Part shown: piece by piece, positions 1-64,000 of the stretch
Layout of the letters: every line of letters begins with the position of its first letter
Numbering within the stretch: the stretch's first letter is position 1
Assembly: GCA_963921795.1 (NCBI GenBank)
Contig: OY997642.1
Location: 58,450,927 to 58,514,926 of the forward strand
From: Nannobrachium achirus
Taxonomy: Eukaryota > Chordata > Actinopteri > Myctophiformes > Myctophidae
Direction of reading: 5' to 3'
Length of the DNA stretch: 64,000 nt
Notes under the pieces: generated by a model
The model's input: only the letters and a program-made list of their open reading frames with translations
Told to the model about the DNA's origin: nothing
The model's database searches: none
Program-made: the position numbers and the translations under genes

Positions 1-176
1 ACATCGTGGTCGTCCAAGGACAAGGATAGGTAAAGAAAAAACAAACTTTTTTCTGTAAATCAGACTTAGCACCATGCACATGCTCACATAGACATCAAAG
101 GGGGCTTGAGCCCCTGCCCTTTTATCCATCTGTAAAAAGTGCCCTCTCCAGACCATGAATGCTGTTTTTACATAAT

Positions 177-179
<3 letters not shown>

Positions 180-231
<52 letters not shown>
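180..231. repeat. (TA)n microsatellite
   Basis: An uninterrupted AT/TA dinucleotide run of about 50 bp. The open frames that cross it are artefacts of the repeat. Confidence 0.95.
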
Positions 232-234
<3 letters not shown>

Positions 235-520
235 GTGGTAAGCAGGAAGTGCATAGAATGTTAGAGAGGCAGGGGTTGACATTTCTAAAACGGCCTTTTG
301 ATGAAAATAGTAGGCCCCCAACCTCCACGCATTCTGCTGTGACGCGTTGTGAGCTTGAAGGTGTACTATTTTTCATGTATTTTATAGTAATTATGTATTT
401 GTATAATTTACAGATCGACCATGGGCTCGTGTACGAGTTCAGCAGACCCGGTGGAGCCCTTCCGGAGGAGCCTGGCTGGAGTGAAACAGAATGGAGCCCC
501 AGGCCCTGTGCAGGCTGAAT

Positions 521-528
521 GACACACA

Positions 529-564
<36 letters not shown>

Positions 565-573
565 CACACACAT
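521..573. repeat. (ACGC)n microsatellite flanked by CA
   Basis: About ten ACGC tetramers with short CA runs on both sides. The Cys/Val/Ala-rich frames on the - strand come only from this repeat. Confidence 0.95.
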
Positions 574-1240
574 ATACACTCTGTAGACATGTAGTGTCAC
601 AGTGAGATAAAGAGAACCCTGAAAGCTGAAGCAGGATTCAGGCTGAAGCTCATGTCACTGTGTCAATGTTCTGCACTGCTCTTACTACTGCTCTTACTTC
701 TCTTACACACTAAAAGTGTGTAAAAAGACACTTTTTCTTGTTTTTATTTTTTTGAATTTGTTTGTAAACAACCACTGATCATAGGTGTGATGTTACTGAA
801 GCCAACAATAAAAGGCTAAAGAGAGATTTCTGCCTGAAAATGTATTCTTCACAAAAATGCATTTTTCTCAGCTTTATGTTCTCAAAGAGCTGTTTTTAGG
901 CCACATTCTGCAGCTTCTAGCTAATGAACAGAACAAGATAAAAACTCGAAATCTTTTTCTGTTGCAAAGTAGACATTCTATTCTTCGTTGCCATATAATT
1001 GTTGTCTTTATAGTCGAAACCAAATTTCTCCAGTAGGCCTTCAAAGATGAGCGACAATTCTCAATTTAGCTGGCAGTGGATTGAGCTTTTTGTTCAATTC
1101 TGTGGCAGTAAAAGAGTTAATGTGACTGGACTGTTGGATTTGATTTTATAATGTTAATTAGTTTTTTGTATTATATATTTTTTTATTTTATTTTTTTATT
1201 CTAATTAGTCTTTTTTTGTACATCAGATGATATAGAATAT
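574..1240. other. unannotated AT-rich stretch
   Basis: No convincing exon, repeat pair or RNA gene is visible here. Near 808 there is a lone AATAAA with no reading frame attached. The sequence changes abruptly to CpG-rich near 1250, where an antisense retroelement remnant begins. Confidence 0.5.
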
Positions 1241-1249
1241 TTTAATATA

Positions 1250-2230
1250 GCACTGCCCGCGTGCTGAATTTTGGAGGGGGCCAATGCGGGAAAACGGAGT
1301 CTCTAGGTAGGTTAGAGACAACGTCGACCGGCATCACAGCTTCTCCCCGGGGTGTCCTGACTCTCACCTTGGTCACCGGGTATAACGGAGGTCGCTGTGC
1401 ACACAGGTTACCGCTACCACATCTCCGACTTTCACCGGTAGCGTGGCGTGTTGGCACGGCGCCGGTCCGGCAATGAGGCAGATGCGTGAAGTCTTGGAAC
1501 TGGCGGCTGTGACCATCTGTACGTCCCGGTCTCAGTCCGGGCAGGCCCAGGAAATTTGATCCAATTTTCCGCAGACTTAACACTTTCTTGTAGCCACGGG
1601 TCGGCTACTTCTTTTGGGGACCATGGAGCGGGAGCGGTGAGGCGAGACCGGGGACGCCGGCTGGCGGGCCCTGTCTGGCATCAGGGTTTCCCTACGGTGG
1701 CTCACTTCAGATGGTCCACATCATTTCGGTGCTTACTTGGTGGTTCTCCAGTAACCCCACAAGAGCGTCCACCAAGGTGGCTCACCTGTGCGGCGTATTT
1801 GCATGCATCTGGCGGCAGGGAACATATGCAGTGGTCTATAAGTATACTGTCGATACATGGAGGGTCTCCGCCAGATGTGAGCCAGCTGTGAGCTAGGCGT
1901 ACCAGGGCATGCAGCTACCTGTGGGTGGGGTGGCAGAGTGGCATGGAAGGCCCAGTTGTGATATCGCTGAGCCCGGGCGGGAAAACTGTGTGTTTGCCCG
2001 CGTGTCAGCCCTGGCTGGCCAAAATCGCTTCCCTCAGCCGTCGGAAGTCACTCTGCAAGCGAGAGGTCTCTGCACACTCGCTGGGCCTCCCTGGTAGGAA
2101 AGGAAACGATGATATTTCCCCACTCGGCCACGGGTCATCTTTCACAGGCCGCCGTACGCGCGAAGAGCTCCAGGTAGGCTTCTACGTCATTTTCGGGGGT
2201 TAGTTTGGTGAGTATAGCATTAGGAGCCCG
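1250..2230 (-). pseudogene. Gypsy-type LTR retrotransposon gag-protease remnant (antisense)
   Basis: Read on the - strand, positions about 2210-2120 give a Gag-like N-terminal segment containing TPENDVEAYLELF, then a stop, then further matches near EWGNIIVSF and TREAQ, as in fish Ty3/Gypsy Gag proteins. Lower coordinates (about 1430-1260) continue on the - strand into a protease-like stretch with VTKVRVRTP and a following VSNLP. Stops and frame changes break it, so it is a decayed copy. It is CpG- and GC-rich against an AT-rich background. Assignment is by recognised family pattern, not by a search. Confidence 0.6.
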
Positions 2231-2480
2231 ACTTTCATTATTTTCCTTCTCCATTTTTTTCCTTCACCGCACTTTGTAAATCATTCTGGCTGCGGAGCAG
2301 CCGTTAACGCCTGGGCTTGCTCCATATTATGTTTTGGTGAGGATCAGAGAATACCCGTATTATCTACCATTTGTGGTAACTGACCCAAACCAAGACACAA
2401 CACAGTGTAACAATGCAAAGTCAACTGGCACGTTTATTTAGAAAAGTTATTTACAGAGTGCAGAAAATGGGGGTAAAGCC
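2231..2480 (-). mobile_element. probable 5' leader / LTR-proximal part of the Gypsy remnant
   Basis: This lies just upstream of the antisense gag start, where a leader or LTR would be expected. No paired LTR was found in the window, so the boundary is not defined. A TTTATT (AATAAA on the - strand) occurs near 2432. This is an inference from position only. Confidence 0.3.
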
Positions 2481-2729
2481 GTTATTCAATAAGGTAAGTA
2501 TAACTAAATCAATTTAATACATATTAATGTTCGCTATTGGCAGGGTCAACAAATCTTCTTCCCGGACCAGGGCAGGTAAGTCAAGTTCAACTCAGGTAGG
2601 TTTTTGATATTTAATTATAGGGCATTAAATATGTCTCCATTTCCGTTCATGGACCGGGCTCCTCTCTCCGCTCCATTTCCATGCATTTTCTCTGTAAGCT
2701 TGACGTTAACTGTATTTCGTTCCCAAGGA

Positions 2730-3545
2730 CAGTGGTGTAAAGTAACTAAGTACATTTACTTAAGTAATGTACTTAAGTAAAATTTTTAGGTATTTGTACT
2801 TACTTGTATTTCCAATTTCCAATATTTTTACTTCTACTCCACTACATTTATTTGAAAACTTAAGTTATTAGTTACTTTGCAGGTATAAATTGTAATATTA
2901 TAAAAACATACATTAATCCACTTTAGCCCTATTTTATACCTTGGCTATTTGAAAATAGCCGATCTACAAGCTCACAACGCAACTTTTACTTTAGGTACTT
3001 AAAGTACTTATTCATGCCAATACTTTTATACTTTTACTCAAGTACATTTTGAATTCCGTACTTCTAGAGTATTTCTACATTCATTGCAGCTTTTACTAAA
3101 AGTGGGTCTGACACAAAAAAAAACATAAGGGAAATCTTTGGCAATTCTTTGCTAAAATTGTTGATGACGTCACGGCGCGCCCATACTGTACCAGTTATAA
3201 TGTACTGTACATACAATGTACATTCTCTTCCCATCGCCCGAAGGGTCGCACTCGCAGCAACTTCCTCTGCTCGCACAGGGCTACTAGGCTAGCACTAAAG
3301 CTAAAGACACAAAAAAAAAATATTTCCACCCAAATTTGGTTGTTACATTCCCATTGTTCATGAGAATATGTTTGTTTATGTTTATTTGTTGAAATGGCGG
3401 ATTGGCTAAAATTCACAGAGAGGGAATGTTGTCTCTGCCAGGCAGCGGGGCTCTAAAAGCGGCCACCTTTTTCCGCCCGGCTCCCCGTAGCGGGGCGTGT
3501 CAGCGGCACTTTAAGTAAAACATTTGAGTACTTTTTCCACCACTG
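2730..3545. mobile_element. non-autonomous hAT transposon
   Basis: The ends are inverted: CAGTGGTGTAAAGTAACTA at the left and TACTTTTTCCACCACTG at the right. The flanks are CCCAAGGA (2722-2729) and CCCAAAGA (3546-3553), an 8-bp target duplication with one mismatch, as expected for hAT. The interior repeats TACTTAAGTA-like motifs typical of a common fish element. At 2943-2982 it carries one arm of the palindromic unit described elsewhere. Confidence 0.85.
2943..2982. repeat. half copy of the palindromic unit
   Basis: GAAAATAGCCGATCTACAAG followed by CTCACAACGC, one arm only, inside a hAT element. The sequence just before it (GGCTATTT) pairs with the arm's start. Confidence 0.7.
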
Positions 3546-3837
3546 CCCAAAGATGCCTATAACAGAGACAGCGCAACGTCAGAGTCAAGTTCACAGTCAA
3601 CATCAATTGAAGGGAAATAGTGGTGATCTGGCCTTACCGCCAGACACACATATGCACACCAGGAGAACCAAGAGAGACTGAAGCAGAGCGAGCAGTGTAT
3701 TTTAGGTGTGGCCTCCACCTAGCAGGTTAGCGCAGGTTTAATCGTATCAGGCTGATGAAGTAGGAATGTGGGCCTGTACCGTCCTTCGATGACACAGCCT
3801 AGGTGTAGGTGTGGTCCTCTTGGCCTCGCTCTGCCGT

Positions 3838-3872
<35 letters not shown>

Positions 3873-4111
3873 AGTGACGTATATATTCAGTTGGTGACAG
3901 TAACTAAGAGCATTTTGTCTATAATTTATTTCAGTTAGTTTTAGGTTATTTTGTAAACACACAATACAGTTTCAGTTTCTGTAGTTATCGTCTTATTATT
4001 TTATTCTAGTTTGTATTCAGTTAATGAAAAAAAATGTTTTATTTGTCCTTTTGTCGTTTTTCATTAACTATAATAACTTTGGCACGCACGTACGTACACC
4101 CACACACCACC

Positions 4112-4118
<7 letters not shown>
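3546..4118. other. no gene seen; contains a short (CT)n tract
   Basis: A (CT)n run of about 30 bp lies at 3844-3873. No splice-supported exon or transposon end was found in the rest. Confidence 0.5.

Positions 4119-4204
<86 letters not shown>
4119..4204. repeat. (TG)n microsatellite
   Basis: About 43 uninterrupted TG units. The poly Cys-Val frames across it are artefacts. Confidence 0.97.
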
Positions 4205-4206
<2 letters not shown>

Positions 4207-5605
4207 AACCAGTGCATCCACATTACTTTAGTAGGTATAAACATAAAGTAGTCCCGCCTCTATTCCTTGTAGGAAGATTATTCTGGCAAGAGAGAGCGAA
4301 CACATCACACTTGAAGAGAAGTGAAACTAAATAATTAGCCATTTAAAACGTAGACTTATAACTGTAAGTTAAACTAATGATTGAAGTTTGTTTCTGAAGA
4401 GAAATGGTCGGTGAGTTTTCTCATGACAATTCTTGAAATGTACTGTGCTTGTTGCCATTTGTCTTGGGCAGAATGCTTCTTTCGCAATAATGCCTTACTT
4501 GACATACTCAATTAGCCTACATTTATCACAGAAATGTGTCACATATCAACACGTGACCTTGTAGATCTATTTATTACTGTTTTCTTATTTAAAAGGTGAA
4601 AGTGCTTAAGCGTGTCTGGGGTTTTATAAACACCAGTCCTTGCTGGTTCGAACATAATTATGTGCTCCGAATTATGTGCAGAGTTTGGGTGTGCACATTA
4701 TATGAGGGATTGAATGTAGGAGTCTCAGAAGTAATGGTGAAGAACCCAGACGTATCAGCGATGTCAGTCATCTCCAGATTTTCTAATTAGTATTTTTTTG
4801 TACATCTGTATTATATTTGCTTTGTTCAGGAAGACTAGCGGCTCATTCATGTGTCTCTAATGGGGATCCTTTAATAAACATAAACATGTGGGTAGATCAG
4901 ACAGGCATCGGACGGACAGACAGACCGAAAAAGCAAGGCACAATAAAAGAAGAATATAAACATAAAGTGTCGAAAAAGCTGTCATAAAAATAATATATAC
5001 ATAAAGTGACCAGAAACATTCAACTCTCATAACAAGTGACACGTCACACACAAAAAATCTATGCTCAAGGCACAACTTAACAAAGCAGTGCCAAACAAAA
5101 GTGTACATACTGTAACAGTCAATGCTAGTCATTGCAACACCAATCTGAGTTCCCAGAGGTCTTTTCTTCCACCACTAGGTGTGCAACACAAGTATCTCAC
5201 TGCCATATCAACACAGTAATAATACTCAATTCAACCAACACAAGCCAATAGTGCCGGGCCAAAAATAAGTGTCCATAGTGCGAATAAATCAAGAATAAAA
5301 AAAGCAAGAATGAAAAAAGCAAGAAAGGGAGCCACAGCAAGACGGCACAAGCAACCCTCTCTGGGAAAGTACTTAGAGGTCAGAGTCAGTACAACTTTTG
5401 TTCCACTAGTGTAAGGTAACAGTTGCCCTAGGTTGTTCTAGGTTATCCTATTTGGCCTCAGCGGTGTCGCACCAAATTCTGGACCCTAGGTTACAAGGAT
5501 TCACTGCGGGCCCCCCATTAATGTTCTTCATAGGGGGGGGGGGGGGGTTTAACCCATTTAGACTGGGAACACATTATTATGTATTATTTAGTGCTTTAAT
5601 TATAG
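4205..5605. other. unannotated intergenic DNA
   Basis: No exon or clear transposon end was recognised. A poly(G) run of about 15 lies near 5530. A string of GCAAGAATGAAAAAAGC-like units around 5290-5330 is a short local repeat. Confidence 0.45.
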
Positions 5606-5678
5606 AAAAATAGCAGATCTACAAGCTCACAGCGCGTCACCGAGTGCTGTGCTGCGAGCTTGTAGATCTGCTATTTTT
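5606..5678. repeat. palindromic unit, two arms
   Basis: Left arm AAAAATAGCAGATCTACAAG plus CTCACAGCGCG; right arm GCGAGCTTGTAGATCTGCTA plus TTTTT. The arms are near-perfect reverse complements of about 32 bp around a short loop. Confidence 0.85.
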
Positions 5679-5878
5679 TAAGAATCTTTTTGTCAGTGGT
5701 GATCAAATGTTTTCATGTAAAGGACCCCCAAATTAATATGTATTTGGCCACGGAACCCCAACTCAAAATATTTATGGTTCCAGGGACCGCCCCAGAAGCA
5801 AAATTTGAGATACAAATGTTTGCTTGGAAAATACATATATTCAAAGATTTGCACACATTTTCACAACTTGAAAAAAAG

Positions 5879-5918
5879 AAATAGCAGATCTACAAGTACC
5901 TTGTATATCTGCTATTTA
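5879..5918. repeat. palindromic unit, shortened
   Basis: AAATAGCAGATCTACAAG, a few bases of loop, then CTTGTATATCTGCTATTT. The inner part of each arm is missing compared with the longer copies. Confidence 0.8.
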
Positions 5919-6360
5919 TAAAATAAGTATAAAATAATTAAGGTCCCTCCACCTTGGGCCCTAGTAACTCAGTCCCACTCCTACTAACCCTTTTAGCCTA
6001 TAGGTTTTGCTAATTAGGGTAAAGTATTTTGCCATTATTACATGAAGGAATCACTTGTTTTCTGTAAGGCACATATTTTATTGGTTATCAGGTGAAAGCT
6101 TTTGTTTTGCATTAGAAAACATACTGTTTTTATTTTCCTTTGCAAGTCCATTCATAGTCAAGGGGTTAATCTTAATCAATTCATGTGATTTCTACCTATG
6201 CTACTATCTATAGTATAGCATAGTACCTACGCTTTGTATTTTTATTTTAGCTGTGTGGTGTGTAGCCATGGTTTCTATCATTTAATGTAATTCATTACAG
6301 AGAAGTAATTGTTTTAGATTACACAATGTGATCACTTATCACTATAATTCACACCTTTCT
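5919..6360. other. no feature recognised
   Basis: AT-rich DNA without a supported exon, repeat pair or RNA gene. Confidence 0.4.
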
Positions 6361-6412
6361 CCCTCCTCTCACTGTTAAAGGTTGCCTGGTTTGAGGAGGA
6401 CGTTAACAGCAG
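6361..6412 (+). other. possible 5' untranslated exon of the PYD/coiled-coil gene
   Basis: The sequence ends in AACAGCAG followed by GTGAGTAC, a strong donor at 6413. The next acceptor on this strand with an open start codon is at 7471-7472. Placing a first, untranslated exon here is an inference from the donor alone; its 5' end is not visible. Confidence 0.25.
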
Positions 6413-6712
6413 GTGAGTACACTTGTCTACCTCTTGTTCACAGCACTTACTCAGCTTTTTATAGTGGTTTAATAAAAAAGTGCAGTAGTTACACATATTT
6501 AAGGAAAACCAAGTGCAATAGAGTTGTTGAAATATATACATTCTAAGACGCTATGTGGATGTGGATAATTCCACATCGATGCAGTCAGCCATTAGGTAGC
6601 ATAGGTCTTCTGTAGGCCTATACCATTCATTTATTTTGGTGAACTTTAAGGAAATAAAGCAGAGACATCAAATGTTGCCATCCATGTTCACATGGAATAC
6701 TATATATTCTAG

Positions 6713-6757
6713 TAGTAGTAGTATTAGTAGTAGTAATCGTAGTAGTAGTAGTAGTTT
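6713..6757. repeat. (AGT)n microsatellite
   Basis: An imperfect AGT trinucleotide run with ATT and ATC interruptions. Confidence 0.85.
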
Positions 6758-6811
6758 GTATGGATTAGAACAACAAGGTTTAGGCTGATTGGCTGAAGAC
6801 AATGTAATCGC

Positions 6812-7305
6812 TAGGGTTGGGTATCGTCGGCGATACTTTTAATGGTATCGATTCACTGACGTCGATACTATCGAGTATCGGTTCACGTAAATACGAACGA
6901 TACCTTGTTTCGATACTTTTGAATGCACCCCTTGCCGGTCGCATCTGTAACAGTTGGGCTACTGAAGTTTTAATGACTGCTTTAGTAGGCTACACTCGTT
7001 ACTGTGAAAATAGCAGAGAATAGCCTATAATGTTTATTATTAGGATAATGATCCAACGTCTATAAAATATATATAAACTTTATTACAGGCTCATGGCCCA
7101 CATGGTAAGGACAATACAACACATAAGAGAATAAAAATATAAAAATACATATGTAAAAAAAGTCCATAGAAAAAGGCAAATAATAATTATAATAATAATA
7201 ATAAATAAAAAGTATCAAAAATGGTATCGAAAAAGGTATCGTATCGATTCCCATGTATCGAAAAAGGTATCGTATCGATTAAAAGGTGAACGATACCCAT
7301 CCCTA
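6812..7305. mobile_element. hAT MITE with GTAATCGC target duplication
   Basis: The termini are TAGGGTTGGGTATCG and CGATACCCATCCCTA, perfect partners at 12 of the outer 15 bases. Both flanks are GTAATCGC (6804-6811 and 7306-7313), an exact 8-bp target duplication. The interior is rich in GTATCGATA-type motifs. It ends about 170 bp upstream of the PYD exon acceptor, so it sits in the upstream intron or promoter region. Confidence 0.92.
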
Positions 7306-7481
7306 GTAATCGCTGATTTTACCTACCGTATACTTCTCAGTTCTCTGCTGTGTTACTTTATCATAATAAATATATAAATAATACGATATAATTACTAAGA
7401 TGTCATACTCATTTATATTATATAAGTAGGCTATATTGTTTTTGTTTATTTGTTTTGTTTTTTTCTGACCAGGAATCAACC

Positions 7482-7737
7482 ATGGCAACGTCTCTAGGTG
7501 TCTCCATTCACAGAATTCTGCAGGAGCTGGGAGAGGAGGACTTCAAAGTGTTCAAGGTGTATCTCGGTGATTATACATCCATCCCATGGTGCCAACTGGA
7601 CAAGGCTGACCGGGCGGACACCAGTGTTAAGATGAAGGAGACCTACCCTCAGACAGCTCTGGAGATCATAATGAGCATCCTGAAGGACATCAACAGGAAT
7701 GATCTAGTGCAGAGGTTTTCACCCTCGGTTACTGAAG
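7482..7737 (+). CDS. Exon with start codon: pyrin (PYD) domain, gene 1
   Basis: This exon encodes the N-terminal death-fold (PYD) adaptor module that recruits partners through homotypic PYD contacts in fish inflammasome-type proteins. An acceptor (TTTTTTTCTGACCAG) ends at 7472; the ATG in CAACCATGGCAACG has a good Kozak context. The 85 codons contain IHRILQELGEEDFKVFKVYL, the PYD helix-1/2 pattern, then QLDKADRADTSVKM and ILKDINRNDLVQRF. The donor is GAAG followed by GTAACA at 7738, leaving phase 1. A second copy with the same architecture starts at 17981. Splicing to 9114 keeps the frame, so I chose that as the next exon. An upstream frame from 7455 is open but lies across the acceptor. The family is clear; the partner is not known. 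Confidence 0.8.
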
Positions 7738-7934
7738 GTAACAAGACTGCACTCTGACGAGGAGCAAAGTTGCGCATTTTCTTAAGTGTCTTTCTGTAAA
7801 CCCTCTAACATAGGTGGTTTCACAAAATGTTTAAAAAATTATATTATAGTAAAAAAAAGAAATAAAATCTAGAGACATAATCAAATATCCAATTTAAAAA
7901 ATATATATAAATATACATATAGCCAGAGTTAAAA

Positions 7935-8065
7935 TGACATAGATAATGACATCATCGATGACATCACTGATGACATCATCGATAATATCACTGATGACAT
8001 CACTGGATATATAACTATTATATGACATCACTGATGACATCATCGATGATATCACTGATGATGGA
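7935..8065. repeat. minisatellite with ATGACATCA core
   Basis: Repeats of GATGACATCACT and GATGACATCATC in an irregular tandem array inside the intron of gene 1. The core resembles a CRE/AP-1 half site, which may be coincidence. Confidence 0.75.
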
Positions 8066-8497
8066 GAGCAAACCGCGGTCGCGTCTTCTTTTTTCGGCCG
8101 TTTTTTGCGGACCGGGCATTCAGACCACCGCGTCCGCCTCGCCTCGCCGAGACCTATCCATAGAGGTCTTTCGTGTCCCTCTACGAGCCTCGGTTGGGGA
8201 GTTACATGCTAGACTCCTAGCCCAGTGTAAACACTGCAGTGTACTTCCTGAAGAGCTCAGCAGTGTATGATCTGGGCTTTGATTGGCCGGTAGGGAGACA
8301 CGTGTACAGAATGATGCATATGACGTAATTTTGCCGGGAAAAACAGCCCCGGTCACGGCCACCAGGGCTCAGTAGAACACATATAAAGAAAAGGCTTTGG
8401 GAGCTGAAATTAACAGAGTGGGGGTTCTAAAACTTTAGCGATTTAATAGTTAGGACAATTTTAAGATGTTTTATAAAAAAAGTTACATAGTATAACT
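8066..8497. mobile_element. truncated copy of a TTAA-type MITE
   Basis: It shares about 430 bp with 56520-57008, including CCGCGGTCGCGTC at the left, GATTGGCCGG in the middle and AAAAAAAGTTACATAGTA at the right end, where TTAA follows. The left terminus is lost and replaced by the minisatellite. It lies in the intron of gene 1. Confidence 0.8.
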
Positions 8498-9036
8498 TTA
8501 AGAGGCTTCAATGTGCTCCTTTAAGGATAATTATTGTTCCATGGAATATACAAAAAAAAATAATATGTAATATAATATAGTTATATGGCAAGTGCAGGTT
8601 ACACCAGGTTTTACAGCACCGAGGCCAGATCCATGCTGGTAGGGAACAGATGTGCTGAATCAGGATGAATGTTACCGCAATGAGATGTGAGAGCAGTGGT
8701 CGAGAGAACCACTATCATGGCAAATATATGATTACAGCCTTAAGCAGTTTAGGGTTAAATGAGAACATTTGACCTTAAGTTGTCATAATGTTGTGAGTAG
8801 TGCTACAGTACACAAGAAAAAGCCACTGTTAATATTCTCCTTTTCCTTTTGTTTGTGGGGAGATGACACGTATATATCCAGTGTCACTATGATAACATTT
8901 AAAGGACATGATGCAACTTGAATGTTTAATTTCCATTGGCTGGATAATTTGAATTCCCTGTTTTGTTTTTATCACATCCATGAACGCTCCATGCTGATCA
9001 ACTCCACAGTCTGTCACTAGTAGCCTTAATAACACA

Positions 9037-9039
<3 letters not shown>

Positions 9040-9112
<73 letters not shown>
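9040..9112. repeat. (CT)n microsatellite that forms the polypyrimidine tract
   Basis: About 36 CT units run directly into the acceptor CAG at 9111-9113. The repeat is therefore the polypyrimidine tract of the coiled-coil exon, and its length may vary between individuals. Confidence 0.9.
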
Positions 9113-9113
<1 letters not shown>

Positions 9114-9679
9114 GTTCGACTCCAACAAAGGTGGAACTCAATGAACGAGAGGAGCTTGACAAATCTGTTGAAATCTTGCAGAAGCAGGTCAAACTTGGGT
9201 TAGCCAAGCTTGATGAGATTAAAAAAACAGCTCAGATACTTGAAACTCACAAATCAGAGATGGCAGTCTATAGGAATTTTGAGTTTGAGATCACAATCAA
9301 AAAGCCAGTTCAAGTGGTAAAAGATGGAAAGTACATTTGGGAATACAAAGATGTCAAAGAAAAGCGAACAGTGAAAGAGTTGCGAGAAAAGTATGAAACA
9401 GCTTCAAAGAAGATGATGCTTGTTGAGAACACGATCGCTAAATTAAAATCTGATTATGATGACTTGCAGATGCAGGTGGTAAAACTAATGGAGCGTTCAG
9501 GCAAGGGTTTGAACAGACTGAAAGAGATCGCACTGAAGCCCAATCCACTTTCCATTCCAGAGTACATTGACCTGCTCATTGAGGGTGAGAAGTCTGAAGG
9601 CAAACCAGGTTTCATGGATCGCATTAAGTCCCTGAAGGGAGTGAGAGCAATGGCAGAGTACATGGCTAAGGTAGAATAG
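9114..9679 (+). CDS. Final exon: coiled-coil C-terminus of the fish GTPase family, gene 1
   Basis: The exon starts with two bases that complete the codon begun at 7737, then reads STPTK followed by VELNEREELDKSVEIL and runs 182 codons from 9131 to the TAG at 9677-9679. It is rich in Glu, Lys and Leu, with a predicted coiled coil across about the first 140 residues. The end, LKEIALKPNPLSIPEYIDLL then KPGFMDRIKSLKG, is a block I recognise from teleost AIG1-like P-loop GTPases. From memory of that family, a Cys-rich segment normally lies between the FEFEI and KYIWEY stretches and is absent here. The joined product would be 273 aa: PYD plus coiled coil, no GTPase. It could be an adaptor or decoy, or a remnant of a longer gene. 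Confidence 0.8.
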
Positions 9680-10091
9680 TGGAAACTCTGCTCTCTGACA
9701 AAATTTGACCAACTGTTCAGGGATGTTCTGGTGGCAGAACAGGACAGTACAGCACTGACTTTTAGTTTGGACAGTGAATATTAATAATAATAAGGCAAAC
9801 AGACAAAAGCATCTTTTGTTATTCATACCAAAAAGAACAAAGAGATCAGTGGATTCTTTAATTGTAACAATAAGGCTACATAAAATGTCCCTGTGGTTGT
9901 ATATACATCACGTTAACACACCAGTCATTAATTATATATTGTATTCAAAATGGTTTGAATAATAATATACAGTAGGTACAATATGTTATAGTTAATTGCT
10001 TTGCATTTCAACAAGCATACCGAAGGATCCTGTAGCAGCTCATACTGTGTATAGTTCCGACCAAGCAATCTGATTGTTTAAAACAGTCTCA

Positions 10092-10160
10092 GCCCGATTG
10101 GCAACGGTTTGTGCGTTGGTCTGGCGAATGGGAGTCCCAGGTTCAATCCCTGTTTCTGCG
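10092..10160 (+). mobile_element. tRNA-derived SINE head (fragment)
   Basis: An A-box-like TGGCAACGGTTTGTGCG is followed about 30 bp on by a B-box-like AGGTTCAATCC. The acceptor arms do not pair, so this is a SINE fragment and not a tRNA gene. Confidence 0.45.
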
Positions 10161-10857
10161 CATCATCACTACACAAGCAATGAATATAATAACTGCACAA
10201 AGCTGAACAAGTTTGAACTAAATTTCTAGCTCAAGGAATGTGAAAGTAGTGGGGTGCCAAAAAAAAAGTGGCAAAATAAAGAATAAATATATATTTGGGA
10301 TAACTAGTGTGTGCTCCCTAAAGCAAGCCCACAAACTAGAAAGGTCCACATATGTGAAATTGCAAGTGTGGTTGCACTTACGAGAGTCCCATGGAATCCA
10401 CTGGGAAATGAATTCCGTCTTACCATTCACTGTATATTATATATTGTGATGTCATGGGAAGCATGACAACAGTGTGTGAAGCATTACCAAAAGCTTTTAT
10501 CAAGTGGGCTATGATCCGGAAAAGGTTTATAACTTGTTTCATTAATGCTCTGGTCTTAATTTTTTTTCTTTATTTCTTTATTTGTTTTACTGTTTTCTTT
10601 ATATGTTTTGTTGTGTTCTGTATTTTTGTTTTCTGTTTGAAAATTGTAGATTTTCTGGATTTTGAGATGTAATTCCTATCTGCCGTATTTCTTAATAAAG
10701 AAATATGAATCATTAAAAACAAAGTATTTTGTACTTTTGAATGCTATTTTTGACCAGGAGTATCTATACTTTGAATCAAGAGCTGGTGTTGAGTATTTTG
10801 TCCACCCAGACACAGATACACAGACAGCCCTTCATGTGGACAACAGGCAGCATTAAT

Positions 10858-10975
10858 GTAAACCACCACAAGGGGGCGGTGCATCACAACAGAAAACCTC
10901 TAGCCAGAGCATCCATTGTTGTGCTGTAGGTGTTGCAGTCAGGCAGAAACCTTGTATCTCCATGTAATCTCTATA
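10858..10975. repeat. dispersed repeat, inverted partner at 24140-24250
   Basis: It contains CCACCACAAGGGGGCGGTGC, then AACAGAAAACCTCT, then AGAAACCTTGTATCTCCA. The same three blocks occur in reverse order and on the opposite strand near 24140-24250. Confidence 0.75.
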
Positions 10976-11201
10976 TATCTAATTGAATAATTAGACATTT
11001 CCAGGGTGACATTTTCACCCTAGTGTGTACAAATGTACGAATGAACAAATGGACCCTTACACCAGTTACGGGCCTATTTCGTTCCATGTGTGCACTCTCA
11101 CAGTTAAATTAACACTGTGGATCTTACCGTGTGGTCATTGTGCATGATGTGGGACACCACATAATTGCTTTCAGTTTCTCAGTTTCACTCACACACACTC
11201 A

Positions 11202-11234
11202 CGCACGCACGCACGCACGCACGCACGTGCGCGT

Positions 11235-11290
<56 letters not shown>
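11202..11290. repeat. (ACGC)n followed by (CA)n microsatellite
   Basis: A tetranucleotide run passes into about 33 CA units. Confidence 0.95.
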
Positions 11291-11291
<1 letters not shown>

Positions 11292-11870
11292 ACAATTTGT
11301 ACATTTGAATATTAGAAGTATGGCTCCAAAACTTAATTTTATCAATGTTCTGATTAAGGGTGGAATGATCTGTGCTGTTTTTTCTTTTAGATTTAGACAT
11401 TATGCTAGGAGAAATGATGTGTGCTGCTCTTAGATTTAGACATACAGTATGTTGAGACATATAGAAATGAAACTGTTTCAAGCTATACCTATGATGAATT
11501 CCATAGAATGAGGTGTGTCGTTTTAGAATAGACTCATGAGAAAACAAGACAAATATGTTCAACTGTTTTGGATATATGAATATAGAATGCTGTATTACTG
11601 TTTATTTTGGAAAAAAATAGTCAACTTTTGGTCACAGTGCAGAAGAGGCGGAAATATTGTACGTGATATGACAGGCCTTGCACTTCCGTTGACTTCCTGT
11701 ATGTACTGCCTGCTTTCTCTGCAAATGCTGTAGGTGTTTCCTGAAGCAAGTGACTGTTGCAAGAGGCAGTTTGTGTAACCACAGACACCTTGGGAGACGG
11801 TGTGGTGCATAAGAGATGCAGGCAAAACTCTATGAACTCAGAAAGAAGTAACGGCTGCATCTGTCCTCAC
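11291..11870. other. no feature recognised
   Basis: AT-rich DNA leading into a possible LTR. No supported exon. Confidence 0.4.
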
Positions 11871-12110
11871 CTCCCGGGTATAAAAGGGGATATCGCTTAA
11901 AGGCGCTCTCTTTTTCTGCTGGCAAGGAATACATATGTTTGCTGTGTTTTCTCTCTCTTTTTTATCTTTTTTGTATTTTCTCTCTTTATAAAAACAATAA
12001 AAGCCCATTTTTTTTGGGGAGCCAAAAACTGTGTTTTCGCCGCCACTCCATCCTTGGTCAAAGGTCACCTGCCAGTCTGCCACCATCATCCCTTTGTGGG
12101 ATTAATCCTC
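11871..12110 (+). mobile_element. possible LTR fragment (TATA box and poly(A) signal)
   Basis: GGTATAAAAGGGG at about 11878 is followed 115 bp later by CAATAAAAGCCC, the spacing of U3/R/U5 in an LTR. No matching second LTR or target duplication is visible, so it could equally be an isolated promoter. Confidence 0.35.
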
Positions 12111-12153
12111 AGTTTGGGTGAGTCCAGATACTGTACTGTATGTGTTTCTAGAT

Positions 12154-12491
12154 CAGGGGTTTTCAAAGTGGGTGCCGGGGACCCTGGGGTGCCGTGACAG
12201 CAGTTCAGGGGTGCCGCGATATAATTTGATAATATTTCGAATTTATTTGGACACTTTAAAAAAGTATTTCTTATCATTTTAAACTTGAAGTACAAAGTTA
12301 TTTTCAGTCAGTTCTAACCCAAATGGCAATTATCTCAATGTTTTCCTCGCAACATAACCACTCAAATATGGCATAAATATAAGGTGCTAGGAGTGAAAAG
12401 TATGAATAGGCCTAGGCTATAATGTAGGGTGCCTCGGATGAAAAAAATATGTGTTGGGTTGCCCTGAGCCAAAAAAGTTTGGGAACCACTG
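12154..12491. mobile_element. hAT MITE with TTCTAGAT target duplication
   Basis: It runs from CAGGGGTTTTCAAAGTGG to TTTGGGAACCACTG, with TTCTAGAT on both sides (12146-12153 and 12492-12499). A diverged inverted copy is at 16885-17262. Confidence 0.9.
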
Positions 12492-12572
12492 TTCTAGATT
12501 TCATAGCCAAACGGTCTAATCTGTCATATAGTAGATATGTTTAGACTTGAACCTATAAGCATACCACTAGAC

Positions 12573-14952
12573 CAGGGGTCTTCAACAGGGTGTCCGGGAC
12601 CCCTAGGGGGTCCTCAGAATTACTACAGCGAGGCCACCAAATCTTTGTGTGATTGGAAGCTTTTTTCTTTCTTTTTTTTTTACTTTAACCTTAGCATCCC
12701 TATTCGGAGGAGAACTTTAGCCAAAAATCACACCCGTGGGAACTGAGCGGTGGTTTACCCACCTCATAGATCATGTGTACCGATTTTTGTGACATTTGAA
12801 GAAAATATGTAGGAAAAGGAGCAAAAAGTGTGTTTTGGAGAGAATTCAAGATGGCGGAAAATCTATCCTGGCGCAAATGGGCGTGGCCATATGGGGAGAT
12901 GCGTCTTGACCCAAGGAATCCAGGGAAAAAAGAATTTTAATTTTCCGATCTACGGTTCAAGAGTTACGGGGCAAAACGTAAAGTGGGCCGTTATAGCGCC
13001 ACCATGAGGCCGAGTGATGTAATTATTTTTCGATTCATTCTTAAAATCATTATGAATCTCCTCTCCGAGGTTTGAAACTGTAGCTCCTATGGTTTACGAG
13101 AGAAAAATACTTGAAAGTGATTTCTTGCATTGTCCCATTATAAGTCAATGGGGACAATTAAGCATCGTTTTTTGCCGATTACGTCGGCATGGTAAGGCGG
13201 ATCGGAACGAAAGGTAATAGCACACCATTCCCGGCTGAGCCGCACATTTTGATGTATATTGCGCGAGTGGCGTAAATGGTGCGGCACTAGTTACGCGCCG
13301 AAGTTTAGGCTACATAGAGACACGGACGGAGACAGACCCACACACACGGCCACGTATAGGAGCGTTGTGACCACCGCTCAAAAATAGATTGTCTATTTTC
13401 GGCAAAGTAGTTTGGTGTAGGGGGGAAAAAGAGTGGACTATGTAAAGAGTGAAAGGTCAAGTTTAGTATTTAAGTTCTGTTCAGATTCACTGCACCTTCT
13501 TTCTGTTCGCGGGCCATTTTGACCCGGGGAATACCGTATTTGGTTTAAAGAACAATACTAATATAAATTTTAAGTTAGAAGGGGGGGTGACTATGTGTCT
13601 GTGTTTCGGCATAATACTGTGTATTTCTGTGCATCTGTGCTTCCAGATCAAAATGACCCGCGAACAGCAATAGAGGTTCAAAAGATATGGGGGGTGTAGC
13701 ATTTTGCGCGGGACAGTCCCGCATTTCAATGACTTTTTCATGGCCGCTGTTGTCAATCAAACAGCCGCCGGGCACATGCGGGGATGTCAATGAAGATTAA
13801 CGGCACGCCCAAAGAAACCAACAACAAACCACGAAACAGCGAGCCTGGGAAACTATCATTTTTCAGTTTTACAGGGAGGTGACTATGACGATGTGAAACG
13901 AGAAACGACACAGACAATGCGAGACTCACGAAAAACAAAAAACGTGTTGCTCAAAAGGAGGCTTCACGATATGGATACGTTCCTACTAAAACCAAAACAA
14001 GTTCCCAACACAGATAAGGTCTCAACAGCAGCTGAACGTTACCAGTACCACAGCGCTCATCAGTCATGTTTCCAGACTTGATATTGCAAACGAATAAAAC
14101 AGCATGTGGTCGTACAAAAGCAGCATACTGATGTGCTGTGACCTGCCTGTGTGGAGAGTTGTTTGAAAAGCATCAGTGGTTCTACAGCTATGTTCTCTAG
14201 CAGAAGGCCTTATTGGAAGCAACACGCTCAAGTGCAAAAAAATTAGCCCTAGAAGAAGATCTAAGGTAAGATAAATATTGTTTAAATAGAATAGTTTATC
14301 GTGGATTCTGCATGGCCAGTATGGGCCTAAATTTTAATGATGTGCTGCTATTCTTGTGTTTCACTCACTGCTGGGTGCTTTCTATGGTGTTGATGGATGT
14401 GCATTGCCTGTGTGGGCCAGGCATGTTGTTGTGATGGAGAGAAGAGAACTGAAATACTTAATGTTGTAAAATGTTTGATCTAGGTGCTTTCCTTGGTACT
14501 GGAAGTGCATAGTATTGCTGGTGGACAAGTTTGTTTAAATGTATTATTCGTTTTATTATTAAGCTGTTGTTACCTCCCTTTCTGATTGTTGGCTTTGTTA
14601 GGAGAATGCTGTTTTGGACTACATGTAGCCTTGCCCTTGAGACTTGACAATTAAGATGGTCCTAGAGAGTAGAGACATGACTGTGACTATTAAGATTTGT
14701 TTTAAATGAAAATATAAAACGGGTCAAAAAGACCCGAACAGAACTTAAGGGTTAAGTGGTTAAATGTCTGAAAATACACATTAACATGAATACAACATGA
14801 TAGTGCTGTCAAACAAGTTAATGAAACTATGAAATCTATGTAAAAATGTAATCAGCAACCTATTTTATACAGTACCGGTATATAGTGGGGGTCCCTGCTT
14901 CATCTCTCTGTCAACTTAGGGGCCCTTGTTTGAAAAATGTTGAAGACCCCTG
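12573..14952. mobile_element. 2.4-kb hAT element with CACTAGAC target duplication
   Basis: The ends CAGGGGTCTTCAACA and TGTTGAAGACCCCTG are perfect inverted repeats. CACTAGAC flanks both sides exactly (12565-12572 and 14953-14960). No transposase frame is visible; the centre is occupied by another element flanked by TTAA. Confidence 0.92.
13474..14744. mobile_element. TTAA-flanked element nested in the hAT (piggyBac-like)
   Basis: GTTCTGTTC at the left and GAACAGAAC at the right are inverted and each abuts TTAA (13470-13473, 14745-14748). Sub-terminal GGGTCAAAAAGACCCG-like sequence supports the pairing. The interior has no long reading frame. Superfamily assignment rests on the TTAA duplication only. 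Confidence 0.65.
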
Positions 14953-14960
14953 CACTAGAC

Positions 14961-15855
14961 AAATATAAATAACTCTACTTTGATTGATCTAATTCTAACT
15001 AACAGACCATTCAAATACCCTTGTAGCGGGTATTTGCTCAAGGTGTTACGTGACCACCCTATAGCCTTTGTTAGATTGGCTAAAGGGACTAAAACAAAAG
15101 GGCGGGTGATTCAAAAACGCAATTTTAAAGTGTATAGAGACCAGGGGTTCTCACATGATTTAGTTAATTCTGGCTTGGACAGGGTCAATGCAATTCAAGA
15201 CCCTGACCAATAGTGCTTAATCAATTTATTACCATCTTTAATTCCGTCACAGAGAAACATGCTCCTAAGAATTACTCTAAAGAATTTTAGAGTAAAGAAA
15301 AAACAATCGAGTCCCTGGTTCTCGGCAGATCTTAAAGGACAACTTTGTTTTTTACAAGAAGGGTTCATATTTTAGATTGTAATTAGAGAAAATAAAGGAT
15401 GAGTGTTAAAATGTTTTACTTTACTGCTTTCTATAGTTTTTTTTAATGATTTTGATTTCAGTCGCTACTAGTAGGGACTGATATGGCTAAATATGTATTT
15501 TTACACACAATAAGCCCATTCCCAAGATGCACTACAATCTTTCATGGGCAGATGTGACTTATTGGGGCTAGTAGTGTTACTGTAACTAGTAATAAAGACA
15601 TTGCTAGCTTATTGTGTCTAAAAAGATTCATTTAGCCACTTGTACGAATGCCCCCACCCACTGAAATCAAAGTCACTAAACGTGCTAAAACGATAGAATG
15701 AAGTGAATGAAAACATTTTCCTTTCTCTTATTACAATCTATATGAACCCAAAGTTGTCCTTTAAAGAAGCCCTCTGTCCTAGAGATATGGCTTGGTCTAA
15801 AGCTAGAAGCTCTGGTGATCCAGTAGACTGGTCATCATTCAACATTTTCAGACTA
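14961..15855 (+). pseudogene. LINE remnant: region between endonuclease and reverse transcriptase
   Basis: The frame from 14980 contains IDLILTNRPFKY, DHPIAFVRLAKGTKTK and KRNFKVY, which I recognise from fish non-LTR retrotransposon ORF2, in the stretch after the endonuclease. The match resumes after a MITE at 15336-15760 with MAWSKARSSGDPVDWSSF and then fades. The stop after QDPDQ and the truncation on both sides show it is dead. Confidence 0.7.
15336..15760. mobile_element. TTAA-type MITE inserted in the LINE remnant
   Basis: The ends AGGACAACTTTG and CAAAGTTGTCCT are inverted and extend with gaps over about 35 bp (ATTACAATCTATATGAACCC at the right). TTAA lies on both sides (15332-15335, 15761-15764). 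Confidence 0.9.
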
Positions 15856-15860
15856 CGACC

Positions 15861-16708
15861 CCCCAAATAATCATATTTTAACTGGGGAACCCAGTTACCC
15901 TTACAGGCACTAAGAGTTGATGCATTACATTTTACTATGATGTCAGACGTCAATTTGCAAGTGTCTTGGCCATATATGGAGCATGGGGTCAGACAGACAG
16001 ATGGACATGAGCTGCAAGTTTTCGTACTAAATAGCGACTTATGGCAACAATGGAATCCCTGGCCTATTGTTCTAGTTCCAATGTTATTTTTCTTTGCCTG
16101 GGAAGTAGATACAGTAGTCTACTGTAGGAGTGATAAGTCATATTCGTAACAGTCAAATTGAATATAAAATATGTTACAGTATTTTGCATTCAGTGAACTT
16201 CATGTCCAAAGATTTTGTCTAAACATGACAAAAATCGGTACACATTATCATGGTCATGTGATCATGATGGATTTGTGAGATTTTTCATATTCCATCCTGA
16301 TTGGCTAAGATTTGCTTCCAAAGTTTGCATGAGTGGCCCTTTTTGGACAAAATGCCTCAAATGATGAATGTAACGTCCAATTGCCATGAAACTTTGCGCG
16401 CACATTCCCACTAAGCCAAGGAATAACCTCCACTCCACATTTTTCAAATCTCATCAGCCCACTACACTACACACTTTGGCCTATAACTCTTGAACCATAG
16501 GCCAAGGGTCTTCAACGTTGTCAGGCCAAGGACCCCTTAGTTGAGAGAAATAAAGAGGACCCCCAAGACCTTTTCAAAGATTCCACTTAGTTTCGTTGTT
16601 TGACAGCATAATCGTCAGTGTTTTGGATTCATGTCAATTTGTGTTTTCAGATATTTAACCACTTGAACCACATCAATACTTAATATACTTAATAAAACCT
16701 CTTTAGCC
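15861..16708. other. decayed repeat DNA
   Basis: Scattered fragments resemble nearby hAT termini, for example AAGGGTCTTCAACGTTG near 16504. No gene was seen. Confidence 0.4.
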
Positions 16709-16780
16709 GAAAACAGACGATCTACAAGCTCACAACACCTCGCAGCGTAAGGCGTTGTGAGATTGTAGATCGGCTATTTC
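16709..16780. repeat. palindromic unit, two arms
   Basis: GAAAACAGACGATCTACAAG then CTCACAACACC; the right arm is GGCGTTGTGAGATTGTAGAT then CGGCTATTTC. The arms pair over about 32 bp with a few mismatches. Confidence 0.85.
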
Positions 16781-16884
16781 AAATTGGCTGCCAACTAGGG
16801 AAGCTTGTGTTTGGTGTTGAGGGACATATGTGGCCAGAACTTTGGAAACTGTAACGACGTTAAGTTAATACACACAACAGCCTA

Positions 16885-17262
16885 GACCAGAGGTTCCCAA
16901 ACTTTTTTGTCTCAGGGCATCCCATAAATATTTTTTTTTATCTGAGGCACCCCTACATTATCATTTTCACTCCCAGCACCTTATATTTATAGCATATCGT
17001 CGTTGTTGGGTGGAAACCTTGTATGTCCAAAACCGTTTGTTTTGTATTTATCATCTATAAAATGTACTAAACTAGTGAAAACAGCAGATCTCAAGCACGC
17101 AACGCCTCGCATGTGCTCGGCTGTTTTCACTAGTTTTGTGCGACAGAGGTTTCTGCCCGACAGTGACGATATTTTAGTGATTATGTTGCGAGGAAAACGT
17201 TGAGATAATAGCCATTTTGGTTAGAACTGACTGAAAATAACTTTGTACTTCAAGTTTAAAAG
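16885..17262. mobile_element. inverted, decayed copy of the 12154-12491 hAT MITE
   Basis: It starts with AGAGGTTCCCAAACTTTTTT and ends in TTTGTACTTCAAGTTTAAAA, which is the reverse complement of sequence at 12270-12305. A palindromic unit is inserted in it at 17073-17132. Confidence 0.75.
17073..17132. repeat. palindromic unit, two arms
   Basis: TAGTGAAAACAGCAGATCTC and a loop with AACGCCTCGC, ending GGCTGTTTTCACTA. It is followed by GTTTTGTGCGACAG, the same 3' flank as the unit at 27587. Confidence 0.8.
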
Positions 17263-17344
17263 TGCCCTGTCACCCACTTTTTTTTCTCCAAAAAAGTGTA
17301 GTTAAAATGTGTTTTTTATGTGGCCACGCCCACCAGTTCATTAA

Positions 17345-17831
17345 AAGGATCCCTGGCTAATATGACAAATATGCCTTAATATATTATAATTGTCCTCTAT
17401 AACTACAATGTAAAATTAAAAACACCTAAATTATTTTATTTCTTCTAGAAATAGCTAATCTTTCACTCAATAGGGGAAATGCCTGTCGCAAGTTGATGAT
17501 GTCATAAATGTCATGTGTGATATGTCCCTATGGAATCTATGGCATGCATGTGCAAAAAACACATTTGAAATATTGATTTGATGCTCATATTAACCATAGG
17601 AAGTAATAAGTTTGTCTTTATTTGCACATCATGCCATAAATTCCATAGGCATAGATCACACATGACATTTATGACATCATCAACTTGCGACGGGAATTTC
17701 CCCTATTGAGTGAAAGATTAGCTATTTCTAGAAGAAATAAAATATTTAAGGTGTTTATAATTTTACATTGTAGTTATAGAGGACAATTATAATGTATTAA
17801 GGCATATTTGTCGTATTAACCAGGGATCCCT
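17345..17831. mobile_element. foldback MITE with about 215-bp arms (TTAA)
   Basis: AAGGATCCCTGG at the left pairs with CCAGGGATCCCT at the right and the match continues for about 215 bp per arm, through AATTGTCCTCTATAACTAC and CTAGAAATAGCTAATC, to a small central loop. TTAA flanks both ends (17341-17344, 17832-17835). It ends 140 bp before the PYD acceptor of gene 2. Confidence 0.92.
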
Positions 17832-17980
17832 TTAAGTAGCCTATGCCTGGTTGTAATGGTGGGTGGTGACCCAGCTGAAGTTAGCCACACCCACATGTGT
17901 TGGGTGAATGGTAAAAGGTGAGGGGATGATTATCTCCAGATAGAGTGATGTTGTTTCTCTGTTCGGACCAGGTATCGATC

Positions 17981-18260
17981 ATGGCAACGTCTCAAGATGT
18001 CTCCATTATCAGAATTCTGCTGGAGCTGGGAGAAGAGGACTTCAAAGTGTTCAAGGTGTATCTCTGTGAATATAAATCCTTCCCCTGGAGCCAACTGGAC
18101 AAGGCTGACCGGGCGGACACCAGTGTTAAGATGAAGGAGACCTACCCTGAGACAGCTCTGGAAATAATAATAAATATCCTGAAGGACATCAACAGGAATG
18201 ATCTAGTGCAGAGGTTTTCACCCACTGGGTCTCCAACCAACGGTATATCTTACAGGCCAG
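17981..18260 (+). CDS. Exon with start codon: pyrin (PYD) domain, gene 2
   Basis: A second copy of the PYD exon, closely similar to 7482-7737. An acceptor (TTCGGACCAG) ends at 17971 and the ATG lies in GATCATGGCAACG. The 93 codons include IIRILLELGEEDFKVFKVYL and then QLDKADRADTSVKM and ILKDINRNDLVQRF. Compared with copy 1 it has a longer tail, SPTNGISYRPG. The donor GGCCAG followed by GTAGGTCAAG at 18261 is near consensus and leaves phase 1; a weaker donor at 18243 has the same phase. The next open acceptor on this strand is at 18747 and leads into a CARD exon in frame. Confidence 0.82.
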
Positions 18261-18442
18261 GTAGGTCAAGAGAAGTTAGACACTCCTAGGGCCCTAACCC
18301 TAAATATCTACATATTCCTTGGGAAGTGTACATTCATGTTCTGTACCAGCCGTGACTGTATTCTCTCCCTATCAAACGAGGTCAAGCTAATACGCGACTT
18401 TGTCTCTCAACGAGCGAGCGGTGGGGCTTTTTTCCATGCATG

Positions 18443-18522
<80 letters not shown>
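18443..18522. repeat. (CT)n microsatellite in the intron of gene 2
   Basis: About 40 CT units between the PYD and CARD exons, about 225 bp before the CARD acceptor. A different acceptor is used here, so it does not serve as the polypyrimidine tract. Confidence 0.95.
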
Positions 18523-18524
<2 letters not shown>

Positions 18525-18747
18525 TCATCAAATTATTGGCTTAGGAATGTGACAAAAAATAAATAATCTCCTTAATTGAATTCAAGGGCGTCTAATCTAT
18601 GCAAAACACATACTTTTATTGGGTGAACTACTCCTTCTAATATTGGCACACCAGTACCTCACTGGACTGTCATTTAGTGTCACATCTGTTGCCTGTACGA
18701 CTCAAACCAGAAAACCTCCCCCCTTTGCCCCCTCCCTTCTCAAACAG

Positions 18748-19094
18748 CGGACAACAACGTCTTCCACTCCCCGCCCTCGCCGGGCCCCGCCGCCCGCTGG
18801 ATCGCCGAGCGCCGGGAGGAGATCGTCTCGCATATGACGGAGGCGTGCCTCAACCAGAGCCTGGACGCGCTGCTGGCGCGCCAGCTCCTCATGGTGGAGG
18901 ACTACGAGCTGGTGCAGGGCCGGCCCACGCGCACCGCCAAGGTGCGCCAGCTGCTGGACACGTGCGGCCGCCACGGCGAGGGCTTCTGCCGCGTGGTGGT
19001 CCGCAAGCTGCAGGACAACCGGCAGTTGAGGCTGCAGCCCTTCCCCTCCGGCCTGTGCTCCCCTTTTCACAGCGAAACGTCGCGGTGCCTCTGA
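18748..19094 (+). CDS. Final exon: CARD of RIPK2 type, gene 2 (PYD-CARD protein)
   Basis: CARDs are death-fold modules that bind other CARDs in NOD and caspase pathways. This exon follows the acceptor CTTCTCAAACAG. Its first two bases complete the codon from 18260, giving the linker [12 protein letters not shown] and then a [48 protein letters not shown] and LQPFP, ending in a TGA at 19092-19094. These blocks match the RIPK2 CARD as I know it, more closely than the CARDs of ASC or caspase-1. No kinase domain lies in the window. The exon is strongly GC-rich, unlike its neighbours. The joined product is 208 aa, PYD then CARD, the layout of the adaptor ASC. Alternatives: an isolated exon of a ripk2 gene elsewhere, or a decayed copy. 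Confidence 0.78.
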
Positions 19095-19504
19095 AATTGA
19101 CGCAGTTTGCCTAGTGACTCAGGCCTCTGACGTGGGTGGTTAGGCTAAGATATGGCCTCGTCAAGATATGGCCCCGGGCCTTTGACGACCCCGGAGCAGC
19201 TGAGTGGCCCTGCGGAGCCACGCACTCTGCTGAAGAAAAGGAACAAGCGTGGTGGACGACTGTATGTGTGCCAAAAGGCACTTGAATCAGTGTCCACTTA
19301 ACATAAAGTACTCGAAAATAGCAACATTTTCAAAAAATAGCAAGTCAGGGAGTCGTTTGTAGCAAAACCAAGTGTGTTTTATTTCACCTTTTCAGTGTCC
19401 AGGTATTAGAGAGCAAAAAGGCACCGCACCAACATTTATTTACAATCTCACTGGCCAGCAGTTGCTATAAGGTCTTCCCTCGTCCACAGTTCTTATTAAT
19501 TATT
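19095..19504 (+). other. 3' flank of gene 2
   Basis: No clear AATAAA was found; an ATAAAG lies near 19303. No further exon is visible. GCTATAAGGTCTT at 19463 recurs at 19938, bracketing the element below. Confidence 0.4.
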
Positions 19505-19933
19505 ATTACCCGGCTTGGTTGAATGCTTGATTCTGATTGGTCGAGCGCTGAAATCAGCGGTGAATTATGAGCGTATAATGACCGCTCCGCTCTATAATTC
19601 ACTGCTGCCTAATCAAAGGCTCAAAGCAGCTGCTGTATTCAGGCTGCACTGCATGGATTTCGTGCCTTATCCAACATTCAGCCATGTAAACAAACACACA
19701 GCGACATTTACAACCAAACGTTGCTCTGAAGAATGTCTTTAAAAACATTTGAGACGAGAAATAGACGACGCAGTAACAGAAATGGATTCTATTTGATCAG
19801 CACTTCCTTGTTTTCCAAGGCGACCATGTTACGCTCGGGGGGACACACTTTCAGCCGTCTGTAAACAAGGAAACACTTTGTTTTGATTTTAGTTTTGAGT
19901 CAAATTATCAATTTTATGTATTAGCCGGGTAAT
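19505..19933. mobile_element. small DNA transposon with ATTACCCGGCT ends
   Basis: ATTACCCGGCT at the left and AGCCGGGTAAT at the right are perfect 11-bp inverted repeats around 407 bp. The interior (GATTGGTCGAGCG, then GTAAACAAGGAAACAC) has no convincing gene. No target duplication was identified. Confidence 0.7.
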
Positions 19934-19940
19934 AAGTGCT

Positions 19941-20072
19941 ATAAGGTCTTGCTGCGCGGTCATTATGGCTTATATGGACACTTCGGGCTGATAATTCCCC
20001 TCGGCTCCGCCTCGGGGAATTATTACCCCGTCGTGTCCATATAAGCCATAATGGCCGCGCAGCAAGACCTTA
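19941..20072. repeat. long palindrome around a GC-rich loop
   Basis: ATAAGGTCTTGCTGCGCGG and onward at the left is matched on the opposite strand by the right end (CCGCGCAGCAAGACCTTAT). The arms are about 40 bp, the loop about 50 bp, with its own CCCCTCGGCTCCGCCTCGGGG hairpin. Confidence 0.85.
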
Positions 20073-20977
20073 TCGCATACATAACTGCCTGAGCAGTGGC
20101 AGGTCCCCCTTGTTATAAAGGCTAAGCCCCTCCCACTGGACCATACCAACTCTGAATTGAATCCACAATTATACATAAACCAGAATCTTTCCATGTCCAT
20201 AGACAATAATTCAGACACAACTAAAGTGCCCTCACATTTTACAGTACTTGAATTACCCACACCACTATAATTATAATTAACTAACCCAATTTTACACTTT
20301 ACACAAACTTAACACTTTAACCCTATAAACCCTAAAGGTTGTGGTTGCATGAGCACAGGTGTGCATGCTCCCTACACTGGCGTCAATGCAATCAATGAAA
20401 CATCAATACAAACACACAAATATCATTCTTTGTAACACACAATATAGTGAAATTCAAACTTGTCTGTTAAAAGTATGTCAGTGGCAGGGTGAATTGCCAC
20501 AAAGACTTCGCAGACCTGGGAAAGGAAGTCAACAGACTGCTGCTGATATCTCTGCTCCCTGATGCAGTCGGCCACCACAACTTCCTCTTGTTCAATGACT
20601 TGCCAGCATGCAGTCTAATCTGATGGCCTTTTTGTCACATGATCTATTGCTGGGACATCAGCTGAAATGTTTAGAGAAGCAATCCCATATTAGGTTTGTC
20701 AGATGTAATGAACATTGTTTAAAGAGGTGGTGCCATAGTTTTTGTAGGCCTGTATGTATATGAGTCATTCCACGAAACCGGTACGATTTGAGGTCCCACT
20801 AAACTTTTTAGGTGTAGTATCTATCCGGTCACTAACATTGATTTTTAAATGCTTTTTATCAACAATTGAAATGTTCCCTTTAATATTGTGTAAAGCCTTT
20901 TTTTAGTAGACACCACCTATTTTGTCAATTTATTCATGTCCCAGATGGCCGCAAAGGAGTTAATGTTACTCTAATTA
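20073..20977. other. no gene seen
   Basis: Apart from a repeat-like stretch beginning AGTCATTCCACGAAACCGG near 20763, I see nothing that can be assigned. Confidence 0.4.
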
Positions 20978-21302
20978 GCCTTATTCACAGTCCACCCACT
21001 CAGCATCCCCCGGGTGCTAAAGTCACATTTTGAAGGGGAAAATCCTACTATAGCCTATAGAGTTAACACAGAAATCGCAAATGTAATGCAATTTCCGAAT
21101 AGTAAAGTATAAAATACGGCTAGCATGATCAAGAACACAAGATAGTAAAAGGCACAAAGCATTATAATTTACTTTACCGCTCAAAATAATGATTTGTTGG
21201 CTTTAAGTCCAGCTATTTCTGTTATAGTTTCCCCTTCTAAATTGATGTCAGCACCCGGGGGATGCTGAGAAATTTGCTGAGTGGGCGGGCCGTGAATAAG
21301 GC
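20978..21302. mobile_element. Harbinger-like MITE with TTA target duplication
   Basis: GCCTTATTCACAGTCCACCC at the left pairs with GGGCCGTGAATAAGGC at the right, and the match resumes inside at CATCCCCCGGGTGCT. TTA flanks both sides (20975-20977, 21303-21305), as for PIF/Harbinger elements. Confidence 0.8.
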
Positions 21303-22436
21303 TTATAGACCCCCAAGTGTGATTATAATATGCAAATATGTCTTCCCTGTATATTTTTGTCAAAAGGCCTGATTGAAACACATAGATATAACTAGAACTG
21401 CACTCTGTCAAGGTGCCAACTTGTGGCTTGAGCACAAGTAGGCCATGTTTGGCCACGAGTGCAAAAGTTAGCACCTCGAAAGAGTTCAGTATTGTTCTTT
21501 TCTGGGGGAGCGGGTGTTTGGTAGAGAAGCTTGTGTGAGGTGCCACGTGTTTGTCCCCTTGAGCTTCTCCCGTTGTAGCTCTCTCCCATTAGTTCCTGTT
21601 GGTGACCAGACTGCAGAGAAGTTGCAGAGCCATATTGAATTTTGCTGTATTTGGCTAGAATCTTGGCATGCATGATCTAGTAGTTAAATAAACAAAGAAT
21701 TCTATCAGCTTTTTTTTTGCTCGGTCACATAATCCAGTAAGGCAATCCAAATTTAACATTCAACCAGAGATTCTGGAGAGCCCTTGGTTAAATCATTGTC
21801 TGGGGATATGTTATCTATGTCTGAGCCGGGCACATGATATTGAGGACCTCGAGATTGGGGTCCGTTGTCTGTCTTACCAGAAATTCTGCCTTTTCATATA
21901 TTTTGGTATTATTGCTAAAAGCCTGTATTAGCATAAAGTGTTAAATAAAAATCCTTTTCTGCAAGAAGAGGATTTGTTTATTTCTTCGAACGGAGTCAAC
22001 GGACCTTCTGGTCTGATCTTATCACCGGACAAAATGGTGAGTGAAAGAGTACGCAACAGTTGTTGTATAAATAGATCTGGGCATTTTCTGTGTGTTTCCT
22101 GAACAGAGAGGTTTACAGTTTCACAGTTACACTTGGTCTGAAAACGTCTCCGTGTCAGGCATGCTTTATCTGGTGTGCAGCAGCATTCCTACACATACTG
22201 TAGATCCATTTGGAATAAAGGTACTTTTAATATAATGGTATTGGACATGCAAGGTTTCCACCTGACAATGACGCTTTATGAAAGACCAGTCCAGAGAAGA
22301 AGGCATGAGAAACTCACCACCCTGATGCCGTCACGTGATTTTACCACAATATGTATTTCACCATATTTCAGTATTATTTGAAGACACTATGAGTACACAG
22401 AAGTCAAGCATTTATCACCTCAGCTTTGGGCCAAAA
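21303..22436. other. no gene seen; possible LTR-like segment near 21.9-22.04 kb
   Basis: A segment with GTTAAATAAAAATCC at 21940 leads to GGACAAAATGGTGAGTG at 22027-22043, an ATG directly followed by a donor-like GTGAGT. This could be an LTR end or a cryptic first exon. No partner was found. Confidence 0.3.
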
Positions 22437-22470
22437 TTACAACTCTTACTTACTTACTTACTTACTTTAC
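22437..22470. repeat. (ACTT)n microsatellite
   Basis: Five to six ACTT units in tandem. Confidence 0.8.
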
Positions 22471-22611
22471 TGTAAATTATTTTCCATCCAGTAGTTTGCA
22501 GTGTAATTAATAGATAGTGATGTTCTTTTGATCCTTTTAATTAAACTCTTTGAACCTCTTAAATCCATACTTACAGAACTAGACCCTCCAGGGCTTAATC
22601 CACTCCTTTTA

Positions 22612-22646
22612 GCCGATATAGCCGATCTACAAGAACACGTTGCACG
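22612..22646. repeat. decayed half of the palindromic unit
   Basis: TATAGCCGATCTACAAGAAC then ACGTTGC, one arm only. Confidence 0.5.
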
Positions 22647-22839
22647 GCGATATTGTTATTCTTGACAAATGTTTTCCCCACAAACGCTATAGGTTCAATG
22701 AGGGTATGGTTAGAGAAATAAGGTCAGATCTTTTCAAATGTGACACCTCTCCATGTACCGGCTCTGCAAAAGTCTAGAGCTCCTCGCCCAGCTCCTTTAT
22801 CCAAAGTGCCTTTTACACTCACACTTTGTGCACGTACGT

Positions 22840-22840
<1 letters not shown>

Positions 22841-22925
<85 letters not shown>
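22841..22925. repeat. (CA)n microsatellite
   Basis: About 42 CA units. Confidence 0.97.
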
Positions 22926-22928
<3 letters not shown>

Positions 22929-22976
22929 AATGCAACGTTGGCCAAATTGTCAAATAATATAAGAGAGAGGCAAACA

Positions 22977-23009
22977 TCAAGCTCACAACGCGAGGCACTG
23001 TGAGCTTGC
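22977..23009. repeat. inner core of the palindromic unit
   Basis: TCAAGCTCACAACGCG, a loop, then ACTGTGAGCTTGCA. The outer AAATAGC ends are missing. Confidence 0.65.
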
Positions 23010-23149
23010 ACACAGTTAACTGGGGAACTGTATGTTTATCTGTGGAACTGAGTCAAACTAAACGCAATGCCTCAACGTGATGCCTCAACCTGGGGTCCCC
23101 AGTTCAAATATGATTATTTTAGGGGGTTGCGGCCCGAAAAGTATGAGAA

Positions 23150-23310
23150 GGACTGCACTGGCGGTAGAGGAAAGCAGCATGCAAGGCACCAACCTGCTCA
23201 TCAGGATCAGGGCTTCAGTGTCATGCGCTCATGGCACGAGGCCAGGAGGATCCCGGGATCGTACCAGGAACCATTGTTTCTAACTCCTGAGCCGCTAGGC
23301 TATGGGTTCA
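23150..23310 (-). mobile_element. SINE fragment, antisense
   Basis: GCAAGGCACCAACCTGCTCA and then GATCCCGGGATCGTACC match the antisense of the tRNA-headed SINEs at 40045, 47780 and 48057. Confidence 0.55.
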
Positions 23311-23549
23311 GTGTCTTGTTCATGGACACTTCGACACTAGTCTCGCGTGGCCAGACTGTTGACTCCCACAATTTGCAAATGCTCCTGTCATACAGTCTGG
23401 GAGACAGAAGTTCTAATCATGCATGCACGTTAAAGCAGGGTGTGTGTCTGTTGTAACTTGTGCAGTTTGTTATACTGTAGGGTAAGTTACTTCAGAGTGT
23501 TTTGGTCCATATTTTTGTTGGAGAAGACAGGTTTTCCTACAATCAGGAT

Positions 23550-23650
23550 GGAGTGGGGCCTTCCTCCAATCATGGTTGAGTGGGGGCGGGCCTTACACGC
23601 ACAAAGGCCTGCCTCGATTTGATCATGATTGGAGGAAGGCCCCCGCCCGT
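23550..23650. repeat. imperfect palindrome
   Basis: GGCCTTCCTCCAATCATGGT at the left is answered by GATTGGAGGAAGGCC at the right. It may be a small MITE. Confidence 0.6.
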
Positions 23651-23697
23651 CACCTACATATAAACACTTAAACGAAATCACTTACTCTACTTTTAAC

Positions 23698-24015
23698 ACC
23701 AGTGTCGATTTCGTCGACTAAAACTATGACGGTTCGTCGACAAACCTTTTTCACTGACGAAAACAAAATAAAAAACTAAGCTATGACGAAATATATTAGT
23801 TACAATTCCACCAAGAAAGAAGAACTAGACTAAAATGTTAGGGAGAAACGAATGTAGAAGAGATCCAGTATAAAAGAGTAGTAGTAGTAGGTTGCGCTCG
23901 GGTGTTGCACGCTGAAAATAGCAGATCGACAAGCTCACAATGCGTCGTCTCGCTGCGACATGTGAGCTTGTAGTTCGGCTATTTTCAGCATGCAACCAAG
24001 CGTAAAATCTGCCAT
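23698..24015. repeat. dispersed element that shares its hairpin with 51955-52210
   Basis: Both copies run from a GTCGACTAAAAC or GTCGACAAACT-rich part into GTGTTGCAC, then the palindromic unit, then AACCAAGCGTAAAATCTGCC or close to it. The hairpin therefore sat in this parent repeat before it was copied. Confidence 0.7.
23911..23990. repeat. palindromic unit, two arms
   Basis: GCTGAAAATAGCAGATCGAC then AAGCTCACAATGCG; the right arm ends TTGTAGTTCGGCTATTTTCA then GC. It pairs over about 35 bp. Confidence 0.85.
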
Positions 24016-24139
24016 TACGACGGTCCATTAGGTTCCATTTGTACACTCTGAGAGAAGGTCTTTTCTTGAATGAAATGCCTGGATCCTGAGGCAACTTTAG
24101 GTCAAATATTAGACAGACAGACAGATAACACAACTAAAC

Positions 24140-24250
24140 AGATGAGATATGGAGATACAAGGTTTGCTTGACAGCAACACAGCATTACTGGACACATTAG
24201 AGGTTTTCTGTTGTGATGCACCGCCCCCTTGTGGTGGTTTGCATTAAGGG
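24140..24250. repeat. inverted partner of the repeat at 10858-10975
   Basis: It contains GGAGATACAAGGTTTGC, AGAGGTTTTCTGTTGTG and CACCGCCCCCTTGTGGTGG, all on the strand opposite to the copy near 10.9 kb. Confidence 0.75.
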
Positions 24251-24594
24251 CACATGAAGGGCTGTCTGTGACTTTGATCTGAATGCCCTAGGCCTATTGG
24301 CTCAGACATATGGTATGTGTAGTCAGAAGAGGTGGACAAAGTACTCAACACCAGTACTTGAGTCAAAGTATAGATACCCCGGTCAAATAAGTGAAAGTTG
24401 CTCAGTCAAATGTGCACTTGAGTTAAGTAGGCTATTTACATGTTGTTTACAATATCAATGCATTTCTCAGATGCTGTATTGACATCGTATTCTCCCTCTG
24501 GATCAATGTTTTAAAGTCTGTCTCCTGTAATAGATTAATGGATCAATAGCCTATGCGATTAGAACAGCTGCTCCTACACTTGGAAAGGAGTCAG

Positions 24595-24870
24595 TTTAGG
24601 TGATTCGGGCATCTAGTACGGATGCCCCCCGAGCGTCTTCCTAGGAACGTCCTCGATGCATGTCCCACTGGGAGGAGACCCTGTGGCAGACCAAAGACCA
24701 GATGGAAGGATTATATCTCCACACTGGCCTGGGTGGAGGAAGTTGCGCAAGATAAGGAACTCTAGAAGTCTCAGTTGGAACTGTTACCCAATACCCATGC
24801 AACTCGATTCCAGATAAACGGTTGAAGATGGATGGTTGGATGGATGGATGGATGGATGGATGGATGGATA
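24595..24870 (+). mobile_element. 3' end of a non-LTR retrotransposon with a (TGGA)n tail
   Basis: GGATGCCCCCCGAGCGTC, TGTCCCACTGGGAGGAGACC and GATAAACGGTTGAAGATGG follow the order of a well-known fish LINE 3' end, and a TGGA repeat tail follows. It is 5' truncated. Confidence 0.75.
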
Positions 24871-24929
24871 TGCGATATCAACGCCTGTAATGGAGTCAGT
24901 ATTGCTATAAGGGACACTTTATATTGGTT

Positions 24930-25510
24930 GGAGAAAGTGTTCATTTCATTTAGTCGACTACCTTTTTTTCACTGGCGAAAACTAAATAAAAAAAAATAGA
25001 TAAAAACTAAGCTAATGACTAAAGCTAAGACTAAATGTACTGACAACTTTGTCAACAAATAAAAAATAGAAACAAACTAAGCCCTGATGACTAAAACTAT
25101 ATATTTAAGTGTAGTGACAATTTCGTCAACAAATAAAAACTAATAAAAAATCAAGGCTACTGGGCTGGTGGTTGACCAGACAATGTTAGGCTGTACTGGG
25201 ATAACCAGGTGTCGTTTTGTATTGTACTGTATTCCTTAAAATTGTGTTTTTCATCAAAAGGATGAGAGGAAATGCTATGAGAAATAATTTTAGATACGAT
25301 GGATAATATGTTCTATATTATTTGCTGATAAAAAATTTACAGGGGTAAAATAATTGTCCTGACTAAAACTAGACTAAAATGTCAACAGTTTTTGTCGACT
25401 AAAACAAGACTAACTAAAATGACGTTGTCTTGGACTAAGATAAAGACTAAAAGGCTAGAATTTTAGTCGACTAAAACTTGACTAAATAAAGACAGGATGA
25501 ATAAAAAAAG
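24930..25510. repeat. decayed repeat rich in GTCGACTAAAAC
   Basis: Several motifs (TTTAGTCGACTA, GTCAACAAATAAAAA, GACTAAAACTAGACTAAAAT) recur here and at 23.7 and 52.0 kb. It is a diverged transposon-type repeat without visible ends. Confidence 0.5.
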
Positions 25511-26486
25511 TATTACAGCACTGTCGTTTTTGTGTAAACACACTCAGTTGTTATTAGCTTTGTAGCTAGTTAGCTACTAAGCTAACGCTCAATTGAGCTT
25601 GGCTATACTAATCATTCACACATCTGTATTAAGTCTGGCTGTGTACCTTTTGACAAATTTGTTTTTGGACTGAATCCAAGGAATACAAGTCGTTTTCTCG
25701 TTTCTACCTTGTTTTGATTCGATCTTATGTTGCACCATCTTGATGAATTGAATACACAGGACCACAATGGAAATTGTGTTATAATTTTAACAGTCATTTC
25801 AAACCGTACCTCTGTACTACAATCTGCTAGCTGTTAATAAAGTATTCAAAGGTTGACTAAAAGTGATAAAAAAAACTAAGGATTGAAACTGGACTAAGAA
25901 GACTGACATTAAATGTAATAAAAATTGCTTATAAAATGAACACTAATTGGAGATACAGTATGGGTCGTCTTCATTGTTTCAGGGATTCAAGGTTCAACTT
26001 TAGTTTTTGTCCTGCCAACATAAGACAACAACAGGAACATTATTTATTTTATGATTTATATTTATTAAGAAATATGGCAGAGAGGAATTATACATCTCAA
26101 TGTCCGGAAACAGAAACAAACTTTAAAGAAAATGCAGAACACCATCAACAAAACACCAGAAGTGAAAACAAAATCAAAATCAAAACAAAATAATCTATAA
26201 GATTTTGATCACGGTATTCTGGTTGGTATAAACGCCAGAAAATACTCCTTTGGTAATAACACAAATGAATGTAGTTCCCATTTTTTTTTCCCTCCTCATA
26301 TTTTTTTAAAGCCTTGTTTGTTCGTTTACTTCATTTGAACCTAAGTGTTTTTTTGTTTTGTTTTTTTGTTTTTTTAATAACTACAGTGGTTTTGTTACGT
26401 TCTCAGTGGTTTCGAGCGGACACACACGTCTCTTGAGACGGTTCCGTGTGTACGGCAAACCTTTTGAAAACTCAGTGACATTTTTT
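25511..26486. other. 3' flank of the GTPase gene; no feature recognised
   Basis: AT-rich. I looked for the coiled-coil C-terminal exon on the - strand downstream of the GTPase stop and did not find it. Confidence 0.4.
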
Positions 26487-27448
26487 CTAAATTATTCGTC
26501 TGGACCTGGCCTGCCTTTTTCCGATGACATCCTTTGTCAAAGCCTTGGCCTGTGCCATCATGTTCAAAGTTTCGAAAAAGCTCTTCATGCTTTTGAAACC
26601 CATGTCCCAAGATCTCTTAACAAAGGTGTCATCTTCGTCCTCCTCCACATCACCATCAACAACATCACCACCATCCTCATCCTCATCACATACACCTGCA
26701 TTGTTTGCACCAGGTGATTTGTTGGCTGCAAACAATGCATAATTGTTGAATTTGAAATTAAGTGGCTTTCCTTCTTTCGTGGGACACGGGACCCCCGAGG
26801 CTAGGATTGCATGAAGGACCGGTGGGGCCTGACCATCTGCAAACGTCACCAAAACCCTGATGTTCTTTTTTATGTCTTTGCCAAAGATTGAGAACACAGT
26901 GTCAAACACACATTTATGTGTGGCTGTGAGCCGTGCAAGAGAGGCCTGAGTCACAAAGCAAACTGCGTCAATTTTAGAGACACCATGTTTCGCTGTGAAA
27001 AGATCGATCAGACGCTTTGTGATCGGCCTGTCTCTATCTTTTCCCCGAGTGTTTCCAAAACCTGGTGTGTCAATGATGGTTAGTGAATAGCCAATCCGAA
27101 ACCCTTCTTGGTGGTTAATTTTGTACACAGTGATTTCAGATGTCTGACTCTCAGCCTGATCGTTTCTTTTACATTTTGTTTTCTCGTCATCTAACCTGAA
27201 CCGAAAAGAATCCCCCCATTTGACACCGAGGATGTAGTTGATCATCCCATTGACGAGGGTGGACTTTCCTGACCCAGTCGCTCCAATGAGCATTACGGTG
27301 CGATTCCGCCTCGTGCTTTTCTTGCCCAAACTGTAGCTCCTGCATCCATCAATGTCCAACTTGTTATTCTCCAGAGGCAGCTTGTAAACCGACAGCGACC
27401 CTGAATGTATCAGTTTGTCTCCATGTCTGTAGCATTCAGCTGGACGTT
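26487..27448 (-). CDS. Final exon: AIG1-like P-loop GTPase domain
   Basis: The exon encodes a GTP-binding domain of the AIG1/GIMAP-like class, expected to act as a cytosolic molecular switch in immunity. From the acceptor (CTCTCTCAG, ending at 27449) it reads RPAECYRHGDKL, then the P-loop GATGSGKST at 27284-27258 (residue about 186 of the joined protein), the DTPGFG box at about 257, and VTFADGQ as the G4-like box at about 332. An acidic run (CDEDEDGG, then VEEDEDD) precedes FKSMKSFFETL. In related proteins, as I recall them, the sequence continues from LTKDV into a coiled coil; here it ends LTKDVIGKRQ followed by a short unrelated tail and a stop. It is either truncated or joined to an unseen exon. 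Total predicted length with the two upstream exons is 450 aa. Confidence 0.85.
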
Positions 27449-27449
27449 C

Positions 27450-27461
27450 TGAGAGAGAGAA

Positions 27462-27512
<51 letters not shown>
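27450..27512. repeat. (GA)n on +, (CT)n polypyrimidine tract for the GTPase exon on -
   Basis: About 30 GA units with a few interruptions abut the acceptor. On the gene strand this is a CT tract directly before CAG, as in gene 1. Confidence 0.9.
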
Positions 27513-27586
27513 ATTGATCAGTGCTGATCACAGTTATTGAGAGTTAACCCTGAAAGGGTTAACTTAATAACAAAATTATTTAAAAT

Positions 27587-27659
27587 AGTGAAAATAGTCG
27601 ATCTGCAAGAACACAACAACGCCGAGGCGTTGTGTGCTTGTAGATCTGCTATTTTCACT
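27587..27659. repeat. palindromic unit, two arms, in the GTPase intron
   Basis: AGTGAAAATAGTCGATCTGC then AAGAACACAACAACGCC, loop GAG, then GCGTTGTGTGCTTGTAGATC and TGCTATTTTCACT. It is one of the best-preserved copies and lies in the intron of the GTPase gene. Confidence 0.9.
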
Positions 27660-27883
27660 TGTTTTGTGCGACAGTCTTGTATGATGAAGCAGGGCTTTAG
27701 CCTACTTTACGAGAAAAATAAACATACACATTTGAAACTTGGAGATACAAGGTTTCTGCCTGACAGTATATATTTTATAGATGTAAGGAAAATAAACTGG
27801 GAAGTCGTGACTCGTGAAAAAAATTGTCTGTGACCCACAAATTCTAGGCTGGTCATCTTGACCCGCCTGTGTTCCATCCATAC

Positions 27884-28021
27884 CTCCCCAACTCATGGGT
27901 CTTTTGCTGTGGATCTTGTTGCGTAGCGTGGTCGCCAAAAAAGCGGGCATTTGCCCGCGTCTTCGGTACCGGACTCTTCTGAAGTAGTCCTGCTGTGTGC
28001 TCCCTGGCCCACATAACCCAC
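27884..28021 (-). CDS. Middle exon of the GTPase gene
   Basis: On the - strand an acceptor (TTTTCATTTCAG) precedes 28021 and a donor (GGGGAG then GTATGG) follows 27884. The 138-bp exon is phase 1 at both ends. Read in the phase set by its neighbours it is open: GLCGPGSTQQDYFRRV, then RYRRRGQMPAFLATTL, then NKIHSKRPMSWG. It is basic, with no domain I recognise. The frame runs on past the donor for some way, so openness alone is weak support; the consistent phases with both neighbours are the better argument. Confidence 0.5.
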
Positions 28022-29154
28022 CTGAAATGAAAAGAAACGAGAAAGAAAAAAAAATATGTTGTGCACGGGTCATCGCTATGCTGGCCTGTGGTGTACATAC
28101 AAAATGAGTGGACAATAATATTAGAAACACATAAAGAGATAGCCCTGAATGATTATGGTAACATGTCCTCGGTTCGCCTACGCTGGTGAATGCTAACCTG
28201 GTGAGTAGCTAACCTGCGGACGCTGGTGAATGCTAACCTGGTGAATTTGTAACCTGTTTGGACCAACGGGAGTTCGAAGCATGGGGCAGGGCAGTCCCCA
28301 TGACCATAACAGTTCTGTAACTCTGAGACATTTGTACACTCTCAAAGGGGGACCTTGCAAATAAAACATTTGAGAACCACCAGTACTAGTGGACTAATAT
28401 GCCATAGTGTCGTAGTAAATAAGTGTCATACAAGTTCTCATGAAAACCTGGAGACTGATATTCAGTAATTGGGACTTAAGATCAAAATATTAACATTAGG
28501 CTATAATGGTTTGTAAAAGAGAGAAGAAAACGAAAAACATTTGCTACGAACAAGGCCAAGTCTTTGACATATTTGTCCATGTACGGATCATATAGATGAC
28601 CCCTGATGTTGTGTAGTGCAGTAGTTGTCAAAACTTTTTGCCAAAGACCCCCAAATTCAGTGGAGTAAAGGTGATTTTTATTTATATTTTTTTTCTTGTG
28701 GGAAGACAGTGAAAGGAAATAAATTAAGTACACTGTGTCAATTCCGATTGGATGTCTGCAATTACAACTATTTTGTGTTGTGCAGATATGCTAAGATGAT
28801 TGTATGATCCTCGATCCTTGAAATTCGGATTGAAACAGGGTGGCAACTAGGGTGGCATTTCATTAACTTAATTACAAGATGGCTGTCGTGTGAATATGGT
28901 CAATATCCTTATTCGATCAATTAACACTTACATTTTGTTCATCTATTGGCATGGCATCATTCTACTGCAGTGAAAAAGCAGTGTATCCTGCAGCTTTGTC
29001 AGCTGCATATGCCAAACTAGAAGTCGTCCAACTCTTCCACTAAGCTTCTCTGAGCTCTCTCACAATGTTCTATCCCAGCTGGATTCTCGTAACCATCTCA
29101 TGATGGCATTCACCTAGCCAACCAGGGTGGCATAATAAGCTTCGGCTTCAGCCC
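28022..29154. other. intron-like DNA of the GTPase gene
   Basis: A short tandem repeat (CTGGTGAATGCTAACCTGG twice, plus variants) lies at 28176-28256. The rest has no assignable feature. Confidence 0.45.
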
Positions 29155-29275
29155 AATCCTTTTCGGTCAACAGTTATTTATTTCCTCTATATATGTACTC
29201 TGTATTATTATTGTTGTTTGTACTGACCGAGAGAAATAAACCAACTAAACTAACTAACTAACTAATCCTGACCTG
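29155..29275 (+). mobile_element. 3' end of a LINE with an (ACTA)n tail
   Basis: CTTCGGCTTCAGCCCAATCC, then TTTTCGGTC, then GTACTGACCGAGAGAAATAA is a familiar fish LINE 3' end, followed by an ACTA-type tail. Confidence 0.5.
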
Positions 29276-29286
29276 GTAGATACAAC

Positions 29287-29357
29287 AGACCAGTGGTTCC
29301 CAAGCGTTTTAGCTCGATACCCAAAAGAGAAATTAGACGTTTGCCCGGGACCCAAAC
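29287..29357. mobile_element. hAT MITE terminus next to a palindromic unit
   Basis: CAGTGGTTCCCAAGCG through CGGGACCCAAAC is the end of the same hAT family as 46869-47190, where the palindromic unit occupies the equivalent place. Confidence 0.55.
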
Positions 29358-29438
29358 TAGTGAAAACAGCAGATATAAAAGCTCACAACACGTCGCTTCG
29401 TGCTGCGTTATGAGCTTGTAGATCGGCTATTTTCACTA
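29358..29438. repeat. palindromic unit, two arms
   Basis: TAGTGAAAACAGCAGATATA then AAAGCTCACAACACG; the right arm is TTATGAGCTTGTAGATCGGC then TATTTTCACTA. Confidence 0.85.
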
Positions 29439-29754
29439 CCTCTTAAAAACAGTCAAGAGTGGCATAAGTTCCTTTAATTTATGCAACACTGGATACAGGT
29501 GTCAATTCCCCCACAAACAAAAGAAAGAGGAAACAAACAGTGACAGTGGCTATTCACATTTCACATATGCTATTCACATTTCTAAAAGCTTCTCCTTTTA
29601 TTACTCACTGTTTTCTTGTGTAGCCATATTACTATTTAACCTAAATTGATTCTCTCTATATTCAACTTTATGAAACATTTCATGTTTTAGTTTACATTTT
29701 CTCATGTATCAAAATTGCTGCTGTGACAGTGGCATGACACCAGTAAGACTCCCT

Positions 29755-29795
29755 AATCGGGAGATAAGCGACCGTATAGGTCGCTTATCTCCACA
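29755..29795. repeat. short perfect palindrome
   Basis: GGAGATAAGCGACC, TATA-like centre, then GGTCGCTTATCTCC. The arms are 14 bp. GCGACC recurs at the far end of the adjacent GC-rich unit near 30597. Confidence 0.85.
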
Positions 29796-30009
29796 AATAG
29801 GGCAAAAATGTGTTTTTCTAAAATCTTCCTGATCCATGTTGATGACATGAGTGTAGACATGCTGTGTAGTGATTTTCGTGATTTTAGGGAAAAATCTGTA
29901 GGAGCAGTGTCCAAAAATGTGTTTTAAAAAATCGGCCTGAAGGTGGCGCTATATGGGACAGATTCATGTTGATGGGATGAGTGTAGACATACTGTGTAGC
30001 GATTCGCGT

Positions 30010-30615
30010 GATTTTAGGGCAAAAACTGTAGGAGCAGTGTCCAAAAATGTGTTTTAAAAATCGGCCTGAAGTTGGCGCTAGAAGAGGGCCATGTGAGAAA
30101 TGAGGGGTGGGGTGTCCGCGTTGCCTTGGCGGACGAATAGGTACCGGCCCCGGCTCTCCCGGACGCTCCTAGCCCGAGTTGCGGCATTTTATGTGAGCTG
30201 CAGTGGAGGGGGTCCTCCACTGGGGGCGCCACCACTTTTGCATCCGTTCTGGAGCACCAGGAGTGGGTGGTCCCCAGGAATTCCCCGTGAGCAGCCCCGT
30301 TGGGGTGGTCATTTGGTCATTTTTGCACATTTGGTCATTTTTTACACCTGGGGGTCCCCCAGGGAGGGACCTGGAGGTCCCTGAAGCTCCGGGGGTCCTT
30401 GGAGGTTGTAGTTTGGCAGGTAAGGAGTGTGTGTGCAAAATTTGGCATGGATGGGGGCAACGGTTGTGGAGATATGAGCAGGGGAAAAGTGTGACGTGTG
30501 ACGTGTGACGGACGGACGGACGGACGGACGGACGGACAGACGGACGGAGAGACAGACAGACAGACAGACAGCCGGTGGAGGTTTTGGTAGTAAATGCGAC
30601 CTACGGTCGCAATAA
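30010..30615. repeat. GC-rich dispersed unit with (GGAC)n tail; relative of 39060-39540
   Basis: It contains GTGTCCGCGTTGCCTTGGCG, CTCTCCCGGACGCTCCTAG and GGAATTCCCCGTGAGCAGCC, all of which recur in reverse orientation at 39.06-39.31 kb. It ends with GACGGACGG and CAGACAGA tetranucleotides (30512-30573) and GCGACCTACGGTCGC. Proline- and glycine-rich frames across it are not coding. Confidence 0.7.
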
Positions 30616-30649
30616 AGATTCATGTCAGGAGTCATCATACAGGAGGAAC

Positions 30650-30758
30650 ACTGCTCTCAGATTGCGGTCAAGTCCTGCTTCTGCACATGAATCCGCTTCC
30701 CCAGCAGGAATCGAACCTGTGGCCCTCAGCGCTACCGACAGCGCCACCGTGCCCCTCT
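30650..30758 (-). mobile_element. tRNA-derived SINE head, antisense
   Basis: CAGCAGGAATCGAACCTGTG (antisense B box) and then GCGCTACCGACAGCGCCACC (antisense A box) are at tRNA spacing. The acceptor stem is not complete. Confidence 0.6.
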
Positions 30759-30901
30759 AAAGTGCACAACACTACCTCACAACCAAGTACTTTCAATAGC
30801 ACTAACTTAAATAATAAGCTTGTCATTGATCTGTCTATAACACTCAGTTGGAACACAGAATTCATTCAAATATAGGACAATGGTATGTTAAAGAGTCTAA
30901 C

Positions 30902-31154
30902 CTGTTTTTTCCGTCTTCGCTTCCTCCTCTGCTTCAGCACTGTCTCCCTCGCTCTCGTGACGGCGTCCTCCTCCATCGCTGGTGTCGTCCGTCGTAGCCT
31001 CGCGTTGCCAGACACGAATCAGACAGTTCAGACGTTTTAATTTTTTTTTATTCTTCGCGGATATAGTCTGGCAACCCGAGGCTACCTCCGTCTGGCCCGC
31101 TCTGGTCTCAGCTAAGAGCAGGGATGGCAAAAACAGACTGTTGGCCGATATCAT
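30902..31154 (-). CDS. Predicted first exon of the GTPase gene, copy A
   Basis: On the - strand the frame opens with an ATG at 31154 and stays open for 84 codons to a donor (AAAACAG then GTTAGA at 30901), phase 1. The start MISANSLFLPSLLLAETRAG is weakly hydrophobic and signal-like. The end, GGGRRHESEGDSAEAEEE, is acidic. A 92-bp MITE (30994-31085) lies inside and is read through. It joins in frame to 27884-28021 and then to the GTPase exon. A second copy at 35136-35376 is also fully open. The exon could instead be untranslated; a different frame of copy A also has an ATG (at 30976) but is stopped in copy B. Confidence 0.4.
30994..31085. mobile_element. small MITE with GTAGCCTCG ends
   Basis: GTAGCCTCGCGTTGCCAGAC at the left and GTCTGGCAACCCGAGGCTAC at the right are inverted with one mismatch. 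It is shared by copy A and copy B of the first exon, so it was there before the duplication. Confidence 0.85.
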
Positions 31155-31189
31155 AATTCGGTCAATTAACACTTAACAATTTAACCAAA

Positions 31190-34100
31190 TAATACAGTAT
31201 CTGGCTTAAAGTCCTGTTCGCAATTTGGTGTTAGGGGAGTTTCTCACCTGAACTGAGTCAGTGGGTCCCTAGACATGAAAAATCACAGAGGTGCTCGTCC
31301 GCCATAGTGCCACGAATGGCGCAATGGCCAAATCAAATATGGCTGCCATCGGCTATGATGAAAATCCAACTTTTCTGTTTCTGGGTGTATATGCACATGT
31401 AATACCTCTATTTGGACTAATTGTGGTGCGGGGAATTCATTTCTGATATTGTTTTGACCATTTTGGGTGATTTGGACCTCAAAAGGTCATGGTCAAGGTC
31501 ATTTTGCTATTCCGAAGACCGTGGGCCATAACTTGGCCATTGTTAGGAGTAAAAACAGGTGCAGTAGGTCTAAATCAACTAATGTTGACATGTATAATTC
31601 ATTTCTGACATTGTTTTGAACATTAAGGATCATCTTGTCTTTGAAATATCTTTGTCAATGCCATTTTTCAAAAACGATTTTGTTCATTACTTGCACTTTT
31701 ATAGTATTTTTTGTAAGTTTGTTACTATTTTATGTTAAGTTTGTTTTGTTTATAACAAAAAACATACTAGTGAGAAATACAACAAGTAAACATCCACATT
31801 TAACTTTAAAGGGGGGTTTTAAATAAATGAGCAAATAAGACTATTTACGAATAAAAGTGAACGACAAAAGCACACACAACATTAAATAACAATTTCCCTC
31901 AAAGTGCACCAGTTTTGTGATTGTGTGCATCCAAGTTAGTCTGATGTGTTTTTACAGGATGGATTTGCCATTGTTCCATGGCAAAATATGATGCACCGAT
32001 ATCCATCAGCAAGGCAGCCATATCCTCGAGAGTTGAAGTGTTCCTTGCATCCATCCATGTTCCATTGGTTCTAGTCTTTCCTCAGGTTCCTTGGCTGTTG
32101 CAAGCAGGTGGCAAGACATGCACTAGCAAGGTGCCTTGTTGGCCTCAGCAGTTGTACTCTGCTACCAATGCTGTGTCTTGTTCTGTCAAGGTCTTTGCCT
32201 CTCCAAAGTTTGTTAGATATTGTATTCGGTCAGAAGCCAGCTGCATGCTTAGTCCCCACCTGGCCCATGCAGTCATCTCCAGTTTCCAAGGCATAATGTC
32301 CCCTGATCACTGTCTTGGCTAGTGGTGCTCCAAGATGAGAGACTGCTTGATGCTGTAGAAGCATGTGCCGCTGCACACCTAGTGCCATACTGCTACCAGA
32401 TCTACTTAATCCCCAGTGCTATCACTACGACAACTCTCTGGGGTCCACTCATAATCCTGGCGACCCATTATTCCCTCCATTAGGTTAGGGTTATGGGTAG
32501 GTTTAGTTATAATAGGGCCAGTTGACTCCACATGTACCAGCAGCTTGGTGACAGCCTCCTCAATCTAGTTCAATCTTTGGGATCTCTTCACCACCAGCCC
32601 CTTTTGCAGGGAGCCACTCATCATCAGAGATAACAGAGTCGACAGACGCACCCATCCCTCATCAACTTTACAAATTCTGGGTGTCTGAGGAGAACACCAG
32701 CTCTGTGTTCGGAATATGGTGTCCATTCAAGCTTGTGGCAATGCTACCCACATTGTTGGGCGACAGTGGCTCAGTAGGTAGAACGGCTGCCTTGGAATCT
32801 GAAGGTTCCAGGGTCGATTTCTGGCTCCTCCTGCTTATGTGTCGAAGTGTCCTTGAGCAAGACACTGAACCCCTAACTGCTCCCGATGAGCACCTTGCAT
32901 GGTTTCATGGTGTGAATGTATGTGTGAATGTGTGTGTTAATGGGCGAATGTGAAATAGATTGTACAGCGCTTTGGAGAAGAGTGCTATATACTGTAAATG
33001 CAGTCCATTTGCCATTATCAGCTCTGTTGTCTCTGTTGATGATGTCGCTAGTGGAGAAGAGATCCCAGACATCTTGAATAGGATTGAGGAGGCTAACACC
33101 TGGTGCATGTACAGCCTCCATTATAACTAAGCCTATCCCTAACCTTCACTAACCTAATGGTCAGAATAATGTGATGTCGGAACTATGAGTGGACCCCAGA
33201 GAGTTGTTGTCTCCTTCACATTACTGCTATACTACACCCCATATTTCCAAGCACTGGGGATGAAGGAGATCTGGCAGCAGTATGGCACTGGTGAGACTCA
33301 CTTCCACTGCATCAAGCAGTCTCATCTTGGAGCACCACTAGCCAAGACAGTGATCAAGGCACATATGCCTTGGAGACAGGAGATGACTGCATGGGCCAGG
33401 TGAGGATTAAACATGTAGTTATGGCTTCTGACCGAGTACAATATCTAACAAACTTTGGAGAGGCAAAGACCTTGACAGAACAAGACACACTATTGGTAGC
33501 AAGAAGTACAACTGCTGAGACCAACAAGGCACCTTTCTAGTGCATTTCTTGCCACCTGCTTTCAACAGCCAAGGAACCTGAGGAAAGACTAGAACCAATG
33601 GAACATGGAACAGGGCATGACATAAAGGCTTGTCCTGTTGTCCGGGACAAGTGCCCATACTATGGAGTGGAGGGAGCAAGGGGGGTCATTAGCCGTCCTT
33701 TTGTTATTATTTCAATGTATGACATTTTTATCCGGACAAGTGACTTTTGTCCCCGGACAAGTGAATGGGAAATATACTTGTCCAAAGGACAACTGCCTCA
33801 AAAAGTCAATGTCAAGCTCTGATGGATGGAAGGAGCACTTTGACTTTAGTATACTCCTCCTGTCATGACTGAAGCAAGACACTCGACACTGATGGAGTTC
33901 TGTGCATCATATTTTGCCATGGAACAATGACAAATCCATCCTGTAAAAACACCTCATACTAACTTGCATGCACACAATCACAATATGGTGCACTTTGAGG
34001 GAAATTGTTATTTAATTTTGTGTGTAATTTTATTTGTCACTTTTATTCGTAAATAGTCTTATTTGCTCATTTAAACACCCATTTAAAACCCCCCTTTAAA

Positions 34101-34714
34101 GTTAAATGTGGATGTTTACTTGTTGTATTTCTCACTAGTATGTCTTTTGTTATAAACAAAACAAACTTACTATTTAATAGTAACAAACTTACAAAAAATA
34201 CTATAAAAGTGCAAGTAATGAACAAAATCGTTTTTGAAAATGGCATTGACATTGATATTTCAAAGACAAGATGATCCTTAATGGTCAAAACAATTTCAGA
34301 AATGAATTATACATGTCAGCATTAGTTGATTTAGACCTACTGCACCTGTTTTTACTCCTAACAATGGCCAAGTTATGGCCCACAGTCTTCAGAATAGCAA
34401 AATGACCTTGACCATGACCCTTTGAGGTCCAAATCACCCAAAATGGTCAAAACAATATCAGAAATGAATTTCCCACACCACAATTAGTCCAAATAGAGGT
34501 ATTACATGTGCATATACACCCAGAAACAGAAAAGTTGGATTTTCATCATAGCCGATGGCAGCCATATTTGATTTAGCCATTGCGCCATTCGTGGCACTAT
34601 GGCGGACGAGCACCTTGGTGATTTTTCATGTCTAGGGACCCACTGACTCAGTTCAGGTGAGAAACTCCCCTAACACCAAATTGCGAACAGGACTTTAAGC
34701 CAGATACTGTATTA
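31190..34714. mobile_element. 3.5-kb inverted-repeat element with about 1.5-1.7-kb arms
   Basis: The left edge TAATACAGTATCTGGCTTAA is the reverse complement of the right edge ending CAGATACTGTATTA. The identity continues inward through the GGTGTTAGGGGAG, CCATAGTGCCACGAATGG and GATGCACCGATATCC-type blocks to about 32645 and 33005. The loop holds a SINE. The right arm carries an extra stretch of about 260 bp near 33610-33870 absent from the left arm. TA flanks both ends when the terminus is set at CAGTATCTGG. No transposase frame is seen. Confidence 0.9.
32755..33015 (+). mobile_element. tRNA-derived fish SINE
   Basis: Head: GACAGTGGCTCAGTAGGTAG with a B-box-like GGGTCGATTTC. Body: GTCGAAGTGTCCTTGAGCAA, then GACACTGAACCCC, then GTGCTATATACTGTAAATGC at the 3' end. 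It lies in the loop of the inverted repeat. Confidence 0.85.
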
Positions 34715-34992
34715 AAAGGCTGAAAAACTGTTATGACCCTCACAACCAACCTGAAATGAAGAATGCATGTTGTTTAGTGCAGTATAAGTAGTTCTCAAAC
34801 TTCTTTCATGCCAATCATGATTCTTGGTGTCCCAAGAATCATCTTGCGACACCTGCTGGTCAAAATATGGTGTAATAGTAAAAATAAACAAAACAAAAAG
34901 TTAAACTAGACGAGTGGGCGATCTCCGACGTCTCCTCAGTTGTCTTCTGTAGTTTTTTCCGCCCCTCTGACGGCAGAAGCTTCCCCCCGACT

Positions 34993-35393
34993 AAAGTGCA
35001 CAACACTACCTCACAACCAAGTATTCTCAATAGCACTAACTTAAATAATAAGCTTGTCGTTGATCTATCTATAACACTCAGTTGGAACACAGAATTCATT
35101 CAAATATAGGACAATGGTATGTTAAAGAGTCTAACCTGTTTTTTCCGTCTTCGCTTCCTCCCCTACTTCAGCACTGTCTCCCTCGCTCTCATGACGGCGT
35201 CCTCCTCCATCGGTGGTGTTGTCCGTCGTAGCCTCGCTTTGCCAGAAACGAATCAGACGGTTAAATTTTTTTCTATCCTCTGATATAGTCTGGCAACCCG
35301 AGGCTACCTCCGTCTGGCCCGCTCTGGTCCCAGCTAAGAGCAGGGATGGCAAAAACAAACTGTTGGCCGATATCATAATTCGGTCGATTAAAG
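34993..35393. repeat. direct duplicate of 30759-31168
   Basis: AAGTGCACAACACTACCTCA through CCGATATCATAATTCGGTC occurs at both sites in the same orientation with few differences. The inverted-repeat element lies between the copies. Confidence 0.9.
35136..35376 (-). CDS. Predicted first exon of the GTPase gene, copy B
   Basis: The same frame as copy A: ATG at 35376, 80 codons plus one base, donor AAAACAG then GTTAGA at 35135. It is 12 bp shorter than copy A, within the MITE, so the frame is kept. Residue changes are modest (for example AEAEEE versus AEVGEE). If used, it would be an alternative, more distant first exon. No transcript evidence is available. Confidence 0.35.
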
Positions 35394-35469
35394 GTGATAC
35401 ACCATGCATTTAAAAAGTATTTATGTCATATTGTTTATGTCCCAAAAACGTTTTTCAAAAGGTTTGAGG

Positions 35470-35732
35470 CTAAATTACCATTCCTGAATAGAGAGCCTCT
35501 AGGGTTACCAACCGTCCCGTAAAATACGGGACGCTCTTTGTCCCGTATATGAAGGTTGGGGGATAAATATGAATGACGTGATGATTTAATTGAGAAATGA
35601 CAGCGATACTTCCTGTCAATGAGCTCCGCTCTGCTCTCCTCTGAGACAAGTGCTGCATCCCATTGCTGAGTGAGGCGCTGCGCTGTTTGTTAACAGCCCA
35701 TTGGCTTATTAACACAGTGTTGCTAATTCCCA
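35470..35732. repeat. dispersed repeat beginning GAGAGCCTCTAGGG
   Basis: GAGCCTCTAGGGTTACCAAC and TCCCGTAAAATACGGGAC also occur, diverged and inverted, at 57090-57170. A related body with GAGAAATGACGGTGAAATGG is at about 62470. Confidence 0.55.
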
Positions 35733-36260
35733 GATAGCAAAATATATTTATTCAACGTTGAATCTTGGTCATGAAGGTTGATTTTTGGTTAAGATTGAAG
35801 ACTGATGGTAGATCAACATTGAATCATTGTTGTTTTGTGGTGCGAATGTAATGATTGAAATGGCAACATTGGATCAGCGTTGAATCATTGTTGTATTTTG
35901 GTGTGAATTTAATGATTGAAATGGCAACATTGGATCAGCGTTGAATCATTGTTGTATTTTGGTGTGAATTTAATGATTGAAATGGCAACACTGGATCAAC
36001 GTTGAATCATTGTTGTATTTTAGTGCGAAGTTAATGATTGAAATGGCAACACTGGATCAGCGTTGAATCACTGTTGTATTTTGGTGCGAATTTTATGATT
36101 GCATTGTCAACATTGGATCAGCGTTGAATCTATAACGTTTGCCTTTTTCTTTTCTTTTTTTCTTGATGGGGGGAGGGAGGGAGGCACACCCCTCCTCATA
36201 CCCTCCCTCCTCCCATTTAATGATTGAAATGCCAACATTGATTCAATGTTGAATCTATGA
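35733..36260. repeat. 61-bp tandem repeat after a CCAGATAGCAAAATA end
   Basis: About five units with GTTGAATCATTGTTG and AATGATTGAAATGGCAAC recur every 61 bp from about 35816 to 36130. The left end CCAGATAGCAAAATA is the reverse complement of the right end of the related repeat at 56041. Confidence 0.8.
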
Positions 36261-36313
36261 CATTTGCCTTATTCTTTTTTTTTTCTTGATGGGGGATGAT
36301 GCCTCCCCCCTTC

Positions 36314-36335
36314 TTAACCCTAACCCTAACCCTAG
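36314..36335. repeat. interstitial telomeric tract
   Basis: Three full CCCTAA units plus partial ones, the vertebrate telomere repeat on the C-rich strand. A lone TAGGGTTAG lies nearby at 36807. Confidence 0.85.
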
Positions 36336-37160
36336 CCTTTCCGGCGCCCATGGATTGAATCCAAAATCAGATTCTCGATCAGTGCGTCTCCCTGATTCGC
36401 CCAATATAAGTTTCCTCCCACACGCACCTACGGTTTACTACCTAGAACAACTTAAAAAAATCACGAGATCTACGCGTCTTGCAGCGACCACGCCAAGACG
36501 ATAAGACATCAGACCTCAGTTCCAAGATATGTCGTAGAGCTCTCAGAGACGAACGCATCGACACCTTGTTTGTCCTCCTACGACCTTGCCTCCCCACGAC
36601 CTCTGCTGTGAACAAGGCTGATAGGCTGTACGGCCCTGAGACGGCTTCGAAAGGCAGACTAGAGAAAGTCATCTCGTCACAAGAACATCCGTGCGGGACG
36701 AAACTTACGCCGGTGCGTAGGGCTGGCCGACGCGAACTCGCCGACGTGTGTCACTCCTCTGTGCGACACTGCCGTGCTGAGATAACTCGGTCCAAAGTCA
36801 GAATTAGGGTTAGCCTTTTAGGGGTCGCTCAGAAACGAAACACACGTCCAGACGTTCGTCTTGGAGAGTGGATCGAGAAACCTTTGTCCGTTTTCAGATA
36901 CACCTCCGGGAAAGTGAACTAGCCTCTCCAGAAGGGTTAGAGATTGATGCAAACATTTTTTCGCGACGGGACCCACTTCAACGGACTAGGCGTGAAAAAG
37001 TATGTCAGAAAAAGTATTTTTCATCAAAAGAAAATATATACCCATTCCACAGTGTCCGAATTTCGTGTCTTTTTCGCGACAGTCGAGGCTTAAAAGCGTC
37101 GGATCGACTCGGGGACGATTCCATTGGATTCAGCACACCTCAAATATGATATAATCATCC
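36336..37160 (+). other. CpG-rich block with an unrecognised 147-codon open frame
   Basis: This stretch is rich in CpG and in CGAC and GACG motifs, unlike the AT-rich DNA on both sides. The longest frame runs 36479-36922; it is basic (Arg-rich) and has no domain I can recognise, and there is no splice context. It may be a young insertion, a retroelement piece or captured foreign DNA. I do not call it a gene. Confidence 0.3.
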
Positions 37161-37315
37161 TGCCCGTGACAAAGGCTATTTTTCCTTTTTTTTTATATAT
37201 TTTAAGGACACTAGGCCCGAAACTAAGCCTGCATAGGGTTCTTTCCTCTAGAGGTCTGGAGTGTGGCAGGGATAGGGGACTGCGACTCCATTGAATCCAG
37301 CGGCCTTCAAATAAC
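37064..37315. repeat. diverged repeat related to 41700-42170
   Basis: GTGTCTTTTTCGCGAC, ATTCCATTGGATTCAGC with CACCTCAAATA, and TTTTAAGGACACTAGGCCCG match in order the reverse complement of the 41.7-42.1 kb unit. A second part (CTCCATTGAATCCAGCGG) repeats the middle block near 37290. Confidence 0.5.
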
Positions 37316-37334
37316 AAAAGGTCACAATTTAAAA

Positions 37335-37404
37335 AAACAGCAGATATACAAGTTCGCAACGCAGCACTCGATGCCTTGCTGTGAGCTTGTATATCTGCTA
37401 TTTC
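37335..37404. repeat. palindromic unit, two arms
   Basis: AACAGCAGATATACAAGTTC then GCAACGC; the right arm is GCTGTGAGCTTGTATATCTG then CTATTT. Confidence 0.8.
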
Positions 37405-37408
37405 TTGT

Positions 37409-37461
37409 CAGTCAGACAGACAGACAGGCAGGCAGGCAGACAGACAGACAAGCAGACAGAC
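37409..37461. repeat. (CAGA)n/(GGCA)n microsatellite
   Basis: Alternating CAGACAGA and GGCAGGCA tetramers. Confidence 0.9.
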
Positions 37462-37644
37462 ATTTAATTGTGCGTGCGTGAACTATCCCTTTAAATGAGA
37501 ATTTGTGAGTAATTGTACTTTAGTGATCCCCCCCCTATCTGAGTCTGTCTTTTTCTACATAGAGCAGGGGTGGGCCAATTTGATGATGGCGAGGGCCAGT
37601 ATATTTCCACTTACTCCAAATGCCACGTTCTGTCACACAAACCT

Positions 37645-37690
37645 AGCAAAAATAGACAGTCTACAAGATTCTAGATCTGCTACTTTTGCT
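37645..37690. repeat. palindromic unit, diverged
   Basis: AGCAAAAATAGACAGTCTAC then AAGATTCTAGATCTGCTACT then TTTGCT. The arms pair imperfectly. Confidence 0.55.
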
Positions 37691-38293
37691 GCCCTGAATG
37701 TTTTGCTATGTTTTAATTTTTATTTAATTTCAAATAATTTACCGGTAGTTATACTTAATAACAAAATTATTATTATTACCCCAATCGATATTTGCGTACA
37801 CGACAACCAGTGCTATTGCTGGTGTACGGCACCAAATTTCCATGGCCCACCATATGGATCCTGTGGGCGTGAAAAATAAGTGGGTGGGCTTTGCATGTTC
37901 TCTGGGACCCCATCTACGTATGGACGCCACTTGATCGCCCATCAGCCGTCTGGATGATCTTTTATTCCTTTTTATGTGTTCCTTATTATAACTGCTAGGA
38001 ATCTTGCAGTTCAAGCACATGTCCACAGTGTGGCAGGCTATTTTCAAAGCTATTGGAACAGCCCACCGTGTACAGACAGAATCACAATCTATTTCCCGTG
38101 TACAGTGCATGATCCAAACTTGTGAGGGGCATAAAATCTGTAATAAATCGCTCCAAACATATTGTAAAAATCTAAAACTTCTGTCCATCCATATTCAAAG
38201 TAATCCGCATGTAGGCAGTTGTCCTTCACGTATTCATATATATTTAATGTATTTATTCCATAAATATTTTTGGGTGAGGGGGGCTCAACCCAA
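37691..38293. other. no gene seen
   Basis: An open frame at 38004-38522 has no domain, no splice context and no codon signal that I can support. Nothing else was recognised. Confidence 0.4.
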
Positions 38294-38335
38294 TACAGCA
38301 GATCTACAAGCACCTCGCAGATCTACAAGCACCTG
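38294..38335. repeat. directly doubled arm of the palindromic unit
   Basis: CAGCAGATCTACAAGCACCT is followed at once by CGCAGATCTACAAGCACCT. Both are in the same orientation, so this is not a hairpin. Confidence 0.65.
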
Positions 38336-38729
38336 CCAGGGACACAGTTTGGTTGGCCTGTATAAGCCTTGCTGTCAACACACTACTACACCAACCATCA
38401 CCTGCCTACCAATCAGGTCACCAAGCCAGGTGTGGTCAATTAGTGCCTGTCTTTTGATCAGTGCCTCCTGCCAAGTGGCCTCAGTCTTTCTTTGGAGTTC
38501 ACTAGGAGAGAAGCATGTTTGAGCTCAGAGCAAAGTGTGTTTGTTTTCCATTTGGACTTACTGTGTTTTGTTGGTGTGTTTGCAACCAAGACCAAAGGAA
38601 TAGCATATGCTCATCGCCTAATTTACAGGGCAGTACTGTAGTATAGCCTAGGCATGTTCATGACTAAAAACTAGGGCCCGTGTACACAGAGGATAATCCC
38701 ATCAACGAGGAGCTACAGGACTGGCGGGA

Positions 38730-39540
38730 GCCTTGAGCAGCCTGGTGGGGACCCCGGGTTTCCAGGGGGTCCCTGGCTGGTTCCCAAAGTGTGGTTTGGG
38801 GACCCCCAGGGTTTCCATGGCTGGTTCACAACAGCCTAGTACATTCATGGCTGGTTCCCAAAGTGTGGTTCGGGGACCTCTGGGGGGCCCTACAGGGTTT
38901 CAAAGGGGTCCTTGGCTGGTTCCCAAAGTGTGGTTCGGGGACCTCTCTGGGTCCCTGAGGGGTTTCTGGGGCCTTGGCCTCGGACTGCAGAGTCCGGGGA
39001 CTACCGATCAGGGACCACCTCCGCTCCTGTCCGACTTTGGGGCCTCAGCCTGGGACTGCAGAGTAGCCAGGGACCCCCTGGAGTTCCGGGGACCCCCGGG
39101 GACCACCGCCAAAAAGCTAAAAAATGACCAAATGATCCCCCCAAAGGGGCTGCTCACAGGGAATTCCCGGGGACCACGACTCCTGGTGCTCCGGAACGAC
39201 GCACCAGGTCGCGCCCCTAGTGGAGGACCCCCCGCCACTGCAGCGCAAATAAAATGCTGTAACTCGATCTAGGAACGACCGGGAGAGCTGGGGCCGGTAC
39301 CCACGCGTCCGCCTCGGCGGCCCGGAGACGGCCGTTCATAGAGCGCCACCTATTGGCAGACCCCTGCAACTGCAGTCCGCTAAAAAGGCTTTAACTCGGC
39401 CCCGGAGCGACCGGGAGAGACGGGGACGGCACCCAGGGGGTCCCCGGCGGCAGGGCCACCGCCTGGGCCCCGAGGGACCCCTGGAGCTCCAGGGACCCCC
39501 AGGGACCCCAGCGCCACCGGGAAAAGAAATATGGAAAATA
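38730..39540. repeat. GC-rich minisatellite and dispersed unit
   Basis: GGCTGGTTCCCAAAGTGTGG recurs at least three times at 38767-38950. From 39060 the DNA is an inverted relative of 30120-30310, and 39310-39440 repeats part of it again (GAGCGACCGGGAGAGACGG). The Pro/Gly-rich frames are artefacts. Confidence 0.75.
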
Positions 39541-39546
39541 CTCAAT

Positions 39547-39563
39547 TAGCCGATCTACAAGCT
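39547..39563. repeat. short half of the palindromic unit
   Basis: TAGCCGATCTACAAGCT, one arm only. Confidence 0.5.
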
Positions 39564-39784
39564 ATTGCTCCGGATCCAGCCTACTGTAGGCTAGTGAAGC
39601 CATCTAAACTCTCCACTTCCCTAATCTATTCTCCCACTGTGCTGGACTTGGATGTGCTGGGCTGTGCTGGATATCAGGCTCTGGTGGGCTGTTTTTGGCT
39701 CTGGTGGGCTGGGCTGGGCTCTGGTAGGCTATACAGGGCAGTACTGTAGTATAGCCTAGGCATGTTCTGGTGTAGATGGACACT

Positions 39785-39953
39785 AATATGGGTATAAGTA
39801 ACTCAGAGTGTACTAATGGAACCAAATGGACCCTACTAATGGAACCAAATGGACCCTAATATGGGTATATGTAACTCAGAGTGTACTAATGGAACCAAAT
39901 GGACCCTAATATGGGTATATGTAACTCAGAGTGTACTAATGGAACCAAATGGA
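39785..39953. repeat. tandem repeat of about 51 bp
   Basis: AACTCAGAGTGTACTAATGG and AACCAAATGGACCCTAATAT recur three times at 51- and 72-bp spacing. Confidence 0.8.
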
Positions 39954-40044
39954 GCGGCCCTGCCATGAACTAGAAACACCACATAGTGTTGTCTTGTATG
40001 CCTGTTTACATCTGCCCACACTCATAATAGTATGTTGGTCCGTC

Positions 40045-40308
40045 TTTAGAACACGAAGGGTTCCCAGTTCGATCCCGGGCTCCCCCTGAGTTAATGTCGA
40101 AGAGTCCTTGAGCAAGACTCTGAACCCCTAACTGCTCCTGATGAGCAGGTTGGTGCCAAGCATGGTTTCCTCTGCCATCGCTGTATGAATGTGTGTGTGT
40201 GTGTGAATGGGTGAATGTAATGAATGTGTGTGTGAATGGGTGAATGTAGTGCACAATCTATGTAAAGTGCCTTGGATAAAAGTGCTATATAAATGCACCA
40301 TTACCATT
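40045..40308 (+). mobile_element. tRNA-derived fish SINE, 5' truncated
   Basis: B-box-like CAGTTCGATCCCGGGCTC, then GTCGAAGAGTCCTTGAGC, a TG-rich part, then AAGTGCTATATAAATGCACC at the 3' end. Confidence 0.8.
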
Positions 40309-40480
40309 TATGGGATAGGTCAGGGGTCTTCAATAGGGGGTCCGGCACCCCTAGGGGGTCCTCAGAGCTACTGCAGGGGGCCCTGTTGTAACAGAATGTG
40401 TGATAGGAACGTCTTTAGTTCTGTTGTAACAGAATCTTTGTGTGACGGGAACGGTGTACATTACACCCCTATTCTGAGGG

Positions 40481-40523
40481 AAATAGCAGATCTACAAGCT
40501 TGAGCTTGCAGTCCGGCTATTTT
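40481..40523. repeat. palindromic unit, shortened
   Basis: AAATAGCAGATCTACAAGCT then TGAGCTTGCAGTCCGGCTAT then TTT. The inner part of each arm is missing. Confidence 0.75.
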
Positions 40524-40649
40524 AGGCAAAGAGGTTTGATGTAGAAGTAAAACATAAGTGGAGACCAAGTACAGCCTTGTTAAGCATTTCATGTCATGAA
40601 AGGTGCTCTACAAATAATGTTTATTACTAGTAAGACGCCTCAGGGCGAC

Positions 40650-40930
40650 ATGCGACCTTGCCAAGGTCGCGCCAATTCTTGGCCATTTGGCCAGTGATGT
40701 ATATCGGACCAGTTACCCATATATGGAGATCCATGTACTGTATATAGTACATCCCTTTTATGCCCATACATGGAGATCCCTGTCTGAACCAGCCACACAG
40801 ATATGGGCCATGTCTTGGCCATCTGGCCAGTGATATAGTATATATCAATGACATCAGGGATCTTCATACATGGGCATAAAAGGGATTCTGGGAATACCCA
40901 TATATGGACTTTTACATAGGTGATGTCACC
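40650..40930. repeat. imperfect inverted repeat
   Basis: CCATATATGGAGATCC and CTTTTATGCCCATACATGG are answered by CATACATGGGCATAAAAGG and ACCCATATATGG. A degraded foldback element is likely. Confidence 0.6.
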
Positions 40931-41690
40931 TATGATAGCACCTGTGATGTCACAGTGATGTGTCTGGTGTAGTGCTGTGCACCCTGGTCTGGCCTATTCA
41001 AGCCAGGTCCAGCCTGTAATGGCCTGGTGGAGACATCTAACTACCCCCCTTCCCTGGTCTATACTCCTACTTGGCAGGACTGGGCTGGACTTAGGTGTAC
41101 TGGAGCTCTATTGGGCTCCTGTGGGCTGTATTGGGCTCTGGTGGGCTGTGCTGTGCTTTGCTGGGCTCTGTTAGGCTGTATGGGGCAGTACTGTACTATA
41201 GCTTAGAAATATTCATGTAAAACTATTGGCTGTGGCGTGCACACAAAATCATGTGGTAACTCAATATGGTTATTGTGAGGCTGAAGATGCTTTCCATCAT
41301 AGTGACATGCAGAAAAAAACTGTCCATATAGTATGGTTTACATAGAAGTCATGCCTTAGTGTACACGGCCAATAGTTTTACATTAACATGCCTAGGCTAT
41401 ACTACAGTACTGCCCTGTATAGCCTACCAGAGCACAGCCCACCAGAGCCCAAAACAGCCCACCAGAGCCTGATAGAGTCCAGTCCAGCACAGCCCAGCAC
41501 ATCCAAGTCCAGCACAGTGGGAGAATAGATTAGGGAAGTGGAGAGGTTGGATGGCTTCACTAGCCTACAGTAGGCTGGATCCGGCTTGAATAGGCCAGAC
41601 CAGGGTGCACAGGACTGCACCAGACTCCACCAGGCTGCTCCATACTCCAGCCATCTCTGTAGATCCTGTGTACACGGCACTCCTAACTCG
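40931..41690. repeat. GTGTACACGG family pieces in both orientations
   Basis: GGTCTGGCCTATTCAAGCC and a GGGCTCTGGTGGGCTGT-type stretch run one way at 40980-41180; the reverse complement follows at 41400-41640. Further copies are at 39570-39770, 42770-43210 and 43800-44190. Confidence 0.75.
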
Positions 41691-41699
41691 AACGGTCAA

Positions 41700-42170
41700 G
41701 GGAAAGGGTCGTTTTAGGCGTCAAAACGGGCCCTTTGTCCTTAAAATGAGTAAAAAAATCTAAAAAATATGTTTTGTTTTAGGCCGGACACACATTTCAT
41801 ATTTGAAGCATGCCTGATCCGATGGAATGGGTTTCGTGTCTCTCCGACACTTTGAACCCTTTACGATTGCGAAAAAGACACAGAAACCCGGATTTTTGTC
41901 CTTAAAATCAATAAAAAAATCTAAAAAAAAAACGTTTGTTTCACGCAGGAAACACTTTTCATATTTGAAGGATGCCTGATCCGATGGAATGGGTTTCGTG
42001 TCTCTCCGACAATTTGAACCCTTTACGATTGCGAAAAAGACACGAAATTTGCACGCCACCAACACGATTACACATTCTTTTGGATAAAATACACTTATTC
42101 TGACTTACTTTTTGACGCTGAATCCAACAAACCCGGTCTCATGTCTCTACGAGACTCCTAACTCGAAAGG
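41700..42170. repeat. tandem pair of diverged units (about 165-170 bp)
   Basis: GCCTGATCCGATGGAATGGG followed by TTTCGTGTCTCTCCGAC and TTTACGATTGCGAAAAAGAC occurs at 41810 and again at 41971. It is related to 37064-37315. Confidence 0.8.
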
Positions 42171-42185
42171 TCAAGGAAAAAGCCA

Positions 42186-43797
42186 CTGTGATAATAACAA
42201 TAGTTAAGCCGTACACGATAGGGAGTTCCAATAGAAAAATATAAGCCTTGTGTACAATATAGGCTCGAAGTACACACGAGCGTACACGCCCCCATAGTTA
42301 TAATGGGGCGTGTACGCTTGCAACAGGGTGTCGTGTACGGCACCTGTGCCGACTACAATTTCCCAATGGAGGGCAGCAGAGAGCCATTTGTTGAGATCTA
42401 ATAGGCCCATCCACATGTTTTACAGATCTAATTGGCCCATCCACATGATTTGTAGATCTAATTCCATCAGCAGTTCCCTACCATGATTTGTTGCTCTAAA
42501 TCCATCACCTGTCACATCCACATGATTTGTAGATCTAATTCTAAAACCAGTCACATCCACATGATTTGTAGATCTAATTCTAAAACCAGTCACATCCACA
42601 TGATTTGTAGATCTAAACCATACCACAATTTGTAGCTCTAAATCCATCACCTGTCACATCCACATGATTTGCAGATCTAATTCTAAAACCAGTCACATCC
42701 ACATGATTTGTAGATCTAATTCTAAAACCATTCACATCCCCATGATTTGTAGATCTAATTCCCACCAGAGCCCATTATTATAGCCTTCCAGAGCCCAGCA
42801 CAGCCCACCAGAGCCCAAAACAGCCCACCAGAGCCTGATAGAGTCCAGCACAGCCCAGCACATCCAAGTCCAGCACAGTGGGAGAATAGATTAGGGAAGT
42901 GGAGAGCTTAGATGGCTTCACTAGCCTACAGTAGGCTGGATCCGGCTGTTATAGGCCAGACCAGGGTGCACAGGACTGCACCAGACTCCAGCAGTCTCCA
43001 CCGGGCTGCTCAAGGCTACCGCCAGTCCTGTAGCTCCTCGTTGATGATCTCCACCAGTAGAATCCACTGTGTACACGGGCCCTAGTTTCTACATGCCTTA
43101 GTGTACACGGCCAATAGTTTGACATGAACATGTCTAGGCTATACTACAGTACTGCCCTGTATAGCCTACCAGAGCCCAGCACAGCCCACCAGAGCCCAAA
43201 ACAGCCCACCAGAGCCTTTGTGACAGGTGATAGATTTAGAGCTACAGGTTATGGTATGGAACTGCCGATGGAATTAGATCTACAAATCATGGGGATGCGA
43301 CTAGTTTTAGAATTAGATCTACAAATCATGTGGATGTGACTGGTGATATATTTAGAGCTACAAATTGTGGTGTGGTTTAGATCTACAAATCATGTGGATG
43401 TGACTGGTTTTAGAATTAGATCTACAAATCATGTGGATGTGACTGGTTTTAGAATTAGATCTACAAATCATGTGGATGTGACAGGTGATGGATTTAGAGC
43501 TACAAATCATGGTATGGAACTGCTGATGGAATTAGATCTACAAATCATGTGGATGGGCCAATTAGATCTGTAAAACATGTGGATGGGCCTATTAGATCTC
43601 AACAAATGGCTCTCTGCTGCCCTCCATTGGGAAATTGTAGTCGGCACAGGTGCCGTACACGACACCCTGTTGCAAGCGTACACGCCCCATTATAACTATG
43701 GGGGCGTGTACGCTCGCGTGTACTTCGAGCCTATATTGTACACAAGGCTTATATTTTTCTATTGGAACTCCCTATCGTGTACGGCTTAACTATTGTT
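42186..43797. repeat. 1.6-kb palindrome
   Basis: The outer 190 bp on each side (CCGTACACGATAGGGAGTTC at the left; its complement at the right) are nearly perfect inverted copies. Next inward on both sides is a minisatellite containing GATTTGTAGATCTAATTC or its complement, with period of about 39 bp. The spacer (42770-43215) is the GTGTACACGG family. Confidence 0.92.
42390..42770. repeat. 39-bp minisatellite, left arm
   Basis: CCACATGATTTGTAGATCTA with AAAACCAGTCACAT variants, about nine units. The right-arm counterpart is at 43230-43600. Its GTAGATCT core is shared with the palindromic unit, but only over 9 bp. Confidence 0.85.
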
Positions 43798-43799
43798 AA

Positions 43800-44190
43800 C
43801 CCCTGTGTATACGGGCAATAGTTTTACATGACTTTGTGTACACAGCCAATAGTTTTACATGAACATGTTCAGGCTTTAGTACTGTACTGTCTCGTGTAGC
43901 CCAACAGAGCCCATCACAGCACAACACGGCACACCAGAGCCCAATACAGCCTACCAGAGCCCAATAGACTCCAGCAAACCTAAGTCCAGCCCAGTCCTGC
44001 CCAATAGGAGTATAGACCAGGGAAGGGGGGTAGTTAGATGACTCCACCAGGCCATTACAGTGACTTTAATGGCAGACCAGGGTAGACAGGACTGCACCAG
44101 ACTCCACCAGGCTGCTCCATGCTCCAGCCAGCTCTGTAGATCCTTGCACATGCGATTAACCACTGTGTACACGGGCAATAGTTTTATGTT
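43800..44190. repeat. GTGTACACGG family, another copy
   Basis: GTGTACACAGCCAATAGTTT, then ACCAGAGCCCAATACAGCC, then GGCAGACCAGGGTAGACAGG. It ends at the satellite. Confidence 0.7.
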
Positions 44191-44198
44191 TTACATGA

Positions 44199-45285
44199 AC
44201 CCTCAGAGGGACACTGTGGGCACTTTGAGAACCACCACGGACCACTTGACAAGCCCACAGTGTCCCTCTGAGGGTCCTCCGACCTCACTTTGAGAACCAC
44301 CACGGACCACTTGACAAGCCCACAGTGTCCCTCTGAGGGTCCCCCGACCTCACTTTGAGAACCACCACGGACCACTTGACAAGCCCACAGTGTCCCTCTG
44401 AGGGTCCCCCGACCTCACTTTGAGAACCACCACGGACCACTTGACAAGCCCACAGTGTCCCTCTGAGGGTCCTCCGACCTCACTTTGAGAACCACCACGG
44501 ACCACTTGACAAGCCCACAGTGTCCCACTGAGGGTCCTCCGACCTCACTTTGAGAACCACCACGGACCACTTGACAAGCCCACAGTGTCCCTCTGAGGGT
44601 CCTCCGACCTCACTTTGAGAACCACCACGGACCACTTGACAAGCCCACAGTGTCCCTCTGAGGGTCCTCCGACCTCACTTTGAGAACCACCACGGACCAC
44701 TTGACAAGCCCACAGTGTCCCTCTGAGGGTCCTCCGACCTCACTTTGAGAACCACCACGGACCACTTGACAAGCCCACAGTGTCCCACTGAGGGTCCTCC
44801 GACCTCACTTTGAGAACCACCACGGACCACTTGACAAGCCCACAGTGTCCCTCTGAGGGTCCTCCGACCTCACTTTGAGAACCACCACGGACCACTTGAC
44901 AAGCCCACAGTGTCCCTCTGAGGGTCCTCCGACCTCACTTTGAGAACCACCACGGACCACTTGACAAGCCCACAGTGTCCCTCTGAGGGTCCTCCGACCT
45001 CACTTTGAGAACCACCACGGACCACTTGACAAGCCCACAGTGTCCCTCTGAGGGTCCTCCGACCTCACTTTGAGAACCACCACGGACCACTTGACAAGCC
45101 CACAGTGTCCCTCTGAGGGTCCTCCGACCTCACTTTGAGAACCACCACGGACCACTTGACAAGCCCACAGTGTCCCTCTGAGGGTCCTCCGACCTCACTT
45201 TGAGAACCACCACGGACCACTTGACAAGCCCACAGTGTCCCTCTGAGGGTCCTCCGACCTCACTTTGAGAACCACCACGGACCAT
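44199..45285. repeat. 65-bp satellite, 17 units
   Basis: CACTTTGAGAACCACCACGG recurs every 65 bp from 44221 to 45261, with almost no variation between units (CCTCTG/CCACTG and CCTCCG/CCCCCG are the main differences). A 23-bp inverted piece of the unit (CCTCAGAGGGACACTGTGG) starts the array. On the other strand the unit begins GGTGGTTCTCAAAGTGAGG, which resembles a hAT terminus. Confidence 0.97.
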
Positions 45286-45477
45286 ATGGCTCTCTGCTGC
45301 CCTACATTGGGAAACTGTAGTCGGCACAGGTGCCGTACACGACACCCTGTTGCAAGCGTACACGCCCCATTATAACTATGGGGGCGTGTACGCTCGCGTG
45401 TACTTCGAGCCTATATTGTACACGAGGCTTATATTTTTCTATTGGAACTCCCTATCGTGTACGGCTTAACTATTCTT
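45286..45477. repeat. third copy of the palindrome's outer arm
   Basis: GCTCTCTGCTGCCCTACATT through CCCTATCGTGTACGGCTTAA matches 43608-43797 in the same orientation. The satellite therefore sits between two direct copies of this arm. Confidence 0.9.
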
Positions 45478-45840
45478 ATTACCATTACACTTTACATTTC
45501 ATTTATTATATATTGCAATTCACATTTGAAACATCTCAAAGTGTAATGAAGTCCTCCATAGAGTTATAGAGTACTCCCCCTTCTTATTATAACTCTATGG
45601 TACTCCCTCCCCCTTCACTCTCTTGGAAGACTGGGTGAGACCATTTATAGGCGGGGGTGTTGCATTTTAAATCACCATACCTTGAGGACAATGGGTTGTG
45701 ATTTTGCTTTAATTCTTCTTCTGACGGTTTATGCATAATTTGTAATCACAAATATATAAGATTATAAGGAGTGGAACAGTCCAAAATGCCCCATTCCCTA
45801 AGTGAGTGGTATGTCCCAAACAACGTCCCCTCCTCCTGCT
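45478..45840. other. no gene seen
   Basis: Contains a TATAACTCTATGG inverted pair near 45560-45600 and otherwise nothing assignable. Confidence 0.4.
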
Positions 45841-45921
45841 CCACTCTGGGCGCGCTGCTGCTTCAAACAACAACAACAGTGGCTGCAGTCTCCATTCCTC
45901 CGACCGGATTGTTTTTGCACA
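45841..45921 (+). other. possible untranslated first exon of the many-exon gene
   Basis: A GC-richer stretch (GGGCGCGCTGCTGCTTC) ends in TTTGCACA followed by GTAAGTTTG, a good donor. There is no ATG frame that joins on. Its link to the exons from 47271 is an inference. Confidence 0.3.
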
Positions 45922-46868
45922 GTAAGTTTGGCATATTACTTGTATCTTAACTGTTTTCAATGAAGCAACGAAGCTGTGTTTTGTCCTTATGCTTGATGTA
46001 CAATGTTGGTATACGTTTATTGTAATATGAACGGCAACTCATTACGCTAAATATACGTGTAGATGCGACAGACGTTGCGGTCCTTTTGTCAGTGTACTGT
46101 ACACGCGGAACCGTAACTGTTCTGGGTCTGTTCTCAGACCTATAAAAATACATTATTTTTATTTCATATTTCGATGTGTTTGGAGTCTTCCTAACCGGCG
46201 CCGACCTCGCGCCAAGAAAGGAGCTCGAACAGACCAATCGTGTTCATTGTAACTGAGTGGCGTCTCCAAGTCAGCCAATCAAATGCGATCATATTGATGT
46301 CGTTGGTGACGCCTACCAAAGCATGAAGCCTGTCTTGGTGACAGCGTGAAAAAAACACGGGTGAATGGGGTAATTTCACATTGTTTGATCCGCTAAAGTC
46401 AGAATAGTGTAATTATTAAGGATAGGGAAATAATGGTCTCTCTTGGCTTTCTATTCTGAAGTATGATGGTGAAGTTTGGACGTGTTTACAGAGACTAGAT
46501 AAGTACTATTGTAGTCCAGCTGGTATCAGTATGCATTGTTATTGTTTAGTTAATACACTGACATTTTAGGAAGTTGCAATGCAGTTTTCCCTCATATTGT
46601 TTTAATCCAACATCTAAGATGTTGCTGTTTCCTTTTCCCCCCCTTCTCTTGGTACACATGGCCACAACTTGTAGAATTTGAATAGGGAAAAGTGTAGATT
46701 TTCAAGCTTTGATCTTCTAGGGCAGCTTTTTCAGCTTGTAAGTTGTAAATCACCTAGTATGTTTTTTAGCACAATATAATTATTCTTTAGTGGGAAATGA
46801 GTTTGTCAAATTATTAAAGTACAACTGGATTGACTCTTAACAGTTTTCGAATATTGTACCCTCTACAC

Positions 46869-47190
46869 TGCTGTTTCCCAAACAGTGGGCCGTGACCCAT
46901 TTGTGGGCCGTGGATACATTTTTATGGGTCCCTTAATTTTTAACTACATTTTGATTTAAATTATAATCTCAAAACATTTTAAGTATATTCATGAACAAAT
47001 GAATGAAAGCAATCTAAGAAATTCCATATTTTAGAAAACAAATTTGTCAAAGTAGTGAAAATAGCTGATCTACAAGTACACAATGCAGCGCAAAGCATTG
47101 TGTTGTGAGCTTGTAGATCTGCTGTTTTCACTTGTTTGGGTCCTGAGCAAATATCAAATTTCTCTTTCGGGAAAAGTTTGGGAACCACTG
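46869..47190. mobile_element. hAT MITE carrying a palindromic unit
   Basis: It runs from CTGTTTCCCAAACAGTGGG to TTTGGGAACCACTG with flanks CTCTACAC and TTCTACAC (one mismatch), an 8-bp target duplication. The palindromic unit lies at 47054-47132. Confidence 0.8.
47054..47132. repeat. palindromic unit, two arms
   Basis: AGTGAAAATAGCTGATCTAC then AAGTACACAATGC; the right arm is GCATTGTGTTGTGAGCTTGT then AGATCTGCTGTTTTCACT. Confidence 0.88.
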
Positions 47191-47270
47191 TTCTACACTT
47201 CATCTACTTTATTTTAAACCATTTATTTGCATTGGCATTCATTTGGACATTTCTTTCTTTTTTTCCCCAG

Positions 47271-47820
47271 GATCACATACCAGATTTGAAGAAAGAAGAT
47301 CGACTGAAAGAAGATTTAAGTTTGAGAATCACTGGTCTTGGGTTAGTACATCTGTTATGTTGACCACCACGCAATCACAGCTCAGTTTATGCTACCACAT
47401 GGATTAAGCAAACCACACAGCTCAGCTGACATTGCCTCGCTGACAGCTTGGCTCATACTAGACCAATCATTGCTCTGCTCTCACTAGATTGTTGCAGCTT
47501 GTACAGCAGTACAGTTATCCAAGTAATGCTAAAAGATTAACACAAAATGGCCCAAGGGCTTGTTTCAATTGTGGTCCCCTGTATAAGACTATAGACTTGG
47601 GCTGGCTAATAAACATTATGACTACATTTCTGTCAATTGTATTCTTTAGGCCAACTTCCAAGTCCAACTATGCCAACTCCGACTCTGATGACCAATCAAG
47701 TGCTGATGGTGCAAAAAGAAAATGGTTTGCCAAACCGCCTCATGTGGATTTCCCAGGTAGGCCTAATGACTAGATAAAATGGTAAATGGTGCATTTATAT
47801 AGCTCTTTTATCCAAGGCGC

Positions 47821-47878
<58 letters not shown>

Positions 47879-50800
47879 GATGGCAGAGGAAACCAAGCAA
47901 GGCACCAACCTGCTAACCGGGAGTAAGGGGTTCAGAGTCTTGCTCAAGGACTCTTCGACACTAACTCTGGGGGAGCCTGGGATTGAACTAGAAACCCCTT
48001 GGAAAACCTGTGTTCAAGGACATTTTTCTACCCCTGAGCAACTGCCGCCCCTAAATGGTAAATGGTGCATTTATATAGCGCTTTTTATCCAAGGCGCTTT
48101 ATAGATTGTGCATTACATTCACCCATTCACGCACACATTCATACACCAGTGGCGGAGGAAACCATGCAAGGAACCAACCTACTCACTGGGAGCAACTAGG
48201 GGTTCAGAGTCTTGCTCAAGGACTCTTCGACATTAACTCAGGGGGAGCCCGGATTCGAACTGGGAACCCTTCGTGCTCTAATAACGGTTTCTCTACCCCT
48301 GAGCTATGCCACCCCTAGGGGTGGCATAGCATTTACTTTATATAGGCAATCTTAGAACTGTGATCACTGCTACAGTTAAAAACAAATTACACCTGTCTGA
48401 CATTGTACCAACAAACTGAGTATTGCATCTGCTGCAGTCATTCTATATAGTTTTAGCCCAAAATACATACATTGTGAATAATATGTCAACTAAATTGTGT
48501 TGTAGGAGAGACGCCAACATCGAGAAAGTCCAATTCCAGCCAGGGTCAAAGTTCTGTGCGGACCCTAGAGCAGGAAATGCAAGGTATGCAGTTATGAATG
48601 TTAATAAATCTTGGTAACTGTTTAAACACAATTTCCAATACCTTCAATTCTGACCCTGGCTTGTTTACCTTTTTAGATGTATCTGATGGCAGCTACAGCC
48701 ATGTAGAATGGCTTTCCACTGATACGGAGTCGCTGTCCAGAGATACAAATAACAGTAAGTGAACCTATATCTAGCTGGCTCCATGCATTCAACAGAAGCT
48801 ATATTATCTAAATTAATGTGTATGCATTTCAGATGTAGCAGCAAGATCCACTCCACATCACAATTCTGCAGTGCCCTCAGAACTTGGTAAGTCAGAATAG
48901 GTGTAGTTGTACACCATGCTTTTAGATCATGAGAGCATTATCTGTATTCAATTCCTACCATTTTGAGTCATAACTTGTTTTCCAATGGTCCCTTTGTAGA
49001 TCTGGTTTCTGGCAACTACCAGCACTCTCCACCCGAGCAAGTTGGTGAGTCAGCCATAACAATATTCTTGCATTACAGTGTTGCGTCATAGTGTGTTTTA
49101 TCACATTATCTTTGACATTAGAAAAGGGAAAATTGGGGGGAGCGTTTCGCTGTTTTCGTGTCATCTGTTCGACACCCAACCCTAACCTCCGTGGGGTGAG
49201 TCGCTAATCCTCCTGACGCTCCTTTGTCGAACTGTTCGAAAGAGATTTCCCTTAATTGGGACGGTGCTTTTAGCTTTCATACTATTATTGTTATCCCCGG
49301 GTCAGAGCAATATGTCAAACTAGGGACATAGCTGAATGGAAGTCATACATTTACTCACTTAGGAGGTTAGTGTCATGCTAATAACTTCACTGCCTTGTGC
49401 ATTTCCTTCTGTGTTTCAGCTGGGGTGTCAGGGTGTGGCAGTACTACTGGTGCCCAATTCCACCAGCTGCAGACTCCACAGCTACAGACCCAACAACGAG
49501 CAAGCACTGGTATGATACACTCTTTCACTACACTAAGTTGGTGAGACAGGGACACGGAACTCCATCACCATGGGAACCAAATAATTCAGTCAAAGGGGTG
49601 GGTGGAAACCCGTCGCTGGCGGCTGTTAGCTTAACGATTTGGACTGCTACAGCCTAGAGCCCCACCAGGCCACTTAGATCAGTTAATACAGGTATGATGA
49701 CTAGTACCCTCACTAAAAAAAAGGGAACAGGACAAAAACTCGTCCTTGGCAATTCACCCTCCTGGCCACCAACTGTGGAATAATCTCCCTGTTGTACTTA
49801 ACAGCAGCAGAGCAGACTCACTCCCAAGCCTCTGCTGTGGTCTGAAGACTCACTTATTCAGACTCCTTCATAGCCCATAGCACCTGCTCACTGACCTTAC
49901 ATATGAGTTAGATTGCAATGTTTTTTCTTAGATTACAAGAAGTGCTATGTTTTGTATGTATTGATTTTAGGGGTGCAACGATACACAACATTCACGGTTC
50001 GATTCTGTTCGATATTTTGTTGTCACGGTTCGATATGTTTTCGATACAAAAAATAAACAGAAATGTCCTTGATTTATAAATGCATTTTTATAACTATGTA
50101 TTTTTTCTTTAACGTTTAACAATACGGTACCCAACCTCTAGGGTAGTGGTTCTCTAAGTGGGCTCTGCGGACCCCTAGGGGTCCTTGAGGGGGTTCCAGG
50201 GGAATGTAGGTGTGGAGTGGTATTGTATTGTTTGGTACAGGGTCATTCGGTTCGATATGTTGCACCCCTGATCTTCATGCATAACCTTGCTTATTGTATG
50301 TCGCTCTGGAATAAGAGCATCAGCTAAATGCGTAAATTGTACTTCAGCCAAGCGTAGCCGTCCTGAAAGAGGAGATTACAATAGTGTCATGCCAATAACT
50401 TCACTGCCTTGTGCATATCCTACTGTGTGTTTCAGCTGCGATGTCAGGGTGTGGCAGTAACCCTGATGCCCAATACCACCAGCTTCAGACTGTACAGCGT
50501 CAGATCCCACCGCTGCACGCCTCACAGCTACAAGACCCAACAGTGAGCAAGCGCACGCCCTGGTACGATGGTACTCTTTCACTACACTAAAGTTGGTGAG
50601 ACGAGGACACAGAACTCCTCAATGAATGCTGTTTGACATATATTATGACCTACAATTCAGATTTTGGGTTCAGACAACCTCTGAGATACAGGACCACTAT
50701 CAGATTGTGTTGCTACTCCCAAACTAAAGTGGAAATGTAACTAAGAATTTTGTTTCTACGCTGAAATGGACTGTTGTCTTCTCTCTCCCCCCAGCCCCCG

Positions 50801-51711
50801 TTCGCAAATTAATGTATAGGCTAAACATTTCTGATAATACAACTTATTTTGACTGTCCATTCACGTACAACTTAAACTGCACACTCGTATTCCAAACCAA
50901 GGCAGCCGCAGCTCACAGAGTTTAGCGACATGACAAACCGACAACTAGGCCTACCCAGCAACAACTATCTTTTCCTGTCTTACCTTCACAATAAAGTGTC
51001 TCCCGTTTACCTCCCAGCTTATTTTACACAGGTTATTAACAGGAAAAAGTGTAACTTAACCAGTGTGTATTTGTGCAACCAGACGTGCATGTGAGAGAGT
51101 GATGAGGGGGAGAGAGAGAGAGAGACATTGAGAAAGAGAGGGATTCGCGGTGATATTAATGAACTGCCGTGTCATTTTCAATCGGTCCTTATGTCCGATG
51201 AGGTTTATATTTTCAATTTCCGGTCAAACGCAATCTTTGCTTTATACATGTGTAAATGTCCCTGTACGCAATTATACTGTATGTTGGATTATTGACTGCT
51301 GAGTGAGAAAACATTGGACATCAAGCTAATCATCTGGGGACCCCACAAAATAATTTGGGGACCCCACCCCAGGTTTGGGACAGATGGTGATCCAGAACAT
51401 AATTACGCTCTTTGTGAGCCATAGTACAGTTTGAATCCAACTCCTATGATGTATTGCACGTCTCCTCTCTCACTCTCCTCCTCACACCTTCCTTATTTTT
51501 GTAATCTTGTCTTTCAGCTGCTGCTCGGCAGTGTGACTGCACACTGACCCCCACAGTCTTCGGAGACACTGTTAAGAAGTGGCTGCGGTTTGCTCATAAC
51601 CGTCGAGGAGGCCTTCCCAAGGAGTCAAAGTGCCGCAGACGCAACTCAAACCAACCCAGCTCAAACTTAAGGGTACCCCTGTGTGTCCTCATGGACAATA
51701 TTGTTCTTTAA
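47271..51711 (+). CDS. Uncharacterised gene of many small exons
   Basis: Eight exons join in one frame with good splice sites: 47271-47341, 47650-47756, 48506-48583, 48677-48754, 48833-48886, 49000-49044, 49420-49509 and 51518-51711 (TAA at 51709). They sum to 717 bp, exactly 239 codons. From the second junction on, every junction is phase 1. The text is polar and Ser/Gln-rich (SKSNYANSDSDDQSSADG, then KRKWFAKPPHVDF, then SDGSYSHVEWLSTDTESL), and the last exon has TVFGDTVKKWLRFAHNRRGG. I recognise no domain; the Ser/Asp-rich stretch with KRK recalls fish proteins with DUF4806, but this is only an impression. The exon with the start codon was not found. The exact phase agreement over eight exons is the main evidence for a real gene. 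Confidence 0.6.
47780..48055 (-). mobile_element. tRNA-derived fish SINE, antisense, with CA tract
   Basis: GGTGCATTTATATAGCTC at its 3' end, CTTGCTCAAGGACTCTTCG in the body and an antisense head near 48045. A (CA)n run (47822-47878) interrupts it. Confidence 0.85.
48057..48318 (-). mobile_element. tRNA-derived fish SINE, antisense, second copy
   Basis: GGTGCATTTATATAGCGC, then CTTGCTCAAGGACTCTTCG, then CCCGGATTCGAACTGGGAAC (antisense B box) and TGAGCTATGCCACCCC (antisense A box). Confidence 0.88.
49735..50345 (+). mobile_element. L2-like LINE 3' end, split by a hAT element
   Basis: A C-terminal ORF2 trace (WNNLPVVLNSSRADSLPSL then GLKTHLFRLL) lies before the insertion, and the 3' tail GTCGCTCTGGAATAAGAGCA follows at 50301. 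It sits between the two copies of the duplicated exon. Confidence 0.75.
49970..50268. mobile_element. hAT MITE inserted in the LINE
   Basis: GGGGTGCAACGATACACAAC at the left and ATATGTTGCACCCC at the right are inverted. The flanks TGATTTTA and TGATCTTC agree at six of eight bases. It includes CGGTTCGAT-type motifs. Confidence 0.75.
50436..50562 (+). pseudogene. duplicated, probably unused exon of the many-exon gene
   Basis: It matches exon 49420-49509 and its flanks for about 240 bp, 1.02 kb downstream. It reads AMSGCGSNPDAQYHQLQT with an insertion of about 12 codons. Its donor (CCCTG then GTACGA) leaves phase 2, which would break the frame into 51518, so it is likely skipped or dead. An indel near CTACAAGACCCAACA distinguishes the copies. 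Confidence 0.55.
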
Positions 51712-51903
51712 TGTTCACAGCTTTATGGACTGATGTTCAGAGTAAAATGTTCACAGCTTTATGGACTGATGTTCAGAGTAAAATGTTTACAGCTTTATGG
51801 ACTGATGTTCCTGCAGTCTAAGAGTTACATTTGTATTAGGTTTTGCTGTGGTGCAATGCCATTTTGATACTGTTTGGGTAAAACAGTGAGTGACTTCAAG
51901 TAT

Positions 51904-51945
51904 CTCACAATGCGGCATGATGTGAACTTGTTGATCGGCTATTTT
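51904..51945. repeat. right half of the palindromic unit
   Basis: CTCACAATGCGGCATGATGT then GAACTTGTTGATCGGCTATT. Mostly the right arm remains. Confidence 0.6.
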
Positions 51946-51954
51946 GTTCCCCCA

Positions 51955-52210
51955 GAATTGGTGTTGATTTTGTCGACAAACTGTCAAAAAGTTTGTCTAC
52001 CTTTTTTCACTTCAAAGTGAATAAACTATTCATTCTATGATGACTAAATATATTGACAATTTCGTCAACAAATAAAAGCTAGACTAAAATGTTAGGGAGG
52101 GAATTAGTGGAGGATATGCTTCGTTGTGCTCTGGTGTTGCACTCTGAAAATGGCAGATCTACAAGCTCACAACACGTTACTCTGACCAACCAAGTGTAAA
52201 ATCTGCCATT
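51955..52210. repeat. second copy of the 23.7-24.0 kb dispersed element
   Basis: GATTTTGTCGACAAACTGTC at the left, GTGTTGCACTCTGAAAATGG then CAGATCTACAAGCTCACAAC (left arm of the palindromic unit) and CAACCAAGTGTAAAATCTGC at the right. The right arm of the hairpin has been lost here. Confidence 0.7.
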
Positions 52211-52567
52211 ATTATTCCATAACGGTTTGCTAAAATACATTTGGTTACGCCCGCCCAGTAACACGTGTGGCCATGACATTATGTATCTTGGGGAAAGTTG
52301 TATATATATTGACTTGAATGTAAGGAACTGTAAAGGATTTTTTTTATTCTGGGGTGCCTTTGGAATACATTTGAATATTAAACATGTTTTCTGTCTTAAG
52401 CTTTTTTTTTATATGCATTTGGGGAATTATGTTAATAGAAGTAATTTTTAACTAGCTAGTAATCCATTTAAGTCCTAAGACATCAGCAGAAACTTGTGAA
52501 AAGCATAACTATTTTATAATGGACTAACCATAGAATATTGTTGTTACAGTATTTTAGAGAACATTTA

Positions 52568-52634
52568 TATTTAATGTAAAATGTGCATGTAAATTCTCAT
52601 TTAGATGATGGTTGAACAAATGTTGATTCCTTAA
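52568..52634. repeat. fragment of the 82-bp repeat at 55.6 kb
   Basis: AAAATGTGCATGTAAATTCT then CATTTAGATGATGGTTGAAC match units at 55640-55880. Confidence 0.75.
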
Positions 52635-53383
52635 CACATCTGTTGCCATGGCTTATTTCTGTCTGTACTGTGCTCTTGCCATGTTTTTGACCAACTTCGA
52701 AGACAGCCTCCGCATTCAGTTTTATCGTGACAAAATCACACAACACATCGAATGAAAGAGGAGATTCTCTAGTTTCACCCGGTCCAAGAACCATGTTTCT
52801 ACGATGTTCGCTTCTGTATTTATAGGCCAGACAAAAAAAAAAAACGGCCAAAAATGACCCCTTTTTAGACCTTGTTTTGAGAAAAACAGCTTTTAGTGAA
52901 TGATACTGTATCAGGCTGAAAACTCACTTGATCTTTTTAGCTTTGATTTCAATGACTTCAATATTGTATTTACAGTATTTTTCCTTCAAAGAAATACAAA
53001 AGAATAAGACAAATAAGTGTTTTTTATTTTGTTTCTTTACCGTTTTCAATCAAGTGTATTCTTGCTAGTTCAGTGTTTCTCTGGCTTGTTCACATTGTTT
53101 CTCACATTGTGTGTCTGCGCGCGTGCATGCGTGCGCCTGTACGTGTGCACGTTCACAGTTCAGAGTCTGCATGCATGCTCGTGTGCGTGTGCATGTGCAT
53201 GTTCACAGTTCAGAGGCTGCGTGCGTGCACGTGTGAGTTGAGATGAGGCCGGTCAGAAACAGCAGGCAGGCCAAGGAAAGTTTTCAGTTCTCCAAAGGGA
53301 AGTCAGCAGGCTCCTCTGCACGAACCACTACCTATAAATATAGAAAAATAAAATCCATTTACAATACAATACAATGTGTCTCA
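52635..53383. other. no gene seen
   Basis: A GCGTGCATGC-rich purine/pyrimidine-alternating stretch lies at 53115-53235. No exon was recognised. Confidence 0.4.
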
Positions 53384-53393
53384 CACACACGCA

Positions 53394-53425
<32 letters not shown>

Positions 53426-53554
53426 CACACACACTATTTCTCTCTCCCCTCCCTCTCTCTCTCACACACACACACAACAATAAATACTTTTTCTCTCTCT
53501 CTCTTCCTCCTTCCTCTTTCTCTCACACACAATACATTCTCACTCTCTCACTCA

Positions 53555-53638
<84 letters not shown>

Positions 53639-53717
53639 ACATTTCTCTCTAACCCTCTCTCACACAATCAATCACAGTCAATTCAATGGAGCTTTATCCT
53701 CCCTCCCTTTCTTTCTT

Positions 53718-53794
<77 letters not shown>

Positions 53795-53795
53795 A
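53384..53795. repeat. cluster of CA, CT and ACGC microsatellites
   Basis: Runs of (ACGC)n, (CA)n and (CT)n, with the longest CA tracts at about 53557-53635 and 53727-53791. The 214-codon His/Thr/Ser/Leu frame across it is an artefact. Confidence 0.95.
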
Positions 53796-53886
53796 AACAC
53801 ATTTATCTATCCCTCCAGCCCTCTCTCTCTCTCCCCCTCCCAGATGGGAGGAAAAAAAACACAAATCAATTTACACCTTTAGCCTA

Positions 53887-53930
53887 AAAGTTTTAGCAGA
53901 CACATTTATCCTACCCAGAGCGATTTAGAT
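53887..53930 (-). mobile_element. L2-type 3' tail, antisense fragment
   Basis: TTTTAGCAGACACATTTATC then CTACCCAGAGCGATTTAG is the reverse of the usual fish L2/SINE 3' end. Confidence 0.6.
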
Positions 53931-54084
53931 TATAAAAAATAAATTGATTCATCTGACGATTATATAGGCTATATATATATAAAATACAAACTCACTGGAA
54001 AGTTGTGGTCTGGGTCTCTGGGAATGGGATGTGTGCCTTCGATCTCGCTGTGGTTTCCACTCTTCACCGAGTCAGTCAGGGGAC

Positions 54085-54163
54085 TACACAACGCCTACCC
54101 ATGCGAGGCGTTGTGTGCTTGTAGATCGGCTGGCGTTGTGTGCTTGTAGATCGGCTGTTTTAG
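54085..54163. repeat. palindromic unit with a doubled right arm
   Basis: ACACAACGCCTACCC and GCGAGGCGTTGTGTGCTTGT then AGATCGGC, followed by a second GGCGTTGTGTGCTTGTAGAT then CGGCTGTTTTAG. Confidence 0.7.
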
Positions 54164-54357
54164 ACTGCGACTTCTGAGAGCTGAATGGACTCGCGTTAGC
54201 GACTGGTTCCGCGCACCACCGCGACCAGCTGCTGTTGTTAGCGCCACCGTCTTTGAAGGAGGTGACATTGTTGTAATGAAATAGAACACGTTTTTTTTGT
54301 CACAGTGACCCACTAACAGGACATTCACAGCAGCCCGTGATAGACTAGAGTGTGTTG

Positions 54358-54390
<33 letters not shown>
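54358..54390. repeat. (TGA)n microsatellite
   Basis: About ten GAT/TGA units. Confidence 0.9.
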
Positions 54391-54391
<1 letters not shown>

Positions 54392-54479
54392 GAATATGTT
54401 GTTTGTCACCGCGACCGACTAATTCTTGTGGGGGTCCGCTCACTATCCCGACGGGCCGCTGTTCCGGCTAGCGTGGGCA

Positions 54480-54968
54480 GGTTTTTAGTTACTGAGGTAA
54501 GGTTACTGAGGTGATGATGAACCACAATCGTTTGGAGTGGACCAGGAGGAACCAGGACATCACGGCGTGCGGACAATCGGTCCGGCCGACGGCTAAGCAG
54601 CGTGAGGACCGGGACATCACGGTGCGTGATCGGGACATCGTGGTACGTTGACCAGGACGACTTGACGGCGACCCGCGAAGGAGCCGTATCACGGCGTTTG
54701 GAACCGAACCGGCCCGGCTCCGCGTCACCGTTTGGAAGAGCCTGCCCGCTTGGAGTTGATCGGCGTCTAGAGAACCGAACCGGCCCGGCACCGCGACGCC
54801 GCTTGGAGAAGACTGCCCGTTTGGAGTTGATCGGGGACGGGGAGAACCGGCCCGGCGACGCGGCGGCGGCACCGCAGCCAGCACGTTTGAGCCACTTACC
54901 CAGCGAACTATCACCGTTTGCCGTTTGGAGCAGTCTGCACCGTTGGAGTTGATTGAGCAGCGCTCAAA
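54480..54968. repeat. GC-rich irregular tandem repeat (GTTTGGAG, GGCCCGG)
   Basis: CGTTTGGAGTTGATCGG, GAACCGAACCGGCCCGGC and CGTGATCGGGACATC blocks recur in irregular order. Open frames on both strands arise from its GC content and are not supported as genes. Confidence 0.65.
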
Positions 54969-55529
54969 CGGTGATCATGATGATGATGAGTAAAATGGAT
55001 AGTCCCGCTGCTGTTGTAGCGCAGCGTCGCCATCTTTGATGGTGAAGTAGAAATTACAGCGACCCACTCGTTTGTTTGATGTGATGATGAAGCTGCAGAA
55101 TAATGTAACGATAGGCAGGCAGACTAGAGTTGTTGGTGGGTGATGATCACAACACAAGTAGATAGTGTGTCACAAACACACACCCTGGCTGGCTTGCTTC
55201 AGTCCATTGGTTTCACTTCAGCAGGGGGTACACTAATCTGACAATGGCGCCATCGTGTGTAATAAAGGTGAAATTGACTAGCCTGGACCTTTTATATATA
55301 CTCTATGGCCTGGACGCACTGAAAAGCATTTCGTCATAGCGAGTTATTATGAATTTCATATTTGAGCCATTTGAGCCATGGTTTAGCAATATTGTGGTTC
55401 ATGGGAAGCATTTGTCTTTGTTTTTGGTCACATTACTTGTTGAATATGTGATTTCTGACTTATTTTTTATCACAGAAGCAACAAACTTTGTAACAAGATG
55501 GGTGAGAGTGTAATTAACCTAATTAAGTA
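54969..55529. other. no gene seen
   Basis: Moderately AT-rich DNA with no repeat pair, exon or RNA gene that I can support. Confidence 0.4.
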
Positions 55530-55635
55530 ATTAAGGCCAAACTCGGGAAACTCGGGGTTGGCACAGCGGTCTATTTGAAAACAAACTCGGGAAACTCGGG
55601 GTTGGCACCATATGTGTTAACATTGATTGAATATA

Positions 55636-55800
55636 AAATCAACTAAAATGTGCATGCAGATTACCATTTAGATGATGGTTGAATCAATGTTGATTCCTAA
55701 TGTTGATTCTACATTAAATCAACTAAAATGTGCATGCAGATTACCATTTAGATGATGGTTGAATCAATATTGATTCATAACGTTGATTCAACGTAAAATC

Positions 55801-55833
<33 letters not shown>

Positions 55834-56041
55834 ACTAAAAATCAGCTTGCAGAATACCATTTAGATGATGGTTGAATCATGGTTGAATCAATGCTGAAAT
55901 AGTGCTTAAACACCAATGTTGAATCAATATAAAATGGCGTTGTGATTTCAGCATAGTTTCAACGTTGGTGTTGAATATTGATTCAACCGTTCTGGCCAAC
56001 TATTTTGCTACGTTGATTCAACCATATTTTGCTATCTGGTT
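55636..56041. repeat. 82-bp tandem repeat ending in a TATTTTGCTATCTGG terminus
   Basis: AACTAAAATGTGCATGCAGA with TTAGATGATGGTTGAATC recurs about three times. The right end is the inverse of the left end at 35733, so the two repeats are the opposite ends of one family. Confidence 0.75.
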
Positions 56042-56519
56042 AAGACACAGTCTCCGCCCCCTACACCAATCCCTTAGGTTCAGTCCACAACACAAGTTGC
56101 CTGCGCGAGAGTGCGTGCGAGCGAGCGAGCATACGACAGTAGGCTACTCGGCTCAGAACATTGTTTAATGTCTTTAAAAAAGAAAACGCGTGACAGAAGA
56201 TTGTGTACAAACAGATTAGACATGAATCCATGATAGATGATAGCCTAAACAACAAAGTGAAAAAGCAAGCAGAAAATAAGCCATGGATATATTGGTATTC
56301 CTGGGAGCACTACAGTATTTCTTGTCTGCCAACTAAAGCGACCCCAGACAGCTGGTATGTGAAATAACATAAGCATGCGTTGATTTTGTTTTTAAAACCT
56401 AATGGTTATTACTGTATGCCAATATGATTAAACTAGTGTTGGGTAACCAGAGAGTGGGCACATAAGAACCAGGTAGACCTGTTTTGAAAAAAAAAAAAAA
56501 ATACACTACATGATTTTAA

Positions 56520-57008
56520 AGCTATACTGTGTAAGATGCCCAACTAGTGGTCATTAGCCCTATAGCGAACCGCGGTCGCGTCCGCGTCTTTCGGCCGTTT
56601 TTCGTACCTTCAGACCCCCGCGTCTGCCTCCAGCTCGCTGAGATCTATCTTTGGAGGGGTCCCTTGTTCCTGTGCGTTCAGTAATTCCAGAGATACGACT
56701 CCTTCACCCTGCCTGGTAGGCGAAATTACCTAGAGACTGGATGGTACATACGGGCGACAACAAAATGGCGACCCCACTTCAAGATGCGATGTGATTGGCC
56801 GGCAGTTGTATAACCCTCGTTCTGATTGGCCGGTAGTGTGATGACGCAATTTTCGCGCGAGATCCGGTCCCCGGCAAGGATCTCAGTTTACATATAGAGA
56901 AGGCTTTACAGGCTGAAATTCACGGCGCGGATCTTCTAAAACTTTTGTGTTTTAATAGTTAGGAGAATTTTAAGATTTGTTTTATAAAAAAAGTTACATA
57001 GTACAACT
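56520..57008. mobile_element. TTAA-type MITE, full copy
   Basis: AGCTATACTGTGTAAG at the left and GTTACATAGTACAACT at the right are inverted with mismatches. TTAA lies on both sides (56516-56519, 57009-57012). A truncated relative is in gene 1's intron at 8066-8497. Confidence 0.82.
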
Positions 57009-57089
57009 TTAAGGTAATAGGACATGGCCCAAAGACACTCGAAATGATATTGTGAAAGGAAAAATATGATGATATGATACCTTCCTCAA

Positions 57090-57170
57090 AAATATAATGA
57101 GGTGTCCCGTATTTGAAACTCTGGGAGTTGGCAACCCTAAGAGCCTCTCTCATTTTTGAATGGCTCTCAG
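57090..57170. repeat. inverted partner of the repeat at 35470
   Basis: GTGTCCCGTATTTGAAAC then GTTGGCAACCCTAAGAGCC is a diverged reverse copy. Confidence 0.5.
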
Positions 57171-57212
57171 AGCATTTCAGCTGCAGTACCACCTTTGGCC
57201 TGAACTGCGCCA

Positions 57213-57275
57213 CCCCCCCCCCCCCCCCCCCCAAAATCCTTTTGAAAAAAATAAAATGTTTTTTTTTTTTTTTTT
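57213..57275. repeat. poly(C) and poly(T) runs
   Basis: About 20 C at 57213-57232 and about 17 T at 57259-57275. Confidence 0.9.
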
Positions 57276-57479
57276 AATGATGGCGTCACAATCGGCAGAT
57301 GACGTCACAATCGGCAGCAAATCTGGATAGCCTGTTTTGAGAACCTGTGGGATACTTTTAACCTTCGCCTTCTCAAAACCAGAGAAAGACACAACGGTCA
57401 GAAATGGGACTTTGTGAGGATAGAAGGTGCTAGTGGGACCCCAAAAAAAGGGAGAGACAGCCGCTGACCTTTGCGTCCA

Positions 57480-57800
57480 CGTCTGAAGACGGGTCTTATG
57501 ACCCGTCTGATGCTGCGTCAGTGCTTAAATAGCGGTCAAGACGCAGCTTTGCGTTCAGGACGGAGCTGCCGCGGCTCAAGACGCGATTCTCGGTTTCAAT
57601 CACGTCTTTGCGTCTTCTAGACGCGAAACCGCGGCTCAAGACGCGATTCTCGGTTTCAATCACGTCTTTTAACCTCAAAGACGCGGCTTGGACACTACAA
57701 TCGCTTCTTTGATAAGACGGGGCTTGGAATCGCGTCTGGCTGGCACTCGGTGTGGCCGCTAAGGAGACATGTAACCCGCAAAGTCTGCTGTGTGCTGTCC
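57480..57800. repeat. CGTCTTT-rich tandem repeat, copy 1
   Basis: ACGCGATTCTCGGTTTCAAT then CACGTCTTT occurs twice in tandem (57575-57670), followed by GCGTCTGGCTGGCACTCGG and CTGCTGTGTGCTGTCC. The same order is at 60640-60985. Confidence 0.85.
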
Positions 57801-58990
57801 TTGTATCTATTAGATACATTTTAGTATTATTTATTGTCAATGGAACATGCTATATTCTACCATATTGTCGGCATTATAGTGTGTCATAACGTTTTTAGTG
57901 CGAAAATATATCTTTTCGTTTCTTTTTTTTTTAGCATTTAAAAAAAAAAGGCTGGTTATATCTGCCTGGATTCATGGCGCCTGCTGTGACTTCTCTGTCG
58001 AGGTTGGGCCGCCAATCGCTGTCCCCGTTTCCCTGACATGTCTTAGAAAAAGGACCAAACAAATCTCTCGCGCGTCTGACAAAGCGGCCAATCTGCGGCG
58101 GCTCGATCGCTTTCCTGAACTTTGCTGGAGAACGGACCAGCTGCGGGATTGCGCAGCAATCAAGCCCCCCTCACCTGCAGAATCAACAGACACTCACTCA
58201 GACAGCTATTCTTCCGCGTTCCTGGGACGCAGAAGCCAGCCAAGGAATAAATACAAGATAACGTTTAATTTTGATAGATTTTTACACTTTTGTCAGCTTG
58301 TTCTTTTGTCATTCTATGGTCTAGTTACTGTGGTTTTTAACGTGAACCTATTTAGAAATAATTTGGCTGTTCATTGCAACGAGGAAATGTTGCTGCATGT
58401 CGCGTATTGCATCTGACTGTCTGGTTGAAACATCACCCCTGTAATTAATCATTCCTGCAGCTTATAAATGCACCAGTTATTTTATTTGTGTAGTCTGTTT
58501 GAGAAGAAGCACAAACACTTTATGTTTTTATTAATAACTCCACATGCCAGGTTTCCTTTATTGCGCGATTTGGGCTGGTGCACGATTAAATGATTAATTC
58601 ATTAATTAATGCTTGTTTTTGCCTTCAATTTCATTACAAATAAATCAAACTAACCACTCATTCAGTTAATAATAATAGCCTACCTAGAATACCTATAGAC
58701 CTATAGGCCTACTGTAAATTAATTAGCAGAAGTGATAGAGTGTCAGTTCCTCCTTGTGTCAATTCTATTCAAAGAAATGATTATAGCGAAGCATTGCCAT
58801 TCACTCTTTCAGTTTGATTAATTCATGGCACAGCAAATAAAGACCCGATTACAAACGTTTTCTAATGTAATTGTAGATGATAGTTATTATTTATATCATA
58901 TCAATTATGGTTTTATATAAAGGCAAGCAAAGCTCAGAGCTTTGAGAATCAATGTCGGGGTATTTGCTTTTGGAGCGCAACACTGGAGAG
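57801..58990. other. repeat-poor stretch, no gene assigned
   Basis: An open frame of 172 codons at 57898-58416 has no domain I recognise and no splice support. The remainder is AT-rich and lacks the recurrent repeats of this window. Confidence 0.4.
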
Positions 58991-59012
58991 CTGGTAGATG
59001 GCTATTTTCAAT
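58991..59012. repeat. decayed right half of the palindromic unit
   Basis: CTGGTAGATGGCTATTTTCA, a weak single arm. Confidence 0.4.
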
Positions 59013-60081
59013 TGCCAACGTTTCAATATTTACAGATTGAATAGGGACACAATTTAGTCATTTGTTCATGCTCTGCTTTCCAAGGAACGAGGAGAATTTT
59101 TTGTTTTGTTTAAATCGCTTCATAATGACCAACTTACTTGACCATGGCATGATTGAATAGACGGTGTTGCTCCCTGCGTAATGCGCGCCACAGCCACAGT
59201 CACAACAGAGTTACAAGACATCAACGCATTGCGTCATGGCGTGTCGACAGCTTATACATCTGTTATTTTGGACACATGGTCATGGAGAGATTTGGAGACG
59301 GCAGCGCATCAGCCCGACATTTCGGCGACTCCAGAACGCAAGTATTTTGCGGTTAATAATACCTATAGAATAAGGCTACAAAACACTTCATAGACTATTT
59401 GATTTATTTCTGAGCTAGTGAAACACTTCATAGATGTTTCCTGAATCTAAAGAACAATCAAATGACAACGGGTTCTAACAGAAATAGTGTTTTTATTAGG
59501 CTATTAGTAGGCCTATTAGGCAACGAATGCAAATGATCACGCATGGTTTAACCATATCCTATAAATAGCCAAACATTTCATTATGAAATGTAACAGTAGG
59601 TCTATATAAAGAAAAATATAGGCTGACAGCCTACTAAGGCAATAAAAAACTATAGAGTAGGCTAAAGGTGGGTTGGAGGTTAATGTTGATCGCCCGAGCT
59701 GCTTCAATTCCCAGACCCTATAATATATGGTAATTTCTCAAACAATTAGGCCACTCTTAGTCAAATTTGTATTTATTCTGTGAACTCTCTATTTATTTTC
59801 TTGTATGACATGATGTGTTAGAAGGACGGGACTCATCTCCCTTTCTATTTATCAATTAAACATCACGCATATGCGACTGTGGCGCTCTGACGCGCCATGG
59901 ACATTGTCTTTATAAACTTTTGCAAGAAATATACCCCGATTGCAAATTACAGTGGTCAGTATAGGCCTACATGCATCGGGTTACACCGCACATGATTATG
60001 TGCCTATATTCATGTTTTTCAAACAAGAAAACACATCTAAGAAATTACATATAAAAAGAATAATAAGAAGTAGGCTAGGCC
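59013..60081. other. repeat-poor stretch, no gene assigned
   Basis: No exon, transposon end or RNA gene is supported. It could hold conserved non-coding DNA, which sequence alone cannot show. Confidence 0.35.
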
Positions 60082-60137
60082 TAGTGAAAATAGCCAATCT
60101 ACAAGCTCACAGCAAGTCGAGATCTGCCGTTTTCACT
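60082..60137. repeat. palindromic unit, shortened, with hAT-type flank
   Basis: TAGTGAAAATAGCCAATCTA then CAAGCTCACAGC; the right arm is GAGATCTGCCGTTTTCACTA. TTTGGGTCCCGG follows, as at 47133. Confidence 0.8.
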
Positions 60138-60535
60138 AGTTTGGGTCCCGGCCAGGAAAACGTCTATTAAATCAATATTGGTGTCGGATATAAATTGCGT
60201 CTGCTAACACGGTAACCAGACAATATTTAGGTGGTTGTCAGAAAGAAACGTTCATGCACGCACTGTGGCGCACGCACTGTAAGTCACCCAGATACCGTAC
60301 ATCTCTCGTTCTTTTGATTGAATACTTTAATAACAGTTTGCATATAAAAATCACAGGGACAGGGCAGTATTACTTCATGTCACGTTCATGTTAATGTGTT
60401 ATGGTTACATTATGGTATAAGCTCCGTCTGGACTCGATCTTGATGTCCGGTGTCTGTGGTTTACTATGATTGGCGGAGCGCGTCTTTTTCTGTTGCCGCA
60501 ACCTCGACAAACACGCGATGGCCTTGGCACAGAGC

Positions 60536-60606
60536 AGAACGTTTAGCTCAGTCGCTAGAGCGGCCGCCCCGTTGACCGGAGGTTGCCGGTTCGATCCCCG
60601 CCTCAG
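60536..60606 (+). mobile_element. tRNA-like SINE head or tRNA pseudogene
   Basis: TTTAGCTCAGTCGCTAGAGC forms a D-arm (GCTC/GAGC) with an A box, and GCCGGTTCGATCCCCGC is a B box. The acceptor arms do not pair and the anticodon arm is unclear, so it is not a working tRNA gene. Confidence 0.6.
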
Positions 60607-60639
60607 TCACTCTTTATTTCTAAGCACTGTGAAACACGT

Positions 60640-60985
60640 TTTCTTGCGGCTCCAGACGCGAATCTCGTTTCAATCACGTCTTTGAGCCAAAAGACAGGGC
60701 TTGGACCGCGTCTTTGAGCCCAAAGACGGGGCTTGGACACTACAATCGCGTCTTTGGGGGCTTGGACCGCGTCTTTGAGCCCAAAGACGGGGCTTGGACA
60801 CTACAATCGCGTCTTTGATCCCAAAGACGTGGCTTGGAGGCTACCGCGTCTGGCTGGAACTCGGAGCGGAGTCAAGTTCATTGAAAATAACGGGGCCGTA
60901 TGTTTTGACGCGGCGCCTCCGTGCGGCCGCTGTGTCTAGTGTGTGTTCCCCTTCAGACGTCTGCTGTCTGCTCTCCGTGAAAAAA
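60640..60985. repeat. CGTCTTT-rich tandem repeat, copy 2
   Basis: GACGGGGCTTGGACACTACA then ATCGCGTCTTTG is repeated in tandem, then GCGTCTGGCTGGAACTCGG and CTGCTGTCTGCTCTCCG follow, as in copy 1. Confidence 0.85.
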
Positions 60986-60996
60986 AAAAAAAAAGG

Positions 60997-61480
60997 GTGT
61001 CTATTGTATGTATTTTTTGATGGAGAATTCAAATATTACCTTCTTTTTTGCATAGGACAACTCTAACCTGCATCAATTGGTATTTTATAAATGCCAATTG
61101 TACCCTATCCATCTAAAAAACAAATTGGATGTCTATTGTAGGTATTTTTTGATGGAGAATTCAAATATGACCTTCTTTTTTGCATAGGACAACTCTAACC
61201 TGCATCAATTGGTATTTTATAATTGTCAATTGTACCCTATCCATCTAAAAAAACAAATTGGATCTCTATTGTATGTATTTTTTGATGGAAAATTCAAATA
61301 TTACCTTCTTTTTTAGATAGGACAACTCTAACCTGCATCAATTGGTATTTTATAATTGCCAATAGTACCCTATCAATCTAAAAAAACAAATTGGATCTCT
61401 ATTGTATGTATTTTTTGATGGAAAATTAAAATATTACCTTCTTTTTTAGATAGGACAACTCTAACCTGCATCAATTGGTG
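60997..61480. repeat. 133-bp tandem repeat, about 3.6 units
   Basis: CTATTGTATGTATTTTTTGA recurs at about 61001, 61133, 61266 and 61399, with GGACAACTCTAACCTGCATC in each unit. Confidence 0.93.
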
Positions 61481-61489
61481 CATCAACCT

Positions 61490-61490
<1 letters not shown>

Positions 61491-61550
<60 letters not shown>
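61491..61550. repeat. (TCTA)n microsatellite
   Basis: About 14 TCTA units. Confidence 0.95.
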
Positions 61551-61806
61551 TTATACTTCACCTTTAGTCAAGAAGAGAGTTCAGCCTCAGGAACTTGCAC
61601 ACCTGGAACTGTGTCATGACTGTGTCATGGAGCTAAGCAGAACTATGTTAAATACTCACAATGAGTCTGATGGACCAATCAGAGTGGTGGTGGGGGGAGG
61701 GATCAACAATAGACAGAAACTGGATAATGCTTTGTTAACTGTCCCACCTAAGTCCCTGCTAGTCTGAACAAATCACCTTCCCTCTCATAACACTACTACT
61801 ACTACT

Positions 61807-62924
61807 TAGGCCCCTGCACGGGCCTAAAATGTGGGCCCGGGCCCGGCCCTGGCCCGTGGACTTCAGTCCAGGCCCGGCCCGTGGCCCGTTTGGTGCTGCT
61901 ATTTAAAGCCCGAGCCCGGCCCGAAGCCCGTCACCTTATTATTAATTAATTATTTGTGTGCGCTGCGCGCTGCTGCAGCTACACTCTCAAGGGGAGTCCA
62001 TACTGTCACATACCACCGAAATTTGCGTCGGAAAGGTCCAGTTCAACTACAAAATGACATCTCTTGCAACTTCTGAAAAGGATTACTCCTAATTTGAGTT
62101 CGGAAAGCTGCACGCACGTCAGAAAGTCGAAACTTTCCGACGAAAACTATGGTCGGAGAGGACGGAGACTGAGAGATGTATGTACAGCCCTCTATAGCTG
62201 TGCTCGTCTTGCGCTCTGATTAAAAGAAAGAAGTCAACACAACACAACACAACAGCACAGCAAGTAATTACACACACATCACATCACAACGCAAGAAATC
62301 TTCCTCCACCCACCGTTTGTTATGTTACTGTATATCTTCACAGCAATTAGATATTGATATTATTGTCGGCTTGCCGCCCGTGGCCATCTCGTAAAATACA
62401 GAGTATCGTCGCACGCATCCCGTAACTGATACGGGACTCGGGAGGTCGGGGAATCATTACATTTATTTGAGAAATGACGGTGAAATGGGTGAAACTGCAG
62501 TAGTGCTCCTAATGTTCTAGTCTCGCTGTGTTCGCAGAGTCGCAGAGTAGACTTGTGTGACTGTGAGAAGAAAGAAAAGCCGTCAAGCCCTCGGCTCGTT
62601 GCGGCTCTCCATTGGCTAATGTACTCATGTCACGACCAATCAGAGCCGTGGTTGCTATAGATACGGATAGAACCCATAGCCTAGAAGGCTATTAGCCTAG
62701 AAGGCTATGGGAGGCAGCACTCACTCACACACCACACTCCATTCTAGCTAAGCGCACACACAGAGACGTCATGTGTGAAATTCACAGCGCGAAATGTTCC
62801 GAGCATGGTTCTAAGCCCGGGCCCGGCCCTAGGCCCGTTGGTGAGTTTCGAAACGAGCCCAAGCCCGGCCCGTTTTGGCGGGCCGGGCCGGGCCCTGGTC
62901 GGGTCCCGTCGGGCTTGCAGGGGC

Positions 62925-62927
<3 letters not shown>
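61807..62927. mobile_element. hAT element inserted in a CTA microsatellite
   Basis: TAGGCCCCTGCA at the left and TGCAGGGGCCTA at the right are perfect 12-bp inverted repeats. CTACTACT lies on both sides (61799-61806, 62928-62935). GGGCCCGGGCCCGGCC-type sub-terminal repeats occur at both ends. No transposase frame remains. Confidence 0.9.

Positions 62928-62973
<46 letters not shown>
62928..62973. repeat. (CTA)n microsatellite
   Basis: About 15 CTA units, continuing the short CTA run left of the hAT element. Confidence 0.95.
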
Positions 62974-63106
62974 ATTTATATAAAGCTGCTCTTGCATTTG
63001 AATTCAAGTCTGACACAAGTTAAGGTTAACTTAGGTAGTAGTTCATTTTGCTGGCTTTTGTGTGTGAGTGTGTAGGCCCACAAATTATTATAATTGTCTG
63101 TCATTG

Positions 63107-63454
63107 ACGGTGGGACTACACCAAGCCGTTTCGCGCGCGTCAGTGCGTGCGTGCGTATGCGGGGCGCGCGCGCGTATGTGCGTTTTGGATAGATCCAATG
63201 TATATCAATTCAGCCGGCTACACCAGGCGTACGGATAGCGCGAACCACGGATACGCATTCCCTAAAAATAGGATCGGTTCTATTTTTTAAGCACGCCTAT
63301 GCGTTTTGTACATAGACTATCTGGTCTTCCCATGGGTCTTCCTCACATATAGGCCTACTGCCTCCTTGGTGTAGCCTGGAGCGTTTACGCATACGCGAGC
63401 CTCTTCACGGACAGTACGCGCGTATGTGCGCATTTCTTGGTGTAGTCCGACCGT
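63107..63454. mobile_element. CpG-rich MITE with 19-bp ends
   Basis: ACGGTGGGACTACACCAAG at the left and CTTGGTGTAGTCCGACCGT at the right match at 18 of 19 bases. The interior is rich in CGCGCG and TACGC motifs. No clear target duplication. Confidence 0.75.
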
Positions 63455-64000
63455 AAGTGACTCAAAGGGAGACGTCTAATGGGTGTTTATTATTTTAATA
63501 TTAACTGTGGGAAGATTATATATATTTTATTTTGCACTTACAGTGTTGTGATATTATTCCTGAAGGAAGAGGGGTATTTTCACAGCCCAGGCTTTGAACC
63601 TAAATGCTGTTTACATGCTCTATAAATATTTATTTCTATATAAAACTCAGTTGTGTGGAGTTATTGTGTGCCTTTTCTTGTAGCTAAAGAGTCCATTTGT
63701 TCACTAGACATTAAGTCAAGGTTACTATTTTGAGTTGAAGTGTTGAAGTGTTTTATTACTTTGTGGTTTAACATTATTTAAAAGGCAAATTCATTGTTAT
63801 GGTTACTTTAGAAGACTGCTTTTGCATTCATGAGTTAAAAAGAGAGCCAAGCTAATTCAAAGAGTTAAGTTAAAGGAACACAAAACGTGACTTAACTCAC
63901 AGCTGCCATTGGACAGACAGTTATAACATACTCTTATCTTTCACAGAACAGACAATTATCATTTATTTTATCTATTTGAGACATGTAGCTGCTCTAGGGG
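63455..64000. other. no feature recognised
   Basis: AT-rich DNA to the end of the window, with no supported exon. Confidence 0.4.

Follow-up and report, generated by a model that had tools for sequence, protein, structure and literature searches.

We begin by considering the DNA of the locus itself. The window (the whole stretch of DNA analysed, 64,000 nt, C5:58450927–58514926 in a fish assembly of 1.66 Gb and 564 contigs) holds a predicted PYD exon, called PYD-B below, and downstream of it a predicted terminal CARD exon (Table 1). Read directly, the sequence from 17972 to 19094 matches its description in an earlier note, according to which the two exons join in frame to give a product of 208 aa with the layout of ASC, PYD then CARD. 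The coding part of the PYD exon (17981–18260) has 280 nt, that is 93 codons plus 1 nt, and ends in the donor CAG/GTAGGT (the slash marks the exon end); the acceptor of the CARD exon reads TTCTCAAACAG up to the junction and CGGACAAC beyond it. Both exons are open, donor and acceptor are both in phase 1, and the joined coding sequence of 627 nt confirms the 208 aa, with a single terminal stop and none internal. The start context at the ATG, with A at -3 and G at +4, is a good one.

Table 1. Features of the PYD–CARD locus and its surroundings (positions are those of the window; the slash in a donor marks the exon end)
Feature	Position	Strand	Remarks
PYD-A exon, sister copy	7482..7737	+	donor AAG/GTAACA, phase 1; Pfam PYRIN 1.7e-17
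Terminal coiled-coil exon downstream of PYD-A	9114..9679	+	phase 1
Foldback (self-palindromic) repeat, MITE-like	17341..17835	.	495 nt; just upstream of PYD fragment
PYD-B fragment (extent of similarity to PYD-C)	17955..18282	+	91% over 328 nt to PYD-C at C5:58541661, minus
Predicted first coding exon (PYD)	17972..18260	+	ATG 17981, donor GT at 18261, phase 1
Decayed older donor ACG/GTATAT	18243..18244	+	same phase as new donor
Predicted intron	18261..18747	+	487 nt, with CT microsatellite
ripk2-b terminal exon (CARD) fragment, copied together with the 3' splice site	18742..19063	+	~320 bp
Predicted second, terminal coding exon (CARD)	18748..19094	+	stop 19092-19094
AIG1-type GTPase gene fragment abutting CARD fragment	19063..19128	+	66 nt; 88% to window GTPase, minus strand, 26940-27002
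AIG1-type GTPase half of GTPase–coiled-coil gene, without its coil	26490-27527	minus	CT microsatellite precedes

The PYD fragment directly adjoins repeats, since the foldback repeat lies just upstream of it and 17842–17931 matches another locus of the genome at 91%. The foldback repeat aligns with its own reverse complement at 88% (self-comparison) and recurs at 94-96% in at least 39 other genomic places (of 3092 candidates, 40 were scored). The 5' neighbour of the PYD-B fragment is a repeat, and neither a promoter nor an exon was identified upstream. On the other side, 19137–19260 and 19270–19494 match many other genomic places, and neither AATAAA nor ATTAAA occurs within 1.9 kb past the stop, where the nearest variant is CATAAA at 19302. 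Part of the predicted intron (18530-18646) resembles three other places at 79-81%, and Rfam gives no match over 15000–22000. Elsewhere in the window, a tandem array with a period of 65 nt and about 99% identity occupies 44221-45284 (self-comparison).

The ASC-like layout is borne out by Pfam, which assigns PYRIN to the first exon (1.1e-16, 61.2 bits, cut-off 22.9) and CARD to the second (1.3e-13, 51.2 bits, cut-off 23.9). Against the sequences of solved structures (PDB), the CARD matches RIPK2 at 1.8e-35 (124.9 bits) and far more weakly NOD1 (4.8e-4), caspase-1 (0.0087) and ASC (0.12), in agreement with the RIPK2 parentage given to it in the earlier note. For the PYD, the best matches are NLRP PYDs (NLRP14 1.9e-6; ASC 0.48). 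A quick protein tree with 35 rows (one of 36 was removed, the anchor motif being absent) places the window CARD in a single clade with the CARDs of the two ripk2 genes of this genome (SH-aLRT 100), inside a 16-row teleost set. By these comparisons the CARD is RIPK2-type and not ASC-type. A structure model of the CARD was mediocre (pLDDT 71.5, pTM 0.34) and was set aside.

Origin of the CARD exon and of its tail

A six-frame genome search with the CARD exon, in which all 134 candidates were scored, gives nine matches at E <= 0.001. Three of the nine are strong: the window itself, C5:57124215 (plus strand, 87% aa) and C5:52716217 (minus strand, 87% aa). The remaining six are only 26–31% identical. 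Four dispersed CARD exons (C19, C20, C16, C21), about 100 aa long, are closely alike and not RIPK2-type, with a looser relative on C4. With a Coilia RIPK2 protein as query, two ripk2 genes are found on C5: ripk2-a at 52.716–52.736 Mb (minus strand) and ripk2-b at 57.103–57.125 Mb (plus strand). In each gene, six matches on the kinase side follow one another in the expected order, and a CARD exon belonging to that gene lies 6-7 kb from the last of them. Query residues about 222–235 and 326–447 are without a match in either gene, and the stops listed inside three of the 12 kinase-side matches each lie at the first or last residue of the match, in intron overhang. The two genes differ in their C-terminal tails, with a dS of 0.04 between their CARD exons. 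In the first kinase exon, ripk2-b (C5:57103085) reads SRWRFGTVF and ripk2-a SRGGFGTVF; given this altered glycine-rich loop, the ripk2-b kinase may be impaired.

The bona fide ripk2 locus, for which the earlier note had proposed to search the assembly, is therefore present twice. This bears on the outcome by which that note said its reading would fall, namely that the CARD exon is the true last exon of a ripk2 gene with kinase exons outside the window. The start and the 3' splice site of the window exon are indeed those of the ripk2-a and ripk2-b exon. Both sets of kinase exons, however, own a CARD exon close by, and the nearest set lies 1.35 Mb off. A tblastn search with nine RIPK2 proteins (four with kinase sequence) and a human RIPK2 kinase probe gives no credible kinase match outside the CARD in the 64-kb window, and the similarity to ripk2 ends at 19063. 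This alternative is excluded in the assembly as it stands, and we consider its chance very slight; the candidate that the window exon is ripk2 itself is rejected for want of a credible kinase match in the window. Since the two ripk2 genes have their own CARD exons elsewhere, the window holds a third copy of the RIPK2 CARD, one without a kinase, on the same chromosome as its parent, ripk2-b.

The fragment is 94% identical to ripk2-b (C5:57124207-57124528) and 93% to ripk2-a, so that capture from elsewhere, as first proposed, now has a parent. Agreement of phase is by itself a 1-in-3 event; it is the 94% DNA identity to a ripk2 exon of the same genome that makes the arrangement more than chance. 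The two ripk2 genes align with each other past the exon too (616 nt, 91%), and the match of the window copy is limited to the exon. The copy carries the acceptor AG and, judging the alignment by eye, part of the pyrimidine tract, which is weakly similar as far as about 25 nt ahead of the exon. Its phase is probably inherited from ripk2, because in three other fish RIPK2 sequences the same exon also starts with an Ala codon whose first base comes from the exon before (by eye). The GC content of the CARD exon stands out as the earlier note had said (70.3%, against 46.8% in the PYD exon and 44.6% in the intron; GC3 0.96 against 0.58), but it is inherited from the ripk2 parents, since over 297 nt ripk2-b (71.7%) and ripk2-a (71.4%) are as GC-rich as the window copy (72.7%).

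Could the fragment have been misplaced by the assembler? Over 297 nt the window copy shows 15 differences from ripk2-a and 15 from ripk2-b, and the flanks around it in the 76-Mb contig are its own. This rules out a misplaced duplicate of one or the other gene, and we regard an assembly artefact as highly improbable. Amid the 15 differences from ripk2-b, 133 nt at 18834–18966 are identical to ripk2-b (gap p about 0.002), a stretch that may be a gene conversion tract.

The confinement of the similarity to the exon would also be expected of a retrocopy of ripk2 mRNA. The copy, however, begins a little ahead of the intron-exon junction and so includes the acceptor AG as well as some of the pyrimidine tract; the match contains no upstream ripk2 exon sequence; and after the break there is a piece of a GTPase gene and not a poly-A tail. 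A retrocopy is thus given hardly any weight.

The similarity to ripk2-b stops exactly at 19063, where the GTPase match begins. At the protein level, a 22-residue stretch of this GTPase scrap compares with LFTAKHGVSKIDAVCFVTQAS; the predicted protein reads the scrap out of frame, giving its last ~12 residues and the stop. The corresponding GTPase half in the window and a coil half of the same GTPase–coiled-coil family (the exon downstream of PYD-A) lie on opposite strands, which suggests local rearrangement. A simple inversion splitting one GTPase–coiled-coil gene is a candidate explanation that we do not adopt, since a short overlapping motif is, by eye, common to both halves. The locus is a recent fragment capture and not a misread ripk2.

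The PYD exon family and its other partners

We turn our attention to the PYD exon. A genome search with PYD-B gives 63 matches, the four best of which cluster on C5 within about 102 kb: with PYD-B at 100%, the identities are 84% for PYD-C (minus strand), 80% for PYD-A and 73% for PYD-D, and the fifth best match has 49%. PYD-B and PYD-A are 91.6% alike over 17962-18223. The likeness of PYD-A and PYD-B to the other copies mostly ends within some tens of bases of the exon; PYD-C and PYD-D have long downstream blocks in common.

The four copies differ at the splice donor. Scored with human donor position weights, the older donor position has 3.95 in PYD-B, 7.06 in PYD-A and 9.33 in PYD-C and PYD-D (AAG/GTAATT). 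The new donor, which lies 18 nt further on and keeps the phase, is found only in PYD-B and scores 10.21; of all GT sites in the window, 0.33% reach 10 or more. PYD-D is two substitutions short of this donor (by eye). Although a post hoc observation, this exchange of donors in the same phase is the strongest indication that the use of PYD-B in splicing may have been maintained.

Other members of the family precede other exons. PYD-A and the coiled-coil exon (7482-9679) would together encode a predicted protein of 274 aa; a CT microsatellite lies directly before the coiled-coil exon, which is similar in sequence to the C-terminal half of open frames of the GTPase–coiled-coil type elsewhere (nearest 61–62%). 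Outside the window, 90 kb from the PYD–CARD locus, the PYD-D exon is followed 2326 nt downstream by a TIFA exon (C5:58560044-58563227), in phase 1 and with a predicted product of 286 aa. The TIFA exon matches FHA at 2.8e-7 and solved TIFA at 2.2e-25, and its protein is 91% identical to C14:15517610 and 85% to C14:15520521, the likeness to the former running over several DNA blocks past the exon. The C5 copy has an acceptor AG that is absent in both C14 copies, and GTG replaces their first ATG, with another ATG 15 nt on. Over the first 143 codons its dN/dS against the two C14 copies is 0.16 and 0.14; the TIFA pairs are under purifying selection, on which branch the ratio does not say. Among the matches of the PYD genome search none lies on C14. 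PYD-C, for its part, precedes a broken TIFA copy that retains the ATG.

From its sequence, PYD-D with TIFA is a candidate fusion; it is a stronger case for function than the PYD–CARD locus and adds to the interest of the latter. A more general reading is that one PYD exon family (C5:58.46–58.56 Mb) has repeatedly been set before terminal exons of other immune genes (the NF-kB adaptor exons RIPK2-CARD and TIFA, and the coiled-coil exon), all joinable in phase 1, and that PYD sensing would thereby be rewired to NOD–RIPK2 and ALPK1–TIFA without a new receptor. We put this forward as a speculation, more probably wrong than right.

Constraint and predicted function

Combining the information on the three pieces, we describe the locus, almost certainly correctly at the level of DNA, as a young chimera built by fragment capture from a PYD exon, a CARD fragment of ripk2-b and a GTPase scrap. 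Behind one of four recently duplicated PYD exons, at a distance of 487 nt, sits the copied piece of the last ripk2-b exon; the fragment came with its own 3' splice site, and the GTPase scrap supplies the shifted tail and the stop of the predicted product. The youth of the locus (dS about 0.06 to ripk2-b) leaves the parents, the breakpoints and the order of events still legible.

The next question is whether the chimera yields a product. Over 99 codons, the CARD copy and ripk2-b differ by a dN of 0.049 and a dS of 0.062 (ratio 0.80); the ratio is 0.70 against ripk2-a and 0.45 between ripk2-a and ripk2-b. Over 80 codons of the PYD, dN/dS of PYD-B is 0.71 against PYD-A, 0.58 against PYD-C and 0.68 against PYD-D, with a dS of about 0.1 to copies A and C; it is 1.32 for A with D and 1.24 for C with D, and A and C have eight nonsynonymous and no synonymous differences. 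These values give no sign of constraint on the chimera. With indel rates assumed at 0.08–0.14 per substitution, a simple simulation of neutral change puts the survival of the open frame at 0.12–0.30 for the CARD, 0.09–0.20 for PYD-B and 0.004–0.024 for PYD-D against C. Under this model, intact CARD and PYD-B frames are not improbable under neutrality.

It is accordingly conceivable that the locus is a dead or silent mosaic, in which gene fragments have come to lie next to each other in an immune gene cluster that is rich in repeats and rearranging, and the frames are open from youth, with no product. The dN/dS values of the CARD copy and of PYD-B, the fusion of the CARD fragment to a GTPase scrap, the repeats on both flanks and the neutral survival of the frames, which is not small, all fit such a mosaic. 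They have to be weighed against the replacement of the PYD-B donor in the same phase, the joint preservation of both exons and both splice sites, and the constraint on the sister TIFA copy. We give the silent mosaic a shade under an even chance. That the chimera is spliced as predicted and makes the 208-aa PYD–CARD protein is our preferred but tentative reading, held at slightly below even odds.

If the predicted exons are transcribed, they would be spliced into a small bifunctional adaptor, whose PYD would enter PYD assemblies and whose RIPK2-type CARD would co-polymerise with the CARDs of RIPK2 and NOD. The human RIPK2 CARD forms filaments, with interface residues given (PMC6255760) as R444, E445, D492, Q458, D461, Y474 and K471 for type I, D495, Q497, E472, D467, N449, T452 and K513 for type II, and T479, E475, K471, E472, R483, T482, T484 and R488 for type III. 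Mapped by eye, counting from W439 on a gapless alignment to solved RIPK2, the window CARD retains R444, E445, Q458, D461, Y474 and D492 at the type I interface (six of the seven so listed), E472 and T452 at type II (two of seven), and E472, E475, T482, R483, T484 and R488 at type III (six of eight). The changes K471V, D467Q, T479G, N449S, Q497H and K513R are common to the window CARD, ripk2-a and ripk2-b; D495G is private to the window copy. The retained interface residues make co-assembly with RIPK2 or NOD CARDs plausible, and the changed type II surface, mostly also found in the parents, would speak against simple equivalence to human RIPK2.

Such an adaptor could act as a bridge, seeding RIPK2 filaments from PYD sensors, or as a brake, filling RIPK2 filaments with kinase-less subunits. 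Given expression, we would place the bridge slightly ahead of the brake, because the sister PYD exon likewise precedes an NF-kB adaptor module, TIFA. If expressed, the locus would provide an ASC-shaped adaptor through which PYD sensors reach RIPK2 rather than caspases. Taken with the PYD–TIFA arrangement of the sister exon, it would then exemplify the rewiring of innate pathways through the movement of single terminal exons. Even silent, it shows that ready-made acceptors and phase-1 introns let a death-fold exon test new partners.

Comparison with known systems

Protein searches give no relative with the same domain pair. Among proteins of about 114–364 aa, none of 69 matches (281 candidates) to the fusion has a PYRIN label; 21 of the 69 sequences were inspected, and query coverage is at most 56% except in one at 83%, by eye a Danionella RIPK2 fragment without a PYD. 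A second fusion search returns RIPK2-type proteins, with no PYRIN label among the best 120 of 674 matches. For the PYD–TIFA fusion, proteins of about 260–830 aa yield three matches (1779 candidates), TIFA-type and without a PYRIN label, and the one compared with PYD-B does not match it. The literature as searched by titles and abstract starts, with few subscription papers covered, names no PYD–RIPK2 or PYD–TIFA protein.

The closest parallel in layout is ASC/PYCARD, a bifunctional adaptor with PYD then CARD in about 200 aa, an order that the predicted splice product would repeat. The window locus differs in its RIPK2-type CARD, in a PYD nearest to NLRP PYDs, and in consisting of two young captured exons rather than a conserved pycard gene. 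With the terminal exon of RIPK2 it has in common the sequence, the start and the splice acceptor; unlike RIPK2, it has neither kinase nor linker, its C-terminal tail is replaced and a PYD stands in front. Like COP/CARD16, INCA/CARD17, ICEBERG/CARD18, POP1 and POP2, it is a young, lineage-restricted partial copy of inflammasome genes. CARD-only and PYD-only proteins are described as products of gene duplication or retrogenes, with decoy roles for the COPs (PMC3775265). The predicted product differs from COPs and POPs in joining two death-fold domains of different parents, and from the CARD-only decoys in that the CARD parent is RIPK2, not caspase-1, and a PYD precedes in frame, so that it is not a single-CARD protein. 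Finally, exon shuffling among fish immune genes has a precedent in the zebrafish NLR-B30.2 genes, for which PMC4852459 reports that exons are shuffled both inside and across immune gene families and that some groups have death-fold N-termini. In contrast to those genes, the window locus has no NACHT or B30.2, and the partners of its PYD family are downstream adaptors, the RIPK2 CARD and TIFA.
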